Assembly (NCBI GenBank): GCA_017617495.1
Contig: JAFZWD010000026.1
Span: 1-55,173 of the forward strand
Source of the DNA: Bacteroidales bacterium
GTDB taxonomy: Bacteria > Bacteroidota > Bacteroidia > Bacteroidales > UBA932
Direction of reading: 5' to 3'
Length of the DNA stretch: 55,173 bases
In this document: positions 1-55,173 of the stretch, one piece after another
Numbering within the stretch: position 1 is the stretch's first letter
Layout: every line of letters starts with the position of its first letter
Translations under genes and position numbers: made by a program
Notes under the pieces: generated by a model
Told to the model about the DNA's origin: nothing
What the model saw: the letters and a program-made list of their open reading frames with translations, nothing else
The model's database searches: none

Positions 1-95
1 ATTCCAAAGTGTGTGTGGATATAGTGAATACTATACCCTCCCTCAAGCATTTTCATATACTTAAGGCGATCTTCAAAAGAATGTTTTTTACGCAT
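1..95 (-). CDS. IS3-family transposase OrfA, N-terminal fragment cut by the window edge
   Basis: The minus strand from ATG at 95 encodes 31 residues starting MRKKHSFEDRLKYMKMLEGG, followed by a YSIHYIHTHFG stretch. This is the amino-terminal helix-turn-helix start typical of the small OrfA protein of IS3/IS150-type elements in Bacteroidota, which binds the IS ends together with the OrfB DDE transposase. The frame is open to the window edge, so completeness cannot be judged. Family assignment rests on this short pattern only. Confidence 0.6.
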   Translation of the reverse strand, partial: MRKKHSFEDRLKYMKMLEGGYSIHYIHTHFG

Positions 96-100
96 AACAA

Positions 101-134
101 AACCCCGAAAGTTTTTTGTCTAACTTTCGGGGTT
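101..134 (-). terminator. 13-bp stem-loop between the IS and the DUF1016 remnant
   Basis: Arms 101-113 (AACCCCGAAAGTT) and 122-134 pair perfectly around an 8-nt loop. On the minus strand the stem is followed by TTTTGTT, so it could terminate transcription of the DUF1016 gene ending at 183. It may equally be a hairpin inside the IS end that blocks incoming transcription. Confidence 0.5.
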
Positions 135-160
135 CATGTCACAGCGCCGGTCATTTTTAT

Positions 161-182
161 TTCGCCAGTCGCAACTGGCGAA
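161..182. repeat. Short palindrome, copy A (TTCGCCAGT-N4-ACTGGCGAA)
   Basis: A 22-bp inverted repeat with 9-bp arms lies directly beyond the stop codon of the DUF1016 remnant (183-185). It shares its core with the palindromes at 846-865 and 896-921. Confidence 0.7.
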
Positions 183-845
183 TTACATCAGTTTTTTCAT
201 CTCATCCTCGTCGGGGAGCAGTTCTTTTAGTTTCATCTGACTTGTTCTATACGTGGCTACGCCCATCGGACGGAGGTAATCCTGAAGAACATATTCAACG
301 AACGTTTTGTCGGCATCTTTGCAAAGGATGATTCCGACTGAACACACCTCTCTTCAACTCCACTACCACAAGGGCTCTAAGGATTCTGTTAAAGAAAAGA
401 AGGTCTACCCAGCTGTCATGTCCAAGTTTATCCACGTGTACTTGGTTTCCGTAATACGTAAAACCCTTGCCGAAGGTCATTATGAAATTCCTGATATTGT
501 TCACTATGGCATTCTCTATCACTCGCTCGTCGATATCCTCCTCGCGAACACCTAGTTGCTCTACATTGATGTAGTCCAGAAGATATTCGTCCTTGAACAT
601 CTGGATAGCCCTGAACGCCTGTTTATAATCCGGAATTGTAGCAGAAAAGTTATTGGCCATCTGGCCCTGATTGTGGAAGGTGTCCTCGGCAATTCTTTTC
701 TCAAGTTCACCAACGGAGAGTTTTTGATCGTAGCATAATTGAATGTAGAACTTCCGCTCTTCAATTGATTTGACGCCAGCCAGAATTCGGGAATGATGAG
801 AGAACCCAATATTTAAGAATGCTGTTATAGGGAAGTCGGTAAAAA

Positions 846-865
846 TCGTCAGTTGCAACTGACGA
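846..865. repeat. Short palindrome, copy B, inside the DUF1016 frame
   Basis: TCGTCAGTTGCAACTGACGA is a perfect 20-bp palindrome. It is read in frame as IRQLQLT within the DUF1016 remnant. Confidence 0.7.
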
Positions 866-895
866 ATTGTATCTTGCTTATTATCAAGTGATTGT

Positions 896-921
896 AATTC
901 GCCAGACGCATCTGGCGAATT
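896..921. repeat. Short palindrome, copy C, inside the DUF1016 frame
   Basis: A 26-bp inverted repeat (arms AATTCGCCAGA and its complement, one central mismatched pair) is read in frame as NSPDASGEL in the linker of the DUF1016 protein. It shares the core CGCCAG-N-YGCA-N-CTGGCG with copy A. Confidence 0.7.
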
Positions 922-1216
922 TGCGTCAAGCTCTTTCCACTCCTCATAAAAGGTTCGCATCGACTTAATGTTCGATTCCGAGAAGCCTCTAATTCCAGGC
1001 ATTTCGGCGCGCAACTGAGCACTGATGGAAGCAATAGCTCCTTTCCCCCAGAATCCTTCTCGCGTGTTGTAGGAGACATATCTACCGATACCATAATACA
1101 ATGATAATTGCTCCTGATTGACACCAGCCAGAGCCTTGGCCTGGCTCTGGAGTATCGCTGTCTTTATCTGCTGCACAGCATCGTTGTATTGTGTGCTGAG
1201 TTTCTCTTTCATGCTG

Positions 1217-1224
1217 CAAGTATA
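1217..1224 (-). promoter_or_regulatory. -7 box four bases before the DUF1016 start
   Basis: TATACTTG on the minus strand (one mismatch to TAnnTTTG) ends 4 nt before ATG 1212, predicting a leaderless transcript. Confidence 0.45.
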
Positions 1225-1259
1225 ATGCATTAGAGCACTCAAAAACCAGAATTAAAGAA

Positions 1260-1290
1260 ACCTACCAAAACTTTTTATGTTTTCGTAGGT
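1260..1290 (-). terminator. Probable uvrB terminator
   Basis: A 12-bp stem with one mismatch (1260-1271 with 1279-1290) lies downstream of the uvrB stop. On the minus strand it is followed by a T-rich run (TTTCTTTAATT). Confidence 0.5.
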
Positions 1291-1358
1291 GTTCAATTTT
1301 ATTTTATATCGTTCTGGGACGAAAAGGGCGATTCTAGGGACGAAAGGATGGAGCCAAT

Positions 1359-3572
1359 TTAGTCCTTCCAGACCTTGAGGTACTCCTGGAGGGCCCACAT
1401 TTCGTCGCGGAAGTGGGCGGCCTGGGGGAAGTCGAGTTCGGCGGCGCTCTTCTGCATGCGGCGGCGGTCGTCGTCGATCATCTTCTGGATCTGCTCGCGG
1501 GACATGCTGCGGATGACGGGGTCCTGGAGCACTGCGGCGAGGTCGGCCCGGACGAATTCGCGGGTGCCGTGAACCACGTCGGCGGTGGTGAAGGCTGCGC
1601 CGGCCTCGCGTTTGGCATCGTGCCCGAAGCCCACTGAAACACTGCCGTGCCCGAGCTCGGTAGGGGACGGGATGTAACGCGGGTCGTCGTAGGAGTTGGG
1701 AGCGCTCACGCGACCTGTGGTACCGTTCGCGATTCGGGGATTCAGCGCAGGTGCCGCACCCGGCTTGCCGACACCGCCGAGTTCGGTGGCGAGGGCGTTC
1801 ATGCGGGTGGCTATCTGCTTTGGGGTGATATGATGTAACTTGTTGTATTCCAGTTGTTTGGCGCGGCGGCGGTTGGTCTCACGGATGGTCTCGTCCATGC
1901 TCTTGGTGATTGAGTCGGCATACATTATGACCTTGCCGTTGACATTGCGCGCAGCGCGTCCTGCCGTCTGGGTGAGGGCACGCGTAGTACGGAGGAATCC
2001 TTCCTTGTCGGCATCCAGAATCGCCACCAGCGACACGCTCGGCAGGTCCAGACCCTCGCGCAGAAGGTTCACGCCCACCAGCACGTCGAACAGACCGTTC
2101 TTGAAGTCCTCGATTATTTCCACGCGCTCGGCGGTATCCACATCAGAATGGATATAACGCACGCGCACACCAATTCGTCTTAAATACTCGTCCAGTTCCT
2201 CGGCCATACGCTTGGTGAGGGTGGTCACCAGCACCCGCTCGTCGTCCTCGGCACGTTTGCGGATCTCCTCCACAAGGTCGTCCACCTGGTTCTCGATGGG
2301 CCGGACTTCGATGGGCGGGTCCAGAAGGCCGGTGGGGCGAACCACCTGTTCGACGATAAGACCGCCGCTCTTTTCCAGTTCGTAATCTGCCGGAGTGGCG
2401 CTCACATACACCTTCTGGCCGGTAATCTGCTCGAACTCGTCGAAGGTGAGCGGCCTGTTGTCGGCTGCCGCGGGCAGGCGGAAACCATACTCCACCAGCA
2501 CGCTCTTTCGGGAGTGGTCGCCCCCGAACATCGCGTGAATCTGGGGGAGGGTGACGTGGCTCTCGTCGATGAAGGTGATGAAATCCTTTGGGAAATAATC
2601 CAGCAGGCAGAAGGGCCTCTGGCCCGGTTCGCGCCCGTCGAAATAACGGGAATAGTTCTCGATTCCGGGGCAGTAGCCCATCTCCTTTATCATCTCCAGG
2701 TCGTTCTCCACCCGCTGCTGCAGGCGCTTGGCCTCGAGGGGCTTGCCTATCTCCTGGAACCATTCCATCTGCTTGACGAGGTCGTCCTGGATATGCGAAA
2801 CGGCCGCTATGCTGCGCTCCTTGGTGGTCACGAAGTTGTTGGCAGGGTAGATGTCGACCTTCTGGATGCTTTCGAGCTTGGCGCCCGTGACCGCATCCAC
2901 AAGGCTGATGGCCTCCACCTCGTCGCCGAAGAATTCGATTCGCACGGCCTCGTCGGCTCCGCCCAGGAAGACATCCACCGTATCGCCGCGTACGCGGAAA
3001 GTGCCCCGCTTGAAATCCACCTCGGTGCGCGAGTAGAGCGCATCCACAAGCTGGTAGAGGAAGCCGGTAAGGCTGCGGCGCTCGCCCTTTGTGACGGTGA
3101 GGGTCTGGGCCTGCCAGTCCTCGGGGTTGCCGATGCCGTAGAGGCAGGATACGGAGGAGATGACTATGACGTCGCGCCGGCCGCTCATAAGGGCTCCGGC
3201 AGCGCTCAGGCGCAGCTTTTCAATCTGGTCGTTGATGCTGAGGTCCTTCTCGATATAGGTGTCGGTGGTGGGGATGTAGGCCTCCGGCTGATAGTAGTCG
3301 TAATACGACACGAAGTATTCCACCGCGTTGTCCGGAAAGAAGGCCTTGAACTCGCCGTAAAGCTGGGCCGCCAGCGTCTTGTTATGGCTCAGGATTAGTG
3401 CAGGGCGCTGCAGATTGGCGATTACGTTGGCCATCGTGAAGGTCTTGCCGGATCCCGTCACACCCAGCAGGCACAGGTCGTGCACCCCGCCGGACAGCGC
3501 TTCGCAAATCTGGCGGATAGCCTCCGGCTGGTCGCCGGAAGGTTTGTATGACGAGTCTAGGCGGAATTTCAT
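1359..3572 (-). CDS. uvrB: Excinuclease ABC subunit UvrB
   Basis: DNA-damage recognition helicase of nucleotide excision repair; it receives DNA from UvrA2 and then recruits UvrC. Residues 1-10 ([10 protein letters not shown]) and the Walker A motif GVTGSGKT at 37-44 are diagnostic. The YYQPEAYIP beta-hairpin region, DESHVT and a C-terminal UVR motif ([17 protein letters not shown]) follow. At 737 residues it is about 60 longer than usual. The excess is a Gly/Ala/Pro-rich linker between the end of the helicase core ([12 protein letters not shown]) and the UVR motif. The start ATG 3572 lies 7 nt after a perfect -7 box. It is a single gene, divergent from the lipoprotein at 3638. Confidence 0.97.
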
Positions 3573-3579
3573 CGCGGAG

Positions 3580-3587
3580 CAAAGTTA
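3580..3587 (-). promoter_or_regulatory. uvrB -7 box
   Basis: TAACTTTG on the minus strand matches TAnnTTTG exactly and ends 7 nt before the uvrB ATG, leaving a predicted leader of only a few bases. Confidence 0.55.
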
Positions 3588-3619
3588 GTCCTTTGCCATG
3601 GAAAATGCAATTGTTTTGC

Positions 3620-3627
3620 TATCTTCG
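3620..3627 (+). promoter_or_regulatory. -7 box of the DUF4832 lipoprotein gene
   Basis: TATCTTCG (one mismatch) lies 10 nt before the GTG start at 3638. TTTG at 3592-3595 is a possible -33 element. Confidence 0.4.
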
Positions 3628-3637
3628 TGAAATCATT

Positions 3638-4939
3638 GTGAGAATACGCCTTTTCATACTTGGCCTGCTCTGTCTGGCCGCCTGCAATTCGAAGGAAAAC
3701 TCCGTCGATCCGCCTAAGCCGGCACCGAAGCCCGACATCCCCGTGCCTGAGGAGTTTGCGGATTATGTGTCCGTTCCGGTGAGTTTGCCGGAAGCCAAGG
3801 TGCAGCCGATGACGGGCATAGTTCTGTGGACGGACAATGAGAAGGCGGCCACCGACTGCATCCAGCTGGAGTATTCTTATATGCGCTACTGCGACGTCTG
3901 CTCGACCAAGGATAAATTCAACTGGACTGTGGTGGAGAACCTGCTGGACGATGTAGCTTCGCGCGGGCACCAGGCGATACTTCGCTTCTACTATGTCTAT
4001 CCGGGTGAGGAAACTACCGTTCCCGCCTACATCAAGGCACTTTCAAACTACGAAGAGACCCAGGGGAGCAGCGAGGGAGAGGCAACGTGGTTCCCCGACT
4101 GGCGCAACCAGGAGCTTCAGGATTTTCATCTCGCTTTTTATGAAGCATTCGCGCAACGCTACGACAGCGACCCGCGCCTTGCTTTCCTGGAAACGGGCTT
4201 CGGCCTCTGGGCGGAATACCATATCTACGACGGGCCTTTCATTCTGGGCAGGACCTTCCCTTCGAAAGAGTTTCAAACCAGATGGTTGTGTGCCATGAGC
4301 GCTTTTTTCAGCAATCTTCCCTGGTGCATTTCCATCGATGCTGCCGACAGCGATTACAGCCCTTTCAAAAAGGATAAGCAGCTGCTTGAGTTCAGATTCG
4401 GCTGCTTTGACGATTCTTTCATGTGCGAAGAGCACTCCACTGAGAACCGTCCCAACTGGCTCTTCTTCGGCACGGAGCGCTACAAGACCTCGCCCATGGG
4501 AGGAGAGTTCAGCTATTATACCGATTACGACCAGCGGCACTGTCTCGACAAGAGCGGCATTCACGGCCGACGTTTCGAGTCCGAGGCGGCTCGCTACCAT
4601 CTGAGCTTCATAATAGGCAACGACCAGCCCGATTACCAGAGCATTAGCCGCATCAAGGAGGCATCGATGCTTACCGGCTACATATTCCGCCTGCGCGATT
4701 TCCGAGTCAAGGCGGGCGTAGGCGCAGTGGCGTTGGTGGAGAATGCCGGTGTGGCGCCCATCTACCGCGATGCCTATGTTGCTGTGGGTACTGGCAGAAG
4801 CGATTATTCACTTCGGAATCTGATGCCGGGTGAGCAGAAGTGGATTCCGGTAGCCAGCCCCGATGCCAACGGCAAATCTGTCCCCGGAATTGCCTGTTCG
4901 CACCTGGTTGCCGGGCAGGAGATTACATTTAGCAAATAG
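3638..4939 (+). CDS. DUF4832-type TIM-barrel lipoprotein (putative glycan-active)
   Basis: Starting from GTG 3638 the protein begins VRIRLFILGLLCLAAC, a lipoprotein signal with lipobox LAAC, so it is probably anchored to a membrane of the cell envelope. The body (LILRFYYVYPG-like strand, a Trp/Tyr-rich central region, FIIGNDQPDY) and a C-terminal beta domain with NAGVAPIYRDAYVAV resemble the DUF4874/DUF4832 pair, which is related to glycoside hydrolase TIM barrels. Catalytic residues cannot be assigned by eye and no substrate is claimed. A longer upstream ATG frame would run through the -7 box, so GTG 3638 is preferred. It is monocistronic, between uvrB and the terminator at 4980. Confidence 0.65.
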   Translation: MRIRLFILGLLCLAACNSKENSVDPPKPAPKPDIPVPEEFADYVSVPVSLPEAKVQPMTGIVLWTDNEKAATDCIQLEYSYMRYCDVCSTKDKFNWTVVENLLDDVASRGHQAILRFYYVYPGEETTVPAYIKALSNYEETQGSSEGEATWFPDWRNQELQDFHLAFYEAFAQRYDSDPRLAFLETGFGLWAEYHIYDGPFILGRTFPSKEFQTRWLCAMSAFFSNLPWCISIDAADSDYSPFKKDKQLLEFRFGCFDDSFMCEEHSTENRPNWLFFGTERYKTSPMGGEFSYYTDYDQRHCLDKSGIHGRRFESEAARYHLSFIIGNDQPDYQSISRIKEASMLTGYIFRLRDFRVKAGVGAVALVENAGVAPIYRDAYVAVGTGRSDYSLRNLMPGEQKWIPVASPDANGKSVPGIACSHLVAGQEITFSK

Positions 4940-4979
4940 CGTTTTTCTTAAGTTGCTGAGAGGCAGCGTTTTACCAAAA

Positions 4980-5006
4980 ATCGATGCTCCAAAATGGAGC
5001 ATCGAT
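4980..5006 (-). terminator. Terminator of the purine operon
   Basis: A perfect 12-bp stem (4980-4991 with 4995-5006) has an AAA loop. On the minus strand it is followed by TTTTTGGTAAAA. It may also stop the plus-strand lipoprotein transcript. Confidence 0.75.
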
Positions 5007-5053
5007 TATAAGGAACTATCTGATAATCTGACAGTTAGGAAAAACGCCAGATG

Positions 5054-6379
5054 TTAGATGAAGATGTACTTCGCGATGAACAGCGCTGCGAGAACCCACA
5101 TGGTGACGGAGATGTCCTTGAACTTGCCGGCGACTGCGTGGCAGATTACATAGGAGATGACACCGATGAGGATACCGTCGGAGATGCTGTAGGCGAGAGG
5201 CATCATGATGATGGTCAGGAACGCAGGAATGGACTTGCAGTAGTCTTCCCAGTGGATGGTCTTCACGGAAGGCATCATCATCACACCCACGATGATGAGG
5301 GCGGGAGCCGTAGCTGCGCCGGGAATCGCGAGGAAGATGGGGCTGAGGAAGAGTGCAAGGGCAAAGCAGACCACCACCGAGAATGCGGTGAGGCCGGTGC
5401 GGCCGCCTTCACCTACGCCGGAAGCGCTTTCCACGTAGGTAGTGGTGGTCGAAGTTCCAAAGCAGGCGCCCGCCACGGTAGCGACGGAGTCGGCGAGGAA
5501 CATCTTCTCCACACCCGGGATCTCGTCATTGCCCTTCTCGATAAGGCCGGCTCCCTGATGCACGCCGATAATGGTGCCCATGGTGTCGAACATATCGATG
5601 AAGAGGAAGGTGAACACCACCACCAGCATATCGAGGCTCCAGATGTTGGCCCACTCGAATTTGCAGAAGATGGGATCGAGCCCTGCGGGAAGCGACACCA
5701 CGTGCTGAGGCAGTGTGGTGATGGCCGCGCCGCTTGCGGGATCCTTGATGAAGAGGCCGATGACCGCGGTGATGAGGATGCCCCAGAGGATACCTCCGCG
5801 CACCTTTGCCATAACGAGGCCGGCGGTGATGAAGAGACCGATCATGCCGAGCAGGGCCTTGCCTTCGGTGATGTGGCCGAGGCCGACCAGGGTGGCGTCG
5901 TTATTGACGATGATGCCGGCGTTCTCCATGCCGATGAAGGCGATGAAGAGGCCGATACCCGCGCCGATTGCCTTCTTAAGGGTGCCGGGGATGGCGTTGA
6001 TGAGCCAGCTGCGCACCTTGGTGACGGTGAGCAGGATGAAGATGATACCTTCGAGGAAGACTGCGGTGAGGGCGAACTGCCAGCTGTGTCCCATGCCGAG
6101 GCATACCGTGAACACGAAGAAGGCGTTGAGGCCCATGCCGGGAGCCAGCGCGAAGGGCTTCTTGGCGTAGAGCGCCATTACGAGGGTACCTACGATTGCA
6201 GCGAGTGCGGTAGCGGTGAACACCGATCCGCCGGGCATATCCAGGGCGCTGAAGATGCCGGGGTTGACGGCCAGGATGTAGGCCATCGTAAGGAAAGTGG
6301 TGATACCCGCAAGTATCTCGGTACGTACGTTGTGCTCGCCACTCTTGAAGCCAAAGGCTTTTTCAAGAAATGCTGCCAT
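5054..6379 (-). CDS. NCS2-family purine permease (AzgA/PbuG type)
   Basis: Inner-membrane nucleobase importer of the adenine/guanine/hypoxanthine branch of NCS2. The N-terminus TEILAGITTFLTMAYILAVN and the segments FALAPGMGLNAFFVF and ASGVGEGGRTGLTA are characteristic of AzgA/PbuG proteins. At 441 residues with about 12 hydrophobic segments it has normal length. It is the last gene of the guaB operon, 11 nt after the DUF5020 channel gene, which supports a role in bringing bases from the periplasm to Apt and the guanine pathway. The exact base preference is not visible. Confidence 0.88.
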   Translation of the reverse strand: MAAFLEKAFGFKSGEHNVRTEILAGITTFLTMAYILAVNPGIFSALDMPGGSVFTATALAAIVGTLVMALYAKKPFALAPGMGLNAFFVFTVCLGMGHSWQFALTAVFLEGIIFILLTVTKVRSWLINAIPGTLKKAIGAGIGLFIAFIGMENAGIIVNNDATLVGLGHITEGKALLGMIGLFITAGLVMAKVRGGILWGILITAVIGLFIKDPASGAAITTLPQHVVSLPAGLDPIFCKFEWANIWSLDMLVVVFTFLFIDMFDTMGTIIGVHQGAGLIEKGNDEIPGVEKMFLADSVATVAGACFGTSTTTTYVESASGVGEGGRTGLTAFSVVVCFALALFLSPIFLAIPGAATAPALIIVGVMMMPSVKTIHWEDYCKSIPAFLTIIMMPLAYSISDGILIGVISYVICHAVAGKFKDISVTMWVLAALFIAKYIFI

Positions 6380-6390
6380 TGCTCAAAAGA

Positions 6391-7122
6391 TTAGAAAGTC
6401 CAGCGAAGACCTGCGCAAGGGTTGCACATGAAGCCCTTGTGGCCGGCGAAATTGACGGAAAGCTCAACTTCGGTACCCACATCGAGGTGGCCGTCGAACA
6501 CGTCGCCAAGGTTGTACCAGAGCTGGGGTTCGGTAAGCACGGAGAACTTGGTCTCGTCGTCGGGTCCCCAAACGGCGTTGTTTCCCCAGACATCGATGAA
6601 GCCCTTGAATACCAGGCCCTTGACTCCAAAGAGGTCGTTCAGGCCCCACACGCCGGAGAACTTGACGGGAATGTCGGCTTCGCCGTAGCCCCTGTGAAGG
6701 TCGTACATGAGGGCGAGGGTGAAGGTCTTGGAGAAGTCCTCGGAGTGGAGGAAGTACTTGGCACCGAAGCACCAGATGCCTGCTCCCCAGGTGCTGCCGT
6801 CATACTCGATGTGGCCGCTGAGGTCCTTGAGTTTGGAATCCTGCCAGAAGTTGATGCCGCGCTCGATCTCGAAGTAGCTTGCGTTGACTGCGCTGCTAGC
6901 ACCTTTAAAGTAGCTGGCGTTCTTGTGGTTGGTGCTGTTGTAGTTGTGGTCGATGAACCAGAAGGTGTCACCGAACTTGTCCGCCTTGAACATCTCGAAG
7001 GTGGTGGTCACATACTCACGGCCGTCGCCGAAATCGTAGAAAACCTGAAGATTCTGGGCCTTTGCTCCTTGAGCGAAGGCAAACGCTGCAAAAGCAACGA
7101 TTGCAAAATGTTTGAACTGCAT
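6391..7122 (-). CDS. DUF5020 (Tsx-like) outer-membrane channel
   Basis: 243 residues with a Sec signal peptide ending near QGAKAQ. The remainder alternates like an outer-membrane beta-barrel (NLQVFYDFGDG, DTFWFIDHNY) and ends in an aromatic residue (GLRWTF), as barrels do. It resembles the DUF5020 family, related to the Tsx nucleoside channels. Its position between apt and a purine permease fits a route for nucleosides or bases across the outer membrane. The substrate is inferred from context. Confidence 0.72.
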   Translation of the reverse strand: MQFKHFAIVAFAAFAFAQGAKAQNLQVFYDFGDGREYVTTTFEMFKADKFGDTFWFIDHNYNSTNHKNASYFKGASSAVNASYFEIERGINFWQDSKLKDLSGHIEYDGSTWGAGIWCFGAKYFLHSEDFSKTFTLALMYDLHRGYGEADIPVKFSGVWGLNDLFGVKGLVFKGFIDVWGNNAVWGPDDETKFSVLTEPQLWYNLGDVFDGHLDVGTEVELSVNFAGHKGFMCNPCAGLRWTF

Positions 7123-7157
7123 AAAATGTAATTTATGAAAGTAATATATAAAAGGTT

Positions 7158-7694
7158 CTAACTGTTCTCTCCAAGCTGGAGAAGGGCCGATACGGGCACG
7201 TCCGCGGGGATGGGCGTCGTACGGGGAATGTCGATGATGTCTATGATGAAGCTGGCGTACACGGCCTTGGGATGGGAGCGGCGGACGAGTGAAAACGCGG
7301 CAGCCGCCGTTCCTCCTGTGGCAAGGATATCGTCGTGGATGAGCACCACGTCGTCCGGACCTATGGCGTCGGTATGGATCTCGATGGTGTCGGTTCCATA
7401 CTCCTTCTGATAGGTCTCGGACAGGGTTTCGGCGGGCAGTTTGCCGGGTTTGCGGATGGGCACGAAGCCCGCCCCGAGCCTGTCTGCCAGCGCCGCTCCG
7501 GCTATGAATCCGCGGGACTCTATGCCGGCCACCTTGGTTATACCCTTGTCCTTGTACTCTTCATACAGGGCATCAATAATCTCGCGGTAGCACTCCGGGT
7601 CCTTGAAAAGGGTGGTCACGTCGAAGAACATGATTCCCTTTACAGGGTAGTCGGGCACTATCCGCAGACTCTTTACGAGTTTTTCCTTATTCAT
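7158..7694 (-). CDS. apt: Adenine phosphoribosyltransferase
   Basis: Converts adenine and PRPP to AMP in purine salvage. From ATG 7694 the protein is 178 residues (MNKEKLVKSLRIVPDYPVKG), with the PRPP-binding loop VVLIHDDILATGGTAAAA and the conserved GIESRGF. A longer frame would extend into the permease gene, but the family starts at this methionine. It overlaps the stop of uraA by 8 nt, suggesting translational coupling. The usual loop reads V-D-D-x-L-A-T-G-G; here the first positions are HDD, a mild deviation. Confidence 0.95.
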   Translation of the reverse strand: MNKEKLVKSLRIVPDYPVKGIMFFDVTTLFKDPECYREIIDALYEEYKDKGITKVAGIESRGFIAGAALADRLGAGFVPIRKPGKLPAETLSETYQKEYGTDTIEIHTDAIGPDDVVLIHDDILATGGTAAAAFSLVRRSHPKAVYASFIIDIIDIPRTTPIPADVPVSALLQLGENS

Positions 7695-9045
7695 TATTTT
7701 CGAGCCTGTTAACTTCGAAGTCCACGGACTTGTCGCCCTGTGCGTTCTTGCCGAACTCATAGTCCTTGCCGGGCAGAACGGCATTCAGGATGATACCCAC
7801 AAGTGCGCCGACTGCAAGACCGGAGAGCTTGGTGAAGCCGAGGTCGAGGGAACCGGCAGCGCTGTAGGAGATACCGATGGAGAGCACGAGGATGAGCGCC
7901 ATGATGAGAACGTTGCGGGAAGACTTGAAGTCCACCTGGTTCTCCACCACGTTACGCACACCGACTGCCGAAATCATACCGTAGAGCACCAGTGAGACGC
8001 CTCCGATGGTGGCTGCGGGCATTGCGCCGATGAGGGCGGAGAACTTCGGGCAGAAGCTCAGGATGATTGCGAAGAGGGCGGCGATGCGGATCACGCGGGG
8101 GTCGAACACCTTGGTGAGGTTCAGGACGCCGGTGTTCTCGCCGTAAGTCGTATTGGCGGGGGCGCCGAAAAGGGAAGCCAGCGCGGTTGCGAGACCGTCG
8201 CCAAGGAGGGTGCGGTGCAGGCCGGGATCCTCAAGATAGTTGATGCCGGTGGTGGAGGAGATGGCGCACATGTCGCCGATATGCTCCATCATGGTAGCGA
8301 GCGAAATGGGGATGATGGCGATGATGGCGGCCACCACGAGGCCCCAGTTAGGGTTCGAGAAGACCGACATCGCGGTGTTCTCCCACTTGACGGGCATTCC
8401 GATCCAGGCGGCGTCCTTAACCGCGCTGAAGTCGCACAGTCCGAAGCAGGCGGCCACCACATAGGAGCCGAGCACGCCGAGCAGGATGGGGATGATCTTG
8501 ATCATGCCCTTGCCCCAGATGTTGCACACGATGATGATTACGATGGCAAGCAGGGCAATCCACCAGTTCTGGCCGCAGTTGTTGATGGCGGAGCCGGAAA
8601 GGATGAGGCCGATGGCGATGATGATGGGTCCCGTTACGATGGGAGGGAAGAAGCGCATCACCTTCTTGGCGCCGAAAGCGGCGAAGAGGCCGGCGAGGAT
8701 GAAGTAGATGAGACCTGCGCAGAAGACTCCGATGCAGGCGTAGGGGAGTGCCTGAGCCTGGGTGAGACCTCCGGCCATGCCCATCTGCACTACCGTGGCA
8801 TAACCTCCGAGGAATGCGAAGGAGGAGCCCAGGAACGCGGGGACGCGAAGTTTGGTGCAGAGATGGAAGATGAGAGTTCCGAGACCTGCGAAGAGCAGGG
8901 TTGCGGACATGGAGAGACCTGTGATTACAGGTACCAGGACAGTGGCTCCGAACATTGCGAACATGTGCTGGAGTCCGAGCGTGAGCATCTTGCCGCCACC
9001 TAAGGTGCGGGCATCGTAGATTGCTTCAATTTGTTTTTTTGCCAT
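7687..9045 (-). CDS. uraA: Uracil/xanthine permease of the NCS2 family (UraA-like)
   Basis: Proton-coupled inner-membrane nucleobase importer. Residues GLQHMFAMFGATVLVPVITG match the opening of UraA, followed by VPAFLGSSFAF. The transport-site motifs MMEHIGD and NTTYGENTGV correspond to the UraA glutamates. 452 residues with about 14 membrane segments. Closely related members move xanthine instead, and its place after guaA makes xanthine possible. It is encoded 24 nt after guaA in the same operon. Confidence 0.85.
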   Translation of the reverse strand: MAKKQIEAIYDARTLGGGKMLTLGLQHMFAMFGATVLVPVITGLSMSATLLFAGLGTLIFHLCTKLRVPAFLGSSFAFLGGYATVVQMGMAGGLTQAQALPYACIGVFCAGLIYFILAGLFAAFGAKKVMRFFPPIVTGPIIIAIGLILSGSAINNCGQNWWIALLAIVIIIVCNIWGKGMIKIIPILLGVLGSYVVAACFGLCDFSAVKDAAWIGMPVKWENTAMSVFSNPNWGLVVAAIIAIIPISLATMMEHIGDMCAISSTTGINYLEDPGLHRTLLGDGLATALASLFGAPANTTYGENTGVLNLTKVFDPRVIRIAALFAIILSFCPKFSALIGAMPAATIGGVSLVLYGMISAVGVRNVVENQVDFKSSRNVLIMALILVLSIGISYSAAGSLDLGFTKLSGLAVGALVGIILNAVLPGKDYEFGKNAQGDKSVDFEVNRLENNE

Positions 9046-9069
9046 ATAACTAAAAATTTTTGATGGTTT

Positions 9070-10599
9070 TTATTCCCATTCAATGGTTGCGGGCGGTTTG
9101 GAACAGATGTCGTAGACCACCCTGTTCACGCCTTTTACGCTCCTGATGATGGCATCGGAAACCGAAGCCAGGAATTCGTAGGGGAGGCGAGCCCAGTCGG
9201 CGGTCATGCCGTCCACCGATGTCACAGCCCGTAACGCTATGCAGTTTTCGTAAGTGCGGCCGTCGCCCATCACGCCAACGCTCTTCACCGGAAGAAGGAT
9301 TGCTCCCGCCTGCCAGATGGTATCGTAGAGCCCCTCGCGGCGCAGTGCGTCAATGAACACTGCGTCCGCCTCCTGAAGTATTGCAACCTTCTCCGGGGTA
9401 ACCTCGCCGAGGATCCTGATCGCCAGGCCGGGGCCAGGGAAAGGATGCCTGCCGAGAATCAGCGGGGGAATGCCGAGGGCGGCACCCACGCGTCTTACCT
9501 CGTCTTTGAAGAGTTGCCTCAGGGGCTCCACCACCTTCAGTTTCATGTCTTCGGGAAGTCCTCCCACATTGTGGTGGCTCTTGATCGTGGCGGAAGCTCC
9601 GGGAACCGCGGACGATTCAATCACGTCCGGGTAGATGGTTCCCTGGCCAAGCCAGCTTACGTCTTTTATCTTGGAGGCCGCTTCGTTGAACACTTCCACG
9701 AAGTCGCGGCCGATTGTCTTGCGTTTCTTTTCGGGGTCGGTAACTCCGGCAAGGTCGCCGAGGAAGCGCGCCGAAGCGTTTACCCCGGTAACGTTGAGGC
9801 CCATCCCCTTATAGGATTCGAGAACGGAGGCGAACTCGTCCTTGCGGAGCAGTCCGCTGTCCACGAAGATGCAGTGGAGCTGCGCTCCGATGGCTTTGTG
9901 CAGCAGCACTGCGGCCACCGTGGAATCCACTCCGCCGGAGAGGCCCAGCACCACGCGGTCCTTCCCGATCTGCGCCCGGAGATGCGCCACCGTGCTCTCG
10001 ATGAAGTTCTCGGGAGTCCAGTCGGGAGCGACTCCGCAGATACCCAGAACGAAGTTTTCCAGGAACCTGGCGCCGAATTCGCTGTGATGCACCTCGGCGT
10101 GGAACTGTATGCCCCAGATAAGGCTGTCGCCGATGCGGAAGGCGGCGTTGTCCACCGCGTCCGTGGATGCGAGCATCCTGAAGCCTGCGGGCAGGTCGGT
10201 GATGGTGTCGCCGTGGCTCATCCACACGCGGCTGTCGGCTGGGATGCCTTTCATAAGGGGATCCGACGCGTCCTTTACGTGGAGTTCGGCGCGGCCGTAT
10301 TCACGGCTGCCTGCAGGGGCTACGGTGCCGCCCGACTTCCATGCAAGCCACTGTGCTCCGTAGCATATTCCAAGCACGGGAACGCCGCAATGCTCGACGT
10401 CGAGCGCGGGGGCGGGGGCTCCTTCCTCGCGTACGCTGGAGGGGCTTCCGGACAGTATTATTCCCTTGACGGAAGGGGAGAGCTCAAGCTGCTTGTTGAA
10501 AGGTACAATCTCGCAATAGACATTGAGTTCGCGTACCCTGCGCGCAATCAGTTGGGTGTATTGCGAACCGAAATCGAGTATCAGTATCTCTCCGCTCAT
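9070..10599 (-). CDS. guaA: GMP synthase (glutamine-hydrolysing)
   Basis: Amidates XMP to GMP. The class I glutamine amidotransferase domain covers about residues 1-190 ([15 protein letters not shown]; nucleophile in [10 protein letters not shown]; His/Glu in [11 protein letters not shown]). The ATP-pyrophosphatase domain follows, with P-loop [13 protein letters not shown], and then the dimerisation domain ending PPATIEWE. 509 residues, a normal length. The start overlaps the guaB stop by 4 bp, so IMP to XMP to GMP is encoded as a coupled pair. Confidence 0.98.
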
Positions 10600-11684
10600 T
10601 TGTTGTAGTTGGGTGCAGGTTTAGCTATAGTCAGGTCGTGGGGATGGTTTTCGATGACGCCGTTGGCTGTGATGCGGACGAATTTTGCTGAATGGAGGGC
10701 ATTCAGGTCCGCGGCGCCGCAGTAACCCATGCCGCTGCGGATACCGCCTTCGAGCTGGTAGATGATATCGGCCACCTTACCTTTGCAGGGGACGCGTCCC
10801 ACTATGCCTTCGGGGACTAGTTTCTTGGCACCCGTCTGGAAGTAGCGGTCCTTGCTGCCGGCCTCCATCGCGTCGATGGAACCCATTCCACGGTATATCT
10901 TGAATTTCTTTCCGTTCTTGAAGTCCTCGATTATTTCGCCGGGGGCTTCATCCGCTCCGGCGAAGAGGGAACCGCACATCACAGTGGAAGCACCGGCCGC
11001 GAGCGCCTTGACAATGTCTCCGCTGTAGCGGATTCCTCCGTCGGCGATGATGGGAACGCCGCTGCCCGCCGCCGCGTCCACCGCATCGAAGATGGCGCAG
11101 AGCTGGGGAACTCCCACTCCGGCGACCACGCGCGTGGTGCAGATGGAGCCGGGGCCGATGCCGACCTTGACGGCATCCGCGCCTGCATCGATCAGGCATT
11201 TGACGCCCTCTGCAGTAGCTACGTTTCCGACCACTATATCCGCCTTTATGCCGGCCTTCTTGAGTCGCTTCAGGGCATTGACGACACCTTTGCTGTGTCC
11301 GTGGGCGGAATCCAGCACGAAAGCGTCGGCACCTGCCTTCTGGAGGGCTTCGGCCCTCTCGAGCACGTCGGCGGTAATGCCCAGGGCGGCAGCCACCTTG
11401 TAGCCCTGCGAATGGACTTTGCGCACTTCGGCGGCCTGCGCTTCGAGGGGCATATTCTTATGAATAACCCCTATTCCACCTGCTTTTGCGAGCGCTGTGG
11501 CCATAGGGGCTTCAGTAACTGTATCCATCGCAGCCGACACCAAAGGAAGGTCGAGGAAAATATGTCTTGTAAACGAAGTTTTGAGGGAGACTTCCCTAGG
11601 AAGCACTTCAGACCAGGCTGGCACGAGCAGAACGTCGTCGAAAGTCAGTGCTTCTTTGATGATTCTTTCTTGATTGACCGGCAT
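10596..11684 (-). CDS. guaB: IMP dehydrogenase lacking the CBS (Bateman) module
   Basis: NAD-dependent oxidation of IMP to XMP, the committed step to GMP. ATG 11684 gives [20 protein letters not shown]. The catalytic loop GPGSICTTR places the nucleophile at Cys182. The flap dyad Arg-Tyr is in KDRYFQ and the C-terminal [12 protein letters not shown] is normal. The protein is 362 residues against roughly 485-490. The missing part is exactly the paired CBS domain normally inserted after [10 protein letters not shown]; here [17 protein letters not shown] bridges the gap. CBS-free IMPDHs are known, and lose the Bateman-mediated nucleotide control. First gene of a six-gene operon with a perfect promoter. 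Confidence 0.95.
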
Positions 11685-11702
11685 AATACTAACTTCAATG
11701 GG

Positions 11703-11734
11703 CAAAATTAGACAAAAAAACCGCGACTGCAAAA
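11703..11734 (-). promoter_or_regulatory. Promoter of the guaB operon
   Basis: On the minus strand TTTTG (11730-11734) and TAATTTTG (11703-11710) are separated by 19 nt, an ideal Bacteroidota promoter. The -33 element lies in the apical loop of the htpG terminator. The predicted start leaves about a 12-nt leader. Confidence 0.75.
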
Positions 11735-11744
11735 TGCGCCGCGG
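11714..11744 (-). terminator. htpG terminator overlapping the guaB promoter
   Basis: Minus-strand stem CCGCG/CGCGG (11740-11744 with 11721-11725), plus three inner pairs GCA/TGC, is followed by seven T residues (11714-11720). Confidence 0.65.
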
Positions 11745-11780
11745 ATTTTTCTCAAAAAAGTTATCAACAATTTCGGGTCT

Positions 11781-13646
11781 TTATTTCAACAGGTCTTCGC
11801 TCCGTGCGATGAACTCGCTGAGTGCCTTGCCTTTAAGCATTCCGTTGGAGAGAAGGGCGAGGTCGATAACCTGACGGAGCAGGGTGTTTTCGGCTGCATC
11901 CTTGCGCCCGTCCCAGATCTTGTGGATGAGGGGATTCTCCATATTTACCTTTATATTATAGGAGGCGGGCATCTGGCCGTAGAAGTTGAGACCTCCGCCG
12001 AGCGCGCTCATATCGCGGTAGCGGCGCATGAACTCGCTCTGGGTAATCACCACCGGCGCAGCGGTCTCGCCCAGGTTCTCGGGCTCCACGTACCACTCGC
12101 TTCCTTCCGGCAGGGCCGCCTTGAACATCTCCTCGAGGGCTTTCTTGTCCTCGTCCGCCATCTCGGGCTTAACCTTGTCGGCGGTAGGGATGAGGTTGTC
12201 GGTGGCATCCGAATCCACGCGGGCGAAGCGGGTGTCCTTGAGCTTCTGCTCCAGCAGGTTCACAAAGTGGGCGTCCAGTTCGCAGTCCATCAGCAGCACG
12301 TCCCAGCCCTTGTTCTTGGCCGCCTCTATCTGCGCGTACTGCGCCTCGGCGTCGGTAGCGTAAAGCATAACCACCTTCTTGTCCTTGTCGGTCTGGGCGG
12401 GCTCGACGGCCTTGCGGTAGTCCTCGAAGCTGAAATACTTGCCGTCGGTGTTCTTGAGCAGGGCGAAGTTCATGGCGCGCTCTGCGAACTTCTCGTCGGA
12501 GAGCATGCCGTACTCGATGAAGAGCTTGATGTTGTCCCACTTCTGCTCGAACTGCTCGCGCTGCTCCTTGAAGATCTCCTCGAGCCTGTCGGCCACCTTC
12601 TTGGTGATGTAGGTGCTTATTTTCTTTACGTTTGCGTCGCTCTGCAGATAGCTGCGGCTCACGTTAAGCGGGATGTCGGGGGAGTCGATGACGCCGTGCA
12701 GCAGGGTGAGGAAGTCCGGCACTATGTTGTCCACGTGGTCGGTGACGAACATCTGGTTGCAGTAGAGCTGGATCTTGTTCTTGTCGATGGACATACGCTC
12801 CTTGATCTTCGGGAAATAGAGCACACCAGTAAGGGTGAAGGGGTAGTCAACGTTCAGATGAATCCAGAACATGGGTTCTTCCTCGAAGGGGTACAGGGCC
12901 TTGTAGAAGTTCTTGTAGTCCTCGTCCTTGAGCTCCGAGGGGGCCTTGGTCCAGATAGGGTCGATGTCGTTGACCACGTTGTCCTCGTCCTTCTCCACCT
13001 CCTTGCCGTCCTTCCATTCGGTCTTCTTGCCGAAGACTACGGGCACCGGCATAAACTTGCAGTATTTGCCCAGAAGGCCGGCTATCATGCCCTTGGCAGC
13101 GTATTCTTCGCTGTCCTTGTCGAAGTATACGGTAATGACGGTGCCGCGGTCGCTCTTGTCGCAGTCTTCCATCTTGTACTCGGGGCTGCCGTCGCAGGTC
13201 CATTTGACCGCCTTGGCGCCTTCCTGCCAGCTGAGGGTTTCGATGGTGACCTTCTTTGCCACCATGAATGCCGAGTAGAATCCCAGCCCGAAGTGGCCGA
13301 TGATGTTCTGATCCTTGTATTTCTCGAGGAACTCGCCTGCGGACGAGAAGGCTATCTGGTTGATGTACTTGTCTACTTCCTCCTCGGTCATGCCGAGGCC
13401 GTTGTCGATTACCTTGAGGGTTTTCTTCTTCTCGTCGAGCTCTATATGAACCTTGAGCTCGCCGAGTTCGCCCTTGAACTCGCCGCTGCCCGCCAGGGCC
13501 TTGAGTTTCTGGTCGGCATCCACTGCGTTGGCCACGAGCTCGCGCAGGAATATCTCCTTGTCGGAATAAAGGAACTGTTTGATGACCGGGAAGATGTTTT
13601 CGGTGGTTACGCCGATTTTCCCTTTCAGTGATTCTGTCTTAGCCAT
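11781..13646 (-). CDS. htpG: Molecular chaperone HtpG (Hsp90)
   Basis: ATP-dependent cytoplasmic chaperone of the Hsp90 family. ATG 13646 gives MAKTESLKGKIGVTTENIFP. The GHKL ATPase domain shows FLRELVANAVDADQKLK, DNGLGMTEEEV, GHFGLGFYSAF and a GTVITVYF strand. The middle and C-terminal dimerisation domains complete 621 residues. The ATP-site helix reads VANAVDA where many bacteria have ISNASDA, a variation seen in Bacteroidota. Two inverted repeats lie between this gene and the upstream HAD gene, and a terminator follows. Confidence 0.97.
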   Translation of the reverse strand: MAKTESLKGKIGVTTENIFPVIKQFLYSDKEIFLRELVANAVDADQKLKALAGSGEFKGELGELKVHIELDEKKKTLKVIDNGLGMTEEEVDKYINQIAFSSAGEFLEKYKDQNIIGHFGLGFYSAFMVAKKVTIETLSWQEGAKAVKWTCDGSPEYKMEDCDKSDRGTVITVYFDKDSEEYAAKGMIAGLLGKYCKFMPVPVVFGKKTEWKDGKEVEKDEDNVVNDIDPIWTKAPSELKDEDYKNFYKALYPFEEEPMFWIHLNVDYPFTLTGVLYFPKIKERMSIDKNKIQLYCNQMFVTDHVDNIVPDFLTLLHGVIDSPDIPLNVSRSYLQSDANVKKISTYITKKVADRLEEIFKEQREQFEQKWDNIKLFIEYGMLSDEKFAERAMNFALLKNTDGKYFSFEDYRKAVEPAQTDKDKKVVMLYATDAEAQYAQIEAAKNKGWDVLLMDCELDAHFVNLLEQKLKDTRFARVDSDATDNLIPTADKVKPEMADEDKKALEEMFKAALPEGSEWYVEPENLGETAAPVVITQSEFMRRYRDMSALGGGLNFYGQMPASYNIKVNMENPLIHKIWDGRKDAAENTLLRQVIDLALLSNGMLKGKALSEFIARSEDLLK

Positions 13647-13654
13647 AATATAAT

Positions 13655-13691
13655 GAGTCTGTGTTTTTACGTTTCCGCGAAACACAGACTC
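13655..13691 (-). promoter_or_regulatory. 12-bp inverted repeat directly before htpG
   Basis: Arms GAGTCTGTGTTT (13655-13666) and AAACACAGACTC (13680-13691) pair perfectly around 13 nt, ending 8 nt from the htpG ATG. It could be an operator or a 5'-UTR hairpin. It does not match the CIRCE consensus. Confidence 0.55.
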
Positions 13692-13703
13692 AAATAGCGT
13701 TCC

Positions 13704-13720
13704 AGTGACAAATTGTCACT
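13704..13720. promoter_or_regulatory. Small palindrome at the HAD gene stop
   Basis: AGTGACAA-A-TTGTCACT, with 8-bp arms, covers the stop codon of the HAD gene. There is no T tract, so it is more likely an operator or a weak processing hairpin than a terminator. Confidence 0.35.
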
Positions 13721-14552
13721 TTCCGGAGGCAAGTATGCGGAGGTCGTCCTCGGCCTTAACCTTGTCGATGATGGCCTTGACGAGCTTGAATGTGCGTGAG
13801 TCCTCGGTGTACTTGGTGGGTGTGATGAACTTTACGCGGCCCTGGCGCTTGAGCTTTTCGGCAACCGCGCGCTTCTTGGCGGAGTCGGGGTTGTAGACCG
13901 CGATGGGGTTGCCTCCGAACATGCCCACTATCTTCATGCAGGGGATGTCGGTTTCGCCGTCGCCGAAGTATATCATGTGCGAGAAGGGGATGCGCTTCTT
14001 GTCGTCGGCGATGCTGGAGTTCACCATGGTGCTGTCGTGCTGGCTGGTGATGCCCTTGCTGATCTTGAAGAGGAACTGGGTTTTTGCCGTGTGGTCCACG
14101 GCGATGCCCGGCCATTCCGCTTCGCCCGCTTCATTATATATAAAGGTACCCGCGTAGATGTGGCGGAATTCCTTTGCGATTTCGCTGCCCTCTATTATCT
14201 CCTTGAGGCCGGAGGAGTTGATGTAGTGCTCCACCTTCACCCCGTGGGCGGCGCCGTAGCGGTTCACCAGGCCGAACCACTCCTTTACGCCCGGGAAGAG
14301 CTCGATGTGCTTGCCGAACTCCTTGAAAGAGCTGCGGCGGAGCTTGATGCCGGCCTTTTTGGCCTCGTCGAACATAAGCTTCATGTAGGAGAGAACATTG
14401 CTGGCGTCCTGTCCCACGGCAATGCAGTTGCTGCTTGCCCAGAATTCCTCCTTGGTCTTGCCTACGGCCTGTATGAAGCCGAATTCCTGCATGTTTCCCG
14501 GCGAGAGAGTGCCGTCGAAATCGTAGATGAGTGCGACAATTGGTCTTTTCAT
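13716..14552 (-). CDS. HAD-superfamily phosphatase (phosphoserine phosphatase-like)
   Basis: 278 residues from ATG 14552 (MKRPIVALIYDFDGTLSPG). HAD motif I is DFDGT near residue 11, motif II is the Ser in YINSSG, a motif III Lys lies in the region before motif IV, and motif IV is FGDGETDIPC. The large helical cap after motif I (EFGFIQAVGKTKEEFWASS) resembles the SerB-like class I cap. The substrate is not evident. It lies upstream of htpG on the same strand and is divergent from the acyl-CoA ligase, with a small palindrome between the divergent promoters. Confidence 0.8.
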   Translation of the reverse strand: MKRPIVALIYDFDGTLSPGNMQEFGFIQAVGKTKEEFWASSNCIAVGQDASNVLSYMKLMFDEAKKAGIKLRRSSFKEFGKHIELFPGVKEWFGLVNRYGAAHGVKVEHYINSSGLKEIIEGSEIAKEFRHIYAGTFIYNEAGEAEWPGIAVDHTAKTQFLFKISKGITSQHDSTMVNSSIADDKKRIPFSHMIYFGDGETDIPCMKIVGMFGGNPIAVYNPDSAKKRAVAEKLKRQGRVKFITPTKYTEDSRTFKLVKAIIDKVKAEDDLRILASGK

Positions 14553-14579
14553 TTTACCCCCTGATATTTTATTTCGCCA

Positions 14580-14587
14580 CAAATATG
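14580..14587 (-). promoter_or_regulatory. -7 box of the HAD phosphatase gene
   Basis: CATATTTG on the minus strand (one mismatch to TAnnTTTG) lies 27 nt before ATG 14552. Confidence 0.35.
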
Positions 14588-14600
14588 GTGAATTTTCACC
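14587..14600. promoter_or_regulatory. Palindrome between divergent promoters
   Basis: GGTGAA-TT-TTCACC lies between the minus-strand -7 box (14580-14587) and the plus-strand -33 element (14609-14611), a plausible regulator site for both genes. Confidence 0.3.
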
Positions 14601-14608
14601 ACATACGG

Positions 14609-14639
14609 TTGCGCGTTTTACGCGTAAAGGATACTTTTG
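14609..14639 (+). promoter_or_regulatory. Promoter of the acyl-CoA ligase gene
   Basis: TTG (14609-14611), 20 nt, then TACTTTTG (14632-14639), a perfect -7 box. The start codon is at 14667. Confidence 0.65.
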
Positions 14640-14666
14640 CGCCGGAAATTTTTAAACACACAGCAT

Positions 14667-16337
14667 ATGAGTCTCAGAAAACCTGCTCCCCGTGCGGAGC
14701 ATTACCTTTCCAAACTGCAGAAAACAATGGCGGCCTACTGGCCCGAACTCGCGGTTTGCGATTATCATGGAGTGAGGTACACTTTCGGTGAACTCGCACG
14801 CAAGATCGAACGCCTCCACATCGCCCTCGAAGATGTCGGCGTGAAGAAAGGCGACAAGATAACCCTTTGCGGAAAGAACTCCGCCCACTGGGCCGTTTCC
14901 TTCCTCTCCATTACTACTTATGAGGCGGTGGTGGTTCCGCTTCTGGCCGACTTCCTTCCGGATGCGGTAGAGCGTCTTACCGACCACTCCGACAGCCAGG
15001 TGCTCTTCACCGACCCCGAGCTCTTCGCTAAGCTCGATGTCAAGAATATGCCCAAGCTCCGCCTGGTCATCAGCCTTGCCGACTTCATGCCCCTCTGGGG
15101 AGCCGACGACAAGTTCTGGAAGTCCTATTCCGCCATCGACGAGCGCTTCGCGGCCAAGTATCCCAAGGGATTCGACGCATCCTGCCTCAATTATCCTACC
15201 AATAACGACAAGGATCTTGCTGTCATCAACTACACTTCCGGTTCTACCGGCAATCCCAAGGGCGTCATGCTGCGCTACGAGTGCTTCAGCGCAACCATCG
15301 ACTTCGGCCAGCGCTACATCCCCTGCGACAACCGCGACAACATCGTCTCGATGCTTCCGATGGGACACATCTACGGACTCACCTACGAGTTCCTCTATCC
15401 TCTCATCAGCGGTGTAACCGTATATTATCTGGGCAAAACCCCTTCGCCTTCGCTGCTTCTCCAGGCAATGAAGGAAGTCAAACCTTATATCGTCATTACC
15501 GTTCCCCTTGTGCTGGAGAAGGTCTACAAGTCCTCCATCGCGCCCGTGCTCAAGAAATGGTATATGAAAGTCCTCACCGCCATACCCGGCGTAAGAGGCA
15601 AAATCTACAGAACTATCGGTGAAAAACTTCAGGGCGCTTTCGGCGGCAACGTCCGTTCCTTCGTAATGGGCGGCGCCCCCCTCAATCCCGAGGTGGAGAA
15701 AGTGTTCCGCAAAATCAAGCTTCCCTATACCGTCGGTTACGGTATGACAGAAGCTGCCCCGCTACTTGCCTACGAAGACTGGAGAGCCTATGCACCCGGT
15801 TCCTGCGGTAAACCCGTCGACTGCGCGCAGCTGCGCATCGATTCCGAGGATCCCGAGCACGTGGCCGGAGAAATCCAGGCCAAGGGAACCAATGTCTGCA
15901 GCGGATATTACAAGTATCCCGAGGCCGACTCTTCCGTGTTCACATCCGACGGATGGCTCCATACCGGCGACCTCGGCACCATCGACGCCGATGGCAACGT
16001 GTTCATACGAGGCCGCAGCAAGAGCATGATCCTGAGCGCCAACGGACAGAACATCTATCCCGAGGAGGTCGAGGCCATCGTCAACACCCGTCCTTTCGTG
16101 GCAGAGAGCGTTGTAGTGGACCGTTCCACAAAGCTCGTGGCTCTGGTTTATCTCGATGCAGAAGCCATCCGCAAGGCCGGCCTGGACGAAGAGAGCATCT
16201 CCGACATCCCTGAGAGGGTACGCGTAGAGGCCAACAGGCACCTCCCGGGATACAGCCAGATTACCAAGGTCGAGGTGGTTACGGCTCCCTTCGAGAAGAC
16301 CCCCAAGATGAGTATCAAGAGGTTTATGTACAAATAA
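14667..16337 (+). CDS. AMP-dependent acyl-CoA ligase (long-chain fatty acid type)
   Basis: ANL-superfamily adenylating enzyme activating a carboxylic acid, probably a fatty acid, through an acyl-AMP. 556 residues from ATG 14667 (MSLRKPAPRAEHYL). P-loop-like motif YTSGSTGNPKGVML, A5 motif VGYGMTEAAPLL, A7 GWLHTGDLG, A8 FIRGRSKSMIL, and the A10 lysine region near the very C-terminus (KMSIKR). The protein ends five residues after that lysine region, as some short FadD-like ligases do. The chain-length preference is unknown. It has its own promoter and is followed by the DUF2795 gene. Confidence 0.9.
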   Translation: MSLRKPAPRAEHYLSKLQKTMAAYWPELAVCDYHGVRYTFGELARKIERLHIALEDVGVKKGDKITLCGKNSAHWAVSFLSITTYEAVVVPLLADFLPDAVERLTDHSDSQVLFTDPELFAKLDVKNMPKLRLVISLADFMPLWGADDKFWKSYSAIDERFAAKYPKGFDASCLNYPTNNDKDLAVINYTSGSTGNPKGVMLRYECFSATIDFGQRYIPCDNRDNIVSMLPMGHIYGLTYEFLYPLISGVTVYYLGKTPSPSLLLQAMKEVKPYIVITVPLVLEKVYKSSIAPVLKKWYMKVLTAIPGVRGKIYRTIGEKLQGAFGGNVRSFVMGGAPLNPEVEKVFRKIKLPYTVGYGMTEAAPLLAYEDWRAYAPGSCGKPVDCAQLRIDSEDPEHVAGEIQAKGTNVCSGYYKYPEADSSVFTSDGWLHTGDLGTIDADGNVFIRGRSKSMILSANGQNIYPEEVEAIVNTRPFVAESVVVDRSTKLVALVYLDAEAIRKAGLDEESISDIPERVRVEANRHLPGYSQITKVEVVTAPFEKTPKMSIKRFMYK

Positions 16338-16350
16338 TGAATATTTTCTC

Positions 16351-16358
16351 TATATTTG
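16351..16358 (+). promoter_or_regulatory. -7 box of the DUF2795 gene
   Basis: TATATTTG, a perfect match, lies 31 nt before ATG 16390. Confidence 0.55.
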
Positions 16359-16389
16359 CGCGAAAATTGCGAAATCAATATAGAGAAAT

Positions 16390-16611
16390 ATGTTTTGGAC
16401 ACTCGAATTAGCAAGTAGCCTGGACGACGCTCCATGGCCTGCGACAAAAGACGAACTCATCGACTACGCCAACCGTTCAGGCGCCCCCGGTGACGTTATC
16501 GAGAACCTCAAGGAACTCGAAGACGACGGCGAAATATACGAAACCATCGAGGACATCTGGCCCGACTATCCTACCAAAGAAGATTTCTTCTTTAACGAGG
16601 AAGAATATTGA
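16390..16611 (+). CDS. Small acidic DUF2795 protein, host of the island insertion site
   Basis: 73 residues, very acidic, with MFWTLELASSLDDAPWPATK and the closing FFFNEEEY. The pattern (LIDYANRSGAPGDVIENLKEL) matches DUF2795, a small Bacteroidota protein of unknown role, perhaps a nucleic-acid or protein binder. The last seven codons, including stop, are repeated with synonymous changes at 19371-19391, just before a terminator, on the far side of the accessory island. The gene therefore appears to have had its 3' end rebuilt by the insertion while its protein stayed intact. Confidence 0.85.
   Translation: MFWTLELASSLDDAPWPATKDELIDYANRSGAPGDVIENLKELEDDGEIYETIEDIWPDYPTKEDFFFNEEEY
16591..16611 (+). 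repeat. Terminal repeat 1 (attL-like) at the DUF2795 3' end
   Basis: TTTAACGAGGAAGA followed by ATATTGA encodes FNEEEY-stop. The first 14 bases are identical to 19371-19384, and it is partly matched at 17359-17376. Confidence 0.65.
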
Positions 16612-16644
16612 TTTGATAATATATTGAAAATCAATAAACTACAA

Positions 16645-16675
16645 AACTGCCAAGGTTGATTCCTTGGCAGTTTTT
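16645..16675 (+). terminator. Intrinsic terminator after the DUF2795 gene
   Basis: An 11-bp stem AACTGCCAAGG/CCTTGGCAGTT with a 6-nt loop is followed by TTTTT. It lies inside cassette 1, so the cassette brings its own terminator for the host gene. Confidence 0.85.
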
Positions 16676-16734
16676 GGTTATTCAAGCACTTTGGGACTAT
16701 CCCTGAAAGAAAAGGAATAGTAAGTAATAATTGC

Positions 16735-16742
16735 TATCTTTG
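16735..16742 (+). promoter_or_regulatory. -7 box of the DUF4279-like gene
   Basis: TATCTTTG, a perfect match, ends 4 nt before ATG 16747, predicting a leaderless mRNA. Confidence 0.55.
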
Positions 16743-16746
16743 TATC

Positions 16747-17229
16747 ATGACTACTACTCGAGTTTATATTGTCTTCTACACTGGCAGGAAAATGGATTTC
16801 CAGGCAATCTCCAAGTTGGCTGGAATAGAGCCAACAAACATAGAGGTCAAGGGAGAACAACAAAGGGTTCGGATTAGTAAGCATAACTCTTTTGAGTATC
16901 ATTTGCCAGCATCACATGGCAAGATTGTGCAAAGACAGTATAACAAATTGATGAGAGCAATAAAGAACTCCAAGCAATTGGGAGAATATTGTAAGGCTCA
17001 TGGCATCAGGGTTTATGTACAAGTTGTGATTGATGGTATCACTGACACTTACACATTCCCTGTTCTTCACATGGATAAGAAGTTCATTTCATTTCTTGCC
17101 GATTTGAATAATGCCGAGGTCGATTTCGACATCTATACTGAACCCTGGGACAAAGAAGGAGACGATTACAAACAACCTGCAATAGTCCTTCCCTCTGGTG
17201 AGTGTCTATACAAGATAAGTCAGGGATAG
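16747..17229 (+). CDS. DUF4279-like protein, cassette 1
   Basis: 160 residues. An N-terminal strand-helix (VYIVFYTGRKMDFQAISKLA) is followed by GIEPTNIEVKGEQ, resembling the opening of DUF4279 proteins (a strand, then a helix, then G-I-x-P-T). A mid-protein helix and a VYVQVVIDGITDTYTFPVLH beta region complete it. DUF4279 is found in accessory loci and is sometimes proposed as an immunity family; the function is not established. The start is 4 nt after a perfect -7 box. The next in-frame Met (residue 16, position 16792) is an alternative. Composition is AT-rich against its surroundings. Confidence 0.6.
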   Translation: MTTTRVYIVFYTGRKMDFQAISKLAGIEPTNIEVKGEQQRVRISKHNSFEYHLPASHGKIVQRQYNKLMRAIKNSKQLGEYCKAHGIRVYVQVVIDGITDTYTFPVLHMDKKFISFLADLNNAEVDFDIYTEPWDKEGDDYKQPAIVLPSGECLYKISQG

Positions 17230-17250
17230 TAAAATAGGGAGTTACCATGT

Positions 17251-17378
17251 CAATTAGAGGCTCTTAGCCTGCCTCAGACTTCCCCAGTGGCTATCCGAGT
17301 TTTTGAACACAAGTGTAATTGCCTGATAATAACCAGATTACAGACTTCACTCCATATATTCGCGGAGGAATATTAGGT
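17251..17378 (+). repeat. Cassette-end element, copy 1
   Basis: Non-coding, between the DUF4279-like stop and cassette 2. It opens with a small hairpin (AGGCT-CTT-AGCCT, 17258-17270), continues with CCTGCCTCAGACT and TGGCTATCCGAGTTTTTGAA, and ends TTCGCGGAGGAATATTAG. It aligns with 19252-19391 at roughly three-quarters identity by eye; the first 42 bases of the core differ at only about six positions. Confidence 0.65.
17359..17376 (+). repeat. Terminal repeat 2 (internal att-like site)
   Basis: TTCGCGGAGGAATATTAG is a diverged counterpart of the DUF2795 terminal sequence and sits at the end of cassette-end element copy 1. Confidence 0.45.
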
Positions 17379-17636
17379 AGTTAACTCTCTGAAATACAAG
17401 AATTTAAGCGCATCGGGTGTGATTCTATGAGTCATGACCGATGGTCTTTTAAGGACATGGAGGGACAGGTTGACGCATTTTCGTTGCAGGCTTTGAGTTG
17501 GTATCAAATTGTTACCAACAGAAAATGGTCTCACCCAAAACTATGCGGTTTAATGAACAAAAAGAAATTTCCTTTCGTTTTGTTTAGTATAATTAACAAA
17601 TTTTGATTACCTTTGCGTTTGTAAAACAAGGATATA
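17379..17636. other. Non-coding head of cassette 2
   Basis: 258 bases with no convincing gene. The 59-codon frame from ATG 17427 to TGA 17606 has no recognisable domain and runs up to the -7 box of the ATPase gene. Otherwise only the promoter at 17608 is seen. Confidence 0.5.
17608..17615 (+). promoter_or_regulatory. -7 box of the DUF4143 ATPase gene
   Basis: TACCTTTG, a perfect match, lies 21 nt before ATG 17637. Confidence 0.55.
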
Positions 17637-18848
17637 ATGGACTTGATTTCAAGACCCAACTACTACTCCAAGTTGGAGAAGCTTCTCGGAAAGGGAGTTC
17701 TGATTGTCCTCACCGGCCAGCGCCGTGTGGGGAAAAGCTATGTGATGAAGGAGCTTGTGGCCCGTAAGCAGCAGGATCCGAATGCCAATGTCATCTATAT
17801 AGATAAGGAGAAGACAGCCTTTGATACGATTGCAACATATAAGGACCTCGTCTATTATGTGGATGAGCGCCTGAACAAATCAAAGCACAACTACCTTCTT
17901 ATAGATGAAGTTCAGGAAATCGAAGAGTTTGAACGTGGCCTTAGAAACTACTACAACGAGTCTTATATAGATGTGGTAGTCACCGGTAGCAATTCGGAAA
18001 TCCTTTCCAGTGACTTGGGGACGATGTTGTCCGGCAGGTATGTAGAGGTCTTCATCCAAGGACTGAGTTACCCGGAGTTTCTTGAATTCCATGGTCTTGA
18101 GGATGGCGAGGCGGCCATGAACAAGTACATTAATTACGGTGGCCTTCCCGGACTGCGTCCCTTCGGACTGGACAACCCGGAGACCGTCAATGACTATCTC
18201 CAGGGCGTGTATAACACCATCTTGGTTAAGGATATTATTCGTAGGAAGAATATCCGCAATGTGCCCTTCCTAGAGAATCTTATCCTCTTTATTGCCGACA
18301 ACATCGGCAAGCCAATGTCGGCCACCAGTATCCAGAATTACATGGCTTCCAATGAGAGTGAGGTATCAAAAAACCTGATCCTCAAATATATGAAAGCCAT
18401 AACCGAGGCGTATCTGGCCGCATCTGTTCCCAGGTATAACATTCATGGAAAGAAGATCTTGGAAACAAACGACAAGTTCTATTTTGGCGATGTGGGCATA
18501 CGCAATTTCATTGTCGGAGGACGCAGGGCGAATGACATCGAGAAGATTGTGGAGAACCTGGTGTATCAGCAAATGGTGCGCCTTGGCTATGAAGTCAAGG
18601 TGGGACAGCTTTACAGCACGGAAATTGACTTCGTAGGAACAAAAGGAGATGGAATAGTCTATGTTCAGGCTGCCTATCTCATTACCGAGGAGAAGACCTT
18701 CAATCGGGAATTCGGCAACCTGCTTCCTATCAAAGACAACTATCCCAAGTATGTAATCTCAATGACTCCCTATATGGATTCTTCCAAGTGGGAGGGTATT
18801 ATTCACATACCGTTTGTGGAATTCCTGAAGAACGGTTTTAGTAAATAA
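17637..18848 (+). CDS. AAA-type ATPase with DUF4143 domain, cassette 2
   Basis: 403 residues. Walker A is TGQRRVGKSYVMKEL near residues 27-34, Walker B is YLLIDEVQEIEEFE, and sensor-like VVTGSNSEIL and LSGRYVEVF follow. The C-terminal half carries the DUF4143 fold (FYFGDVGIRNFIVG, LVYQQMVRLGYEVKVGQ, EIDFV), which contains a restriction-endonuclease-like core. Such ATPases are abundant in Bacteroidota and archaea, are often horizontally transferred, and their role is unknown. The barstar gene follows after 7 nt, so the two are probably co-transcribed. Confidence 0.9.
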   Translation: MDLISRPNYYSKLEKLLGKGVLIVLTGQRRVGKSYVMKELVARKQQDPNANVIYIDKEKTAFDTIATYKDLVYYVDERLNKSKHNYLLIDEVQEIEEFERGLRNYYNESYIDVVVTGSNSEILSSDLGTMLSGRYVEVFIQGLSYPEFLEFHGLEDGEAAMNKYINYGGLPGLRPFGLDNPETVNDYLQGVYNTILVKDIIRRKNIRNVPFLENLILFIADNIGKPMSATSIQNYMASNESEVSKNLILKYMKAITEAYLAASVPRYNIHGKKILETNDKFYFGDVGIRNFIVGGRRANDIEKIVENLVYQQMVRLGYEVKVGQLYSTEIDFVGTKGDGIVYVQAAYLITEEKTFNREFGNLLPIKDNYPKYVISMTPYMDSSKWEGIIHIPFVEFLKNGFSK

Positions 18849-18855
18849 CGGGCAG

Positions 18856-19230
18856 ATGAAGTTCAAAACTATACAGATAGATTGTAAGGGTCTCAAGGAG
18901 AAAGAACTGCATATGGCATTCAAGGAAAAGCTAGGATTCCCCGATTTTTATGGAATGAATGGGGATGCTTTGATTGATTGTCTGTCATACCTACGTGAAC
19001 CAGAAGCTAAGATGACAAAGGTCTTTCTGGAAGAAGACGAAGTGCTTTTAATTAAGAGTAATGACCTGTCAAAAGCCAAGTTTGATGTAAGTCACTTGGT
19101 TGACATTGTTGAATGGGTAAATGCAAGAGGACTTGCCTGGTTTAATAAACCATTTGTGTTCTTATGCCCAATAGAGTCCAATATTCTTTCCGTCGAGAGG
19201 GCTCGTATGGAGGAGCTACAATCTAAATAG
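18856..19230 (+). CDS. Barstar-family RNase inhibitor, orphan immunity protein
   Basis: 124 residues. The barstar signature is clear: a first strand, a helix with ELHMAFKEKLGFPDFYGMNGDALIDCLSYL, and an acidic surface patch (EEDEV). Barstars bind and neutralise barnase-type secreted or contact-delivered RNases. No barnase-like toxin gene lies in the window, so it is an orphan inhibitor, as found in acquired immunity arrays. It ends 21 nt before cassette-end element copy 2. Confidence 0.88.
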   Translation: MKFKTIQIDCKGLKEKELHMAFKEKLGFPDFYGMNGDALIDCLSYLREPEAKMTKVFLEEDEVLLIKSNDLSKAKFDVSHLVDIVEWVNARGLAWFNKPFVFLCPIESNILSVERARMEELQSK

Positions 19231-19251
19231 AGATTGGATAGTTCATTTGAA

Positions 19252-19391
19252 TTATTAGTGTCAGCCGGTGGCTAATAACCTGCTCCAGACTACCCTAATG
19301 GCTATCCAGAGTTTTTGAACACAGTGCTAACATATTGATATTAAACAGCTTACAGAAACTAATCTATATATTTAACGAGGAAGAGTACTAA
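19252..19391 (+). repeat. Cassette-end element, copy 2
   Basis: Non-coding. It opens with a small hairpin (AGCC-GGT-GGCT, 19263-19273), continues CCTGCTCCAGACT and TGGCTATCCAGAGTTTTTGA, and ends with TTTAACGAGGAAGAGTACTA, the DUF2795 terminal codons. It aligns with 17251-17378. Confidence 0.65.
19371..19391 (+). repeat. Terminal repeat 3 (attR-like): duplicated DUF2795 3' end
   Basis: Reads as FNEEEY-stop in the same frame as the true gene end at 16591-16611, with three base differences before the stop region, and abuts the terminator that probably served the original gene. Confidence 0.65.
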
Positions 19392-19420
19392 AAAAAGCCC
19401 GTTTTGCGACGGGCTTTTTT
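19391..19420. terminator. Bidirectional terminator before trmH
   Basis: An 11-bp stem AAAAAAGCCCG/CGGGCTTTTTT (19391-19401 with 19410-19420) encloses the loop TTTTGCGA. It was probably the original terminator of the DUF2795 gene. Confidence 0.9.
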
Positions 19421-19431
19421 GATTATCTTTG
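19402..19431 (+). promoter_or_regulatory. trmH promoter, overlapping the terminator
   Basis: TTTTG (19402-19406, in the terminator loop), 17 nt, then TATCTTTG (19424-19431), a perfect -7 box placed 3 nt after the terminator T run. Confidence 0.6.
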
Positions 19432-19447
19432 TGGAAATCGCAGGGAT

Positions 19448-20248
19448 ATGCCGGTCATACATATCAATTCGCTTTCGGATCCGGGCGTGGAGATATTCTC
19501 CTCGCTGACCGAGGCGCAGCTGTGCGACAAACGTCTGGTCGCCGAGGAATTGTTCATTGCGGAGAGCGGCAAGGTCATCGACGTTGCCCTGGATGCCGGA
19601 TACGAGCCATTTGCGATGCTTACCGAAGAAAAGCACCTGACCGGCATAGCGGCCCGGGCCGTGCAGAGGGTAGGGGACATCCCCATCTATGTCGGAAGCC
19701 ACGACCTGCTGAAACAACTTACCGGTTTCCCGATGATACGCTGCGTCCTGTGCGCGATGCGTCGGCCCAAACTGCCGTCCGTCGAGGAGGTCCTTCGCAA
19801 CGCACGCCTTGTGGTGGTGATAGACAGCGTTGCCAACACCACCAATATCGGAGCCATTTTCCGTTCTGCGGCCGCCCTGGGGGTAGATGCCGTGTTGCTG
19901 ACGCGGACGACCTGCGACCCGCTGAACCGCCGCGCTGTGAGAGTCTCCATGGGAACAGTGTTCCAGGTGCCCTGGACGTGGCTGGACGCTCCGGTCGACT
20001 CCCTCCACGAATATGGCTTCAGGACCGCCGCAATGGCCCTGACGGACCAGAGCATTACGCTGGACGACCCGAGCCTGAAAAACATCGACCGCCTGGCGCT
20101 GATAATGGGCACCGAGGGCGATGGCCTGCCGCTCGAGACCATCTCCGAAGCGGACTATGTCGTCCGCATTCCAATGAAAAACAATGTGGATTCCCTGAAC
20201 GTGGCCGCCGCTGCCGCAGTGGCGTTTTGGGAACTGCGGCGCAGGTAG
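19448..20248 (+). CDS. TrmH/SpoU-family RNA 2'-O-methyltransferase
   Basis: 266 residues. The N-terminal substrate-binding region precedes a SPOUT trefoil-knot domain from about residue 110. Its three SpoU motifs are NTTNIGAIFRSAAALG (motif 1, catalytic Arg), LALIMGTEGDGLP (motif 2) and IPMKNNVDSLNVAAAAAV (motif 3). The family methylates a ribose 2'-OH in tRNA or rRNA using SAM; which nucleotide cannot be told. It has its own promoter and is convergent with the GH16 gene, 3 nt between stops. Confidence 0.9.
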   Translation: MPVIHINSLSDPGVEIFSSLTEAQLCDKRLVAEELFIAESGKVIDVALDAGYEPFAMLTEEKHLTGIAARAVQRVGDIPIYVGSHDLLKQLTGFPMIRCVLCAMRRPKLPSVEEVLRNARLVVVIDSVANTTNIGAIFRSAAALGVDAVLLTRTTCDPLNRRAVRVSMGTVFQVPWTWLDAPVDSLHEYGFRTAAMALTDQSITLDDPSLKNIDRLALIMGTEGDGLPLETISEADYVVRIPMKNNVDSLNVAAAAAVAFWELRRR

Positions 20249-20251
20249 CCC

Positions 20252-21085
20252 TTACTCCTGCTTGCGCTGATAGACGCGGACCCAGTCGATGCGGAGTTCT
20301 GAGGGGAGCTGGGAGGCGGTGATTTCGCCGACCCATTCGCCGCCGAGCTGGTTGGAAAGAATCAGATAATAACTGTAGTCCGCAAACGGCCACTGGTATT
20401 CCACACCCTCCATTTTCGAATAGGTGTAGGTCTTTTCGTCGTTGACAAACATGCAGATCTTGTCTTCCCAGATTTCCACCGCGTAAGTGTTCCAGTCCAG
20501 GCGCCTGATGCCCTTCTCTACGGAATGGGAGGTGTTCTTGTTGACGTACTGGGTATAATACGAGTGGATGGTCTGGTAGACTTTATTCTCGGAGTTGAGG
20601 TGCTCCATTATGTCGATTTCGCCGCCTTTCGGCCACTGGACATTCGCATTGGGCATCAGCCAGATGGCCGGCCAGAAGCCCTGGGCGCAGTTGAATTTGG
20701 CCCTGACTTCGAACCTGGCAAGCTTGAAGTATTTTTTGCCCTCGGTCTGCACGCCGCCAGTGACATAGGCCGTGGTTTCGCTGCCGCTGTGGTCGTTGAC
20801 CTTGCCCAGCAGCACCAGCTCGCCGTTTTCGATATATGCGAGGTCCGCCCGGTTCGGGGCCATCATATTCTGCCAGTCCGGTGTGCCATATCTGACACGT
20901 GCCCAGTTGGCGCTGTTTATTGCCGTGCCGTCGAAATTATCTTCCCAGACAAGCTCCCAGCCGTCGTCGGCCGCAGGGGCCTCGGGCTTGGAAGGAGTAG
21001 GGGGAGTCACGGTCGTGTCGGTGTCGGATTTACCGCCGCAGGCGACAATGGCCAGGGCGACGAGCATAAAATGGATTCCTTTCAT
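20252..21085 (-). CDS. GH16 beta-glucanase-like lipoprotein
   Basis: 277 residues from ATG 21085. Lipoprotein signal MKGIHFMLVALAIVAC, then a Thr/Pro-rich linker (about 22-40), then a GH16 jelly-roll. The catalytic motif is GEIDIMEHL, with nucleophile and acid/base glutamates as in E-I-D-I-x-E, preceded by FWPAIWLMPNANVQWPKG. The family cleaves beta-1,3/1,4-glucans and other beta-linked polymers; the substrate is not evident. It is divergent from the wza-wzc pair, so it could process a self-made or a foreign glucan. It has a good promoter. Confidence 0.92.
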   Translation of the reverse strand: MKGIHFMLVALAIVACGGKSDTDTTVTPPTPSKPEAPAADDGWELVWEDNFDGTAINSANWARVRYGTPDWQNMMAPNRADLAYIENGELVLLGKVNDHSGSETTAYVTGGVQTEGKKYFKLARFEVRAKFNCAQGFWPAIWLMPNANVQWPKGGEIDIMEHLNSENKVYQTIHSYYTQYVNKNTSHSVEKGIRRLDWNTYAVEIWEDKICMFVNDEKTYTYSKMEGVEYQWPFADYSYYLILSNQLGGEWVGEITASQLPSELRIDWVRVYQRKQE

Positions 21086-21092
21086 AGCAACG

Positions 21093-21124
21093 CAAAAGTA
21101 GCACAATAAAACGAGATATGCAAA
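21093..21124 (-). promoter_or_regulatory. GH16 gene promoter
   Basis: On the minus strand TTTG (21121-21124), 20 nt, then TACTTTTG (21093-21100), ending 7 nt before ATG 21085. Confidence 0.65.
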
Positions 21125-21149
21125 GTGACCGGAATAACAAAATATTTGT

Positions 21150-21157
21150 TATCTTTG
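21150..21157 (+). promoter_or_regulatory. -7 box of the wza-wzc transcript
   Basis: TATCTTTG, a perfect match. Transcription should begin near 21162-21163, at the foot of the hairpin at 21163. Confidence 0.6.
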
Positions 21158-21162
21158 CAATT

Positions 21163-21185
21163 CGGCACATTGAGGTGCCGTTTTT
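21163..21185 (+). terminator. Terminator-like hairpin at the start of the wza leader
   Basis: CGGCAC-ATTGAG-GTGCCG followed by TTTTT lies between the -7 box and the start codon (21206). It would form at the very 5' end of the transcript, either as an attenuator or as a stabilising 5' hairpin. Confidence 0.55.
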
Positions 21186-21205
21186 GTGAAACTAATAAGA
21201 CAACG

Positions 21206-22000
21206 ATGCTAAATAGAAGCAAACTCCTGATTCTGGCAGCCGCCTTCGTGGCGCTCTGCGGATGCACCACATCCAAACAGATTCTTTATTTTCAGGACAT
21301 TCAGGACCGTCAGCTCGGCAAACTCACCAACGAGTACGAGGCGATAATCAAGAAGGACGACAGGATCACCATCCTCGTGAGCGGCGCGGACAAGAGCGTT
21401 ACCGCCCCCTACAACCTTACAATAGCCGAAATCGGCCAGACGACCAGCGTCACGGATCCCGACCGCTCCACCCTCAGTTACCTGGTGGACAGCGAGGGCA
21501 ACATCGAGTTCCCCATCCTGGGCAAGATCCATGTCGAAGGCATGACCCGCAACCAGCTCGTGGAGTACCTCACCACCGAAATCGGCAAGGACGTCAAGGA
21601 TCCTATCGTGTATGTGGCCTTCCGCAACTACAAGATTACCGTCATGGGCGAAGTCAAGGCCCCCGGAACCTACACTTTCGATTCCGAGAAGGTGAACATT
21701 CTCCAGGCCCTCGGCCGTGCCGGTGACCTCAATCTTACCGCAAAGCGCGACGACATCATCCTGATCCGCGAAGTGGACGGAGTGCAGACTCATCATGTGA
21801 TCAACCTCAAGAACAGCGACATCCTGGAGTCCCCTTACTTCTATCTGCAGCAGAACGACGTGATTTACGTGCCGGCAAGCTCCATGAGGATTGCTTCCGC
21901 AACCGCAGCCACCAACCTCTGGTCGGCAGCGCTGTCCGCAGTCACCACTACCGTGTCGGTTATTTCCCTCGCCATCGTCATCAAGAACCAGAACAAGTAA
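21206..22000 (+). CDS. wza: Polysaccharide export lipoprotein, Wza type
   Basis: Outer-membrane lipoprotein that, by family, forms the export pore for capsular or exopolysaccharide. 264 residues from ATG 21206 (MLNRSKLLILAAAFVALCGC, lipobox LCGC). The Poly_export domain (YLVDSEGNIEFPILGKIHVE) is followed by one SLBB domain (YKITVMGEVKAPGTYTF) and a C-terminal hydrophobic segment (VTTTVSVISLAIVI) that probably crosses the outer membrane. Shorter than E. coli Wza, as usual in Bacteroidota. It lies 1 nt before wzc. Confidence 0.92.
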   Translation: MLNRSKLLILAAAFVALCGCTTSKQILYFQDIQDRQLGKLTNEYEAIIKKDDRITILVSGADKSVTAPYNLTIAEIGQTTSVTDPDRSTLSYLVDSEGNIEFPILGKIHVEGMTRNQLVEYLTTEIGKDVKDPIVYVAFRNYKITVMGEVKAPGTYTFDSEKVNILQALGRAGDLNLTAKRDDIILIREVDGVQTHHVINLKNSDILESPYFYLQQNDVIYVPASSMRIASATAATNLWSAALSAVTTTVSVISLAIVIKNQNK

Positions 22001-22001
22001 T

Positions 22002-24473
22002 ATGAGCGAAAATACAAATAAAACCCTTGAAAGCAGCAATCCCGAGAGCGCATCCTTCCGCGAGATATTCGACTTCGTGCTGAGGTTGAAGTGGTGGATC
22101 CTGGCAAGTGCAGCGGTGGCGTTCATCTTTGCGTTCATTTCCGTAAAGAAGCAGAGCCCCGTTTACCAGCGCACTTCCTGGATCATGCTGAACCGCGACG
22201 ACGGTTCCACCGGCGAACTCTCCATGCTCACCTCTATGACAGGTACACGCGTGCGCAAGAAGATTGACAACGAACTCTTCATCCTCAAGAGCCCCTCTCT
22301 CATGAAGAAGGTGGTCGAGGAACTCAATCTCAACACGCGCTACTACCGCATCAAGCTCCCCATCGGCGACGAGAGGCTGGCATCAGTGAGGGATTTCATC
22401 CCCATCAAGACAAGGACCGAATTCTACAAGGACAGCCCCTTCGAGTTCAAGGTGATAGCCGATTCGCTTCGCCCCAAGGCATATCTGCCCCAGGCGGCGA
22501 TGATCAAGTTCCGCAACATCGGGGAAGAAGGCAAATTCTCCGTCATCGAGGCCCGCGTGGGCAAGCATGAACTCAAGAAGAGCAAGAAGGTCTATGCCTA
22601 CGGCGACACTCTCGTGGTGGGCAGCACCAGCCTGGTGGTTTCCCTCTCCGAGGTAGGAACCCCCGATCCCAACGCCAAATACATCTGCTCCTGGGTGAAT
22701 CCCTTCAGGGCCGCAGAGGCCTTCGTGGGCAACATGACCACCGAGGTGCAGGGCAATACCAAGACCTATTCCTACCTTAATACCTGCGACGTGGTGCTCG
22801 TGAGCCTGCTCGACAGCAAGCCCCAGAGGGCCGATGACATCCTCAATACGCTGATTCTGCGCAATAACGAGGAGTCGAGGCTGTACAGCAACATGGCCAC
22901 CATCAACACCATCAACTTCATCGACGAGCGTCTCGCGGAAATTTCCGCCGAACTCGCAAGCGCCGAGGAGAGCGTCAAGGAATACCAGACAAAGAATACG
23001 GTCATCGACCTTTCTTCCCAGGCCAACCTCACCCTTTCGTCCGACAAGCAGTATCAGGACAAACTCATCGAGGTGCAGGTGCAGAAGAGGATTCTCAGCA
23101 TGATTTCGGACCAGCTGAATTCCACTCCGGCAGGGGAGTACAGGGTTATCCCTTCGAACGTTGGCGTGAGCGACGCGGGACTCAACAGCGTCATCACCCA
23201 GTACAACACCCTCGTTGCGGAGCGCAACCGCCTTATCGCGAACTCCAGCGCCAGCAACCCCCGCGTGCTGAGCATGAGCTCCTCGCTCGAAGACAGCAAG
23301 AAGGCAATCGAGGTGTCCATCAACAACCTCGCAAACGTATACACCATCCGCGAGCGTGAACTCGAGAAGAACGTGCGTCACAGCCAGAGCAAGATGTCGA
23401 CAATGCCCAAACAGCAGTACGAGATCCAGCAGCTGTCCCGCAAGCTCGAGATTATCGAACCTCTTTACCTCATGCTCCAGCAGAAGAGGGAAGAGTCCCA
23501 GATTGCAGTGTACGAGCAGGGCGACGCCTTCCGTATCATCGAGGCCTCCTTCGGAAGCCCCAAGCCGGTCAGCCCCAAGGCGGTGCAGATATACCTGATT
23601 GCCCTTATCCTCGGCTGCTGCATACCTCCCGCAACGGTGTGGCTCAGGACCAACCTGCGCACCAAGGTGGAAACCAAGAAGGATGTGGAAGACATCGTAA
23701 AGGCTCCCATCATCGCGACTCTCCCGCGCAAGCGCGAGAATGCAGGCAGCCTCATCGTCAAAGACGGCCGCGATACCTTCTCGGAGGCGTTCAGGATGCT
23801 TCGTTCCAACCTGAAGTTCCTCACCGACGCCAGGGTGCTCCAGATAACCTCGTCCATCCCGGGCGAAGGCAAGTCTTACATCTCGTCCAACCTTGCGGTT
23901 TCCATCTCCCATACGGGCAAGAAAGTGCTGCTGATAGGTATGGACCTCCGCAAGCCTACGCTGCGCAAGCTCTTCCCGGATGTGGAAGCCGGCCCGAAGA
24001 ACACCGTGGTGAGTTACCTTATCGGCCAGACCGAGAATCCTGCCGATATGGTTATCAACAGCGGCGTTTCCGAGAATCTCGACCTGATTTTCGCAGGTCC
24101 CGTTCCTCCGAACCCGACCGAACTCCTGTCCTCCGACAGGCCTGCGGCGATGATCGAGTACTTCCGCCAGCACTACGACTATGTGCTCATCGACACGACT
24201 CCCTGCATGCCGGTTTCCGATTCCATGCTGGTGAACTCGCTCGTGGACGCAACTCTGTATATCGTCCGTGCGGACCATACTCCTCTGAACCTGCTCGGCG
24301 ACATCCAGGATATGGTTGTCGGCCGTATGAAGGACCTCAGCATAATCCTGAACGACCTTGACATCGAGGCCAACAAGTACCGTTACGGTTACGGCTACGG
24401 CTATGGCTACGGCTACGGCCAGAAGCAGGGTTACGGTTACGGGTACGGAGATACCGGCAGCAAAGAGGCCTAA
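22002..24473 (+). CDS. wzc: Wzc-type chain-length regulator and tyrosine autokinase
   Basis: 823 residues. The Wzz domain begins with a membrane helix near residues 30-50 (WWILASAAVAFIFAFISV), followed by a long periplasmic part with coiled coils (ELASAEESVKEYQT) and a second membrane helix near 525-545 (IYLIALILGCCIPPATVW). The cytoplasmic BY-kinase domain has Walker A GEGKS at 621-625, Walker A' LLIGMDLRKPT and Walker B VLIDTTP. The tail (793-816) carries ten tyrosines, mostly as YG repeats, the autophosphorylation cluster. It pairs with Wza to control export. The terminator follows directly. Confidence 0.95.
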   Translation: MSENTNKTLESSNPESASFREIFDFVLRLKWWILASAAVAFIFAFISVKKQSPVYQRTSWIMLNRDDGSTGELSMLTSMTGTRVRKKIDNELFILKSPSLMKKVVEELNLNTRYYRIKLPIGDERLASVRDFIPIKTRTEFYKDSPFEFKVIADSLRPKAYLPQAAMIKFRNIGEEGKFSVIEARVGKHELKKSKKVYAYGDTLVVGSTSLVVSLSEVGTPDPNAKYICSWVNPFRAAEAFVGNMTTEVQGNTKTYSYLNTCDVVLVSLLDSKPQRADDILNTLILRNNEESRLYSNMATINTINFIDERLAEISAELASAEESVKEYQTKNTVIDLSSQANLTLSSDKQYQDKLIEVQVQKRILSMISDQLNSTPAGEYRVIPSNVGVSDAGLNSVITQYNTLVAERNRLIANSSASNPRVLSMSSSLEDSKKAIEVSINNLANVYTIRERELEKNVRHSQSKMSTMPKQQYEIQQLSRKLEIIEPLYLMLQQKREESQIAVYEQGDAFRIIEASFGSPKPVSPKAVQIYLIALILGCCIPPATVWLRTNLRTKVETKKDVEDIVKAPIIATLPRKRENAGSLIVKDGRDTFSEAFRMLRSNLKFLTDARVLQITSSIPGEGKSYISSNLAVSISHTGKKVLLIGMDLRKPTLRKLFPDVEAGPKNTVVSYLIGQTENPADMVINSGVSENLDLIFAGPVPPNPTELLSSDRPAAMIEYFRQHYDYVLIDTTPCMPVSDSMLVNSLVDATLYIVRADHTPLNLLGDIQDMVVGRMKDLSIILNDLDIEANKYRYGYGYGYGYGYGQKQGYGYGYGDTGSKEA

Positions 24474-24476
24474 GCA

Positions 24477-24512
24477 CAAAAAAACCGCCGCACATCAGTG
24501 CAGCGGTTTTTT
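24477..24512. terminator. Shared terminator of wzc (+) and tRNA-Ser (-)
   Basis: Stem AAAAAACCGC/GCGGTTTTTT with an inner GCAC/GTGC helix. T runs occur on both strands. Confidence 0.9.
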
Positions 24513-24520
24513 GTTTGGAG

Positions 24521-24608
24521 CGGAAAGACAGGGATTCGAACCCTGGAGCCGCTTTGGGCGGCCACGCGCTTTCCAGACGCGCCTCTTCAGCCACTCGAGC
24601 ATCTTTCC
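24521..24608 (-). tRNA. tRNA-Ser (anticodon GGA)
   Basis: On the minus strand GGAAAGA (24608-24602) pairs with TCTTTCC, followed by discriminator G at 24521. The anticodon loop CTGGAAA has GGA at 24574-24572. A long variable arm (GCCGC-loop-GCGGC) marks class II tRNA-Ser, and the T arm is CAGGG-TTCGAAT-CCCTG. CCA is not encoded. 88 nt. Confidence 0.95.
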
Positions 24609-24619
24609 GAAAAGGACTG

Positions 24620-24648
24620 CAAATATAGTAAAAAAACTTTATTTGCAA
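24620..24648 (-). promoter_or_regulatory. tRNA-Ser promoter
   Basis: On the minus strand TTG (24646-24648), 18 nt, then TATATTTG (24620-24627), about 11 nt before the mature tRNA 5' end. Confidence 0.65.
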
Positions 24649-24660
24649 TCCTTATGAATC

Positions 24661-24957
24661 TTACTTATCGAACTTCTTCTCCTTCGTGCGGGTGAGCTTT
24701 TCCTTCATTGCATCGACGCAGTCGGTGATTGCCTGCTCGAAGGTGTCGGCGTTGCGCTCGATGACGAGGTCCTCGCCGGGTACGTGAATCTGAATCTTGG
24801 CCTGTTTGTTCTCCGGTTCGTGGAGCAGGGACAGGGTTACATCGGCAAGGTCGCTGCCTCCCTTGAAGAACTTGTCGAGTTTTGCGACCTTCTTTTCGAC
24901 GTAAGCGACCAGTTTCTGGTCGGCGTCGAACTTGAGAGTTTTGATTTTAATCTCCAT
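24661..24957 (-). CDS. hpf: Ribosome hibernation promoting factor (short HPF/RaiA)
   Basis: 98 residues with the HPF fold: MEIKIKTLKFDADQKLVAYV, then KKVAKLDKFFKG and IVIERNADTFEQAITDCVDAMKE-type helices. The short form lacks the C-terminal dimerisation tail of long HPF. It binds the 30S decoding region in stationary phase and blocks translation. Last gene of the holA operon, its start overlapping the xer gene by 11 bp. The tRNA-Ser promoter lies just downstream. Confidence 0.93.
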   Translation of the reverse strand: MEIKIKTLKFDADQKLVAYVEKKVAKLDKFFKGGSDLADVTLSLLHEPENKQAKIQIHVPGEDLVIERNADTFEQAITDCVDAMKEKLTRTKEKKFDK

Positions 24958-25903
24958 TGTTACCTCCGTTTTTATGTGCCCTTGGATGGGCGTTGTCGTA
25001 TACGTTCTTAAGCCTTTCTATAGTGGCGTGGGTGTAGACCTGGGTTGCCGCGAGCGAAGAATGTCCGAGCAGTTCCTTTATGGAATTGAGGTCCGTGCCT
25101 TTTTCCAGGAGTCCGCTCGCCAGGCTGTGCCTGAGTACGTGTGGGGACTTGCGTCCGGTTATGCCCTGGGCACTGCCAAGTTCTTCTTTTACGGCCCGAT
25201 CCACATACACGGGGTACAGGCGGCGTCCTTTGGACGTGCGGAGCAGCGGGGTTTCCGCCGTCCTTGCCGCACCCGTAATATAGTCGGCTGCTTTCAAATA
25301 TAATGAAATTTCTTCACAAAGCGAGGGGACGAGGGGGATAATTCTCATTTTGTCGCCCTTGCCCCGGACGGAAAGAGTCCTGCGCGCGAAGTCCACCGAA
25401 GAGCAGTCCAGTGCGATAATTTCGCTGCGGCGGATGCCCGTGTCCGCCAGCATGGCGAGGATCAGCCGGCGCAGCCTGCGTTCGTAAAGGTCGTCGGCCG
25501 AAGGCCCCTTTGGCGTAGCCAGAAGCAGGTCCAGCGTATCCTGCGAAGCCCAGGGGGCGGAAGCCTCGAAATAGCGGTCGAGGGCATCTTCCCGATAGAA
25601 GACAGGAAGGCGCTTTTCAACCTTCGGCTTGGGCACCAGGCGCACCGGATTGGAGGCCATAATCCCCTTCTTGACAAGGAACTTGCAATAGCTCGAAAGG
25701 ATACTTAAGTGCAGGTTTACCGTCTTGGGCGCAATTCCTTCGGTATCAAGCAGTTCTATTTCGTAGTTGCGCACATTCACAGTGTCCGGCTCGGCCTGTG
25801 CGAAGGCCTCGAAACGCTCCAGCACCTCGCGGTACAGCGCGCAGCTGCGGGGCGAGTAACGCCTCACGCTGGAAACATAGTCTATGAATGCGTCTATTTG
25901 CAC
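24947..25903 (-). CDS. Tyrosine recombinase, XerC/XerD type
   Basis: 318 residues. The SAM-like N-terminal domain covers about 1-90. The catalytic domain shows the R-K-H-R-H-Y set: TGIRRSEI, VRGKGDKMR, SPHVLRHS, LLGHSSLAATQVYTH. Its position inside a housekeeping operon, between cca and hpf, fits a chromosome-dimer resolvase rather than a mobile integrase. Whether it is XerC or XerD cannot be decided by eye. Its start overlaps the cca stop by 10 bp. Confidence 0.93.
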   Translation of the reverse strand: MQIDAFIDYVSSVRRYSPRSCALYREVLERFEAFAQAEPDTVNVRNYEIELLDTEGIAPKTVNLHLSILSSYCKFLVKKGIMASNPVRLVPKPKVEKRLPVFYREDALDRYFEASAPWASQDTLDLLLATPKGPSADDLYERRLRRLILAMLADTGIRRSEIIALDCSSVDFARRTLSVRGKGDKMRIIPLVPSLCEEISLYLKAADYITGAARTAETPLLRTSKGRRLYPVYVDRAVKEELGSAQGITGRKSPHVLRHSLASGLLEKGTDLNSIKELLGHSSLAATQVYTHATIERLKNVYDNAHPRAHKNGGNNGD

Positions 25904-27372
25904 GGTTTGAGTCCGAGGCCCGCGGCATATTCGCGCATCAGCGCGTCCGCTTCCTCGAAATTGTTGCCGATTACGCCGTCGAGGATGGCGTTCTTTACGT
26001 ATTCCTTGATCTGGCCTATGGTGCTGCAGGGTTCCAGACCATAAACTTCCATGATATAGTCGCCGGTGACGGGATTCTTGAAATTGCGCAGGGCGTCCTT
26101 GGCCTCCACCTCCACGAGTTTGCGGGCGACCAGTTCGAAATTGCCCTTGATGCGCGCCACCTTCTCCGGATTCTTGGAGGTGATGTCGGCTCCGCAGAGC
26201 AGCATGAGATCGTCGATGTCGTCGCCGGCGTCGAACAGCAGGCGGCGCACCGCCGAATCCGTAACTTCCTCATCCACAAGGGCTATAGGCCGCATATGCA
26301 GCCAGACCAGTTTGCGTACGTACTTGAGTTTTTCGTCCTGCGGGAGCTTGAGGGCGGCAAATACCCTGGGGACTATGCGGCTGCCCACGATGTCGTGGCC
26401 GTGGAAGGTCCAGCCTAGTTTGGCATCGTAGCGCTTGACCTGAGCCTTGCCTGCATCGTGCAGAAGCGCGGCCCAGCGCAGCCACAGGTTGGGACTCCCG
26501 CCCTGCCATCCGACTGTGTCGGGATGCTCGAAAGAAGCCTTTACATCGGCAGCCGCCACGTTGTCCAGCACCATCAGCGTATGCGAGAAGATGTCCTTGT
26601 GACCGCGTCCGTCGATGGTTTCGACGCCTTTGAGCGCGGCGAGGCAGGGGAGTATGAAGGGCAGCAGGCCGGCCTCGTCCATCAGCTTGAAGGCAATTGA
26701 AGGCACGGGACACACCAGCATCTTGTTAAGCTCCTCGGCAATGCGCTCGCGGGAGAGGATTTCCAGGCGCGGAGCCATCCTGCGCATGGATTCCATCGAC
26801 TCGTCAACTATGCGGAAGCGCCTCTCGGGCGTGCTGAGCTTGGATGCGAAGCGTACCGCCCGGAGCATGCGCAGAGGGTCGTCGGAATAGGTTGTGTCCG
26901 GGTCGAGGGGCGTGCGGATTATGCCGTCGGCAAGGTCGCGGATGCCTCCGAACGGATCCACCAGGGCGCCGTAGTCTTGGTCGTTGAGCGAAAAGGCCAT
27001 GGCGTTTATGGTGAAGTCGCGGCGCAGCTGGTCGTCGCGCAGGGTGCCGTTTTCCACAATGGGCTTGCGGGATTCTCGCCTGTAGGACTCCTTGCGGGCC
27101 CCCACGAACTCAATCTCGTCGCCCTCGTAATGCAGCATGGCCGTGCCGAAATTCTTGAAATACGACACATACCTGCCGGTTTTCTCGCCGACGGCGCGCG
27201 CGAAATCGATGCCGCTGCCTTCCACCACTATGTCGATGTCGGAGCATGGCCTGCCCAGGAAGCAGTCGCGCACGTATCCGCCTATGGCGAAAGCGCGTAC
27301 GCCCCGTTCCCTGGCCGTCTCCCGCACGATGCGGAAGATTTCCTTGCCCACATATTGCTCCAGACCGTTCAT
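25894..27372 (-). CDS. cca: CCA-adding tRNA nucleotidyltransferase with HD domain
   Basis: 492 residues. The nucleotidyltransferase head has GGYVRDCFLG and the metal aspartates in SDIDIVVEG, then the RRDFTINAMA motif, followed by the RNA-binding middle. A C-terminal HD phosphohydrolase domain begins near HDIFSHTLMVLD and includes LLHDAGK. It adds or repairs the 3' CCA of tRNA, needed here since tRNA-Ser does not encode CCA. It overlaps the upstream gene by 4 bp (ATGA). Confidence 0.95.
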   Translation of the reverse strand: MNGLEQYVGKEIFRIVRETARERGVRAFAIGGYVRDCFLGRPCSDIDIVVEGSGIDFARAVGEKTGRYVSYFKNFGTAMLHYEGDEIEFVGARKESYRRESRKPIVENGTLRDDQLRRDFTINAMAFSLNDQDYGALVDPFGGIRDLADGIIRTPLDPDTTYSDDPLRMLRAVRFASKLSTPERRFRIVDESMESMRRMAPRLEILSRERIAEELNKMLVCPVPSIAFKLMDEAGLLPFILPCLAALKGVETIDGRGHKDIFSHTLMVLDNVAAADVKASFEHPDTVGWQGGSPNLWLRWAALLHDAGKAQVKRYDAKLGWTFHGHDIVGSRIVPRVFAALKLPQDEKLKYVRKLVWLHMRPIALVDEEVTDSAVRRLLFDAGDDIDDLMLLCGADITSKNPEKVARIKGNFELVARKLVEVEAKDALRNFKNPVTGDYIMEVYGLEPCSTIGQIKEYVKNAILDGVIGNNFEEADALMREYAAGLGLKPCK

Positions 27373-27761
27373 TGAGTCATTTCGTTCCAGGACGGAAGAT
27401 GGTCCGCCGCGGCGAAGCCGTCCCCGTTCCTTTTATAAATATATGTGCTTTTGCCGTTTGTCAGCATTATCCAGTTTACTCCCAGCACCCCGTGATAGAG
27501 CAGCGCCTGCTCCGCAGTGATGGGGCTGAGCGTCACGTCCGGGCGTTTGCATTCCACAATCGCGACGGGGGAGAGGTCGCGCCGGTAAACCACTATGTCC
27601 GCCCGCAGGGGCTTCTGCCCGAAAGCGAGCGGCACTTCGCTCATCATCATATGCAGAGGCACTCCCGCGCTGTCCCTGAGCGTGGCGATAAACCACTGGC
27701 GCACCTTTTCCTCGGGCGTCGCGGCCACTTCTTTCTTGCGAAGGGGATCGAAACAGGTCAT
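27369..27761 (-). CDS. Stand-alone HsdR_N-like nuclease-fold protein
   Basis: 130 residues resembling the N-terminal domain of type I restriction HsdR (HsdR_N). The PD-(D/E)xK pattern is visible as RADIVVYRRDLSPVAIVECK, with Asp and the E-x-K pair in order. No helicase, methyltransferase or specificity gene is nearby, so it is not a restriction system. It is sandwiched with 4-bp overlaps between holA and cca, which suggests a housekeeping DNA or RNA role. Such small proteins are common in Bacteroidota; the function is unknown to me. Confidence 0.85.
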   Translation of the reverse strand: MTCFDPLRKKEVAATPEEKVRQWFIATLRDSAGVPLHMMMSEVPLAFGQKPLRADIVVYRRDLSPVAIVECKRPDVTLSPITAEQALLYHGVLGVNWIMLTNGKSTYIYKRNGDGFAAADHLPSWNEMTQ

Positions 27762-28801
27762 AGCGCGAGGATTTTAGCGGTGAGTTCCACCAGAAGTTCG
27801 CCCTGGGCCGTAGCTCCGCCGTCACCGCCCTTGCCAAGATAGTCGTACTCGCAAAGCAGCGACATTATCGCCATGGTGGCCTGCATGCCGTAGTTGCGGG
27901 CGGCCGCGTCGTACTCGCGGAAGAAATAGGGATTGCCCAGCAGGGCTCCCTTTTCGGCGGGCGAAGGGTTGTTGCGGGTTGCCTGCAGCAGTGCGTGATA
28001 CTTCAGCAGCTTGTAGAAGGATGTATACAGCATGCTCACCGCCATCGGCATGGCGAAACGGGCGCCGTCACCAATGCGTGCGGCAATCCTGAGCGCGTTA
28101 GGGCCGTTCTTGTAGAAGAGTTCCCTGGTGAGCTCAAAGACGCTGAACTCGCGCGAGATGCCAACGTTCTTCTCGATGTCGGCGACGCTCACGTTCTTTG
28201 CCCCTTCGGGGAGATTCTTGAGCAGTTTGTCGGTCTCGGCGGATATGCGGCAGAGGTCGGTGCCTGCGGATTCGCCGAGCAGCGCGGCGGCCCTGGGGTC
28301 GATGCTGAGGCCGCGTGAGGCGTAGTATTCGCCTATCCAGCGGGCAATTTCGTAGTCGCGAAGCGGATTGGATTCCAGCACCACGCCGTTTTTTACCACG
28401 CTCTTGTAGAGGGCTTTGCGCTTGTCTGCGGAGGCTCCGTGCATAAGCAGCACCAGAACAGTGCTGTCGAGAGGATTCTCACAGTAGACTGCAAGTTCCT
28501 CCAGGCCCTTGAGGAGCTGGGCCTCGCGCACCACCACGAGCTGCCTGTCGGCCATCATGGGGAAGCGCCTTGCGGCCGTAATCACCTGGTCTGCAGTTAC
28601 ATCGGCGCCGTAGCATACGGTCTCGTTGAAGTCCTTGCCGAACTCGTCGATGCAGTTGTCCAGGATGGCCTTGCAGAGCAGGTCGGGGTAGTAGGGCTCC
28701 TCTCCCATAAGCAGGTACACGGGCTTGAAAACACCCGCCTTGACCTCCTCGATGAGAGCCTTGCACTGCTGCGCCGCGTTAACCTTTTCCTGTTTGGCCA
28801 T
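27758..28801 (-). CDS. holA: DNA polymerase III subunit delta
   Basis: 347 residues from ATG 28801 (MAKQEKVNAAQQCKALIEEV). VYLLMGEEPYYPDLLCKAI is the opening of the AAA-like delta domain. The later RWIGEYYASRGLSID and LLGESAGTDLCRISAETDKL match domain 3 of HolA. It opens the beta clamp during loading. A longer upstream frame enters the divergent promoter region and is rejected. First gene of the operon holA-HsdR_N-cca-xer-hpf, in which every junction overlaps. Confidence 0.93.
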   Translation of the reverse strand: MAKQEKVNAAQQCKALIEEVKAGVFKPVYLLMGEEPYYPDLLCKAILDNCIDEFGKDFNETVCYGADVTADQVITAARRFPMMADRQLVVVREAQLLKGLEELAVYCENPLDSTVLVLLMHGASADKRKALYKSVVKNGVVLESNPLRDYEIARWIGEYYASRGLSIDPRAAALLGESAGTDLCRISAETDKLLKNLPEGAKNVSVADIEKNVGISREFSVFELTRELFYKNGPNALRIAARIGDGARFAMPMAVSMLYTSFYKLLKYHALLQATRNNPSPAEKGALLGNPYFFREYDAAARNYGMQATMAIMSLLCEYDYLGKGGDGGATAQGELLVELTAKILAL

Positions 28802-28808
28802 ACCTTTA

Positions 28809-28816
28809 CAAAGATA
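28809..28816 (-). promoter_or_regulatory. holA operon -7 box
   Basis: TATCTTTG on the minus strand, a perfect match, ends 7 nt before ATG 28801. Its divergent partner is at 28828-28835. Confidence 0.6.
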
Positions 28817-28827
28817 GTAAAAATTGC

Positions 28828-28835
28828 TATATTTG
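28828..28835 (+). promoter_or_regulatory. -7 box of the ABC exporter operon
   Basis: TATATTTG, a perfect match, lies 24 nt before ATG 28860. Only 11 bp separate it from the holA -7 box, so the two promoters overlap. Confidence 0.6.
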
Positions 28836-28859
28836 TAAGAATTAAAAACGAACGTGCTT

Positions 28860-29716
<857 letters not shown>

Positions 29717-29720
<4 letters not shown>

Positions 29721-31084
29721 ATCTGCGCACTATAAATCTGGTAATAGCACGCGAGTATACAACACGCGTCAAGAAGAAATCCTTCCTGATTCTCACCTTC
29801 GTGGTGCCCATTCTCTTTGCGGTGATGTGCACTCTCCCCACTATTCTGATGATGAATACCAAGGAGAAGAAGCAGGTGGTTGCAGTGGTGGACAATTCCG
29901 GCATCGTGATGCCCTGGCTGGTGAGCGGCGAAGCGGCGGAATACCGCGACTTCAGCGGCGCCAACCCGGACAGCCTCAAAAGTTCGCTGGAGGCCCTCGG
30001 GATAGATGTCCTGGTGCAGATAAGCCCCCTGGATTCGGCAGTTTCCGTGGGCGTGCAGACCTACAGCAAGAAGCCGGCCGGCGTGGACTTCTCCGAAGCC
30101 CTGCGTTCCAAGGTCAACAAGGCCGTGGAGGACTACCGCATACGCAGTTACAACATCTCCGGCCTCGACAAGATACTCAAGGACGTGAAGGCCGACGTCA
30201 AGGTGAAGGAATTCACCCTCGGCGAGGACGGCCGCGAGACCGTTTCGGAATCCGGCATCTACATGATAATCTCGATGATCCTGGGCATGTTCATCTACAT
30301 GTTCATCGCCATTTTCGGCGGCATGGTAATGGGTTCCGTAATCGAGGAGAAGTCCTCCCGCGTAATTGAAGTAATAGTTTCGTCGGTGAAGGCCATCGAC
30401 CTGATGTTCGGCAAGATCATAGGCATCGCCCTGGTGGCCCTGACGCAGTTCCTGCTGTGGATTATCCTCACGGGAGTGCTGCTCTTCGCCGGCAACGCGG
30501 TGTTCGGCTTCGGCGACATGGTCAAGGCCGCAAGCCCCGATCAGACCGCCCAGATGATGCAGATGGCAGCTCCCGGCATGGACGCCGGCACGCTCGACCT
30601 GAGCGCGGTGACTGCCCAGGAGCCCGACCAGATGTCGGTTATCGTAACCACGCTGGCCAACATTCCCTGGGGCACCCTGCTCGGATGCTTCCTGGTATTC
30701 TTCCTGCTGGGATACCTGCTTTACGCCTCACTGTTCGCCGCCATCGGCTCGGCAGTCGAAAACGAAGCGGACAGCACCCAGCTGCAGCTGCCCGCGACCA
30801 TCCCGCTCGTGATTGGCTTCTTCATCTCCTTCATCGCCATGCGCAATCCCTACAGCGGCCTGGTGTGGTGGGGCTCGATGATTCCCTTCACTTCGCCGAT
30901 TGTGATGCTCTCGCGCATTCCTTACGGGGTGCCGGCATGGGAGATACTGCTGTCGGTGGCCCTGCTGCTGGTCACCTTCCTGGCGATAGCCTGGGCATCC
31001 GCCAAGATTTACAAGGCGGGCATCCTTATCTTCGGTCAGAAATCAACCTGGAAAGACCTCTGGAAATGGTTAAGGCAAAAGTAA
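29717..31084 (+). CDS. ABC-2 type permease (NatB-like)
   Basis: 455 residues. A first membrane helix near residues 20-45 (FLILTFVVPILFAVM) is followed by a large extracytoplasmic domain to about 180, then five or so helices (IYMIISMILGMFIYMFIAIF, IIGIALVALTQFLLWI, LLGCFLVFFLLGYLLYA). The cytoplasmic EEKSSRVIEVIVSSVKA loop is typical of NatB/YhaP. The pair expels a small ion or toxic molecule by family; the substrate is unknown. Its end overlaps the next lipoprotein start by 19 bp. Confidence 0.9.
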
Positions 31085-31899
31085 TTGCGGCAGCGCTTGC
31101 ACTCGCGCTGCTCCCGGCATGCTCCGGGGGATTCTGCTTCAAATGGCAGAAGCATGTGATGGACGGCAGCCGCACCGGGGTGAAATGCCCCTCTGCCGAC
31201 AATGTGCCCCAGACTCTGGGCGTGGTTGAGGACGGGGTTTACACTTCGCCGAACGGACGCAGTTTCGACAGCGGAAGCACTCCCGCAGTGGCGGAGGCGC
31301 TCATCGGCGTCCAGCCCGAAATGGCCCGCCTCAAAGAGGTTATAGCCTACGCTCCGAAGGACCTGGTGCGCCGCGGGCCCGAATGCGAGCTCTTCGACTT
31401 CATCGTGGACAGGCTCGCTGCGGACGTGGCAAAGGTTACCGGACGGCGCGTGGACTTCGCGTTCACCAATACCGGAGGCATCCGCGTGGATATTCCCGCG
31501 GGCGACGTGCTGCTGGACGACCTGGTGTCGATGCTGCCTTTCAAGAACTACCTTACCTGGCTCGAGCTCAAGGGCAGCGACATCCGTGCGGCGCTTGAAT
31601 ATATGGCCGAAAACAAGCCCCAGTGCATCTCCGGCGGCCGTGTGGTAATCAGGGACGGCAAGCTGGTCAGTGCCGAAATCGGGGGTGAGCCCCTGGACGA
31701 CGGGCGCTGGTACGGGGTTGCCACCATCGACTTCCTGCTGGACGGCGGCGACGGCTACAAACTGGCGCGGGGAGCCCGCGACTATGTTATTACCGACGTG
31801 CTGATAGGCGACGCGGTGCTTGCCGACGTGCGTGCCCTCACCGCGGCGGGAAAGAACCTGGAATACAGTACCGACGGACGAATGACAGTGGAGGAATAG
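31066..31899 (+). CDS. 5'-nucleotidase C-terminal domain lipoprotein
   Basis: 277 residues from ATG 31066 with lipoprotein signal (MVKAKVIAAALALALLPAC). The body matches the substrate-binding C-terminal domain of UshA-type 5'-nucleotidases: DFAFTNTGGIRVDIPAGDV, a MLPFKNYLTWLELKG strand and DFLLDGGDGYKL. The metal-binding catalytic domain is absent here and is encoded as the next gene. In UshA the two domains are one chain in the opposite order. Confidence 0.88.
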   Translation: MVKAKVIAAALALALLPACSGGFCFKWQKHVMDGSRTGVKCPSADNVPQTLGVVEDGVYTSPNGRSFDSGSTPAVAEALIGVQPEMARLKEVIAYAPKDLVRRGPECELFDFIVDRLAADVAKVTGRRVDFAFTNTGGIRVDIPAGDVLLDDLVSMLPFKNYLTWLELKGSDIRAALEYMAENKPQCISGGRVVIRDGKLVSAEIGGEPLDDGRWYGVATIDFLLDGGDGYKLARGARDYVITDVLIGDAVLADVRALTAAGKNLEYSTDGRMTVEE

Positions 31900-31902
31900 G
31901 CG

Positions 31903-32706
31903 ATGAAAAGAATACTTGTAATATTTGCAGTGGCCCTGCTGGCGCTTTCCTGCGCGCGGCAGCCCAAACTTGTGATTTTGCACTGCAACGACACCCACAG
32001 CCACTTCGACCCCATGCGCGGCGGTGCACGTGACGGCCAGGGCGGCATTATCGAACGCGCGGCCTTCGTGGACAGCGTGCGTGCCCTTTACGGCGCCGAA
32101 AACGTGCTGCTGGTGCACGCAGGCGACTTCCATCAGGGAACCTCCTACTACAGCGAACTGCGCGGCAGCCTGGAGGGGAAGCTGGTCAACGCCCTGCACT
32201 ACGACTGCGTCACCCTCGGCAACCACGAGCTGGACAGCGGCATCGAGGACCTTGCGGCGCGCCTTTCAAAGATAGACTGCCCTGTGGTCTGCGCCAACTG
32301 TGCCTTCCCGGAGGTCCTCCAGAAGGAGATTGTGCCCTACACGGTAGTGGAAAAGGCAGGCCTCCGCATCGGCATCATCGGCTTCGAGAGCGAGCTGAGT
32401 AAAATGGTAGCGGCGCCTATCGCCCAGCGCATCATCCAGTTCGACAATGTGAATACCGTAAACAAATACGTGCCCGTACTGCGTGAGCAGGAGCATTGCG
32501 ACATGGTGATCCTGCTCAGTCACATGGGATACGACGTGGACCAGGATGTCATTCCGCAGACCCGCGGCGTGGACCTGGTTATAGGCGGCCACACCCACAC
32601 CTTCGTGGATGACTTCATCTATGTAAAGGATCTCGACGGTAAGAAGGTCCCCATTATCACCGACGGGTGCTTCGGCCTGGAAATGGGCGAAATCAAAGTA
32701 TATTGA
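31903..32706 (+). CDS. 5'-nucleotidase catalytic domain lipoprotein (metallophosphatase)
   Basis: 267 residues with lipobox LALSCARQ. The calcineurin-like dimetal motifs are in order: CNDTHSHFDP, VHAGDFHQG, TLGNHELDSG, LSHMGYDVD and GGHTHTF. The chain stops where UshA would continue to its C-terminal domain, which is the preceding gene (3 nt away). The two probably work together at the cell envelope to dephosphorylate nucleotides. The 3' end overlaps convergent yicC by 14 bp. Confidence 0.9.
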   Translation: MKRILVIFAVALLALSCARQPKLVILHCNDTHSHFDPMRGGARDGQGGIIERAAFVDSVRALYGAENVLLVHAGDFHQGTSYYSELRGSLEGKLVNALHYDCVTLGNHELDSGIEDLAARLSKIDCPVVCANCAFPEVLQKEIVPYTVVEKAGLRIGIIGFESELSKMVAAPIAQRIIQFDNVNTVNKYVPVLREQEHCDMVILLSHMGYDVDQDVIPQTRGVDLVIGGHTHTFVDDFIYVKDLDGKKVPIITDGCFGLEMGEIKVY

Positions 32707-33595
32707 GACTCTGCTCGCGGATCTTCTCGAGCTCGTCTTTCATGCGGACCACGGCCTTCTGGATAAGGGCGTGGTTTGCTTTACTGCCGGTGGTGTTGAT
32801 TTCGCGCCCCATTTCCTGGATGATGAATCCCAGTTTCTTGCCGGGGCAGGGCTCGTTTGAAATGGTGTCCAGGAAATATTTGCAGTGCTGGCGCAGGCGC
32901 ACTTTCTCTTCGTTGATGTCGTATTTCTCGAGATAGAAGATCATCTCCTGCTCGAAGCGCTCCGCGTCCAGCCTGAGGTGCAGGTCCTCCGCCGCAGCGA
33001 GAATCTTTTCTTTGATTGTGGAGATGCGCTCGGCCTCGTGGGATTCCACTTCGTCTTCGAGCGCGAGGATATTGTGGATGCGGCCCGTAACGTCCTTTAC
33101 GAGGGCCTCTCCCTCCTTTGCGCGATACTCTTTAAGCGCGTCCAGCGCCCTGTCGAAACCGGCCTCCACCTCGGGCCAGTTGCTCTCGTCGATGACATCC
33201 GCCTTGTGCGAATCCAGCACGTCGGGGAAGCGGAGGATGGCCGCCAGCAGCTCGTTGTTCATGCGGTCGGAGACATCCGTGCTGCCGACTGCAAAGCCGG
33301 GAAGCTCCCCGCGGAGGGCCTTTATCTGGGAGTAATACTCTTTAACCGCCGCGGCGTTGATGGCCTTGACATTATCGCTCCCGGCCGCCTCGAGGTTCAC
33401 GAACACGTCGATGGTGCCGCGCACCAGCGCTTCGGCAATCTTCTGCCTCAGTGGCAGTTCTTTTTCCTTGGGGATGAGGGGGCTCTTGATGCTGATGTCG
33501 GTGCCTTTGCCGTTAAGGCTGCGGATTTCTATGCTGAGTTTTCCGGCGGCGAGGGCCACTTCGGCCTTGCCATATCCTGTCATCGAATAAACCAT
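32693..33595 (-). CDS. YicC/YloC-family endoribonuclease
   Basis: 300 residues. MVYSMTGYGKAEV is the family hallmark start and the C-terminal part (IIQEMGREINTTGSKANHA) is the conserved DUF1732 region with its metal-binding Glu/His pattern. The family cleaves RNA and influences mRNA and sRNA turnover. The -7 box TATTTTTG ends 4 nt before the ATG, so the mRNA is predicted to be leaderless. Convergent with, and overlapping, the 5'-nucleotidase gene. Confidence 0.92.
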   Translation of the reverse strand: MVYSMTGYGKAEVALAAGKLSIEIRSLNGKGTDISIKSPLIPKEKELPLRQKIAEALVRGTIDVFVNLEAAGSDNVKAINAAAVKEYYSQIKALRGELPGFAVGSTDVSDRMNNELLAAILRFPDVLDSHKADVIDESNWPEVEAGFDRALDALKEYRAKEGEALVKDVTGRIHNILALEDEVESHEAERISTIKEKILAAAEDLHLRLDAERFEQEMIFYLEKYDINEEKVRLRQHCKYFLDTISNEPCPGKKLGFIIQEMGREINTTGSKANHALIQKAVVRMKDELEKIREQSLNIL

Positions 33596-33599
33596 AGCA

Positions 33600-33607
33600 C
33601 AAAAATA
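33600..33607 (-). promoter_or_regulatory. yicC -7 box
   Basis: TATTTTTG on the minus strand, a perfect TAnnTTTG match, ends 4 nt before ATG 33595. Confidence 0.55.
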
Positions 33608-33628
33608 GCAAAAATCCGGCGAAAAACG

Positions 33629-33636
33629 TATATTTG
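33629..33636 (+). promoter_or_regulatory. glnS-glmS -7 box
   Basis: TATATTTG, a perfect match, lies 23 nt before ATG 33660. Confidence 0.6.
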
Positions 33637-33659
33637 TAGTTTGTTAGAACAACTAGTGT

Positions 33660-35312
33660 ATGGAAGAAGAGAAAAGACTCAATTTCCTTGAGGAGATCAT
33701 AGAGAACGACCTCAAGACGGGCAAAGTCAAATCCATTCTTACCCGTTTCCCTCCCGAACCCAACGGCTATCTGCATCTGGGGCATGCCAAGAGCCTCTGC
33801 ATAAACTTCGGCCTTGCCCAGAAATACGGCGGCAAGACCAACCTCCGCTACGACGACACCAATCCCACCAAAGAGGATACCGAGTACGTGGACGCCATCA
33901 AGGAGGACATCAAGTGGCTCGGCTTCCAGTGGGAGAAGGAACTCTACGCTTCCGACTACTTCGACCAGCTCTACGAGTGGGCCGAGGATATGATCAAGCG
34001 CGGCCTGGCCTATGTGGACGACCAGACACAGGAGGAGATAAGCGCCGCCCGCGGAACGGTCGAGACACCCGGCACGCCCAGCCCCTGGAGGGACCGCACG
34101 CCCGAGGAAAATCTGCGTCTTTTCCGCGAAATGCGCGACGGCAAGTACGCCGACGGCGAGAAGGTGCTCCGCGCCAAGATAGACATGGCTTCGCCGAACA
34201 TGATGTTCCGCGACCCTATAATGTACCGCATCAAGCACGCCAGCCATCACCGCACGGGCGACAAGTGGTGCATCTACCCGATGTACGACTTCACTCACGG
34301 CCAGAGCGACTCCATCGAGCACATTACCCACTCGATCTGCACCCTTGAGTTCGACGTTCACCGTCCGCTCTACGACTGGTACATCCAGACCCTGGGCATC
34401 TATCCCAGCCATCAGTACGAATTCGCCCGCCTGAACCTTACCTACACGCTCATGAGCAAGCGCAAACTGCTGGAGCTGGTTCAGAAGGGCCTTGTGGCCG
34501 GATGGGACGATCCCCGCATGCCCACGCTCTGCGGGGTGCGCCGCCGCGGCTACACCCCCGAGGCGCTCAAGATGTTCTGCGACAAGATTGGCGTGAGCAA
34601 GCGCGACCAGCTGATGGACATCCAGCTGCTGGAATGGTGCGTGCGCCAGGACCTGAACGCCCGCGCCAACCGCTACATGGTGGTTCAGGACCCTGTCAAA
34701 CTTACTCTCGTGAATTATCCCGCAGGCCAGGTGGAGTGGTTCGACGCCCCGCTGAACCCCGCGGATCCCGAGGGCCCGAAGCGCAAGGTGCCCTTCACCG
34801 GAGAACTCTACATCGAGCGCGCCGACTTCATGGAGGACGCCCCCAACAAGTTCTTCCGCCTCAAACCCGGCGGAGAGGTGCGCCTGAAGTATACCTATAT
34901 AATCAAGTGCGAAGAGGTTGTCAAGGATGAGGCCGGCAATATAGTGGAGCTCAAGTGCAGCTACGATCCCTCCACCCGTCCTGGCGGGGGAGAGTGGCGC
35001 AGCGTAAAGGGCACCATCCACTGGGTGAGCGCATCCCACGCGTTTCCCGTGACGCTCCGCAATTACGACCGTCTCTTCACCCTGGCGGACATGAGCCAGG
35101 TGCCCGAGGACAAGGATTACAAGGACTTCCTGAATCCCGAGTCTCTGGTTCTGGGCAAGGGCCTCGCCGAGCCCGCACTGCTGGAAGACGCTTCCGGCAT
35201 CGCGGTGCAGTTCGAGCGCACAGGTTACTACGTAAAGGATCCCGACAGCACTCCGGAGGCCCCCGTTTTCAACAAGACAGTTTCGTTAAAAGACTCTTAC
35301 AAACCCGAATAA
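33660..35312 (+). CDS. glnS: Glutaminyl-tRNA synthetase
   Basis: Class I aminoacyl-tRNA synthetase charging tRNA-Gln directly. 550 residues. The HIGH motif is in FPPEPNGYLHLGHAKS and KMSKS is represented by LMSKRKL. The catalytic core ends near 330, and an anticodon-binding beta-barrel domain follows (VKLTLVNYPAGQVEWFDAPL). GlnRS rather than GluRS is indicated by the YLHLGHAKS and DDTNPTKEDTEYV signatures. glmS starts 1 nt after the stop, so two glutamine-using functions share a transcript. Confidence 0.97.
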   Translation: MEEEKRLNFLEEIIENDLKTGKVKSILTRFPPEPNGYLHLGHAKSLCINFGLAQKYGGKTNLRYDDTNPTKEDTEYVDAIKEDIKWLGFQWEKELYASDYFDQLYEWAEDMIKRGLAYVDDQTQEEISAARGTVETPGTPSPWRDRTPEENLRLFREMRDGKYADGEKVLRAKIDMASPNMMFRDPIMYRIKHASHHRTGDKWCIYPMYDFTHGQSDSIEHITHSICTLEFDVHRPLYDWYIQTLGIYPSHQYEFARLNLTYTLMSKRKLLELVQKGLVAGWDDPRMPTLCGVRRRGYTPEALKMFCDKIGVSKRDQLMDIQLLEWCVRQDLNARANRYMVVQDPVKLTLVNYPAGQVEWFDAPLNPADPEGPKRKVPFTGELYIERADFMEDAPNKFFRLKPGGEVRLKYTYIIKCEEVVKDEAGNIVELKCSYDPSTRPGGGEWRSVKGTIHWVSASHAFPVTLRNYDRLFTLADMSQVPEDKDYKDFLNPESLVLGKGLAEPALLEDASGIAVQFERTGYYVKDPDSTPEAPVFNKTVSLKDSYKPE

Positions 35313-35313
35313 T

Positions 35314-37158
35314 ATGTGTGGAATCGTAGGCTACCTGGGCAACCAGCAGGCATATGATATATTGATTAAAGGCCTTTACAGGCTGGAATACAGAGGATAC
35401 GACAGCGCCGGCATAGCGCTCGTGAACAATAACGGCAACCTTTCGGTCTACAAGACAAAAGGCAAGGTGGCCGACCTCGAAAAGGCGGTTGCAGGCAAGG
35501 ACATCAGCGGCACCGTGGGTATAGCCCACACCCGCTGGGCCACCCACGGCGAGCCCAACGACGCCAACGCCCACCCGCACTACAGCGAGAACCACAAGCT
35601 CGCCATAATCCACAACGGCATCATCGAGAACTATCAGGCCCTCAAGACCGAGCTCATCAACCGCGGCTATCACTTCCAGAGCGATACCGACACCGAGGTG
35701 GCAGTACAGCTGGTGCAGTACATTATGGACTCGCACTCATGCCCGCTGGAGGACGCGGTGCCCCTGGCACTTAACAGTATCGTGGGCGCCTATGCCATCG
35801 TCATAGTGGACAAAACCCATCCCGACAGGCTTATCGCCGCGCGCAAGGGCAGCCCGCTCATCATCGGCATCGGCAAGGACGAGTATCTGGTGGGCTCCGA
35901 CGCCACTCCCATCGTGGAATACACAAAGAAAGTAATCTACCTCGGGGAAGAGCAGATCGCCTTTATGACAAAGGGCGAGGAAATCCGCATTACGGACCTT
36001 CGCAGCGTGCCCCAGACGGCGGAAATCAAGAAGCTCGAGGTCAATCTCAGCCAGATCGAGAAGGGCGGATACCCGCACTTCATGCTCAAGGAAATCTTCG
36101 AGCAGCCAGAAACCCTGCGCGCTTCGCTGCTGGGCCGCCTTAACCCCGAACTCGGGCAGGTGAAGCTCTCCGGCATAATCGACAACGAGAAGCGCTTCCT
36201 CAAGGCAAAACGCATTATAATCTGCGCCTGCGGCACTTCCTGGCACGCCGGGCTCATCGGCAAATACATAATCGAGGAACTCACCCGCATCCCCGTTGAG
36301 GTGGAGTATTCTTCCGAATTCCGCTACCGCAACCCGGTAATCAGGAACGACGACATAGTGATAGCCATTTCGCAGTCCGGCGAAACGGCCGACACCCTGG
36401 CTGCAATACAGCTCGCAAAGGAGGCCGGAGCATTCCTCTTCGGTATCTGCAACGTGGTGGGCTCATCCATTCCCCGCGCCACGGATTCCGGCTGCTACAC
36501 CCACGTAGGGCCCGAAATCGGTGTCGCGTCCACCAAGGCGTTCACCGCGCAGGTCACGGTGCTCTTCCTGCTGGCGATCTGCATCGCGGAACTCAAGGGG
36601 ACAACCTCTCCCGAGCGCTGCGCCGAGCTCATCCGCGAACTGCAGAACATCCCGGACAAAATCGCCCGCATCCTGGTTCACGACAAGCAGATCGAAGAGC
36701 TTGCGAAAGTGTTCACATATGCCCGCAATTTCCTCTATCTGGGACGCGGTTACAACTACCCGATTGCACTTGAAGGAGCACTTAAGCTCAAAGAGATATC
36801 TTACATTCATGCAGAGGGTTGCCCTGCTGCCGAAATGAAGCACGGGACCATCGCCCTGATAGACGAGGAGATGCCCGTGGTGGTGATCGCGCCACGCCGC
36901 GGACACTACGACAAAATCCGCAACAACATCCAGGAAATCAAGGCCCGCAAAGGCAAGATCATCAGCATCGTCACCGAGGGCGACGAGGATGTCCGCAAGA
37001 TTTCGGATTACGTGTTCGAGATTCCGGATACCGAGGAGTGCTTCGCACCTATCCTGAGCGTTATTCCGCTGCAGCTGCTGGCCTATCACGTGGCAATAGC
37101 CAAGGGCCGCGACGTGGATCAGCCGCGCAACCTCGCAAAATCAGTTACGGTAGAATAG
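35314..37158 (+). CDS. glmS: Glucosamine-6-phosphate synthase (isomerising)
   Basis: Makes glucosamine-6-phosphate from fructose-6-phosphate and glutamine, the entry to peptidoglycan and LPS amino sugars. 614 residues. Cys2 is the glutaminase nucleophile (MCGIVGYLGN), with TRWATHGEPNDANAHPH following. The two SIS isomerase domains show CGTSWHAG, SQSGETADTLAA and a C-terminal YPIALEGALKLKEISY, ending RNLAKSVTVE. The stop is 3 nt from that of the convergent ROK regulator. Confidence 0.98.
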   Translation: MCGIVGYLGNQQAYDILIKGLYRLEYRGYDSAGIALVNNNGNLSVYKTKGKVADLEKAVAGKDISGTVGIAHTRWATHGEPNDANAHPHYSENHKLAIIHNGIIENYQALKTELINRGYHFQSDTDTEVAVQLVQYIMDSHSCPLEDAVPLALNSIVGAYAIVIVDKTHPDRLIAARKGSPLIIGIGKDEYLVGSDATPIVEYTKKVIYLGEEQIAFMTKGEEIRITDLRSVPQTAEIKKLEVNLSQIEKGGYPHFMLKEIFEQPETLRASLLGRLNPELGQVKLSGIIDNEKRFLKAKRIIICACGTSWHAGLIGKYIIEELTRIPVEVEYSSEFRYRNPVIRNDDIVIAISQSGETADTLAAIQLAKEAGAFLFGICNVVGSSIPRATDSGCYTHVGPEIGVASTKAFTAQVTVLFLLAICIAELKGTTSPERCAELIRELQNIPDKIARILVHDKQIEELAKVFTYARNFLYLGRGYNYPIALEGALKLKEISYIHAEGCPAAEMKHGTIALIDEEMPVVVIAPRRGHYDKIRNNIQEIKARKGKIISIVTEGDEDVRKISDYVFEIPDTEECFAPILSVIPLQLLAYHVAIAKGRDVDQPRNLAKSVTVE

Positions 37159-37161
37159 CCC

Positions 37162-38328
37162 TTACAGCTGGCTCAGGTACTTGTCCCTGGAGAGCAGGCA
37201 GTCGCCTATCGCGGCGGCCGAGCGCCCCAGTTTGGAGAAGACTATGCGCGTGTCCGTGCTCACCTTGCTCAGCGAGTAGCGGTTGACGGCGGTGCGGATG
37301 GGCAGCATCAGGTAGTCCTTGCCCACTATCAGGCGGCCTCCGATTACAACAAGACCCGGGTTGAAGATGTTGATGAGGCCCGCGATTCCGCGTCCGAGCG
37401 TATCGCCCACGGCGCCCACGCCCTCGATAGCGAGCACGTCCTCGTCCTCCACGGCGTCCAGAACGTTCTGCAGGCTGATGTCGCCGTCGCGCTTGTAGAT
37501 TGCCGACAGCGAAGAGGGCCTGCCTTCCTTGAGCTGATGCTTGATCCAGTGGGTGAGTGCCGAGCCGGAAGCTCCGGTTTCGAGGCAGCCGATCTTGCCG
37601 CAGCGGCACATTACGTTGTTGTCCAGGAGAGGGAAGTGGCCGAACTCGCCGGAGAAGCCGGAAGTGCCGTAGTACAGCTTTCCGTCCAGGATCATACCCA
37701 TGCCCAGTCCCCAGCTGAGGTTGATGAACAGCATGTTGGGATCGGCCTGGCCGCCTGCGCTGCGGTACTCGCCGTAGGTCATTGCGCGGGAATCGTTTTC
37801 TATGCTCACGGGAGCCTCGAGCTCGCGGCGGAAAATGTCGCCGAGCTGGATGTCGTCGCTTACGAAGTAGCTGAGGCTGAAGCCCTTTTCGGGATTCACC
37901 CTGCCGCTGAGGCTGATGCCCACGCCAAGGATCCTGCTCCATTCGAGCCCCGCCTCGCTCACCACCTCCTTGATCTTGCGGCTCATGGTGCGGAAGGATT
38001 CTGCGCTGGCCTCAAGCACGAAGGCTATGTCCTGGAAGAAGAATTTAACGTCTCCCTTGAAGTCCGAAATAGCCACGTGGAAGTGCTGACGGGCCACATC
38101 TACGCCAAGGAAGTAACCTGCGTCGGGGTTCAGCCCGAAGGTGTTGGGACGGCGTCCTCCGCTCGTGCCCACCTTGCCCATTTCGGCGACGAAACCGCCG
38201 TCGACAAGCTCGGAGAGGAGCTTGGTGGTGGTAGGTATGCTGATGTCGAGCGCCTTGCTCAGGTCGGCGATACTGCACGCGCCTTTGTCGATGCACAGTT
38301 TCAGGATTCCTTTTTGCAGTCCGGTCAT
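37162..38328 (-). CDS. ROK-family transcriptional regulator (NagC/XylR type)
   Basis: 388 residues. An N-terminal winged helix-turn-helix (DLSKALDISIPTTTKLLSEL) is followed by an ROK sugar-kinase fold: LGVDVARQHFHVAI, GISLSGRVNPEKG, SGEFGHFPL and the zinc-binding CRCGKIGCLE. It is probably a sugar-responsive repressor. The neighbour glmS makes an amino-sugar regulon plausible but unproven. The sequence AATTTTTG-AGCT-ATG before the start resembles the close -7/start spacing of yicC. Confidence 0.9.
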   Translation of the reverse strand: MTGLQKGILKLCIDKGACSIADLSKALDISIPTTTKLLSELVDGGFVAEMGKVGTSGGRRPNTFGLNPDAGYFLGVDVARQHFHVAISDFKGDVKFFFQDIAFVLEASAESFRTMSRKIKEVVSEAGLEWSRILGVGISLSGRVNPEKGFSLSYFVSDDIQLGDIFRRELEAPVSIENDSRAMTYGEYRSAGGQADPNMLFINLSWGLGMGMILDGKLYYGTSGFSGEFGHFPLLDNNVMCRCGKIGCLETGASGSALTHWIKHQLKEGRPSSLSAIYKRDGDISLQNVLDAVEDEDVLAIEGVGAVGDTLGRGIAGLINIFNPGLVVIGGRLIVGKDYLMLPIRTAVNRYSLSKVSTDTRIVFSKLGRSAAAIGDCLLSRDKYLSQL

Positions 38329-38374
38329 AGCTCAAAAATTACGTGGATTGCGGCAAATTTAAAGAAAATATCAC

Positions 38375-38382
38375 TATATTTG
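38375..38382 (+). promoter_or_regulatory. -7 box of the sensor-trkH operon
   Basis: TATATTTG, a perfect match, lies 26 nt before ATG 38409. Confidence 0.6.
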
Positions 38383-38408
38383 TTTTGTTTATGCAAAAAT
38401 TTTAAAAA

Positions 38409-39218
38409 ATGTCTCTGAAGACAAAATTATATTTGAGTTTGAGCGCCATCGGAATCATGCTGCTCATATCCAGCATCATCTCCATAATGGAGTACCGCAG
38501 GATGAGCAACTACGTGTCGGATCTGGTGGCAGACAATATCAGAAGCATAAATATCGCCCAGAAGCTCTCCGAGGTCAGCAGCAAATACCACCTGGCGGTG
38601 CTTGCCGAAATCGGGGACGAGAAGAGCGCCAAGCTCCCTCCCTTCGACGAGAAGGCCTTCCTGCAGAGCTGCGACAGCCTGCGCGCCTCGCTGTCGGCCG
38701 CGGTCATTTCCCCGCTGGCCGACTCGGTGGAATACTCCTTCTCGGCATACCTGCTCACTTCGCTGGAGATGCAGAACGTCATATCTTCGCGTTTCATCGA
38801 CACGCGTGAATGGTACTTCAACCGCCTCCAGCCCCGCTTCAACAGGCTTTCGGCGGACATCGACGCAATATCGGCCGCGGTGTACGACGAGCTCGCGCGC
38901 AATTCCGAAACCCTGCAGGGCGCATTCTACCGCAGCATAATCCCCGGAATCGTGGTGGTGGGCGTAGGCCTTCTGCTCGTTCTTCTGCTGCTTTTCTTCC
39001 TGCAGACATTCTATGTGAGGCCCATCTACAAGATGCTCTCTTCGCTGGACGGTTACCGTTCGTTCGGCAGAAAGTATAATTACGATTTCGACGGCGACGA
39101 CCAGCTCAGGCAGCTCAACGGCTCCATCAGGGACCTTACTACCGAAAACCAGCTCCTGCGCAGGCGCATTTCGGCCATGCGCGGCGACGCCAAACCGGCC
39201 GAAGACAGCGGACAATGA
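38409..39218 (+). CDS. HAMP-like membrane sensor with no output domain
   Basis: 269 residues. Membrane helix 1 is near 9-28 (SLSAIGIMLLISSIISIM), then an extracytoplasmic helical domain to about 175 of the four-helix-bundle sensor type, then helix 2 (IVVVGVGLLLVLLLLFFLQ). A HAMP-like segment (FYVRPIYKMLSSLDGY) and a short coiled coil (LTTENQLLRRRISAM) close the protein. No kinase, cyclase or methyl-accepting domain follows. Its stop overlaps trkH by 4 bp, so it may report to potassium uptake or to a separate partner. Function unknown. Confidence 0.75.
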   Translation: MSLKTKLYLSLSAIGIMLLISSIISIMEYRRMSNYVSDLVADNIRSINIAQKLSEVSSKYHLAVLAEIGDEKSAKLPPFDEKAFLQSCDSLRASLSAAVISPLADSVEYSFSAYLLTSLEMQNVISSRFIDTREWYFNRLQPRFNRLSADIDAISAAVYDELARNSETLQGAFYRSIIPGIVVVGVGLLLVLLLLFFLQTFYVRPIYKMLSSLDGYRSFGRKYNYDFDGDDQLRQLNGSIRDLTTENQLLRRRISAMRGDAKPAEDSGQ

Positions 39219-40672
39219 ACTTCAAGACAATAAGCAGGAACGTCGGATACGCATTGCTCGTCGATGCGCTGTTCATGTTCATAGCTACGCTGATTGCGCT
39301 TTTCGGCGGACCGGACACTTCCTTCGCGCCCCTGGCCATCAGCTTCCTGCTTACTGCGATCGTGGGTGTCTTTCCCTTTATCTTCGTGCGCAAGACGCCC
39401 GCCATCTCGCTGCGCGAGGGCTACGTTATCATCGTGCTGTCGTGGCTGCTGTCGTTCCTCTTCGGAATGATGCCCTATGTGCTCTGGGGAGGGCCCTTCA
39501 CGGTAATCAATGCCTGGTTCGAGAGCGTTTCGGGCTTTACGACAACCGGAGCCACCATCCTCGAGGATATCGGCGCCCTGCCCAAGGGCCTGCTCTTCTG
39601 GCGCAGCAGCACCCACTTCATCGGCGGTTTGGGAGTCGTTGTCTTCCTCCTCCTGATTATCCCGACCTCCAGCCCCATGAGGCTGAGGCTCACCAATATG
39701 GAACTCTCCTCGCTCAGCAAGGATTCCTACAGCAGCAGGGCCAACAAGACGGTTTCCATCTTCACGACGGTTTACCTTTCGCTCAACGTGGCGGCATTCC
39801 TCTGCTACTGGCTGGCCGGAATGGGGGTTTTCGACGCGGTGTGCCACGCCTTCAGCGTATGCGCCAACGGCGGTTTCAGCACGCAGCCCGAGTCCATCGG
39901 CAGCTTCCATTCGCTGCCCATCACGCTCATCACCATGGCGTTCATGTACCTGGCGTCGCTGCATTTCGGCATGCTGTTCATGGTGGTGGCGAAGCGCTCG
40001 CTCAATCCGCTCAAGAACGACGTTTTCAAGTTCTTTACCATCGGGCTGGTGGCAGCTTCGCTGGCCGTGGCTTTCAGCCTTAAGATAAGCAATACGGCCC
40101 AGACCTGGGGACAGGCGCTGCTGGACGGCTCCTTCCATATGTTCAGCTATGCCTCGTCCACCGGCTTCGCGATTTCCGACAACAGCGGGTGGCCGCGCTT
40201 CGCTTCGCTTCTGCTGGTGCTGATGTGCTTCTGCTGCGGTATGGCAGGGTCCACTACCGGCGGTCTCAAGAGCGACCGTATGCTGCTGGTATTCAAGAAT
40301 ATACGCCAGCAGGTCTACCACGCAATCTATCCTTCGTCCATAAGGGAAATCCGCATGAACGGCAAGCCGCTCGCCGAGGGTGACGTGGCGCCGCACATCA
40401 TGTACTTTACCGTATTCTTCATAATACTCGCCCTGTCCATCTTCTGCTGCCAGCTGTTCTCCTCTGCGGACAATATAAACTGCGTCACCGGCAGCATAGC
40501 CTCGCTGTGCAACATAGGTCCTTCCGTGGGCAGCATAGGCAGCATGGGTAACTACAACGCCGAGGCTTCGGCCTGCAAGTTCATATTCAGCCTGGATATG
40601 TTCCTCGGCAGAGTGGAAATCTATCCGGTGCTTTCCGTGCTTTACATCATCTTCAGCAGGAGGCACAGATGA
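39215..40672 (+). CDS. trkH: TrkH-family potassium uptake channel subunit
   Basis: 485 residues, about ten membrane helices and four pore loops. The first filter is within SVSGFTTTGATIL, and later pore regions include CANGGFSTQPESIG, SSTGFAISDN and NIGPSVGSIG. It carries K+ across the inner membrane, normally gated by the nucleotide-binding TrkA. No trkA gene lies in this operon, so TrkA must be encoded elsewhere or another regulator is used. Fifth-gene-deep operon context: sensor before, helicase after. Confidence 0.92.
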   Translation: MNFKTISRNVGYALLVDALFMFIATLIALFGGPDTSFAPLAISFLLTAIVGVFPFIFVRKTPAISLREGYVIIVLSWLLSFLFGMMPYVLWGGPFTVINAWFESVSGFTTTGATILEDIGALPKGLLFWRSSTHFIGGLGVVVFLLLIIPTSSPMRLRLTNMELSSLSKDSYSSRANKTVSIFTTVYLSLNVAAFLCYWLAGMGVFDAVCHAFSVCANGGFSTQPESIGSFHSLPITLITMAFMYLASLHFGMLFMVVAKRSLNPLKNDVFKFFTIGLVAASLAVAFSLKISNTAQTWGQALLDGSFHMFSYASSTGFAISDNSGWPRFASLLLVLMCFCCGMAGSTTGGLKSDRMLLVFKNIRQQVYHAIYPSSIREIRMNGKPLAEGDVAPHIMYFTVFFIILALSIFCCQLFSSADNINCVTGSIASLCNIGPSVGSIGSMGNYNAEASACKFIFSLDMFLGRVEIYPVLSVLYIIFSRRHR

Positions 40673-42105
40673 CATCCCGCGCAGACTTCCTTTACAAACG
40701 TTTTCTGGAACGGCTGGACGTCGAAGCCACATCCTGCCAGGACGCCCTTCTGGCCAAAACCGCTGCGTTCCTCACTGAGGACGACGCCGACATCCTGGTA
40801 GTAAACGGATACGCCGGCACAGGCAAGACCACCGCAGTTTCGGCGGTGATAGGGGTGCTGGAGGAACTCAAGCTCCACTGCGTGCTGCTGGCCCCCACGG
40901 GACGCGCCGCCAAAGTGCTGTCGTCCTTCGCCGGAAGGCCTGCATACACCGTCCACAAGCATATCTACCGCCAGAAAGGCGTCGGCGACGACGGCTTCGG
41001 CAAATTCTCCCTCAGCCCCAACAAGGCCAAGAACACGCTCTTCGTCGTGGACGAGGTGTCGCTCATAGGCATAGAGGAGCAGGAAAAGCAGGGGGGAGCG
41101 GCCTTCGGCACGGGGAATCTGCTGGCGGACCTGATCACCTTCGTGCGTTCGGGAGTGGACTGCCGCCTGATGCTTCTTGGAGATGCCGCCCAGCTGCCGC
41201 CGGTCGGCCTCGAAGCCAGTCCCGCCCTCTGCCCGGAGTTCATGGACGGATTCGGGGGAGTGGCCTATGCCGAACTCTCCACCGTAGTGCGCCAGGCGTC
41301 CGATTCGGGCATCCTCCGCAATGCCACCGCCATCCGCAGGCTCATTGCCGGGGCGGACGTTTCGGACACTTTCGACTCGCTCAAACTCGACATCCGCAAA
41401 TGTCCTGACGTGGAGCGCATCGGCGGGGGAGAACTCATCGAAACGCTTACCGACGCATACTCCCGCTACGGCGAGGACGGCACCATCATCCTCTGCCGCT
41501 CCAACAAGCGGGCTATCCGCTACAACCTCGGCATCCGCTCCACGGTGCAGTACAAGGAGGACCGCCTTGTACGGGGCGACAAGCTTATGATAGTCAAGAA
41601 CTGCTACCAGTTCCTGGAGGATACCGACGAGATGGACTACATCGCCAACGGCGACATCGCCACGCTGCAGCGCATCTCGCATTACGAGGACCGCTACGGA
41701 CTGCACTTTGCCACGGCCCGGCTGGAGTTCCCGGATTACGGCGGGCTCGAAATCGACGCCAAGGTATGCCTGGACACGCTCGAGTCCGAGTCGGCCTCGC
41801 TCACTTACGAGCAGCAGAACGCGCTCTACCAGGGCGTGTCGGAGGATTACTCCAATATCAAAAGCAAAAAGAAACGTTACGATGCGGTGCGCGAGGACCC
41901 TTACTACAACGCGCTGCAGCTCAAATACGCCAACGCCATCACCTGCCACAAGTCGCAGGGCGGCCAGTGGGACTGCGTGTTCATCGACTGCCCGTTCTGG
42001 CAGGACGAACAGACCCTGGACGACCTCAAATGGCTCTATACCGCAATCACCAGGGCGGTCAGGAAAGTATATCTGGTTAACTTCAACGACAGATTCTTCG
42101 TATGA
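40669..42105 (+). CDS. RecD/Pif1-like superfamily I helicase
   Basis: 478 residues. Walker A is NGYAGTGKTTAVSAVIG, Walker B is LFVVDEVSLIG, motif III is LMLLGDAAQLPPVG, and the C-terminal UvrD_C_2-like block is ITCHKSQGGQWDCVFI with the final motif WLYTAITRAVRKVYLVNF. It resembles RecD2-type 5'-3' DNA helicases without the N-terminal extension, as in the stand-alone AAA_30 group of Bacteroidota. It is probably in DNA repair or replication-fork processing. Overlaps trkH and the peptidase gene by 4 bp each. Confidence 0.9.
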   Translation: MTSRADFLYKRFLERLDVEATSCQDALLAKTAAFLTEDDADILVVNGYAGTGKTTAVSAVIGVLEELKLHCVLLAPTGRAAKVLSSFAGRPAYTVHKHIYRQKGVGDDGFGKFSLSPNKAKNTLFVVDEVSLIGIEEQEKQGGAAFGTGNLLADLITFVRSGVDCRLMLLGDAAQLPPVGLEASPALCPEFMDGFGGVAYAELSTVVRQASDSGILRNATAIRRLIAGADVSDTFDSLKLDIRKCPDVERIGGGELIETLTDAYSRYGEDGTIILCRSNKRAIRYNLGIRSTVQYKEDRLVRGDKLMIVKNCYQFLEDTDEMDYIANGDIATLQRISHYEDRYGLHFATARLEFPDYGGLEIDAKVCLDTLESESASLTYEQQNALYQGVSEDYSNIKSKKKRYDAVREDPYYNALQLKYANAITCHKSQGGQWDCVFIDCPFWQDEQTLDDLKWLYTAITRAVRKVYLVNFNDRFFV

Positions 42106-43856
42106 AACTCATAATAATACTTGCCGCGGTCCTGAACCTGACCTGGGCGCCGGATTCCAGCCGCTGCGCCTTTACCAGGGACAACGACCTCTACCTGCGC
42201 ACGAGGGACGGGGTGGAAACCCGCCTTACCTTCGACGGCAGCGAAACAATCCTTAACGGATATGCCTCCTGGGTGTACTACGAAGAGATTTTCGGCCGCG
42301 CGTCCAAGTACCGCGCCTTCTGGTGGAGTCCCGATTCGCGAAGGCTCGCGTTTTTCCGTTTCGACAATGCCCGAGTGCCGGTTTTCCCCATCTACACGGC
42401 TGAGGGGCAGGACGGAAGCCTCAAGCTGATGCGCTATCCCAAGGCTGGGGAGCCGAATCCCGGGGTGCGAATCGGCATAATCGATACCGATGCTCCCGGA
42501 AATATTGTGTGGGCCGATTTCGACAGCACTCAGGACCAGTATTTCGGCACGCCCTTCTGGTCGGAGGACGGTTCCACGCTCTATGTTCAGCGCGAACCCC
42601 GGCGGCAGAATACCCTCGACCTGTATGCAGTATCTGCCGCTGACGGCGGCAAAAAGGCCATTTATCACGAGGAGTACAAGACCTGGCTGGACTGGATAGG
42701 GGGGATGCTCTTTGCAAAGGACGGACTGTATATGGTGCGCGCCTTCGAGACCGGCTGGGAGCAGATTTATTTCCTCTCCTACGACGGCAAAAAACTCAAG
42801 CGCTTGAGCGAGGGCCCCAACTGGCGCACCAAACTCATCTCCACGGACGCCAAAGGCAATATTTACTTTACCGCCCAGCGCGATTCCAGGGTGAAGTCCA
42901 CGCTCTACCGCCTCTCAAAAAAGGGTAAGACAGAGGCGCTGACGGATACCCTCTTCAATGTCCGCAACCCCGAGATTCTGGACGGCGGCAAGCGCATCAA
43001 GGCGAAGCTTTCCAATGCCTGCACCCCCGAATTCGACTGGGACAGCAGGCTCGGGGAGCCCTACGCCCCGGCTCCCGAGCCCGGCATTCCGCTGCCGTTC
43101 GTCATCTCCATCCCGGCGGAGGACGGCCAGCCGATGTTCGCAAAGATTACCTACCCCAGGGATTTCGATACGCTGAAGCGTTATCCTGTGCACTTCGAGA
43201 TTTACGGAGGACCGAACACGGCCTATGTTACGGATACCTGGCGCAAGCCGCGCTTCAACGAGCAGTGGTTCTGGGAGAACGGCATAATCAACATAGTGGC
43301 CGACGTGCGCGTTTCCGGCCATACCGGACGCGCCGGCACCGACCTTGCGTGGCGCGACCTGCAGACAGCTCCCATCGCTGATTTCGTGCGCTGGGCCCAG
43401 TGGATTAAAGAGCAGCCAAACGTGGACGGGGAGCATATCGGAGTGGAGGGATTCAGCTTCGGCGGAACCAACACCGCGCTGCTGCTACTGCTGCATCCGG
43501 AGCTGTTCTGCTGCGGCATCGCAGGCGGGGGAGTGTACGACTGGCGCCTCTACGACAGCCATTACACCGAGCGCTTCATGGACCTCCCCTCCGAGAACCC
43601 GGAGGGTTATGCGCGCACCGTAATGTCGCAGGTTGCCGGCTGGAACTGCAAATCGGTCCTGCGCCTCACCCACGGCACGGGCGACGACAACGTGCACTTC
43701 CAGAACACTCTCCAGCTGGTCAAGGAACTCCAGCTGCAGGGCAAGCACTTCGAACTCATGATATATCCCGACGGGATGCACGGCTATCGCGGAAAGCAGG
43801 CCGCCCATTCCCTGCAGGAAGACAGACTTTTCTGGCAAAAACATTTAAAAGAATAG
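42102..43856 (+). CDS. DPP-IV-like S9 peptidase with a shortened propeller
   Basis: 584 residues against roughly 700-plus for dipeptidyl peptidase IV. A short hydrophobic N-terminus (MKLIIILAAVLN) runs straight into LTWAPDSSRCAFTRDNDLYL, which normally lies about 100 residues into the propeller. The YYEEIF motif, matching the double-Glu motif that anchors the substrate amino terminus, follows. The alpha/beta-hydrolase domain has Ser in GFSFGG, Asp in GTGDDNVH and His in DGMHGYRG. It may be an active enzyme with missing first blades. Overlaps the helicase gene by 4 bp. Confidence 0.85.
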   Translation: MKLIIILAAVLNLTWAPDSSRCAFTRDNDLYLRTRDGVETRLTFDGSETILNGYASWVYYEEIFGRASKYRAFWWSPDSRRLAFFRFDNARVPVFPIYTAEGQDGSLKLMRYPKAGEPNPGVRIGIIDTDAPGNIVWADFDSTQDQYFGTPFWSEDGSTLYVQREPRRQNTLDLYAVSAADGGKKAIYHEEYKTWLDWIGGMLFAKDGLYMVRAFETGWEQIYFLSYDGKKLKRLSEGPNWRTKLISTDAKGNIYFTAQRDSRVKSTLYRLSKKGKTEALTDTLFNVRNPEILDGGKRIKAKLSNACTPEFDWDSRLGEPYAPAPEPGIPLPFVISIPAEDGQPMFAKITYPRDFDTLKRYPVHFEIYGGPNTAYVTDTWRKPRFNEQWFWENGIINIVADVRVSGHTGRAGTDLAWRDLQTAPIADFVRWAQWIKEQPNVDGEHIGVEGFSFGGTNTALLLLLHPELFCCGIAGGGVYDWRLYDSHYTERFMDLPSENPEGYARTVMSQVAGWNCKSVLRLTHGTGDDNVHFQNTLQLVKELQLQGKHFELMIYPDGMHGYRGKQAAHSLQEDRLFWQKHLKE

Positions 43857-43859
43857 CAT

Positions 43860-45527
43860 ATGAAAGAGTATGAAATCAAGGCTGCTGCATGGTTGAACGG
43901 CGATTTCGACCAGCAGACAAAAGACGAGGTCGCACATCTTCGCGACACGGACCCCAAAGGGCTTGAGGATGCCTTCTACAAGAATCTGGAATTCGGCACC
44001 GGAGGCCTTCGCGGCATTATGGGCGCCGGCACCAACCGTATGAACAAATACACGGTGGGTATGGCTACCCAGGGCCTGGCTAACTACATGCTGGGCCGTT
44101 TCCCCGGCGCAAAGGACCTCAGCATCTGCGTTTCCTTCGACAGCCGCAACCACAGCCGTGAGTTCGCGCATATCACCGCGGACGTAATGAGCGCAAACGG
44201 CATCCACGTCTATCTTTTCGACGATATCCGTCCTACGCCCGAACTCTCGTATTCAATCCGCCACAAGGGCGCTACCGCCGGCGTGATGGTAACCGCCTCC
44301 CACAATCCCAAGGAGTATAACGGCTACAAGGTATTCTGGAGTGACGGCGGGCAGATTACTTCCCCCGAAGACAAGGATATAGTGGCCGAGGTCAACAAGG
44401 TGAGCGAGCCTTCGATGGTTAAGTTCGTTCCGGGCGCCGGCGCTGCCCCGATAGATATTATGGGGGCCGATGTGGACGAGTGCTATCTGCGTGATATCCT
44501 GTCGCTTACGCTGAGCCCCGAGGCCTGCGCACGTCATGCCGACATGAAGATTGTCTACACACCGCTGCACGGTTGCGGCGTGCGCCTTGTGCCGGAGTGC
44601 CTCAAGCGACTCGGCTTCAAGCATATCTACCATGTGCCCGAGCAGGATGTGTCCGACGGCAATTTCCCGACGGTCGTATCTCCCAATCCCGAGGAGCAGT
44701 CCGCGCTCGAAATGGCGGTTGCAAAGGCCGAGGAAGTGGGCGCCGACCTGGTGATGGCCACCGATCCCGATGCCGACCGCATGGGTATCGCAGTGCGTGA
44801 TCCGCAGGGCCGCATGGTGCTGTTCAACGGCAACCAGACCGCTTCGCTCATGACCTATTATGTGATGAACCGCTGGAAGGAGCTCGGCAAGCTCGGAAAG
44901 GGCAAGTATGCCGTCAAGACCATCGTTACCACCAGCCTCATCAAGGAGATTGCCGAGAGCTTCGGAGCGCCCTGCTACGATGTGCTCACGGGCTTCAAGT
45001 ATATCGCCGAGGTCGTCCGCCGCAAGGAGGCCGAGGGCGGCGAGTTTATCTGCGGCGGCGAAGAGAGCTACGGCTTCAACCTCGGGCAGTTCGTGCGCGA
45101 CAAGGATGCGCAGATTTCTGCCAGCATCATCGCTGAGACCGCGGCGTGGGCTGCCGACCAGGGGCTGACGCTCTATGGCCTTATGCAGAAGGTTTATGCC
45201 GAGTACGGGCTGCACCGCGACGCTATGGTCTATATCGTCCGCAAGGGCGTGGAGGGCACGCGCGAAATCGCCGCGATGATGACCGCCTACCGCAACAATC
45301 CGCCTGCAGATCTCGGCGGGGCGCCTGTCGCCAGGGTCGTCGACTACCTCGAGCCCGAGAAGACGGGTCTGCCCAAGAGCAACGTCCTTCAGTTCTTCAG
45401 CGCCGACGGCGACGTCGTTTCCGTACGTCCCTCCGGCACCGAACCCAAAATCAAATTCTATTTCAGCACAAAGGGCCCCGATGCCAACGCCAAAATCGAA
45501 GCGCTCAAAAAGCAGTTCCTCAAGTAG
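43860..45527 (+). CDS. Phosphohexomutase (phosphoglucomutase/phosphomannomutase)
   Basis: 555 residues. Phosphoserine loop VTASHNPKEYNGYK, metal loop DPDADRMG, sugar-binding loop GGEESYGF and phosphate-binding RPSGTEPKIKFYF are all intact. It interconverts glucose-1- and 6-phosphate, or the mannose or ribose equivalents; the PgcA-like length and GTGGLRG opening fit a broad-specificity mutase. Starts 3 nt after the peptidase stop. The 3' flank holds repeats. Confidence 0.93.
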   Translation: MKEYEIKAAAWLNGDFDQQTKDEVAHLRDTDPKGLEDAFYKNLEFGTGGLRGIMGAGTNRMNKYTVGMATQGLANYMLGRFPGAKDLSICVSFDSRNHSREFAHITADVMSANGIHVYLFDDIRPTPELSYSIRHKGATAGVMVTASHNPKEYNGYKVFWSDGGQITSPEDKDIVAEVNKVSEPSMVKFVPGAGAAPIDIMGADVDECYLRDILSLTLSPEACARHADMKIVYTPLHGCGVRLVPECLKRLGFKHIYHVPEQDVSDGNFPTVVSPNPEEQSALEMAVAKAEEVGADLVMATDPDADRMGIAVRDPQGRMVLFNGNQTASLMTYYVMNRWKELGKLGKGKYAVKTIVTTSLIKEIAESFGAPCYDVLTGFKYIAEVVRRKEAEGGEFICGGEESYGFNLGQFVRDKDAQISASIIAETAAWAADQGLTLYGLMQKVYAEYGLHRDAMVYIVRKGVEGTREIAAMMTAYRNNPPADLGGAPVARVVDYLEPEKTGLPKSNVLQFFSADGDVVSVRPSGTEPKIKFYFSTKGPDANAKIEALKKQFLK

Positions 45528-45531
45528 CGCC

Positions 45532-45554
45532 GCAGGGGAGGGACAAGCCCCTGC
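45532..45554 (+). terminator. Hairpin after the phosphohexomutase gene
   Basis: GCAGGGG/CCCCTGC with a 9-nt loop begins 4 nt after the stop. There is no T tract, so termination activity is uncertain. Confidence 0.35.
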
Positions 45555-45587
45555 CTCCTGCTTCGCAAAAGGGCTCGCCTTACTGCG

Positions 45588-45712
45588 GGTCTTTGTCCTT
45601 TTTGGAACAAAGACCATTGCTTAAAGTGCTGATTATCTGGCACTTAAGCTTTGGTCTCTGTCCGTTTTAGGACATAGACCATATCTCAAGATGCTGACTA
45701 TAAGGCCTTTAC
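45588..45712. repeat. Two tandem copies of a 65-bp hairpin repeat
   Basis: Each unit begins with a hairpin GGTCTNTGTCC-loop-GGACANAGACC (45588-45615 and 45653-45680, the first with a one-base bulge) and continues with a similar tail (TGCTGATTATCTGGC versus TGCTGACTATAAGGC). The period is exactly 65 bp. It fills the 187-bp gap between convergent genes. Confidence 0.7.
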
Positions 45713-45714
45713 CT

Positions 45715-46350
45715 TTATGCCTCCGTCCCCACGGCGGCGCAGAATGCCCTGATCGGACACTGTCCGCATCGGGGCTTTTGTGATGTGCAGATGTAGCGGC
45801 CGTGGAGGAGGAGCCAGTGATGGGCGATGGGACGGATGTCGGCGGGGATGTTCATTTCGAGGTCGAGTTCGACGGCGCGCGGAGTGGTGCCGCGGCTGAG
45901 GCCGAGGCGCCGGGCGACGCGGAAGACGTGGGTGTCGACGGCTATTACAGGCTGGCTGTAAACTATTGATGCAATGACGTTTGCGGTTTTGCGGCCGACG
46001 CCGGGAAGAGTCATCAGGGTGTCGACGTCCTCCGGGACGATGCCGCCGAAGTCGCCCTGGAGTTTGCGTGCCATACCGACAAGGTTTTTGGCCTTGTTGT
46101 TGGGGTAGGAAACGGATTTGATGTAAGGGTAGACGTCTTCGGGAGTGGCTTTGGCGAGGGCTTCTGCGGTGGGGTAGGCGGCAAAGAGGGCCGGGGTGAC
46201 AAGGTTGACGCGCCTGTCGGTGCACTGGGCGGAAAGGATTACCGCGACGAGGAGTTCGTAGGGATTGCCGAAGACCAGTTCGGACTCGGCGACGGGTACG
46301 TTCTCGCGGAAGTAGCGGAGGATTCCCTCGTAGCGCTCGGCGCGTCTCAT
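45715..46350 (-). CDS. nth: Endonuclease III
   Basis: Base-excision DNA glycosylase/AP lyase for oxidised pyrimidines. 211 residues. The helix-hairpin-helix LPGVGRKTANVIAS carries the catalytic Lys, the catalytic Asp is in AVDTHVFRVARRL, and the [4Fe-4S] cluster cysteines are CTSQKPRCGQCPIRAFC. Normal length. Its start overlaps the FtsE-like gene by 4 bp. Confidence 0.96.
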   Translation of the reverse strand: MRRAERYEGILRYFRENVPVAESELVFGNPYELLVAVILSAQCTDRRVNLVTPALFAAYPTAEALAKATPEDVYPYIKSVSYPNNKAKNLVGMARKLQGDFGGIVPEDVDTLMTLPGVGRKTANVIASIVYSQPVIAVDTHVFRVARRLGLSRGTTPRAVELDLEMNIPADIRPIAHHWLLLHGRYICTSQKPRCGQCPIRAFCAAVGTEA

Positions 46351-47051
46351 AAATCTATAATGATGTCGTAGACCTCATCTTTCTTGCGCTCGGTGCAGAG
46401 TTCGTCGTCGCAGATGAAAAGGCGCCCGGGGTACCTCTCGACGAGGTGACGGTTGTGGGTGACGATTATTACCGTGGTGCCCTTGACCTTGTTGAAGTCG
46501 AGCAGCAGACCCATTATGCCGTCGGCGGTTTCGGGGTCGAGGTTGCCGGTGGGCTCGTCGGCGAGGATTATTTCGGGATCGTTGAGCAGGGCGCGCGCTA
46601 TGCAGATGCGCTGCTGCTCGCCGCCGGAGAGCTGGTGGGGGAGTTTGTGTGCCTTGGTGCCCATGCCCACGGCCTCGAGCACGAGGGAGATGCGTTCGTC
46701 GATTTCGTGCTGGTTTTTCCAGCCGGTGGCGCGGAGCACGAATTCGAGGTTCTCCTCCACGCTGCGGTCCATCAGCAGCTGGAAGTCCTGGAACACTATG
46801 CCGAGCTTGCGGCGCAGGCGGGGGATGTCCCTGCCGCGGAGGCCTTCGAGCTTGAAACCGCACACTTCGCCGTGGCCTTTCTTAAGGGGAATTTCCCCCG
46901 TCAGGGTGCGGATAATCGAGGTTTTTCCGGAGCCGACCTTACCGATGATATAGACCAGGTCGCCCTTGGCGATTTCCATGTTCAGACCGTGGACGACCAC
47001 ATAATCGCCGCCCATTATGTCGGCATCTTTGAAAACGACGGGATTCTCCAT
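46347..47051 (-). CDS. ftsE: FtsE-like ABC ATP-binding protein
   Basis: 234 residues from ATG 47051 (MENPVVFKDADIMGGDYVVV). Walker A is IGKVGSGKTSIIRTL, the signature is QLSGGEQQRICIARALL, and Walker B is IILADEPTGNLDP. The IVFQDFQLLMDRSVEENLEFVL segment is typical of FtsE, which with FtsX couples cell division to peptidoglycan hydrolysis. No ftsX gene is adjacent, so LolD-like ABC use is a possible alternative. The upstream GTG frame start lies in the -7 box and is rejected. Co-transcribed with nth. Confidence 0.8.
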   Translation of the reverse strand: MENPVVFKDADIMGGDYVVVHGLNMEIAKGDLVYIIGKVGSGKTSIIRTLTGEIPLKKGHGEVCGFKLEGLRGRDIPRLRRKLGIVFQDFQLLMDRSVEENLEFVLRATGWKNQHEIDERISLVLEAVGMGTKAHKLPHQLSGGEQQRICIARALLNDPEIILADEPTGNLDPETADGIMGLLLDFNKVKGTTVIIVTHNRHLVERYPGRLFICDDELCTERKKDEVYDIIIDL

Positions 47052-47074
47052 AAATACAGTGTAATTTTTCTGCA

Positions 47075-47082
47075 CAAATATA
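47075..47082 (-). promoter_or_regulatory. -7 box of the ftsE-nth transcript
   Basis: TATATTTG on the minus strand, a perfect match, lies 23 nt before ATG 47051. Confidence 0.6.
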
Positions 47083-47105
47083 AGCGAAAATCGAGGAATT
47101 TTTGC

Positions 47106-47113
47106 TATTTTTG
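47106..47113 (+). promoter_or_regulatory. -7 box of the TPR-barrel operon
   Basis: TATTTTTG, a perfect match, lies 15 nt before ATG 47129, divergent from the ftsE promoter. Confidence 0.6.
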
Positions 47114-47128
47114 TAAGTTAGTAAAATA

Positions 47129-50119
47129 ATGCTTATGCGAATTCAAAAACCGCTGTCCCTGCTGACGGCATCAATCATATCCGTTTTTGCTTTTTCGTAC
47201 GCGGGCGCGCAGACGCGCGAAGACAGTTTCCGCAGGGCAAAAGACCTCTACGAGAACGGCCTGTACGAGAAGGCCCGCAGCATCTTCGAGGCCATTCCCG
47301 ACGATCCTGCGGCGGAAGCTTATGCGGCTCTCTGCGCCGCCAAGGCCAATACTTCCGACTATCCCGACCTCATCATAAGGCTGGAAACCCGCTATCCCAG
47401 GACCGTTCTTTCGTCGGAGCTACACTACCAGTACGCCCTGAACCTCTTCGACGCCGAGGAATATGCCGCGGCCCAGAAGGAGTTCAAGAAGGTGGACGGT
47501 ACCGCCCTGGTGCGCCTGAACGCCCCCGAGTATAACTTCAAGCGCGGCTACTGCAGCATGGACGACGGCGATTTCGCCGAGGCCCGCAGGTTCTTCGGCA
47601 TAGTGGATACTCTGCCAAAGTCGCCCTACACCGCCGCTGCCCGCTACCAGATGGGCTTCATGGCCTACTCGGACAAGAACTTCGAGGAGGCCCTCGGCTG
47701 GTTCGAGCAGACCGAAAAGGACGCCCGCTTCAAGACTCTCTCCGAGTATTACATAATGGAGTGCCGCTTCATGCTCAAGGACTACGCCTATGTGGTCGAG
47801 CATGCCGACGACATGATGGAAACGGTTCCCGAGGAGCGCAAGGGCAGGCTCGCGCGCATAGTGTCCGAGTCCTATCTCGTTCAGGGAGATGCCGCCAAGG
47901 CTATGGAATTCTACGCCAGGCAGCCGGTGGACACCTCCGCCGCCCGCAGCCGCACCGACCTCTTCTTCTCCGGCTCTGTGCTCTACGCCGGCGGCGACTA
48001 CGAGGGGGCCATCGAGAGCTTCGAGCGTATGGAGGACCGCAGCGACTCGCTCGGCCAGATAGCCAACTACAATCTCGGCTACTGCTATATCAAGACCAAG
48101 AACAAGGTGGCTGCCGCCGATGCGTTTGCGGCGGCAAAGGCCGTTGAGTTCAACAAGGACATCCGCGAGGACGCCTGGTTCAACTACGCCAAGCTCGCCT
48201 TCGACATCAACTCGGACAATTCGGTGTTCGAGGCCTACCTCAAGGAATACTCCACCGACAAGAAGGGCGACCAGATATACAGCTACATGGCTATGGCGGC
48301 CCTGGGCAACAGGAACTACGCCGCGGCAATCGACGCTTACTCGCACATCGACACGCTCGACGACGAGCAGAAGTCCAACTTCACCAAGGCCAACTACCTC
48401 CGCGCCCATCAGCTCATAACCAGCGGCTCCTACCGCGACGCCATGCCTTTCCTCAAGGCCGCAGGCTATTATCTGCCCAAGCACGACCGGATGAACCAGC
48501 TCGCACGCTACTGGCTCGCGGAATCCGCCTACCGCAGCGGCAGTTTCTCCTACGCCGCAGGCATCTACACCGAGCTCTACAACATCGGCGCGCTGCGCGG
48601 CATGCAGGAAGGCGCCATGCTGCCCTACAACCTCGGCTATTCGTACTATTCCGAATCCAAATACGAGAACGCCTCCAAGTGGTTCGACGCCTACATAGCT
48701 TCGCGCGATCCGTTCAGCCGCGAGGATGCGCTCACCCGCAGGGCCGACTGCGATTTCGCCCGCCGCAACTACAAGGCGGCCGTCAAATCCTACCAGAAGG
48801 TCATAAACGAGTTCTCCTCGCCCGACCATATCTACCCTTACTACCAGCAGGCGCTCGCGTACGGGCTCTCCGGCGACAAGTATTCCAAGGTGAAGGTGCT
48901 CGCCAACGTCAAGCGCGCTTCCACCGACGCCCCGATGTACAGCGAGGCGATGTATGAACTCGGACGCGCCTACATGGACATCGACCGCAACCTCGAGGCC
49001 GTGTCCTGCTTCGAAAAGCTCAAGACTTCCACCTCGGACAATACCTACGCCGCCAAGGCGATGATAGGCGAGGGCATGGCCTACCGCAACATGAAGGAGT
49101 ACGACAAGGCCCTGCGCCAGTACGAGCAGGTGGTTACCGTTATGCCCAACAGCGAGTACTCCGAGGAGGCCCTGCTGGCCATCAACTCCATCTACCAGAC
49201 AACCCGCCAGCCCGAGAAGTATATAGAGTATATGGAAACCAACAACCTGACCGTCGGAAAGACCTCCGCCGAGAAGGAGATGATATACTTCAACACCGCC
49301 GAGCAGGTTTACCTGGCAGGCAACTATTCCCAGGCGCTGGTGTCGCTGCGCAAGTACCTTGACGATTATCCGGGAGGCGCCAAGGCGGGCGACGCGACCT
49401 TCTATCTGGCCGAATCGTACCGCGCCCTGGGCGACAAGGAGCGTGCCTGCGAATACTACAGGCAGGTGCCCCGCCTGCTGAGGGACGGTTCCTTCGCGGA
49501 GATGGCGGCCCTGCACTACGCCAACCTCTCCTTCGAGCTGGAGCGCTTCGACGACGCCTATTCCGGCTATTCCACGCTCGCCGACGTGGCGGTGATGGAT
49601 GTCAACAAGGGAGTCGCCCGTGCGGGCAAGATGCGCTCGGCTTACCGCGCCCGCAGATATGAGGAGGCCATTGTGGCCGCCCGTGCGGTGCGCGAAGCCA
49701 TGGGCAGCGGGGCGGACCTCAGGCGCGAAGCCGACTGGATCGAGGCCAAGAGCGACCTCGCAACCAGCCGTCGCGACGAGGCCTTCGTGATCTTCAACGA
49801 CCTCTCCCGCCAGGCATCCACGCCCGAAGGCGCCGAGGCCAGCTACATGCTCATCCAGAATCTCTTCAACAGCGGAGAGTTCGACAGCGTGGAGAGCAAG
49901 GTCTACGAATTCGCATCCAAGGCCGGCAGCCAGTCCTACTGGCTTGCAAAGGCATACATAGTACTCGGTGACGCATTCGCCGAAAAGGGCAACAAGGCCC
50001 AGGCGAAGGTCACCTGGGAGAGCATCCGTGCAGGTTACACCCCCGCAGACGGCGGCGATGACGTGCTGGACAATGTGAAACTGAGACTCGACCGTCTCCA
50101 GAGCAGCGAATCCTTATGA
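47129..50119 (+). CDS. Large secreted tetratricopeptide-repeat protein
   Basis: 996 residues. A signal peptide (PLSLLTASIISVFAFSYAGA) precedes TPR units along nearly the whole length, for example RAKDLYENGLYEKARSIFE, ALNLFDAEEYAAAQKEFKKV, ALGNRNYAAAIDAYSHID and AMIGEGMAYRNMKEYDKALR. The start may be 47129 or, two codons later, 47135. A likely periplasmic scaffold. Its stop overlaps the barrel gene by 4 bp, so it probably partners with that outer-membrane protein. The role is not known. Confidence 0.88.
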   Translation: MLMRIQKPLSLLTASIISVFAFSYAGAQTREDSFRRAKDLYENGLYEKARSIFEAIPDDPAAEAYAALCAAKANTSDYPDLIIRLETRYPRTVLSSELHYQYALNLFDAEEYAAAQKEFKKVDGTALVRLNAPEYNFKRGYCSMDDGDFAEARRFFGIVDTLPKSPYTAAARYQMGFMAYSDKNFEEALGWFEQTEKDARFKTLSEYYIMECRFMLKDYAYVVEHADDMMETVPEERKGRLARIVSESYLVQGDAAKAMEFYARQPVDTSAARSRTDLFFSGSVLYAGGDYEGAIESFERMEDRSDSLGQIANYNLGYCYIKTKNKVAAADAFAAAKAVEFNKDIREDAWFNYAKLAFDINSDNSVFEAYLKEYSTDKKGDQIYSYMAMAALGNRNYAAAIDAYSHIDTLDDEQKSNFTKANYLRAHQLITSGSYRDAMPFLKAAGYYLPKHDRMNQLARYWLAESAYRSGSFSYAAGIYTELYNIGALRGMQEGAMLPYNLGYSYYSESKYENASKWFDAYIASRDPFSREDALTRRADCDFARRNYKAAVKSYQKVINEFSSPDHIYPYYQQALAYGLSGDKYSKVKVLANVKRASTDAPMYSEAMYELGRAYMDIDRNLEAVSCFEKLKTSTSDNTYAAKAMIGEGMAYRNMKEYDKALRQYEQVVTVMPNSEYSEEALLAINSIYQTTRQPEKYIEYMETNNLTVGKTSAEKEMIYFNTAEQVYLAGNYSQALVSLRKYLDDYPGGAKAGDATFYLAESYRALGDKERACEYYRQVPRLLRDGSFAEMAALHYANLSFELERFDDAYSGYSTLADVAVMDVNKGVARAGKMRSAYRARRYEEAIVAARAVREAMGSGADLRREADWIEAKSDLATSRRDEAFVIFNDLSRQASTPEGAEASYMLIQNLFNSGEFDSVESKVYEFASKAGSQSYWLAKAYIVLGDAFAEKGNKAQAKVTWESIRAGYTPADGGDDVLDNVKLRLDRLQSSESL

Positions 50120-51738
50120 GAAAGATATTCCTTACACTGAGCGTGGCGGCCCTTGCGGCGCTGCAACTTTCCGCACAGAACCTGAATCCGCAGGTGCAGG
50201 TGACCAACGACTACCAGACCAGGCTGTCGGACGTCTCCAAGATGGACCTGATTATGCAGGTGCCCGATTCCCTGCAGGAGTTCTCCACCAACGTGGACTA
50301 CAGCGTGTTCAACACCGACTATAAGGGAGCATACGACTTCGATCCCTATCCGATACGCGTAACGCCCAAGGCGACCGACTATTCCGGCAACCAGCTGTTC
50401 GTGCGCACCGGACTGGGCTTCACCTTCCGTCCCGTGCTCAACGCGGTCTACACTCCCGTGAAGAAGGGCCTGCACCGCCTTACGGTATACAACGACTTCC
50501 ACGGCTATGCCGGCCGCTATCACAGGCCGCTCGGTTCTGCCTGGACCGGCAGCGACTTCCAGGAGAAAATGGGAGCCGAGGGACGCTGGAACAAGGAAAC
50601 CTTCGACCTTTCGTGGGATGCTTCCTACAGCGGCATCTTCTCCAAGGATTACCTTACCAGAAGCACCTTCAACGACATCAACGCAGGCATCCGCATCTGC
50701 AGCAACGTGGACACCACGACGCTGTTCTACGATTTCAAGGTGCGCCTGGGCGTCGCCACGGACCGTTTCGGCAACGGTAACCTGGTGCGCATGAACGAGG
50801 CCAGCTACCTCTTCGACGGCACCATCGGCCCGGAAATCTATCATCAGTACATCCGCCTGCTCATCGACATCCACGCGCAGAGCAGCAGCTATAACCTCGC
50901 ATACTCCGAGCCTCTCACCCTCAATTACCTCACCCCGAGGGCGGTGTTCGACTGGGGCCCGCTGAACGTCAGCGGCGGCCTCACCCTCTGCACCGGAGGC
51001 AAGAGCCTGGGCCTCTATCCCGACGTGCGCGCCAACCTCATGCTCTGGGGCGACGTGCTCAACGTCTACGGCTTCTTCGGAGGCAGGCAGTTCGCCGAGG
51101 ACTACTCGGCGCTCAAGACGCGCGACCACTGGATGAACACCGCCTACTTCTTCGGCGACCCCGACCTCAAGGGCCTCAAGACCACGGTGGAGCAGTTCAA
51201 CATCACCCTGGGACTCAGGGGAAGCATCGCTTCGCGCGTGCAGTACGACGTCAAGGGAGGCTTTGTTTCCTACGCCAGGGCAGCCATGGACCAGATCCTC
51301 TTCAATGCGGATTCCACGGCCTGCGCAAGCTACATCGGCTACAGGGACTACAAGACCTGGTTCCTTAACGGCAAACTCTCCTGGCGCTCCGAGCGTTTCG
51401 ACGCCGACGCCCAGGTGGAGCTCAACAAGACAAGCATCGGCGACGACAAGCGTTTCCTCGACCTGCCGTCGTTCGCAACGACCATAAGCGCGGTGTACAA
51501 CTGGGACCGCCGCATTTTCGGAGGAATCCGCATCAAGGGCGCGACGCCGCGCAACTCAGTTGATTTCAAAGTCAAGGGCTATGCCGATGTGGGCCTCTAC
51601 GGCGAATACCGCATCAGCCCGATGCTTTCGGCATGGGCGCAGTGGGGCAACATCCTCTGCAGGAGCATCCCCGTATCGCCCGTGCATCAGGAACACGGCA
51701 TGCACCTCACCGGAGGCATCTGCCTGAGACTTCAGTAA
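50116..51738 (+). CDS. Outer-membrane beta-barrel partner of the TPR protein
   Basis: 540 residues. Signal peptide MRKIFLTLSVAALAALQLSA, then long alternating amphipathic strands (LFVRTGLGFTFRPVLNAVYT, FDLSWDASYSGIF, MLSAWAQWGNILC), ending in a strand close to the C-terminus (GGICLRLQ). There is no plug domain or TonB box, so it is not a standard TonB receptor. It may be an assembly or structural barrel served by the TPR protein upstream. gyrB begins 29 nt later. Confidence 0.75.
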   Translation: MRKIFLTLSVAALAALQLSAQNLNPQVQVTNDYQTRLSDVSKMDLIMQVPDSLQEFSTNVDYSVFNTDYKGAYDFDPYPIRVTPKATDYSGNQLFVRTGLGFTFRPVLNAVYTPVKKGLHRLTVYNDFHGYAGRYHRPLGSAWTGSDFQEKMGAEGRWNKETFDLSWDASYSGIFSKDYLTRSTFNDINAGIRICSNVDTTTLFYDFKVRLGVATDRFGNGNLVRMNEASYLFDGTIGPEIYHQYIRLLIDIHAQSSSYNLAYSEPLTLNYLTPRAVFDWGPLNVSGGLTLCTGGKSLGLYPDVRANLMLWGDVLNVYGFFGGRQFAEDYSALKTRDHWMNTAYFFGDPDLKGLKTTVEQFNITLGLRGSIASRVQYDVKGGFVSYARAAMDQILFNADSTACASYIGYRDYKTWFLNGKLSWRSERFDADAQVELNKTSIGDDKRFLDLPSFATTISAVYNWDRRIFGGIRIKGATPRNSVDFKVKGYADVGLYGEYRISPMLSAWAQWGNILCRSIPVSPVHQEHGMHLTGGICLRLQ

Positions 51739-51746
51739 GATAATAA

Positions 51747-53786
<2,040 letters not shown>

Positions 53787-53788
53787 TT

Positions 53789-53815
53789 GTCATTCTGAGC
53801 GAAGCGAAGAATCTT
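53789..53815 (+). repeat. Widespread extragenic repeat fragment
   Basis: The sequence around CATTCTGAGCGAAGCGAAGA in the gyrB-spt gap matches a short dispersed repeat I recognise from intergenic regions of many unrelated bacteria. Only a single half copy is present. Confidence 0.55.
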
Positions 53816-53837
53816 AACGTTAAAACAATAAACGAAT

Positions 53838-55103
53838 ATGTTAGACATTTTCGATCGCATTGCACGCGACTCCGGCGGCCCTATAGGCCAGTATTTCGAA
53901 CAGGGATTCGGCTACTACATGTACCCCAAGCTCGAAGGCGAGCTCGGCCCTCACATGATGTTCAACGGCGTTCCGGTACTCAACTGGAGCCTTAACAACT
54001 ACCTGGGCCTCGCCAACCATCCCGAGATCCGCAAGGTGGAAACCGAAGCCACCCGCCAGTGGGGCCTTTCCGCCCCTATGGGCAGCCGCATGCTCTCCGG
54101 ACACACCAAATATCACGAGCAGCTCGAGAAGATGTTCGCCGACTTCGAGAAGAAGGAGGACGCCTTCCTTTACAACTTCGGCTATCAGGGCATCGTGTCC
54201 ACAATCGACACGCTCACCGCGCGCCACGACGTCATAGTCTATGACAACGAGGCCCACGCCTGCCTGCTGGACGGTATCCGCCTGCACATCGGCAGCAAAT
54301 ACAAATACCGCCACAACGATATGGCCGACTGCGAGAGGATTCTCGCCAAGGCCTGCGCCGAGGCCGATGCCAACGGCGGCGGAGTGCTGCTCATCACCGA
54401 AGGCGTTTACGGCATGACCGGCGCACTGGGCAAGCTCGACGAGATCTGCGCCCTCAAGAAGAAATATCCTTTCCGCATACTCATCGACGACGCGCACGGC
54501 TTCGGCCTCATGGGCGCTCACGGACGCGGCACCTCCGAGCACTTCGGAGTGATGGACGAGGTGGACATCTACATCGGTGCATTCGCCAAGAGCATGGCCA
54601 GCATCGGCGGCTTCGTGGCAGGCCCCCGCAAGGTCATCAACTACCTGCGCCTTAACATGCGCTCGCAGATGTACGCCAAGAGCCAGCCGCTGCCCTTCGT
54701 AATCAGCAATATCAAGCGTCTGGAAATCATCATGTCGCCCGAGGGAGACGAACGTCGCCGCAAGTGCATGGAGATCACTCATGCGTTGCAGAAGGGTTTC
54801 CGCGAGCAGGGATTCGACATCGGCGAAGCCGAAGCATGCGTCACGCCCATCCATATCGACGGCGGCGGCATAGCCCAGGCCACCAAGATTGCCAAGGACC
54901 TTCGCGAGAACTACAAGATATTCTGCTCGATGGTAATCTATCCCGTCATCCCCAAGGGCATGATCATCTTCCACATAGTGTCTACGGCCGCCCATACCAT
55001 GGAGGACGTGAACTATACGCTCAACGCCTTCAAGGAAATTAAGGCCAAACTCGACGCAGGCCTCTACGATGGCGACGACATCGCCGCGATGAAGATCGAC
55101 TAA
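53838..55103 (+). CDS. Serine palmitoyltransferase-like alpha-oxoamine synthase
   Basis: 421 residues, PLP-dependent fold I. LNWSLNNYLGLANHPEIRK, the external region DEAHGFGLMGAHGRGT (here DDAHGFG) and the PLP lysine in AFAKSMASIGGF are those of the AONS/KBL/SPT family. The sequence resembles the Bacteroidota group that includes the serine palmitoyltransferases making 3-ketosphinganine. The SDR gene that follows fits the next reductive step. AONS (biotin) is the alternative, but no bio genes are near. Confidence 0.78.
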   Translation: MLDIFDRIARDSGGPIGQYFEQGFGYYMYPKLEGELGPHMMFNGVPVLNWSLNNYLGLANHPEIRKVETEATRQWGLSAPMGSRMLSGHTKYHEQLEKMFADFEKKEDAFLYNFGYQGIVSTIDTLTARHDVIVYDNEAHACLLDGIRLHIGSKYKYRHNDMADCERILAKACAEADANGGGVLLITEGVYGMTGALGKLDEICALKKKYPFRILIDDAHGFGLMGAHGRGTSEHFGVMDEVDIYIGAFAKSMASIGGFVAGPRKVINYLRLNMRSQMYAKSQPLPFVISNIKRLEIIMSPEGDERRRKCMEITHALQKGFREQGFDIGEAEACVTPIHIDGGGIAQATKIAKDLRENYKIFCSMVIYPVIPKGMIIFHIVSTAAHTMEDVNYTLNAFKEIKAKLDAGLYDGDDIAAMKID

Positions 55104-55108
55104 GCGTC

Positions 55109-55173
55109 ATGTCTCACTACTTTGTAAACAAGGTCATCATCGTCACCGGCGCCTCCTCCGGCATCGGCCTGGC
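55109..55173 (+). CDS. Short-chain dehydrogenase/reductase, N-terminal fragment
   Basis: The frame from ATG 55109 encodes MSHYFVNKVIIVTGASSGIG before the window ends. The TGxxxGIG Rossmann motif (TGASSGIG) identifies an SDR binding NAD(P). It starts 5 nt after the Spt-like gene, which suggests 3-ketosphinganine reductase or another SDR. Incomplete, so the substrate is inference from context. Confidence 0.8.
   Translation, partial: MSHYFVNKVIIVTGASSGIGL

What the first reader, a model, noticed from the sequence alone, without database searches (positions are those of the whole stretch)
16591..19391. Possible integron-like cassette array built into the 3' end of a DUF2795 gene
The last codons of the DUF2795 gene (FNEEEY-stop; core TTTAACGAGGAAGA) occur intact at 16591-16611 and again at 19371-19391, where they abut the terminator before trmH. 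A diverged third copy ends cassette 1 (17359-17376). Between these sites lie two AT-rich modules, each finishing with a related element of about 110 bp (17251-17378 and 19252-19391) that begins with a small hairpin and contains TGGCTATCC, GAGTTTTTGAACAC and TTACAG. The cargo (DUF4279-like; DUF4143 ATPase plus barstar) resembles immunity or defence genes. This looks like repeated site-specific insertion that restores the host gene, as genomic islands do at tRNA ends, but with gene-plus-recombination-site units as in integrons. No integrase is present. I know of no described system of this exact form, though I cannot search.
Basis: partly seen in the sequence, partly recalled or inferred. Interest (0 to 1): 0.82.

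Follow-up and report, generated by a model that had tools for sequence, protein, structure and literature searches.

The report
Insertion hotspot at a gene's end
Small DNA cassettes, some carrying immunity- or defence-like genes, appear to insert again and again at the end of one highly conserved bacterial gene and rebuild that end each time; this is a new site and a stripped-down form of a known way bacteria collect genes.

Summary
The last codons of the DUF2795 gene recur 2.8 kb downstream on the same strand, with a diverged copy between and two related end elements. In relatives this is an insertion hotspot: within one mismatch, 21 extra copies of the gene end lie downstream of DUF2795 on its own strand and 0 on the other in 650 kb, with different cargo between them. 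Other insertions there carry a tyrosine integrase gene 196-429 bp after the gene end; the two examined further also have mobilisation genes. The window's type is about 1 kb, usually one gene, has no integrase and has matched ends; a model of its end matches 30 of 300 species of the genus strongly (41 at E 0.001) and nothing convincing outside. Best reading: tandem site-specific accretion of non-autonomous cassettes at a shared attachment site, probably mobilised in trans. Integron membership fails (no integron integrase above cut-off, no folded site); the analogy is loose. New variant of a known kind. Mobility is inferred; most genomes tested that hold these cassettes lack the candidate integrase, and no empty DUF2795-trmH junction was found.

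The parts
16390..16611 (+). DUF2795 gene, the insertion target
   Evidence: Pfam DUF2795 E 7.9e-19; hit in 236 of 247 genomes across the order
16591..16611 (+). Core copy 1: current last codons and stop of DUF2795
16612..16680 (+). Left arm of cassette 1, with terminator-like hairpin 16643-16674
   Evidence: Same arm type in 4 other loci (cluster 41); terminator scan
16747..17229 (+). Cassette 1 cargo: DUF4279 protein
   Evidence: Pfam E 1.2e-14; bases 1-721 of the 747 of the cassette align at 71% with a cassette of G196
17224..17358 (+). Right end of cassette 1, family A
17324..17330 (+). Arm motif TGATAAT, 28 bp before the core
17359..17376 (+). Diverged core copy between the cassettes
17377..17460 (+). 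Left arm of cassette 2; a hairpin can be seen by eye but the terminator scan did not list it
   Evidence: Cluster 19, shared with the integrase-bearing element of G023 (L063); scan
17637..18848 (+). Cassette 2 cargo: AAA_14/DUF4143 ATPase, PADLOC candidate PDC-S01
18856..19230 (+). Cassette 2 cargo: barstar-like protein
   Evidence: Pfam E 1.8e-11; 78% DNA identity over 466 columns to a G087 cassette, starting exactly at this ATG
19236..19370 (+). Right end of cassette 2, family A
19336..19342 (+). Arm motif variant TGATATT, 28 bp before the core
19371..19391 (+). Last core copy, read as the displaced original end of DUF2795
   Evidence: 'original' is inference
19391..19420 (+). Terminator-like hairpin after the last core
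19448..20248 (+). Flanking chromosomal gene, SpoU/TrmH methylase
   Evidence: Pfam E 4.4e-34; 60.8% G+C

Best explanation
The 3' end of DUF2795 is a chromosomal attachment site. Tyrosine integrases recombine a circular element's core with the gene end, so every insertion leaves an intact gene end on its left and a spare copy of that end on its right, which can serve as the next target; elements therefore pile up in tandem. Integrase-bearing elements use the site, and so do small units of about 1 kb like the window's two modules. These have only two end arms, usually a terminator-like hairpin, and one or two cargo genes, and are most likely excised and inserted in trans by an integrase from an element that is present for a time. 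The cargo (immunity-like, toxin-antitoxin-like and defence-candidate genes) is the selected part. Shown here: recurrence, strand bias, matched ends, shuffled cargo, integrase genes at the same gene end. Inferred: recombination by those integrases, action in trans, circular form, cargo function.
For: Core within 1 mismatch: 21 on the DUF2795 strand, 0 on the other, in 650 kb downstream of 59 genus loci; within 3 mismatches 24 and 1. One neighbour gene (391-440 aa frames, 93-97% identical) begins 3.95, 5.8, 6.9, 7.0 and 8.7 kb from DUF2795 in five genomes. In 12 genus loci an integrase gene starts 196-429 bp after the core; four integrases were scanned, three of these 12 and one at an element's far end: all PF00589 and Phage_int_SAM_5, three Arm-DNA-bind_5. 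Six of nine integrase hits in 40 genomes lie at a DUF2795 or core copy. Of two elements examined, one has a relaxase and a coupling protein, the other a Mob_Pre protein. Left and right end types agree in 20 of 32 cassettes, or 20 of 35 with three rows first left out; 0 of 20,000 permutations reach that, mean 10.8-11.3; the groups were set after looking. TGATAAT lies within 50 bp of the core in 26 of 47 right ends and in 0 of 47 in each of two control windows; with one mismatch 36 against 6 and 8. The stop codon goes with the left arm. Cargo recurs in other species in other orders.
Against: Of 20 genomes with a family A match, 2 hold an integrase of the group, against 6 of 20 without, so co-occurrence ties no helper to these cassettes. 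G000 shows none but is 74% complete. No circular form or transfer was observed. The crossover is unresolved: inside the core, association with the left arm is no stronger than in the codons upstream. No empty DUF2795-trmH junction was found. 21 of 37 genus loci with at least 3 kb downstream show neither a second core nor a nearby integrase. The stretch between the last core and the shared neighbour gene also varies, about 0.3 to 5.6 kb, so cassettes are not the whole of the difference in distance. Ends of one family are relatives, so motif and spacing counts are not independent.
Confidence: 0.75

Rival explanations
1. The cassettes are decayed remains of integrative elements (CIMEs), kept as relics; family A is a once active element that lost its integrase.
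For: The IME review (PMC5704250, passages seen) describes this route: tandem, decay, loss of integrase, att sites kept. Some ends are truncated or diverged: window 17359-17376 and several partial family A matches.
Against: Of the 15 cassettes with left type a and right type A, 14 are 0.77-1.57 kb and one 2.8 kb, with mostly single genes. An integrase search of the frames in these loci found none inside them. Random decay would be expected to leave more varied units (inference).
Confidence: 0.3
2. Cassettes spread by homologous recombination between conserved DUF2795 ends and shared end elements; no site-specific enzyme is now involved.
For: Composite cassettes exist: the window's barstar homology starts exactly at the ATG, and parts of the G083 20343-22767 unit match one cassette of G097 and one of G085 at 95%.
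Against: Integrase genes sit beside the same gene end. One family A cassette (G245) lies away from DUF2795 with a whole core at its left and none at its right, which exchange at DUF2795 does not easily give.
Confidence: 0.12
3. A true integron-type system with folded single-strand sites and an integron integrase.
For: Array of gene plus site, genes mostly in one orientation.
Against: 0 of 21 genomes above the TIGR02249 cut-off; the weak matches also ring in all 14 control genomes, none of which is above the cut-off either, so there was no positive control. No consensus fold in 21 copies; junctions fold no better than shuffles.
Confidence: 0.02
4. An old chance duplication of a gene end.
For: Only two intact copies in this window.
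Against: Extra cores downstream of DUF2795 in many genomes with different cargo.
Confidence: 0.01

Closest known systems
CIMEs and tandem accretion of ICEs/IMEs (PMC5704250, passages seen)
   Same: Integrase-less units that keep both att ends, stacked in tandem at a gene end with integrase-bearing relatives that share the target
   Different: Units here are about 1 kb with dedicated matched ends and usually one gene; the target is DUF2795. In the parts of that review's table that I saw, DUF2795 is not among the targets
rAID (recombinase-associated acquired interbacterial defence) of Bacteroidales (PMC12247911, passages seen; the 2019 Nature paper is not held)
   Same: Bacteroidales, short AT-rich immunity-like genes in a row, conserved intergenic sequences, a tyrosine recombinase in the wider system
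   Different: No recombinase heads this array; units end in a copy of the DUF2795 gene end. Whether rAID intergenic motifs resemble family A was not tested
Composite SCC islands at orfX/rlmH (PMC3637587, abstract seen)
   Same: Pile-up of parts, here too without recombinase genes, at one conserved gene
   Different: SCC uses Ccr serine recombinases (recalled) and much larger elements; here tyrosine integrases and about 1 kb units
Integron gene cassettes (recalled)
   Same: Arrays of one gene plus one recombination site
   Different: No integron integrase above cut-off, no folded site, target is a host gene end
NBU1/NBU2-type mobilizable elements of Bacteroides
   Same: Tyrosine integrase at a gene 3' end
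   Different: NBU1 and NBU2 use tRNA-Leu and tRNA-Ser genes (table passage in PMC5704250)

Membership tests
CIME | Keeps attL and attR | tested here: met
   Cores on both sides and matched arm types as sequence features; function as att sites not tested
CIME | Lacks integrase and transfer genes | tested here: met
   Open frames and domains of the interval
CIME | Derived by decay from an ICE or IME | tested here: inconclusive
   Similar-sized, mostly single-gene units argue against simple decay; one left arm type is shared with an integrase-bearing element
CIME | Can be mobilised | not testable with these tools
   Needs an excision assay
Integron cassette | Integron integrase in the genome | tested here: not met
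   0 of 21 genomes over the TIGR02249 cut-off; G000 is incomplete, no positive control
Integron cassette | attC site that folds as a single strand | tested here: not met
   No consensus structure for right end plus core; junction z-scores +0.5 to +1.9
rAID | rAID tyrosine recombinase upstream of the array | tested here: not met
   No recombinase frame in the interval; DUF2795 lies upstream. The rAID recombinase sequence itself was not at hand
rAID | Two or more co-directional genes below 41% G+C | tested here: inconclusive
   40.6, 45.8 and 39.2% G+C, all on the + strand: two of three are below
rAID | rAID conserved intergenic motifs | not tested
   No rAID sequence at hand
SCC | Insertion at rlmH by Ccr serine recombinases (recalled) | tested here: not met
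   Target is DUF2795; the recombinases found at it are tyrosine integrases
IME (for integrase-bearing neighbours, not the window) | Own integrase at a shared target | tested here: met
IME (for integrase-bearing neighbours, not the window) | Relaxase or mobilisation genes | tested here: met
   In the two examined: L063 (G023) Relaxase PF03432 and coupling protein PF02534; L195 (SW299) Mob_Pre PF01076. The others were not scanned

The most novel reading that the evidence does not exclude
Family A is a distinct class of minimal, integrase-less, usually single-gene mobile cassette, mobilised in trans by tyrosine integrases specialised for the 3' end of the near-universal DUF2795 gene: an integron-like gene-collecting system built on double-stranded phage-type attachment sites with a core in a host gene, which lets a lineage shuffle immunity and defence genes in units of about 1 kb.
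Probability: 0.45. Interest if true: 0.78.

Novelty: new variant of a known kind. Interest (0 to 1): 0.62.

Why it matters
If right, one short, highly conserved gene end, in 236 of 247 genomes of the order searched here, is a shared landing site for mobilizable elements and for cassettes of about 1 kb that appear to trade immunity-like genes. It gives a simple place to look for new defence and immunity genes in uncultured gut bacteria, may explain some assembly breaks at this gene, and offers a testable system for how integrase-less cassettes move.

Tried and rejected
Integron reading: tested and dropped. Structured RNA: Rfam gave only sub-threshold matches around the last core and terminator. 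Xer/dif-type site: considered by eye only; the core has no convincing inverted arms. Empty version of the window's own junction: not found. Crossover mapping from codon variants: unresolved. Co-occurrence of integrase and family A: negative. Outside the genus: 2 of 245 genomes gave borderline matches (E 7e-4 and 1e-3), taken as chance; the search used stricter filters that lose weak matches. Within the genus, 11 of the 41 genomes match only at E 4e-7 to 8e-4, and some of those places are family B ends; 30 match at E 1e-10 or better.

Rows dropped: from 53 cores not flagged as DUF2795 ends (one added by hand, the window's diverged copy) three judged spurious and three with less than 400 bp upstream were left out of the right-end motif count, and a fourth spurious core from the left-arm count. 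The flag was wrong for L047 at 3435, which is not a DUF2795 end. Three cassettes were left out and put back. Named loci with a second core: 6 of 61 at up to 3 mismatches, 3 of 80 at up to 2. Cores undercount units: further family A copies without a listed core lie in L049, L062, L075 and L130. Literature: the term DUF2795 is in 2 papers, whose listed titles and abstract openings do not concern integration; the library is open-access only.
Full report
What is in the window. The core TTTAACGAGGAAGA, the end of the DUF2795 gene, occurs at 16591 and 19371 and nowhere else in the window on either strand at up to one mismatch; 40 shuffled windows average 0.05 matches. A diverged copy lies at 17359-17376. 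Between them are a DUF4279 gene, an AAA_14/DUF4143 ATPase (PADLOC candidate PDC-S01) and a barstar-like gene. The interval is 41.6% G+C in a 56.6% window. Each module ends in an element that matches the other.

Where it comes from.

The gene end is an insertion hotspot. DUF2795 was found in 109 of 151 genomes of the genus and in 236 of 247 genomes of the order. I fetched the downstream DNA of 58 of the 114 places found in the genus, mostly those with room on the contig. With the window this gave 59 loci and 650 kb: within one mismatch 21 extra cores on the gene's strand and 0 on the other; within three, 24 and 1. Of 37 loci with at least 3 kb downstream, 12 have a second core, 6 an integrase within 700 bp, 16 either, 21 neither. 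In 16 of 59 the contig ends within 1.5 kb, which fits repeats breaking assemblies but may have other causes. An exact pattern search found the gene end in 121 of 300 genus genomes; the reversed control pattern was 0 in the rows shown. That pattern excludes TAG stops.

The same place holds different cargo. A neighbour gene, 93-97% identical between genomes, begins 3.95, 5.8, 6.9, 7.0 and 8.7 kb after DUF2795 in five genomes; a sixth, G193, has it about 2 kb away with a family A end between (recognised by eye). The stretch from the last core to that gene varies too, about 0.3 to 5.6 kb, so flank changes add to the difference. In four other Bacteroidota loci DUF2795 is followed 9-11 bp on by a 448-450 aa frame.

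Integrases. Twelve genus loci have a tyrosine integrase gene starting 196-429 bp after the core; two of these are cut by the end of the stretch held and two by the contig end. A thirteenth, in G270, lies at the far end of its element. Four aligned integrases share only 31-33% identity with the first; all have Phage_integrase and Phage_int_SAM_5, three also Arm-DNA-bind_5. Among 80 named Bacteroidota loci, 5 of the 61 with 3 kb downstream have one by the same model, one of them weak (L184) and one split in two frames (L209); they include Muribaculaceae, Paraprevotella and Dysgonamonadaceae. Of two elements examined, G023's has a relaxase and a coupling protein and SW299's a Mob_Pre protein. In 40 genus genomes the integrase model gave nine matches at E 1e-20 or better, six of them at a DUF2795 or core copy.

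Anatomy of a unit. Of 53 cores not flagged as DUF2795 ends I assigned by eye 22 right ends to family A (the window's), 13 to B, 4 to C and 2 to D; 12 were unassigned or spurious. Left arms fall into many types, many with a terminator-like hairpin by eye. Left and right types agree in 20 of 32 complete cassettes, 20 of 35 with three first left out; 0 of 20,000 permutations reach that. The groups were set after looking. Mismatched units include composites: parts of the G083 20343-22767 unit match a G097 cassette and a G085 cassette at 95% each. The window's second module looks composite too: its barstar homology with G087 starts exactly at the ATG. TGATAAT lies within 50 bp of the core in 26 of 47 right ends and in none in two control windows; with one mismatch 36 against 6 and 8. 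In left arms it is in 11 of 117 against 0 and 1. All 31 right ends with the motif or a listed variant have it 17, 28 or 29 bp from the core, about one helical turn apart; ends of one family are relatives, so these are not independent. The first core after G083's integrase gene, 20 kb on, has it at 17. Window cassette 2's left arm is of the same type as that of the integrase-bearing G023 element.

Distribution. A sequence-only model of family A matches 30 of 300 genus genomes at E 1e-10 or better and 41 at E 0.001. In the order sample, of 245 genomes outside the genus two give borderline matches. In 14 stretches a strong family A copy lies downstream of DUF2795 on the same contig; three others (L297, L298, L311) have 4.1 to 5.8 kb upstream without DUF2795; the rest begin nearer a contig end. 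In L297 (G245) a cassette sits after an unrelated gene with a whole core at its left and none at its right. This points to strand exchange near the 5' edge of the core, but it is one case, and codon variants do not settle it: the stop codon follows the left arm (within-group identity 0.94 against 0.72), while core interior and upstream codons show equally weak association.

Helper. Of 20 genomes with a family A match (one of them, G016, weak), 2 hold a DUF2795-type integrase; of 20 without, 6 do. G000 shows one weak match to the model and one Phage_integrase protein in the window, both Xer-like by my judgement, at 74% completeness. The cassettes therefore look non-autonomous, and action in trans is inference.

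Comparison. Tandem stacking of integrase-bearing and integrase-less elements at one gene end is known (CIMEs, PMC5704250, passages seen; a composite SCC-like region without ccr, PMC3637587, abstract seen). rAID arrays in Bacteroidales (PMC12247911, passages seen) are close in cargo and setting but are headed by a recombinase; their motif was not compared. Integron membership is excluded as far as tested. New here, as far as I could see, are the target gene and the minimal, genus-wide cassette family with matched ends. In the library searched, DUF2795 occurs in 2 papers, neither about integration by listed title and abstract opening.

Noticed in passing
window 24947-25660 (-): Phage_integrase-domain protein (open frame 440 aa), Xer-like by my judgement, near genes that look by eye like polysaccharide export genes; probably a housekeeping recombinase.
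   Followed up: partly
L297 5113-6066 (G245): A family A cassette away from DUF2795, after a sigma-factor-like gene pair (by eye), with a whole core on the left and none on the right: a secondary insertion site that could map the crossover.
   Followed up: partly
L070 288-5349 (G016): A 5 kb cassette with FRG, PLD-like and CAP12/Pycsar-type TIR proteins: a possible multi-gene defence unit at the same gene end.
   Followed up: partly
DUF2795 C-termini of 98 genus loci: Seven end in FFWNEEEY, looking like hybrids of the FFFNEEEY (82) and FMWNEEEY (9) forms, as expected if insertions swap the last codons.
   Followed up: partly
right ends of families A, B and C: Arm motif at 28-29 bp in A and C, and at 17 bp in B, one helical turn apart, hinting at related recombinases that bind at different phasing.
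   Followed up: partly
L130 3070-6045 (G288): Four family A end copies in 3 kb, only one of them with a listed core: an array with more units than the cores show.
   Followed up: no
L073 274-12045 (G049), L131 735-7745 (G228): Large integrase-less cassettes with helicase-like and STAND-like proteins (by eye) at the same site.
   Followed up: no
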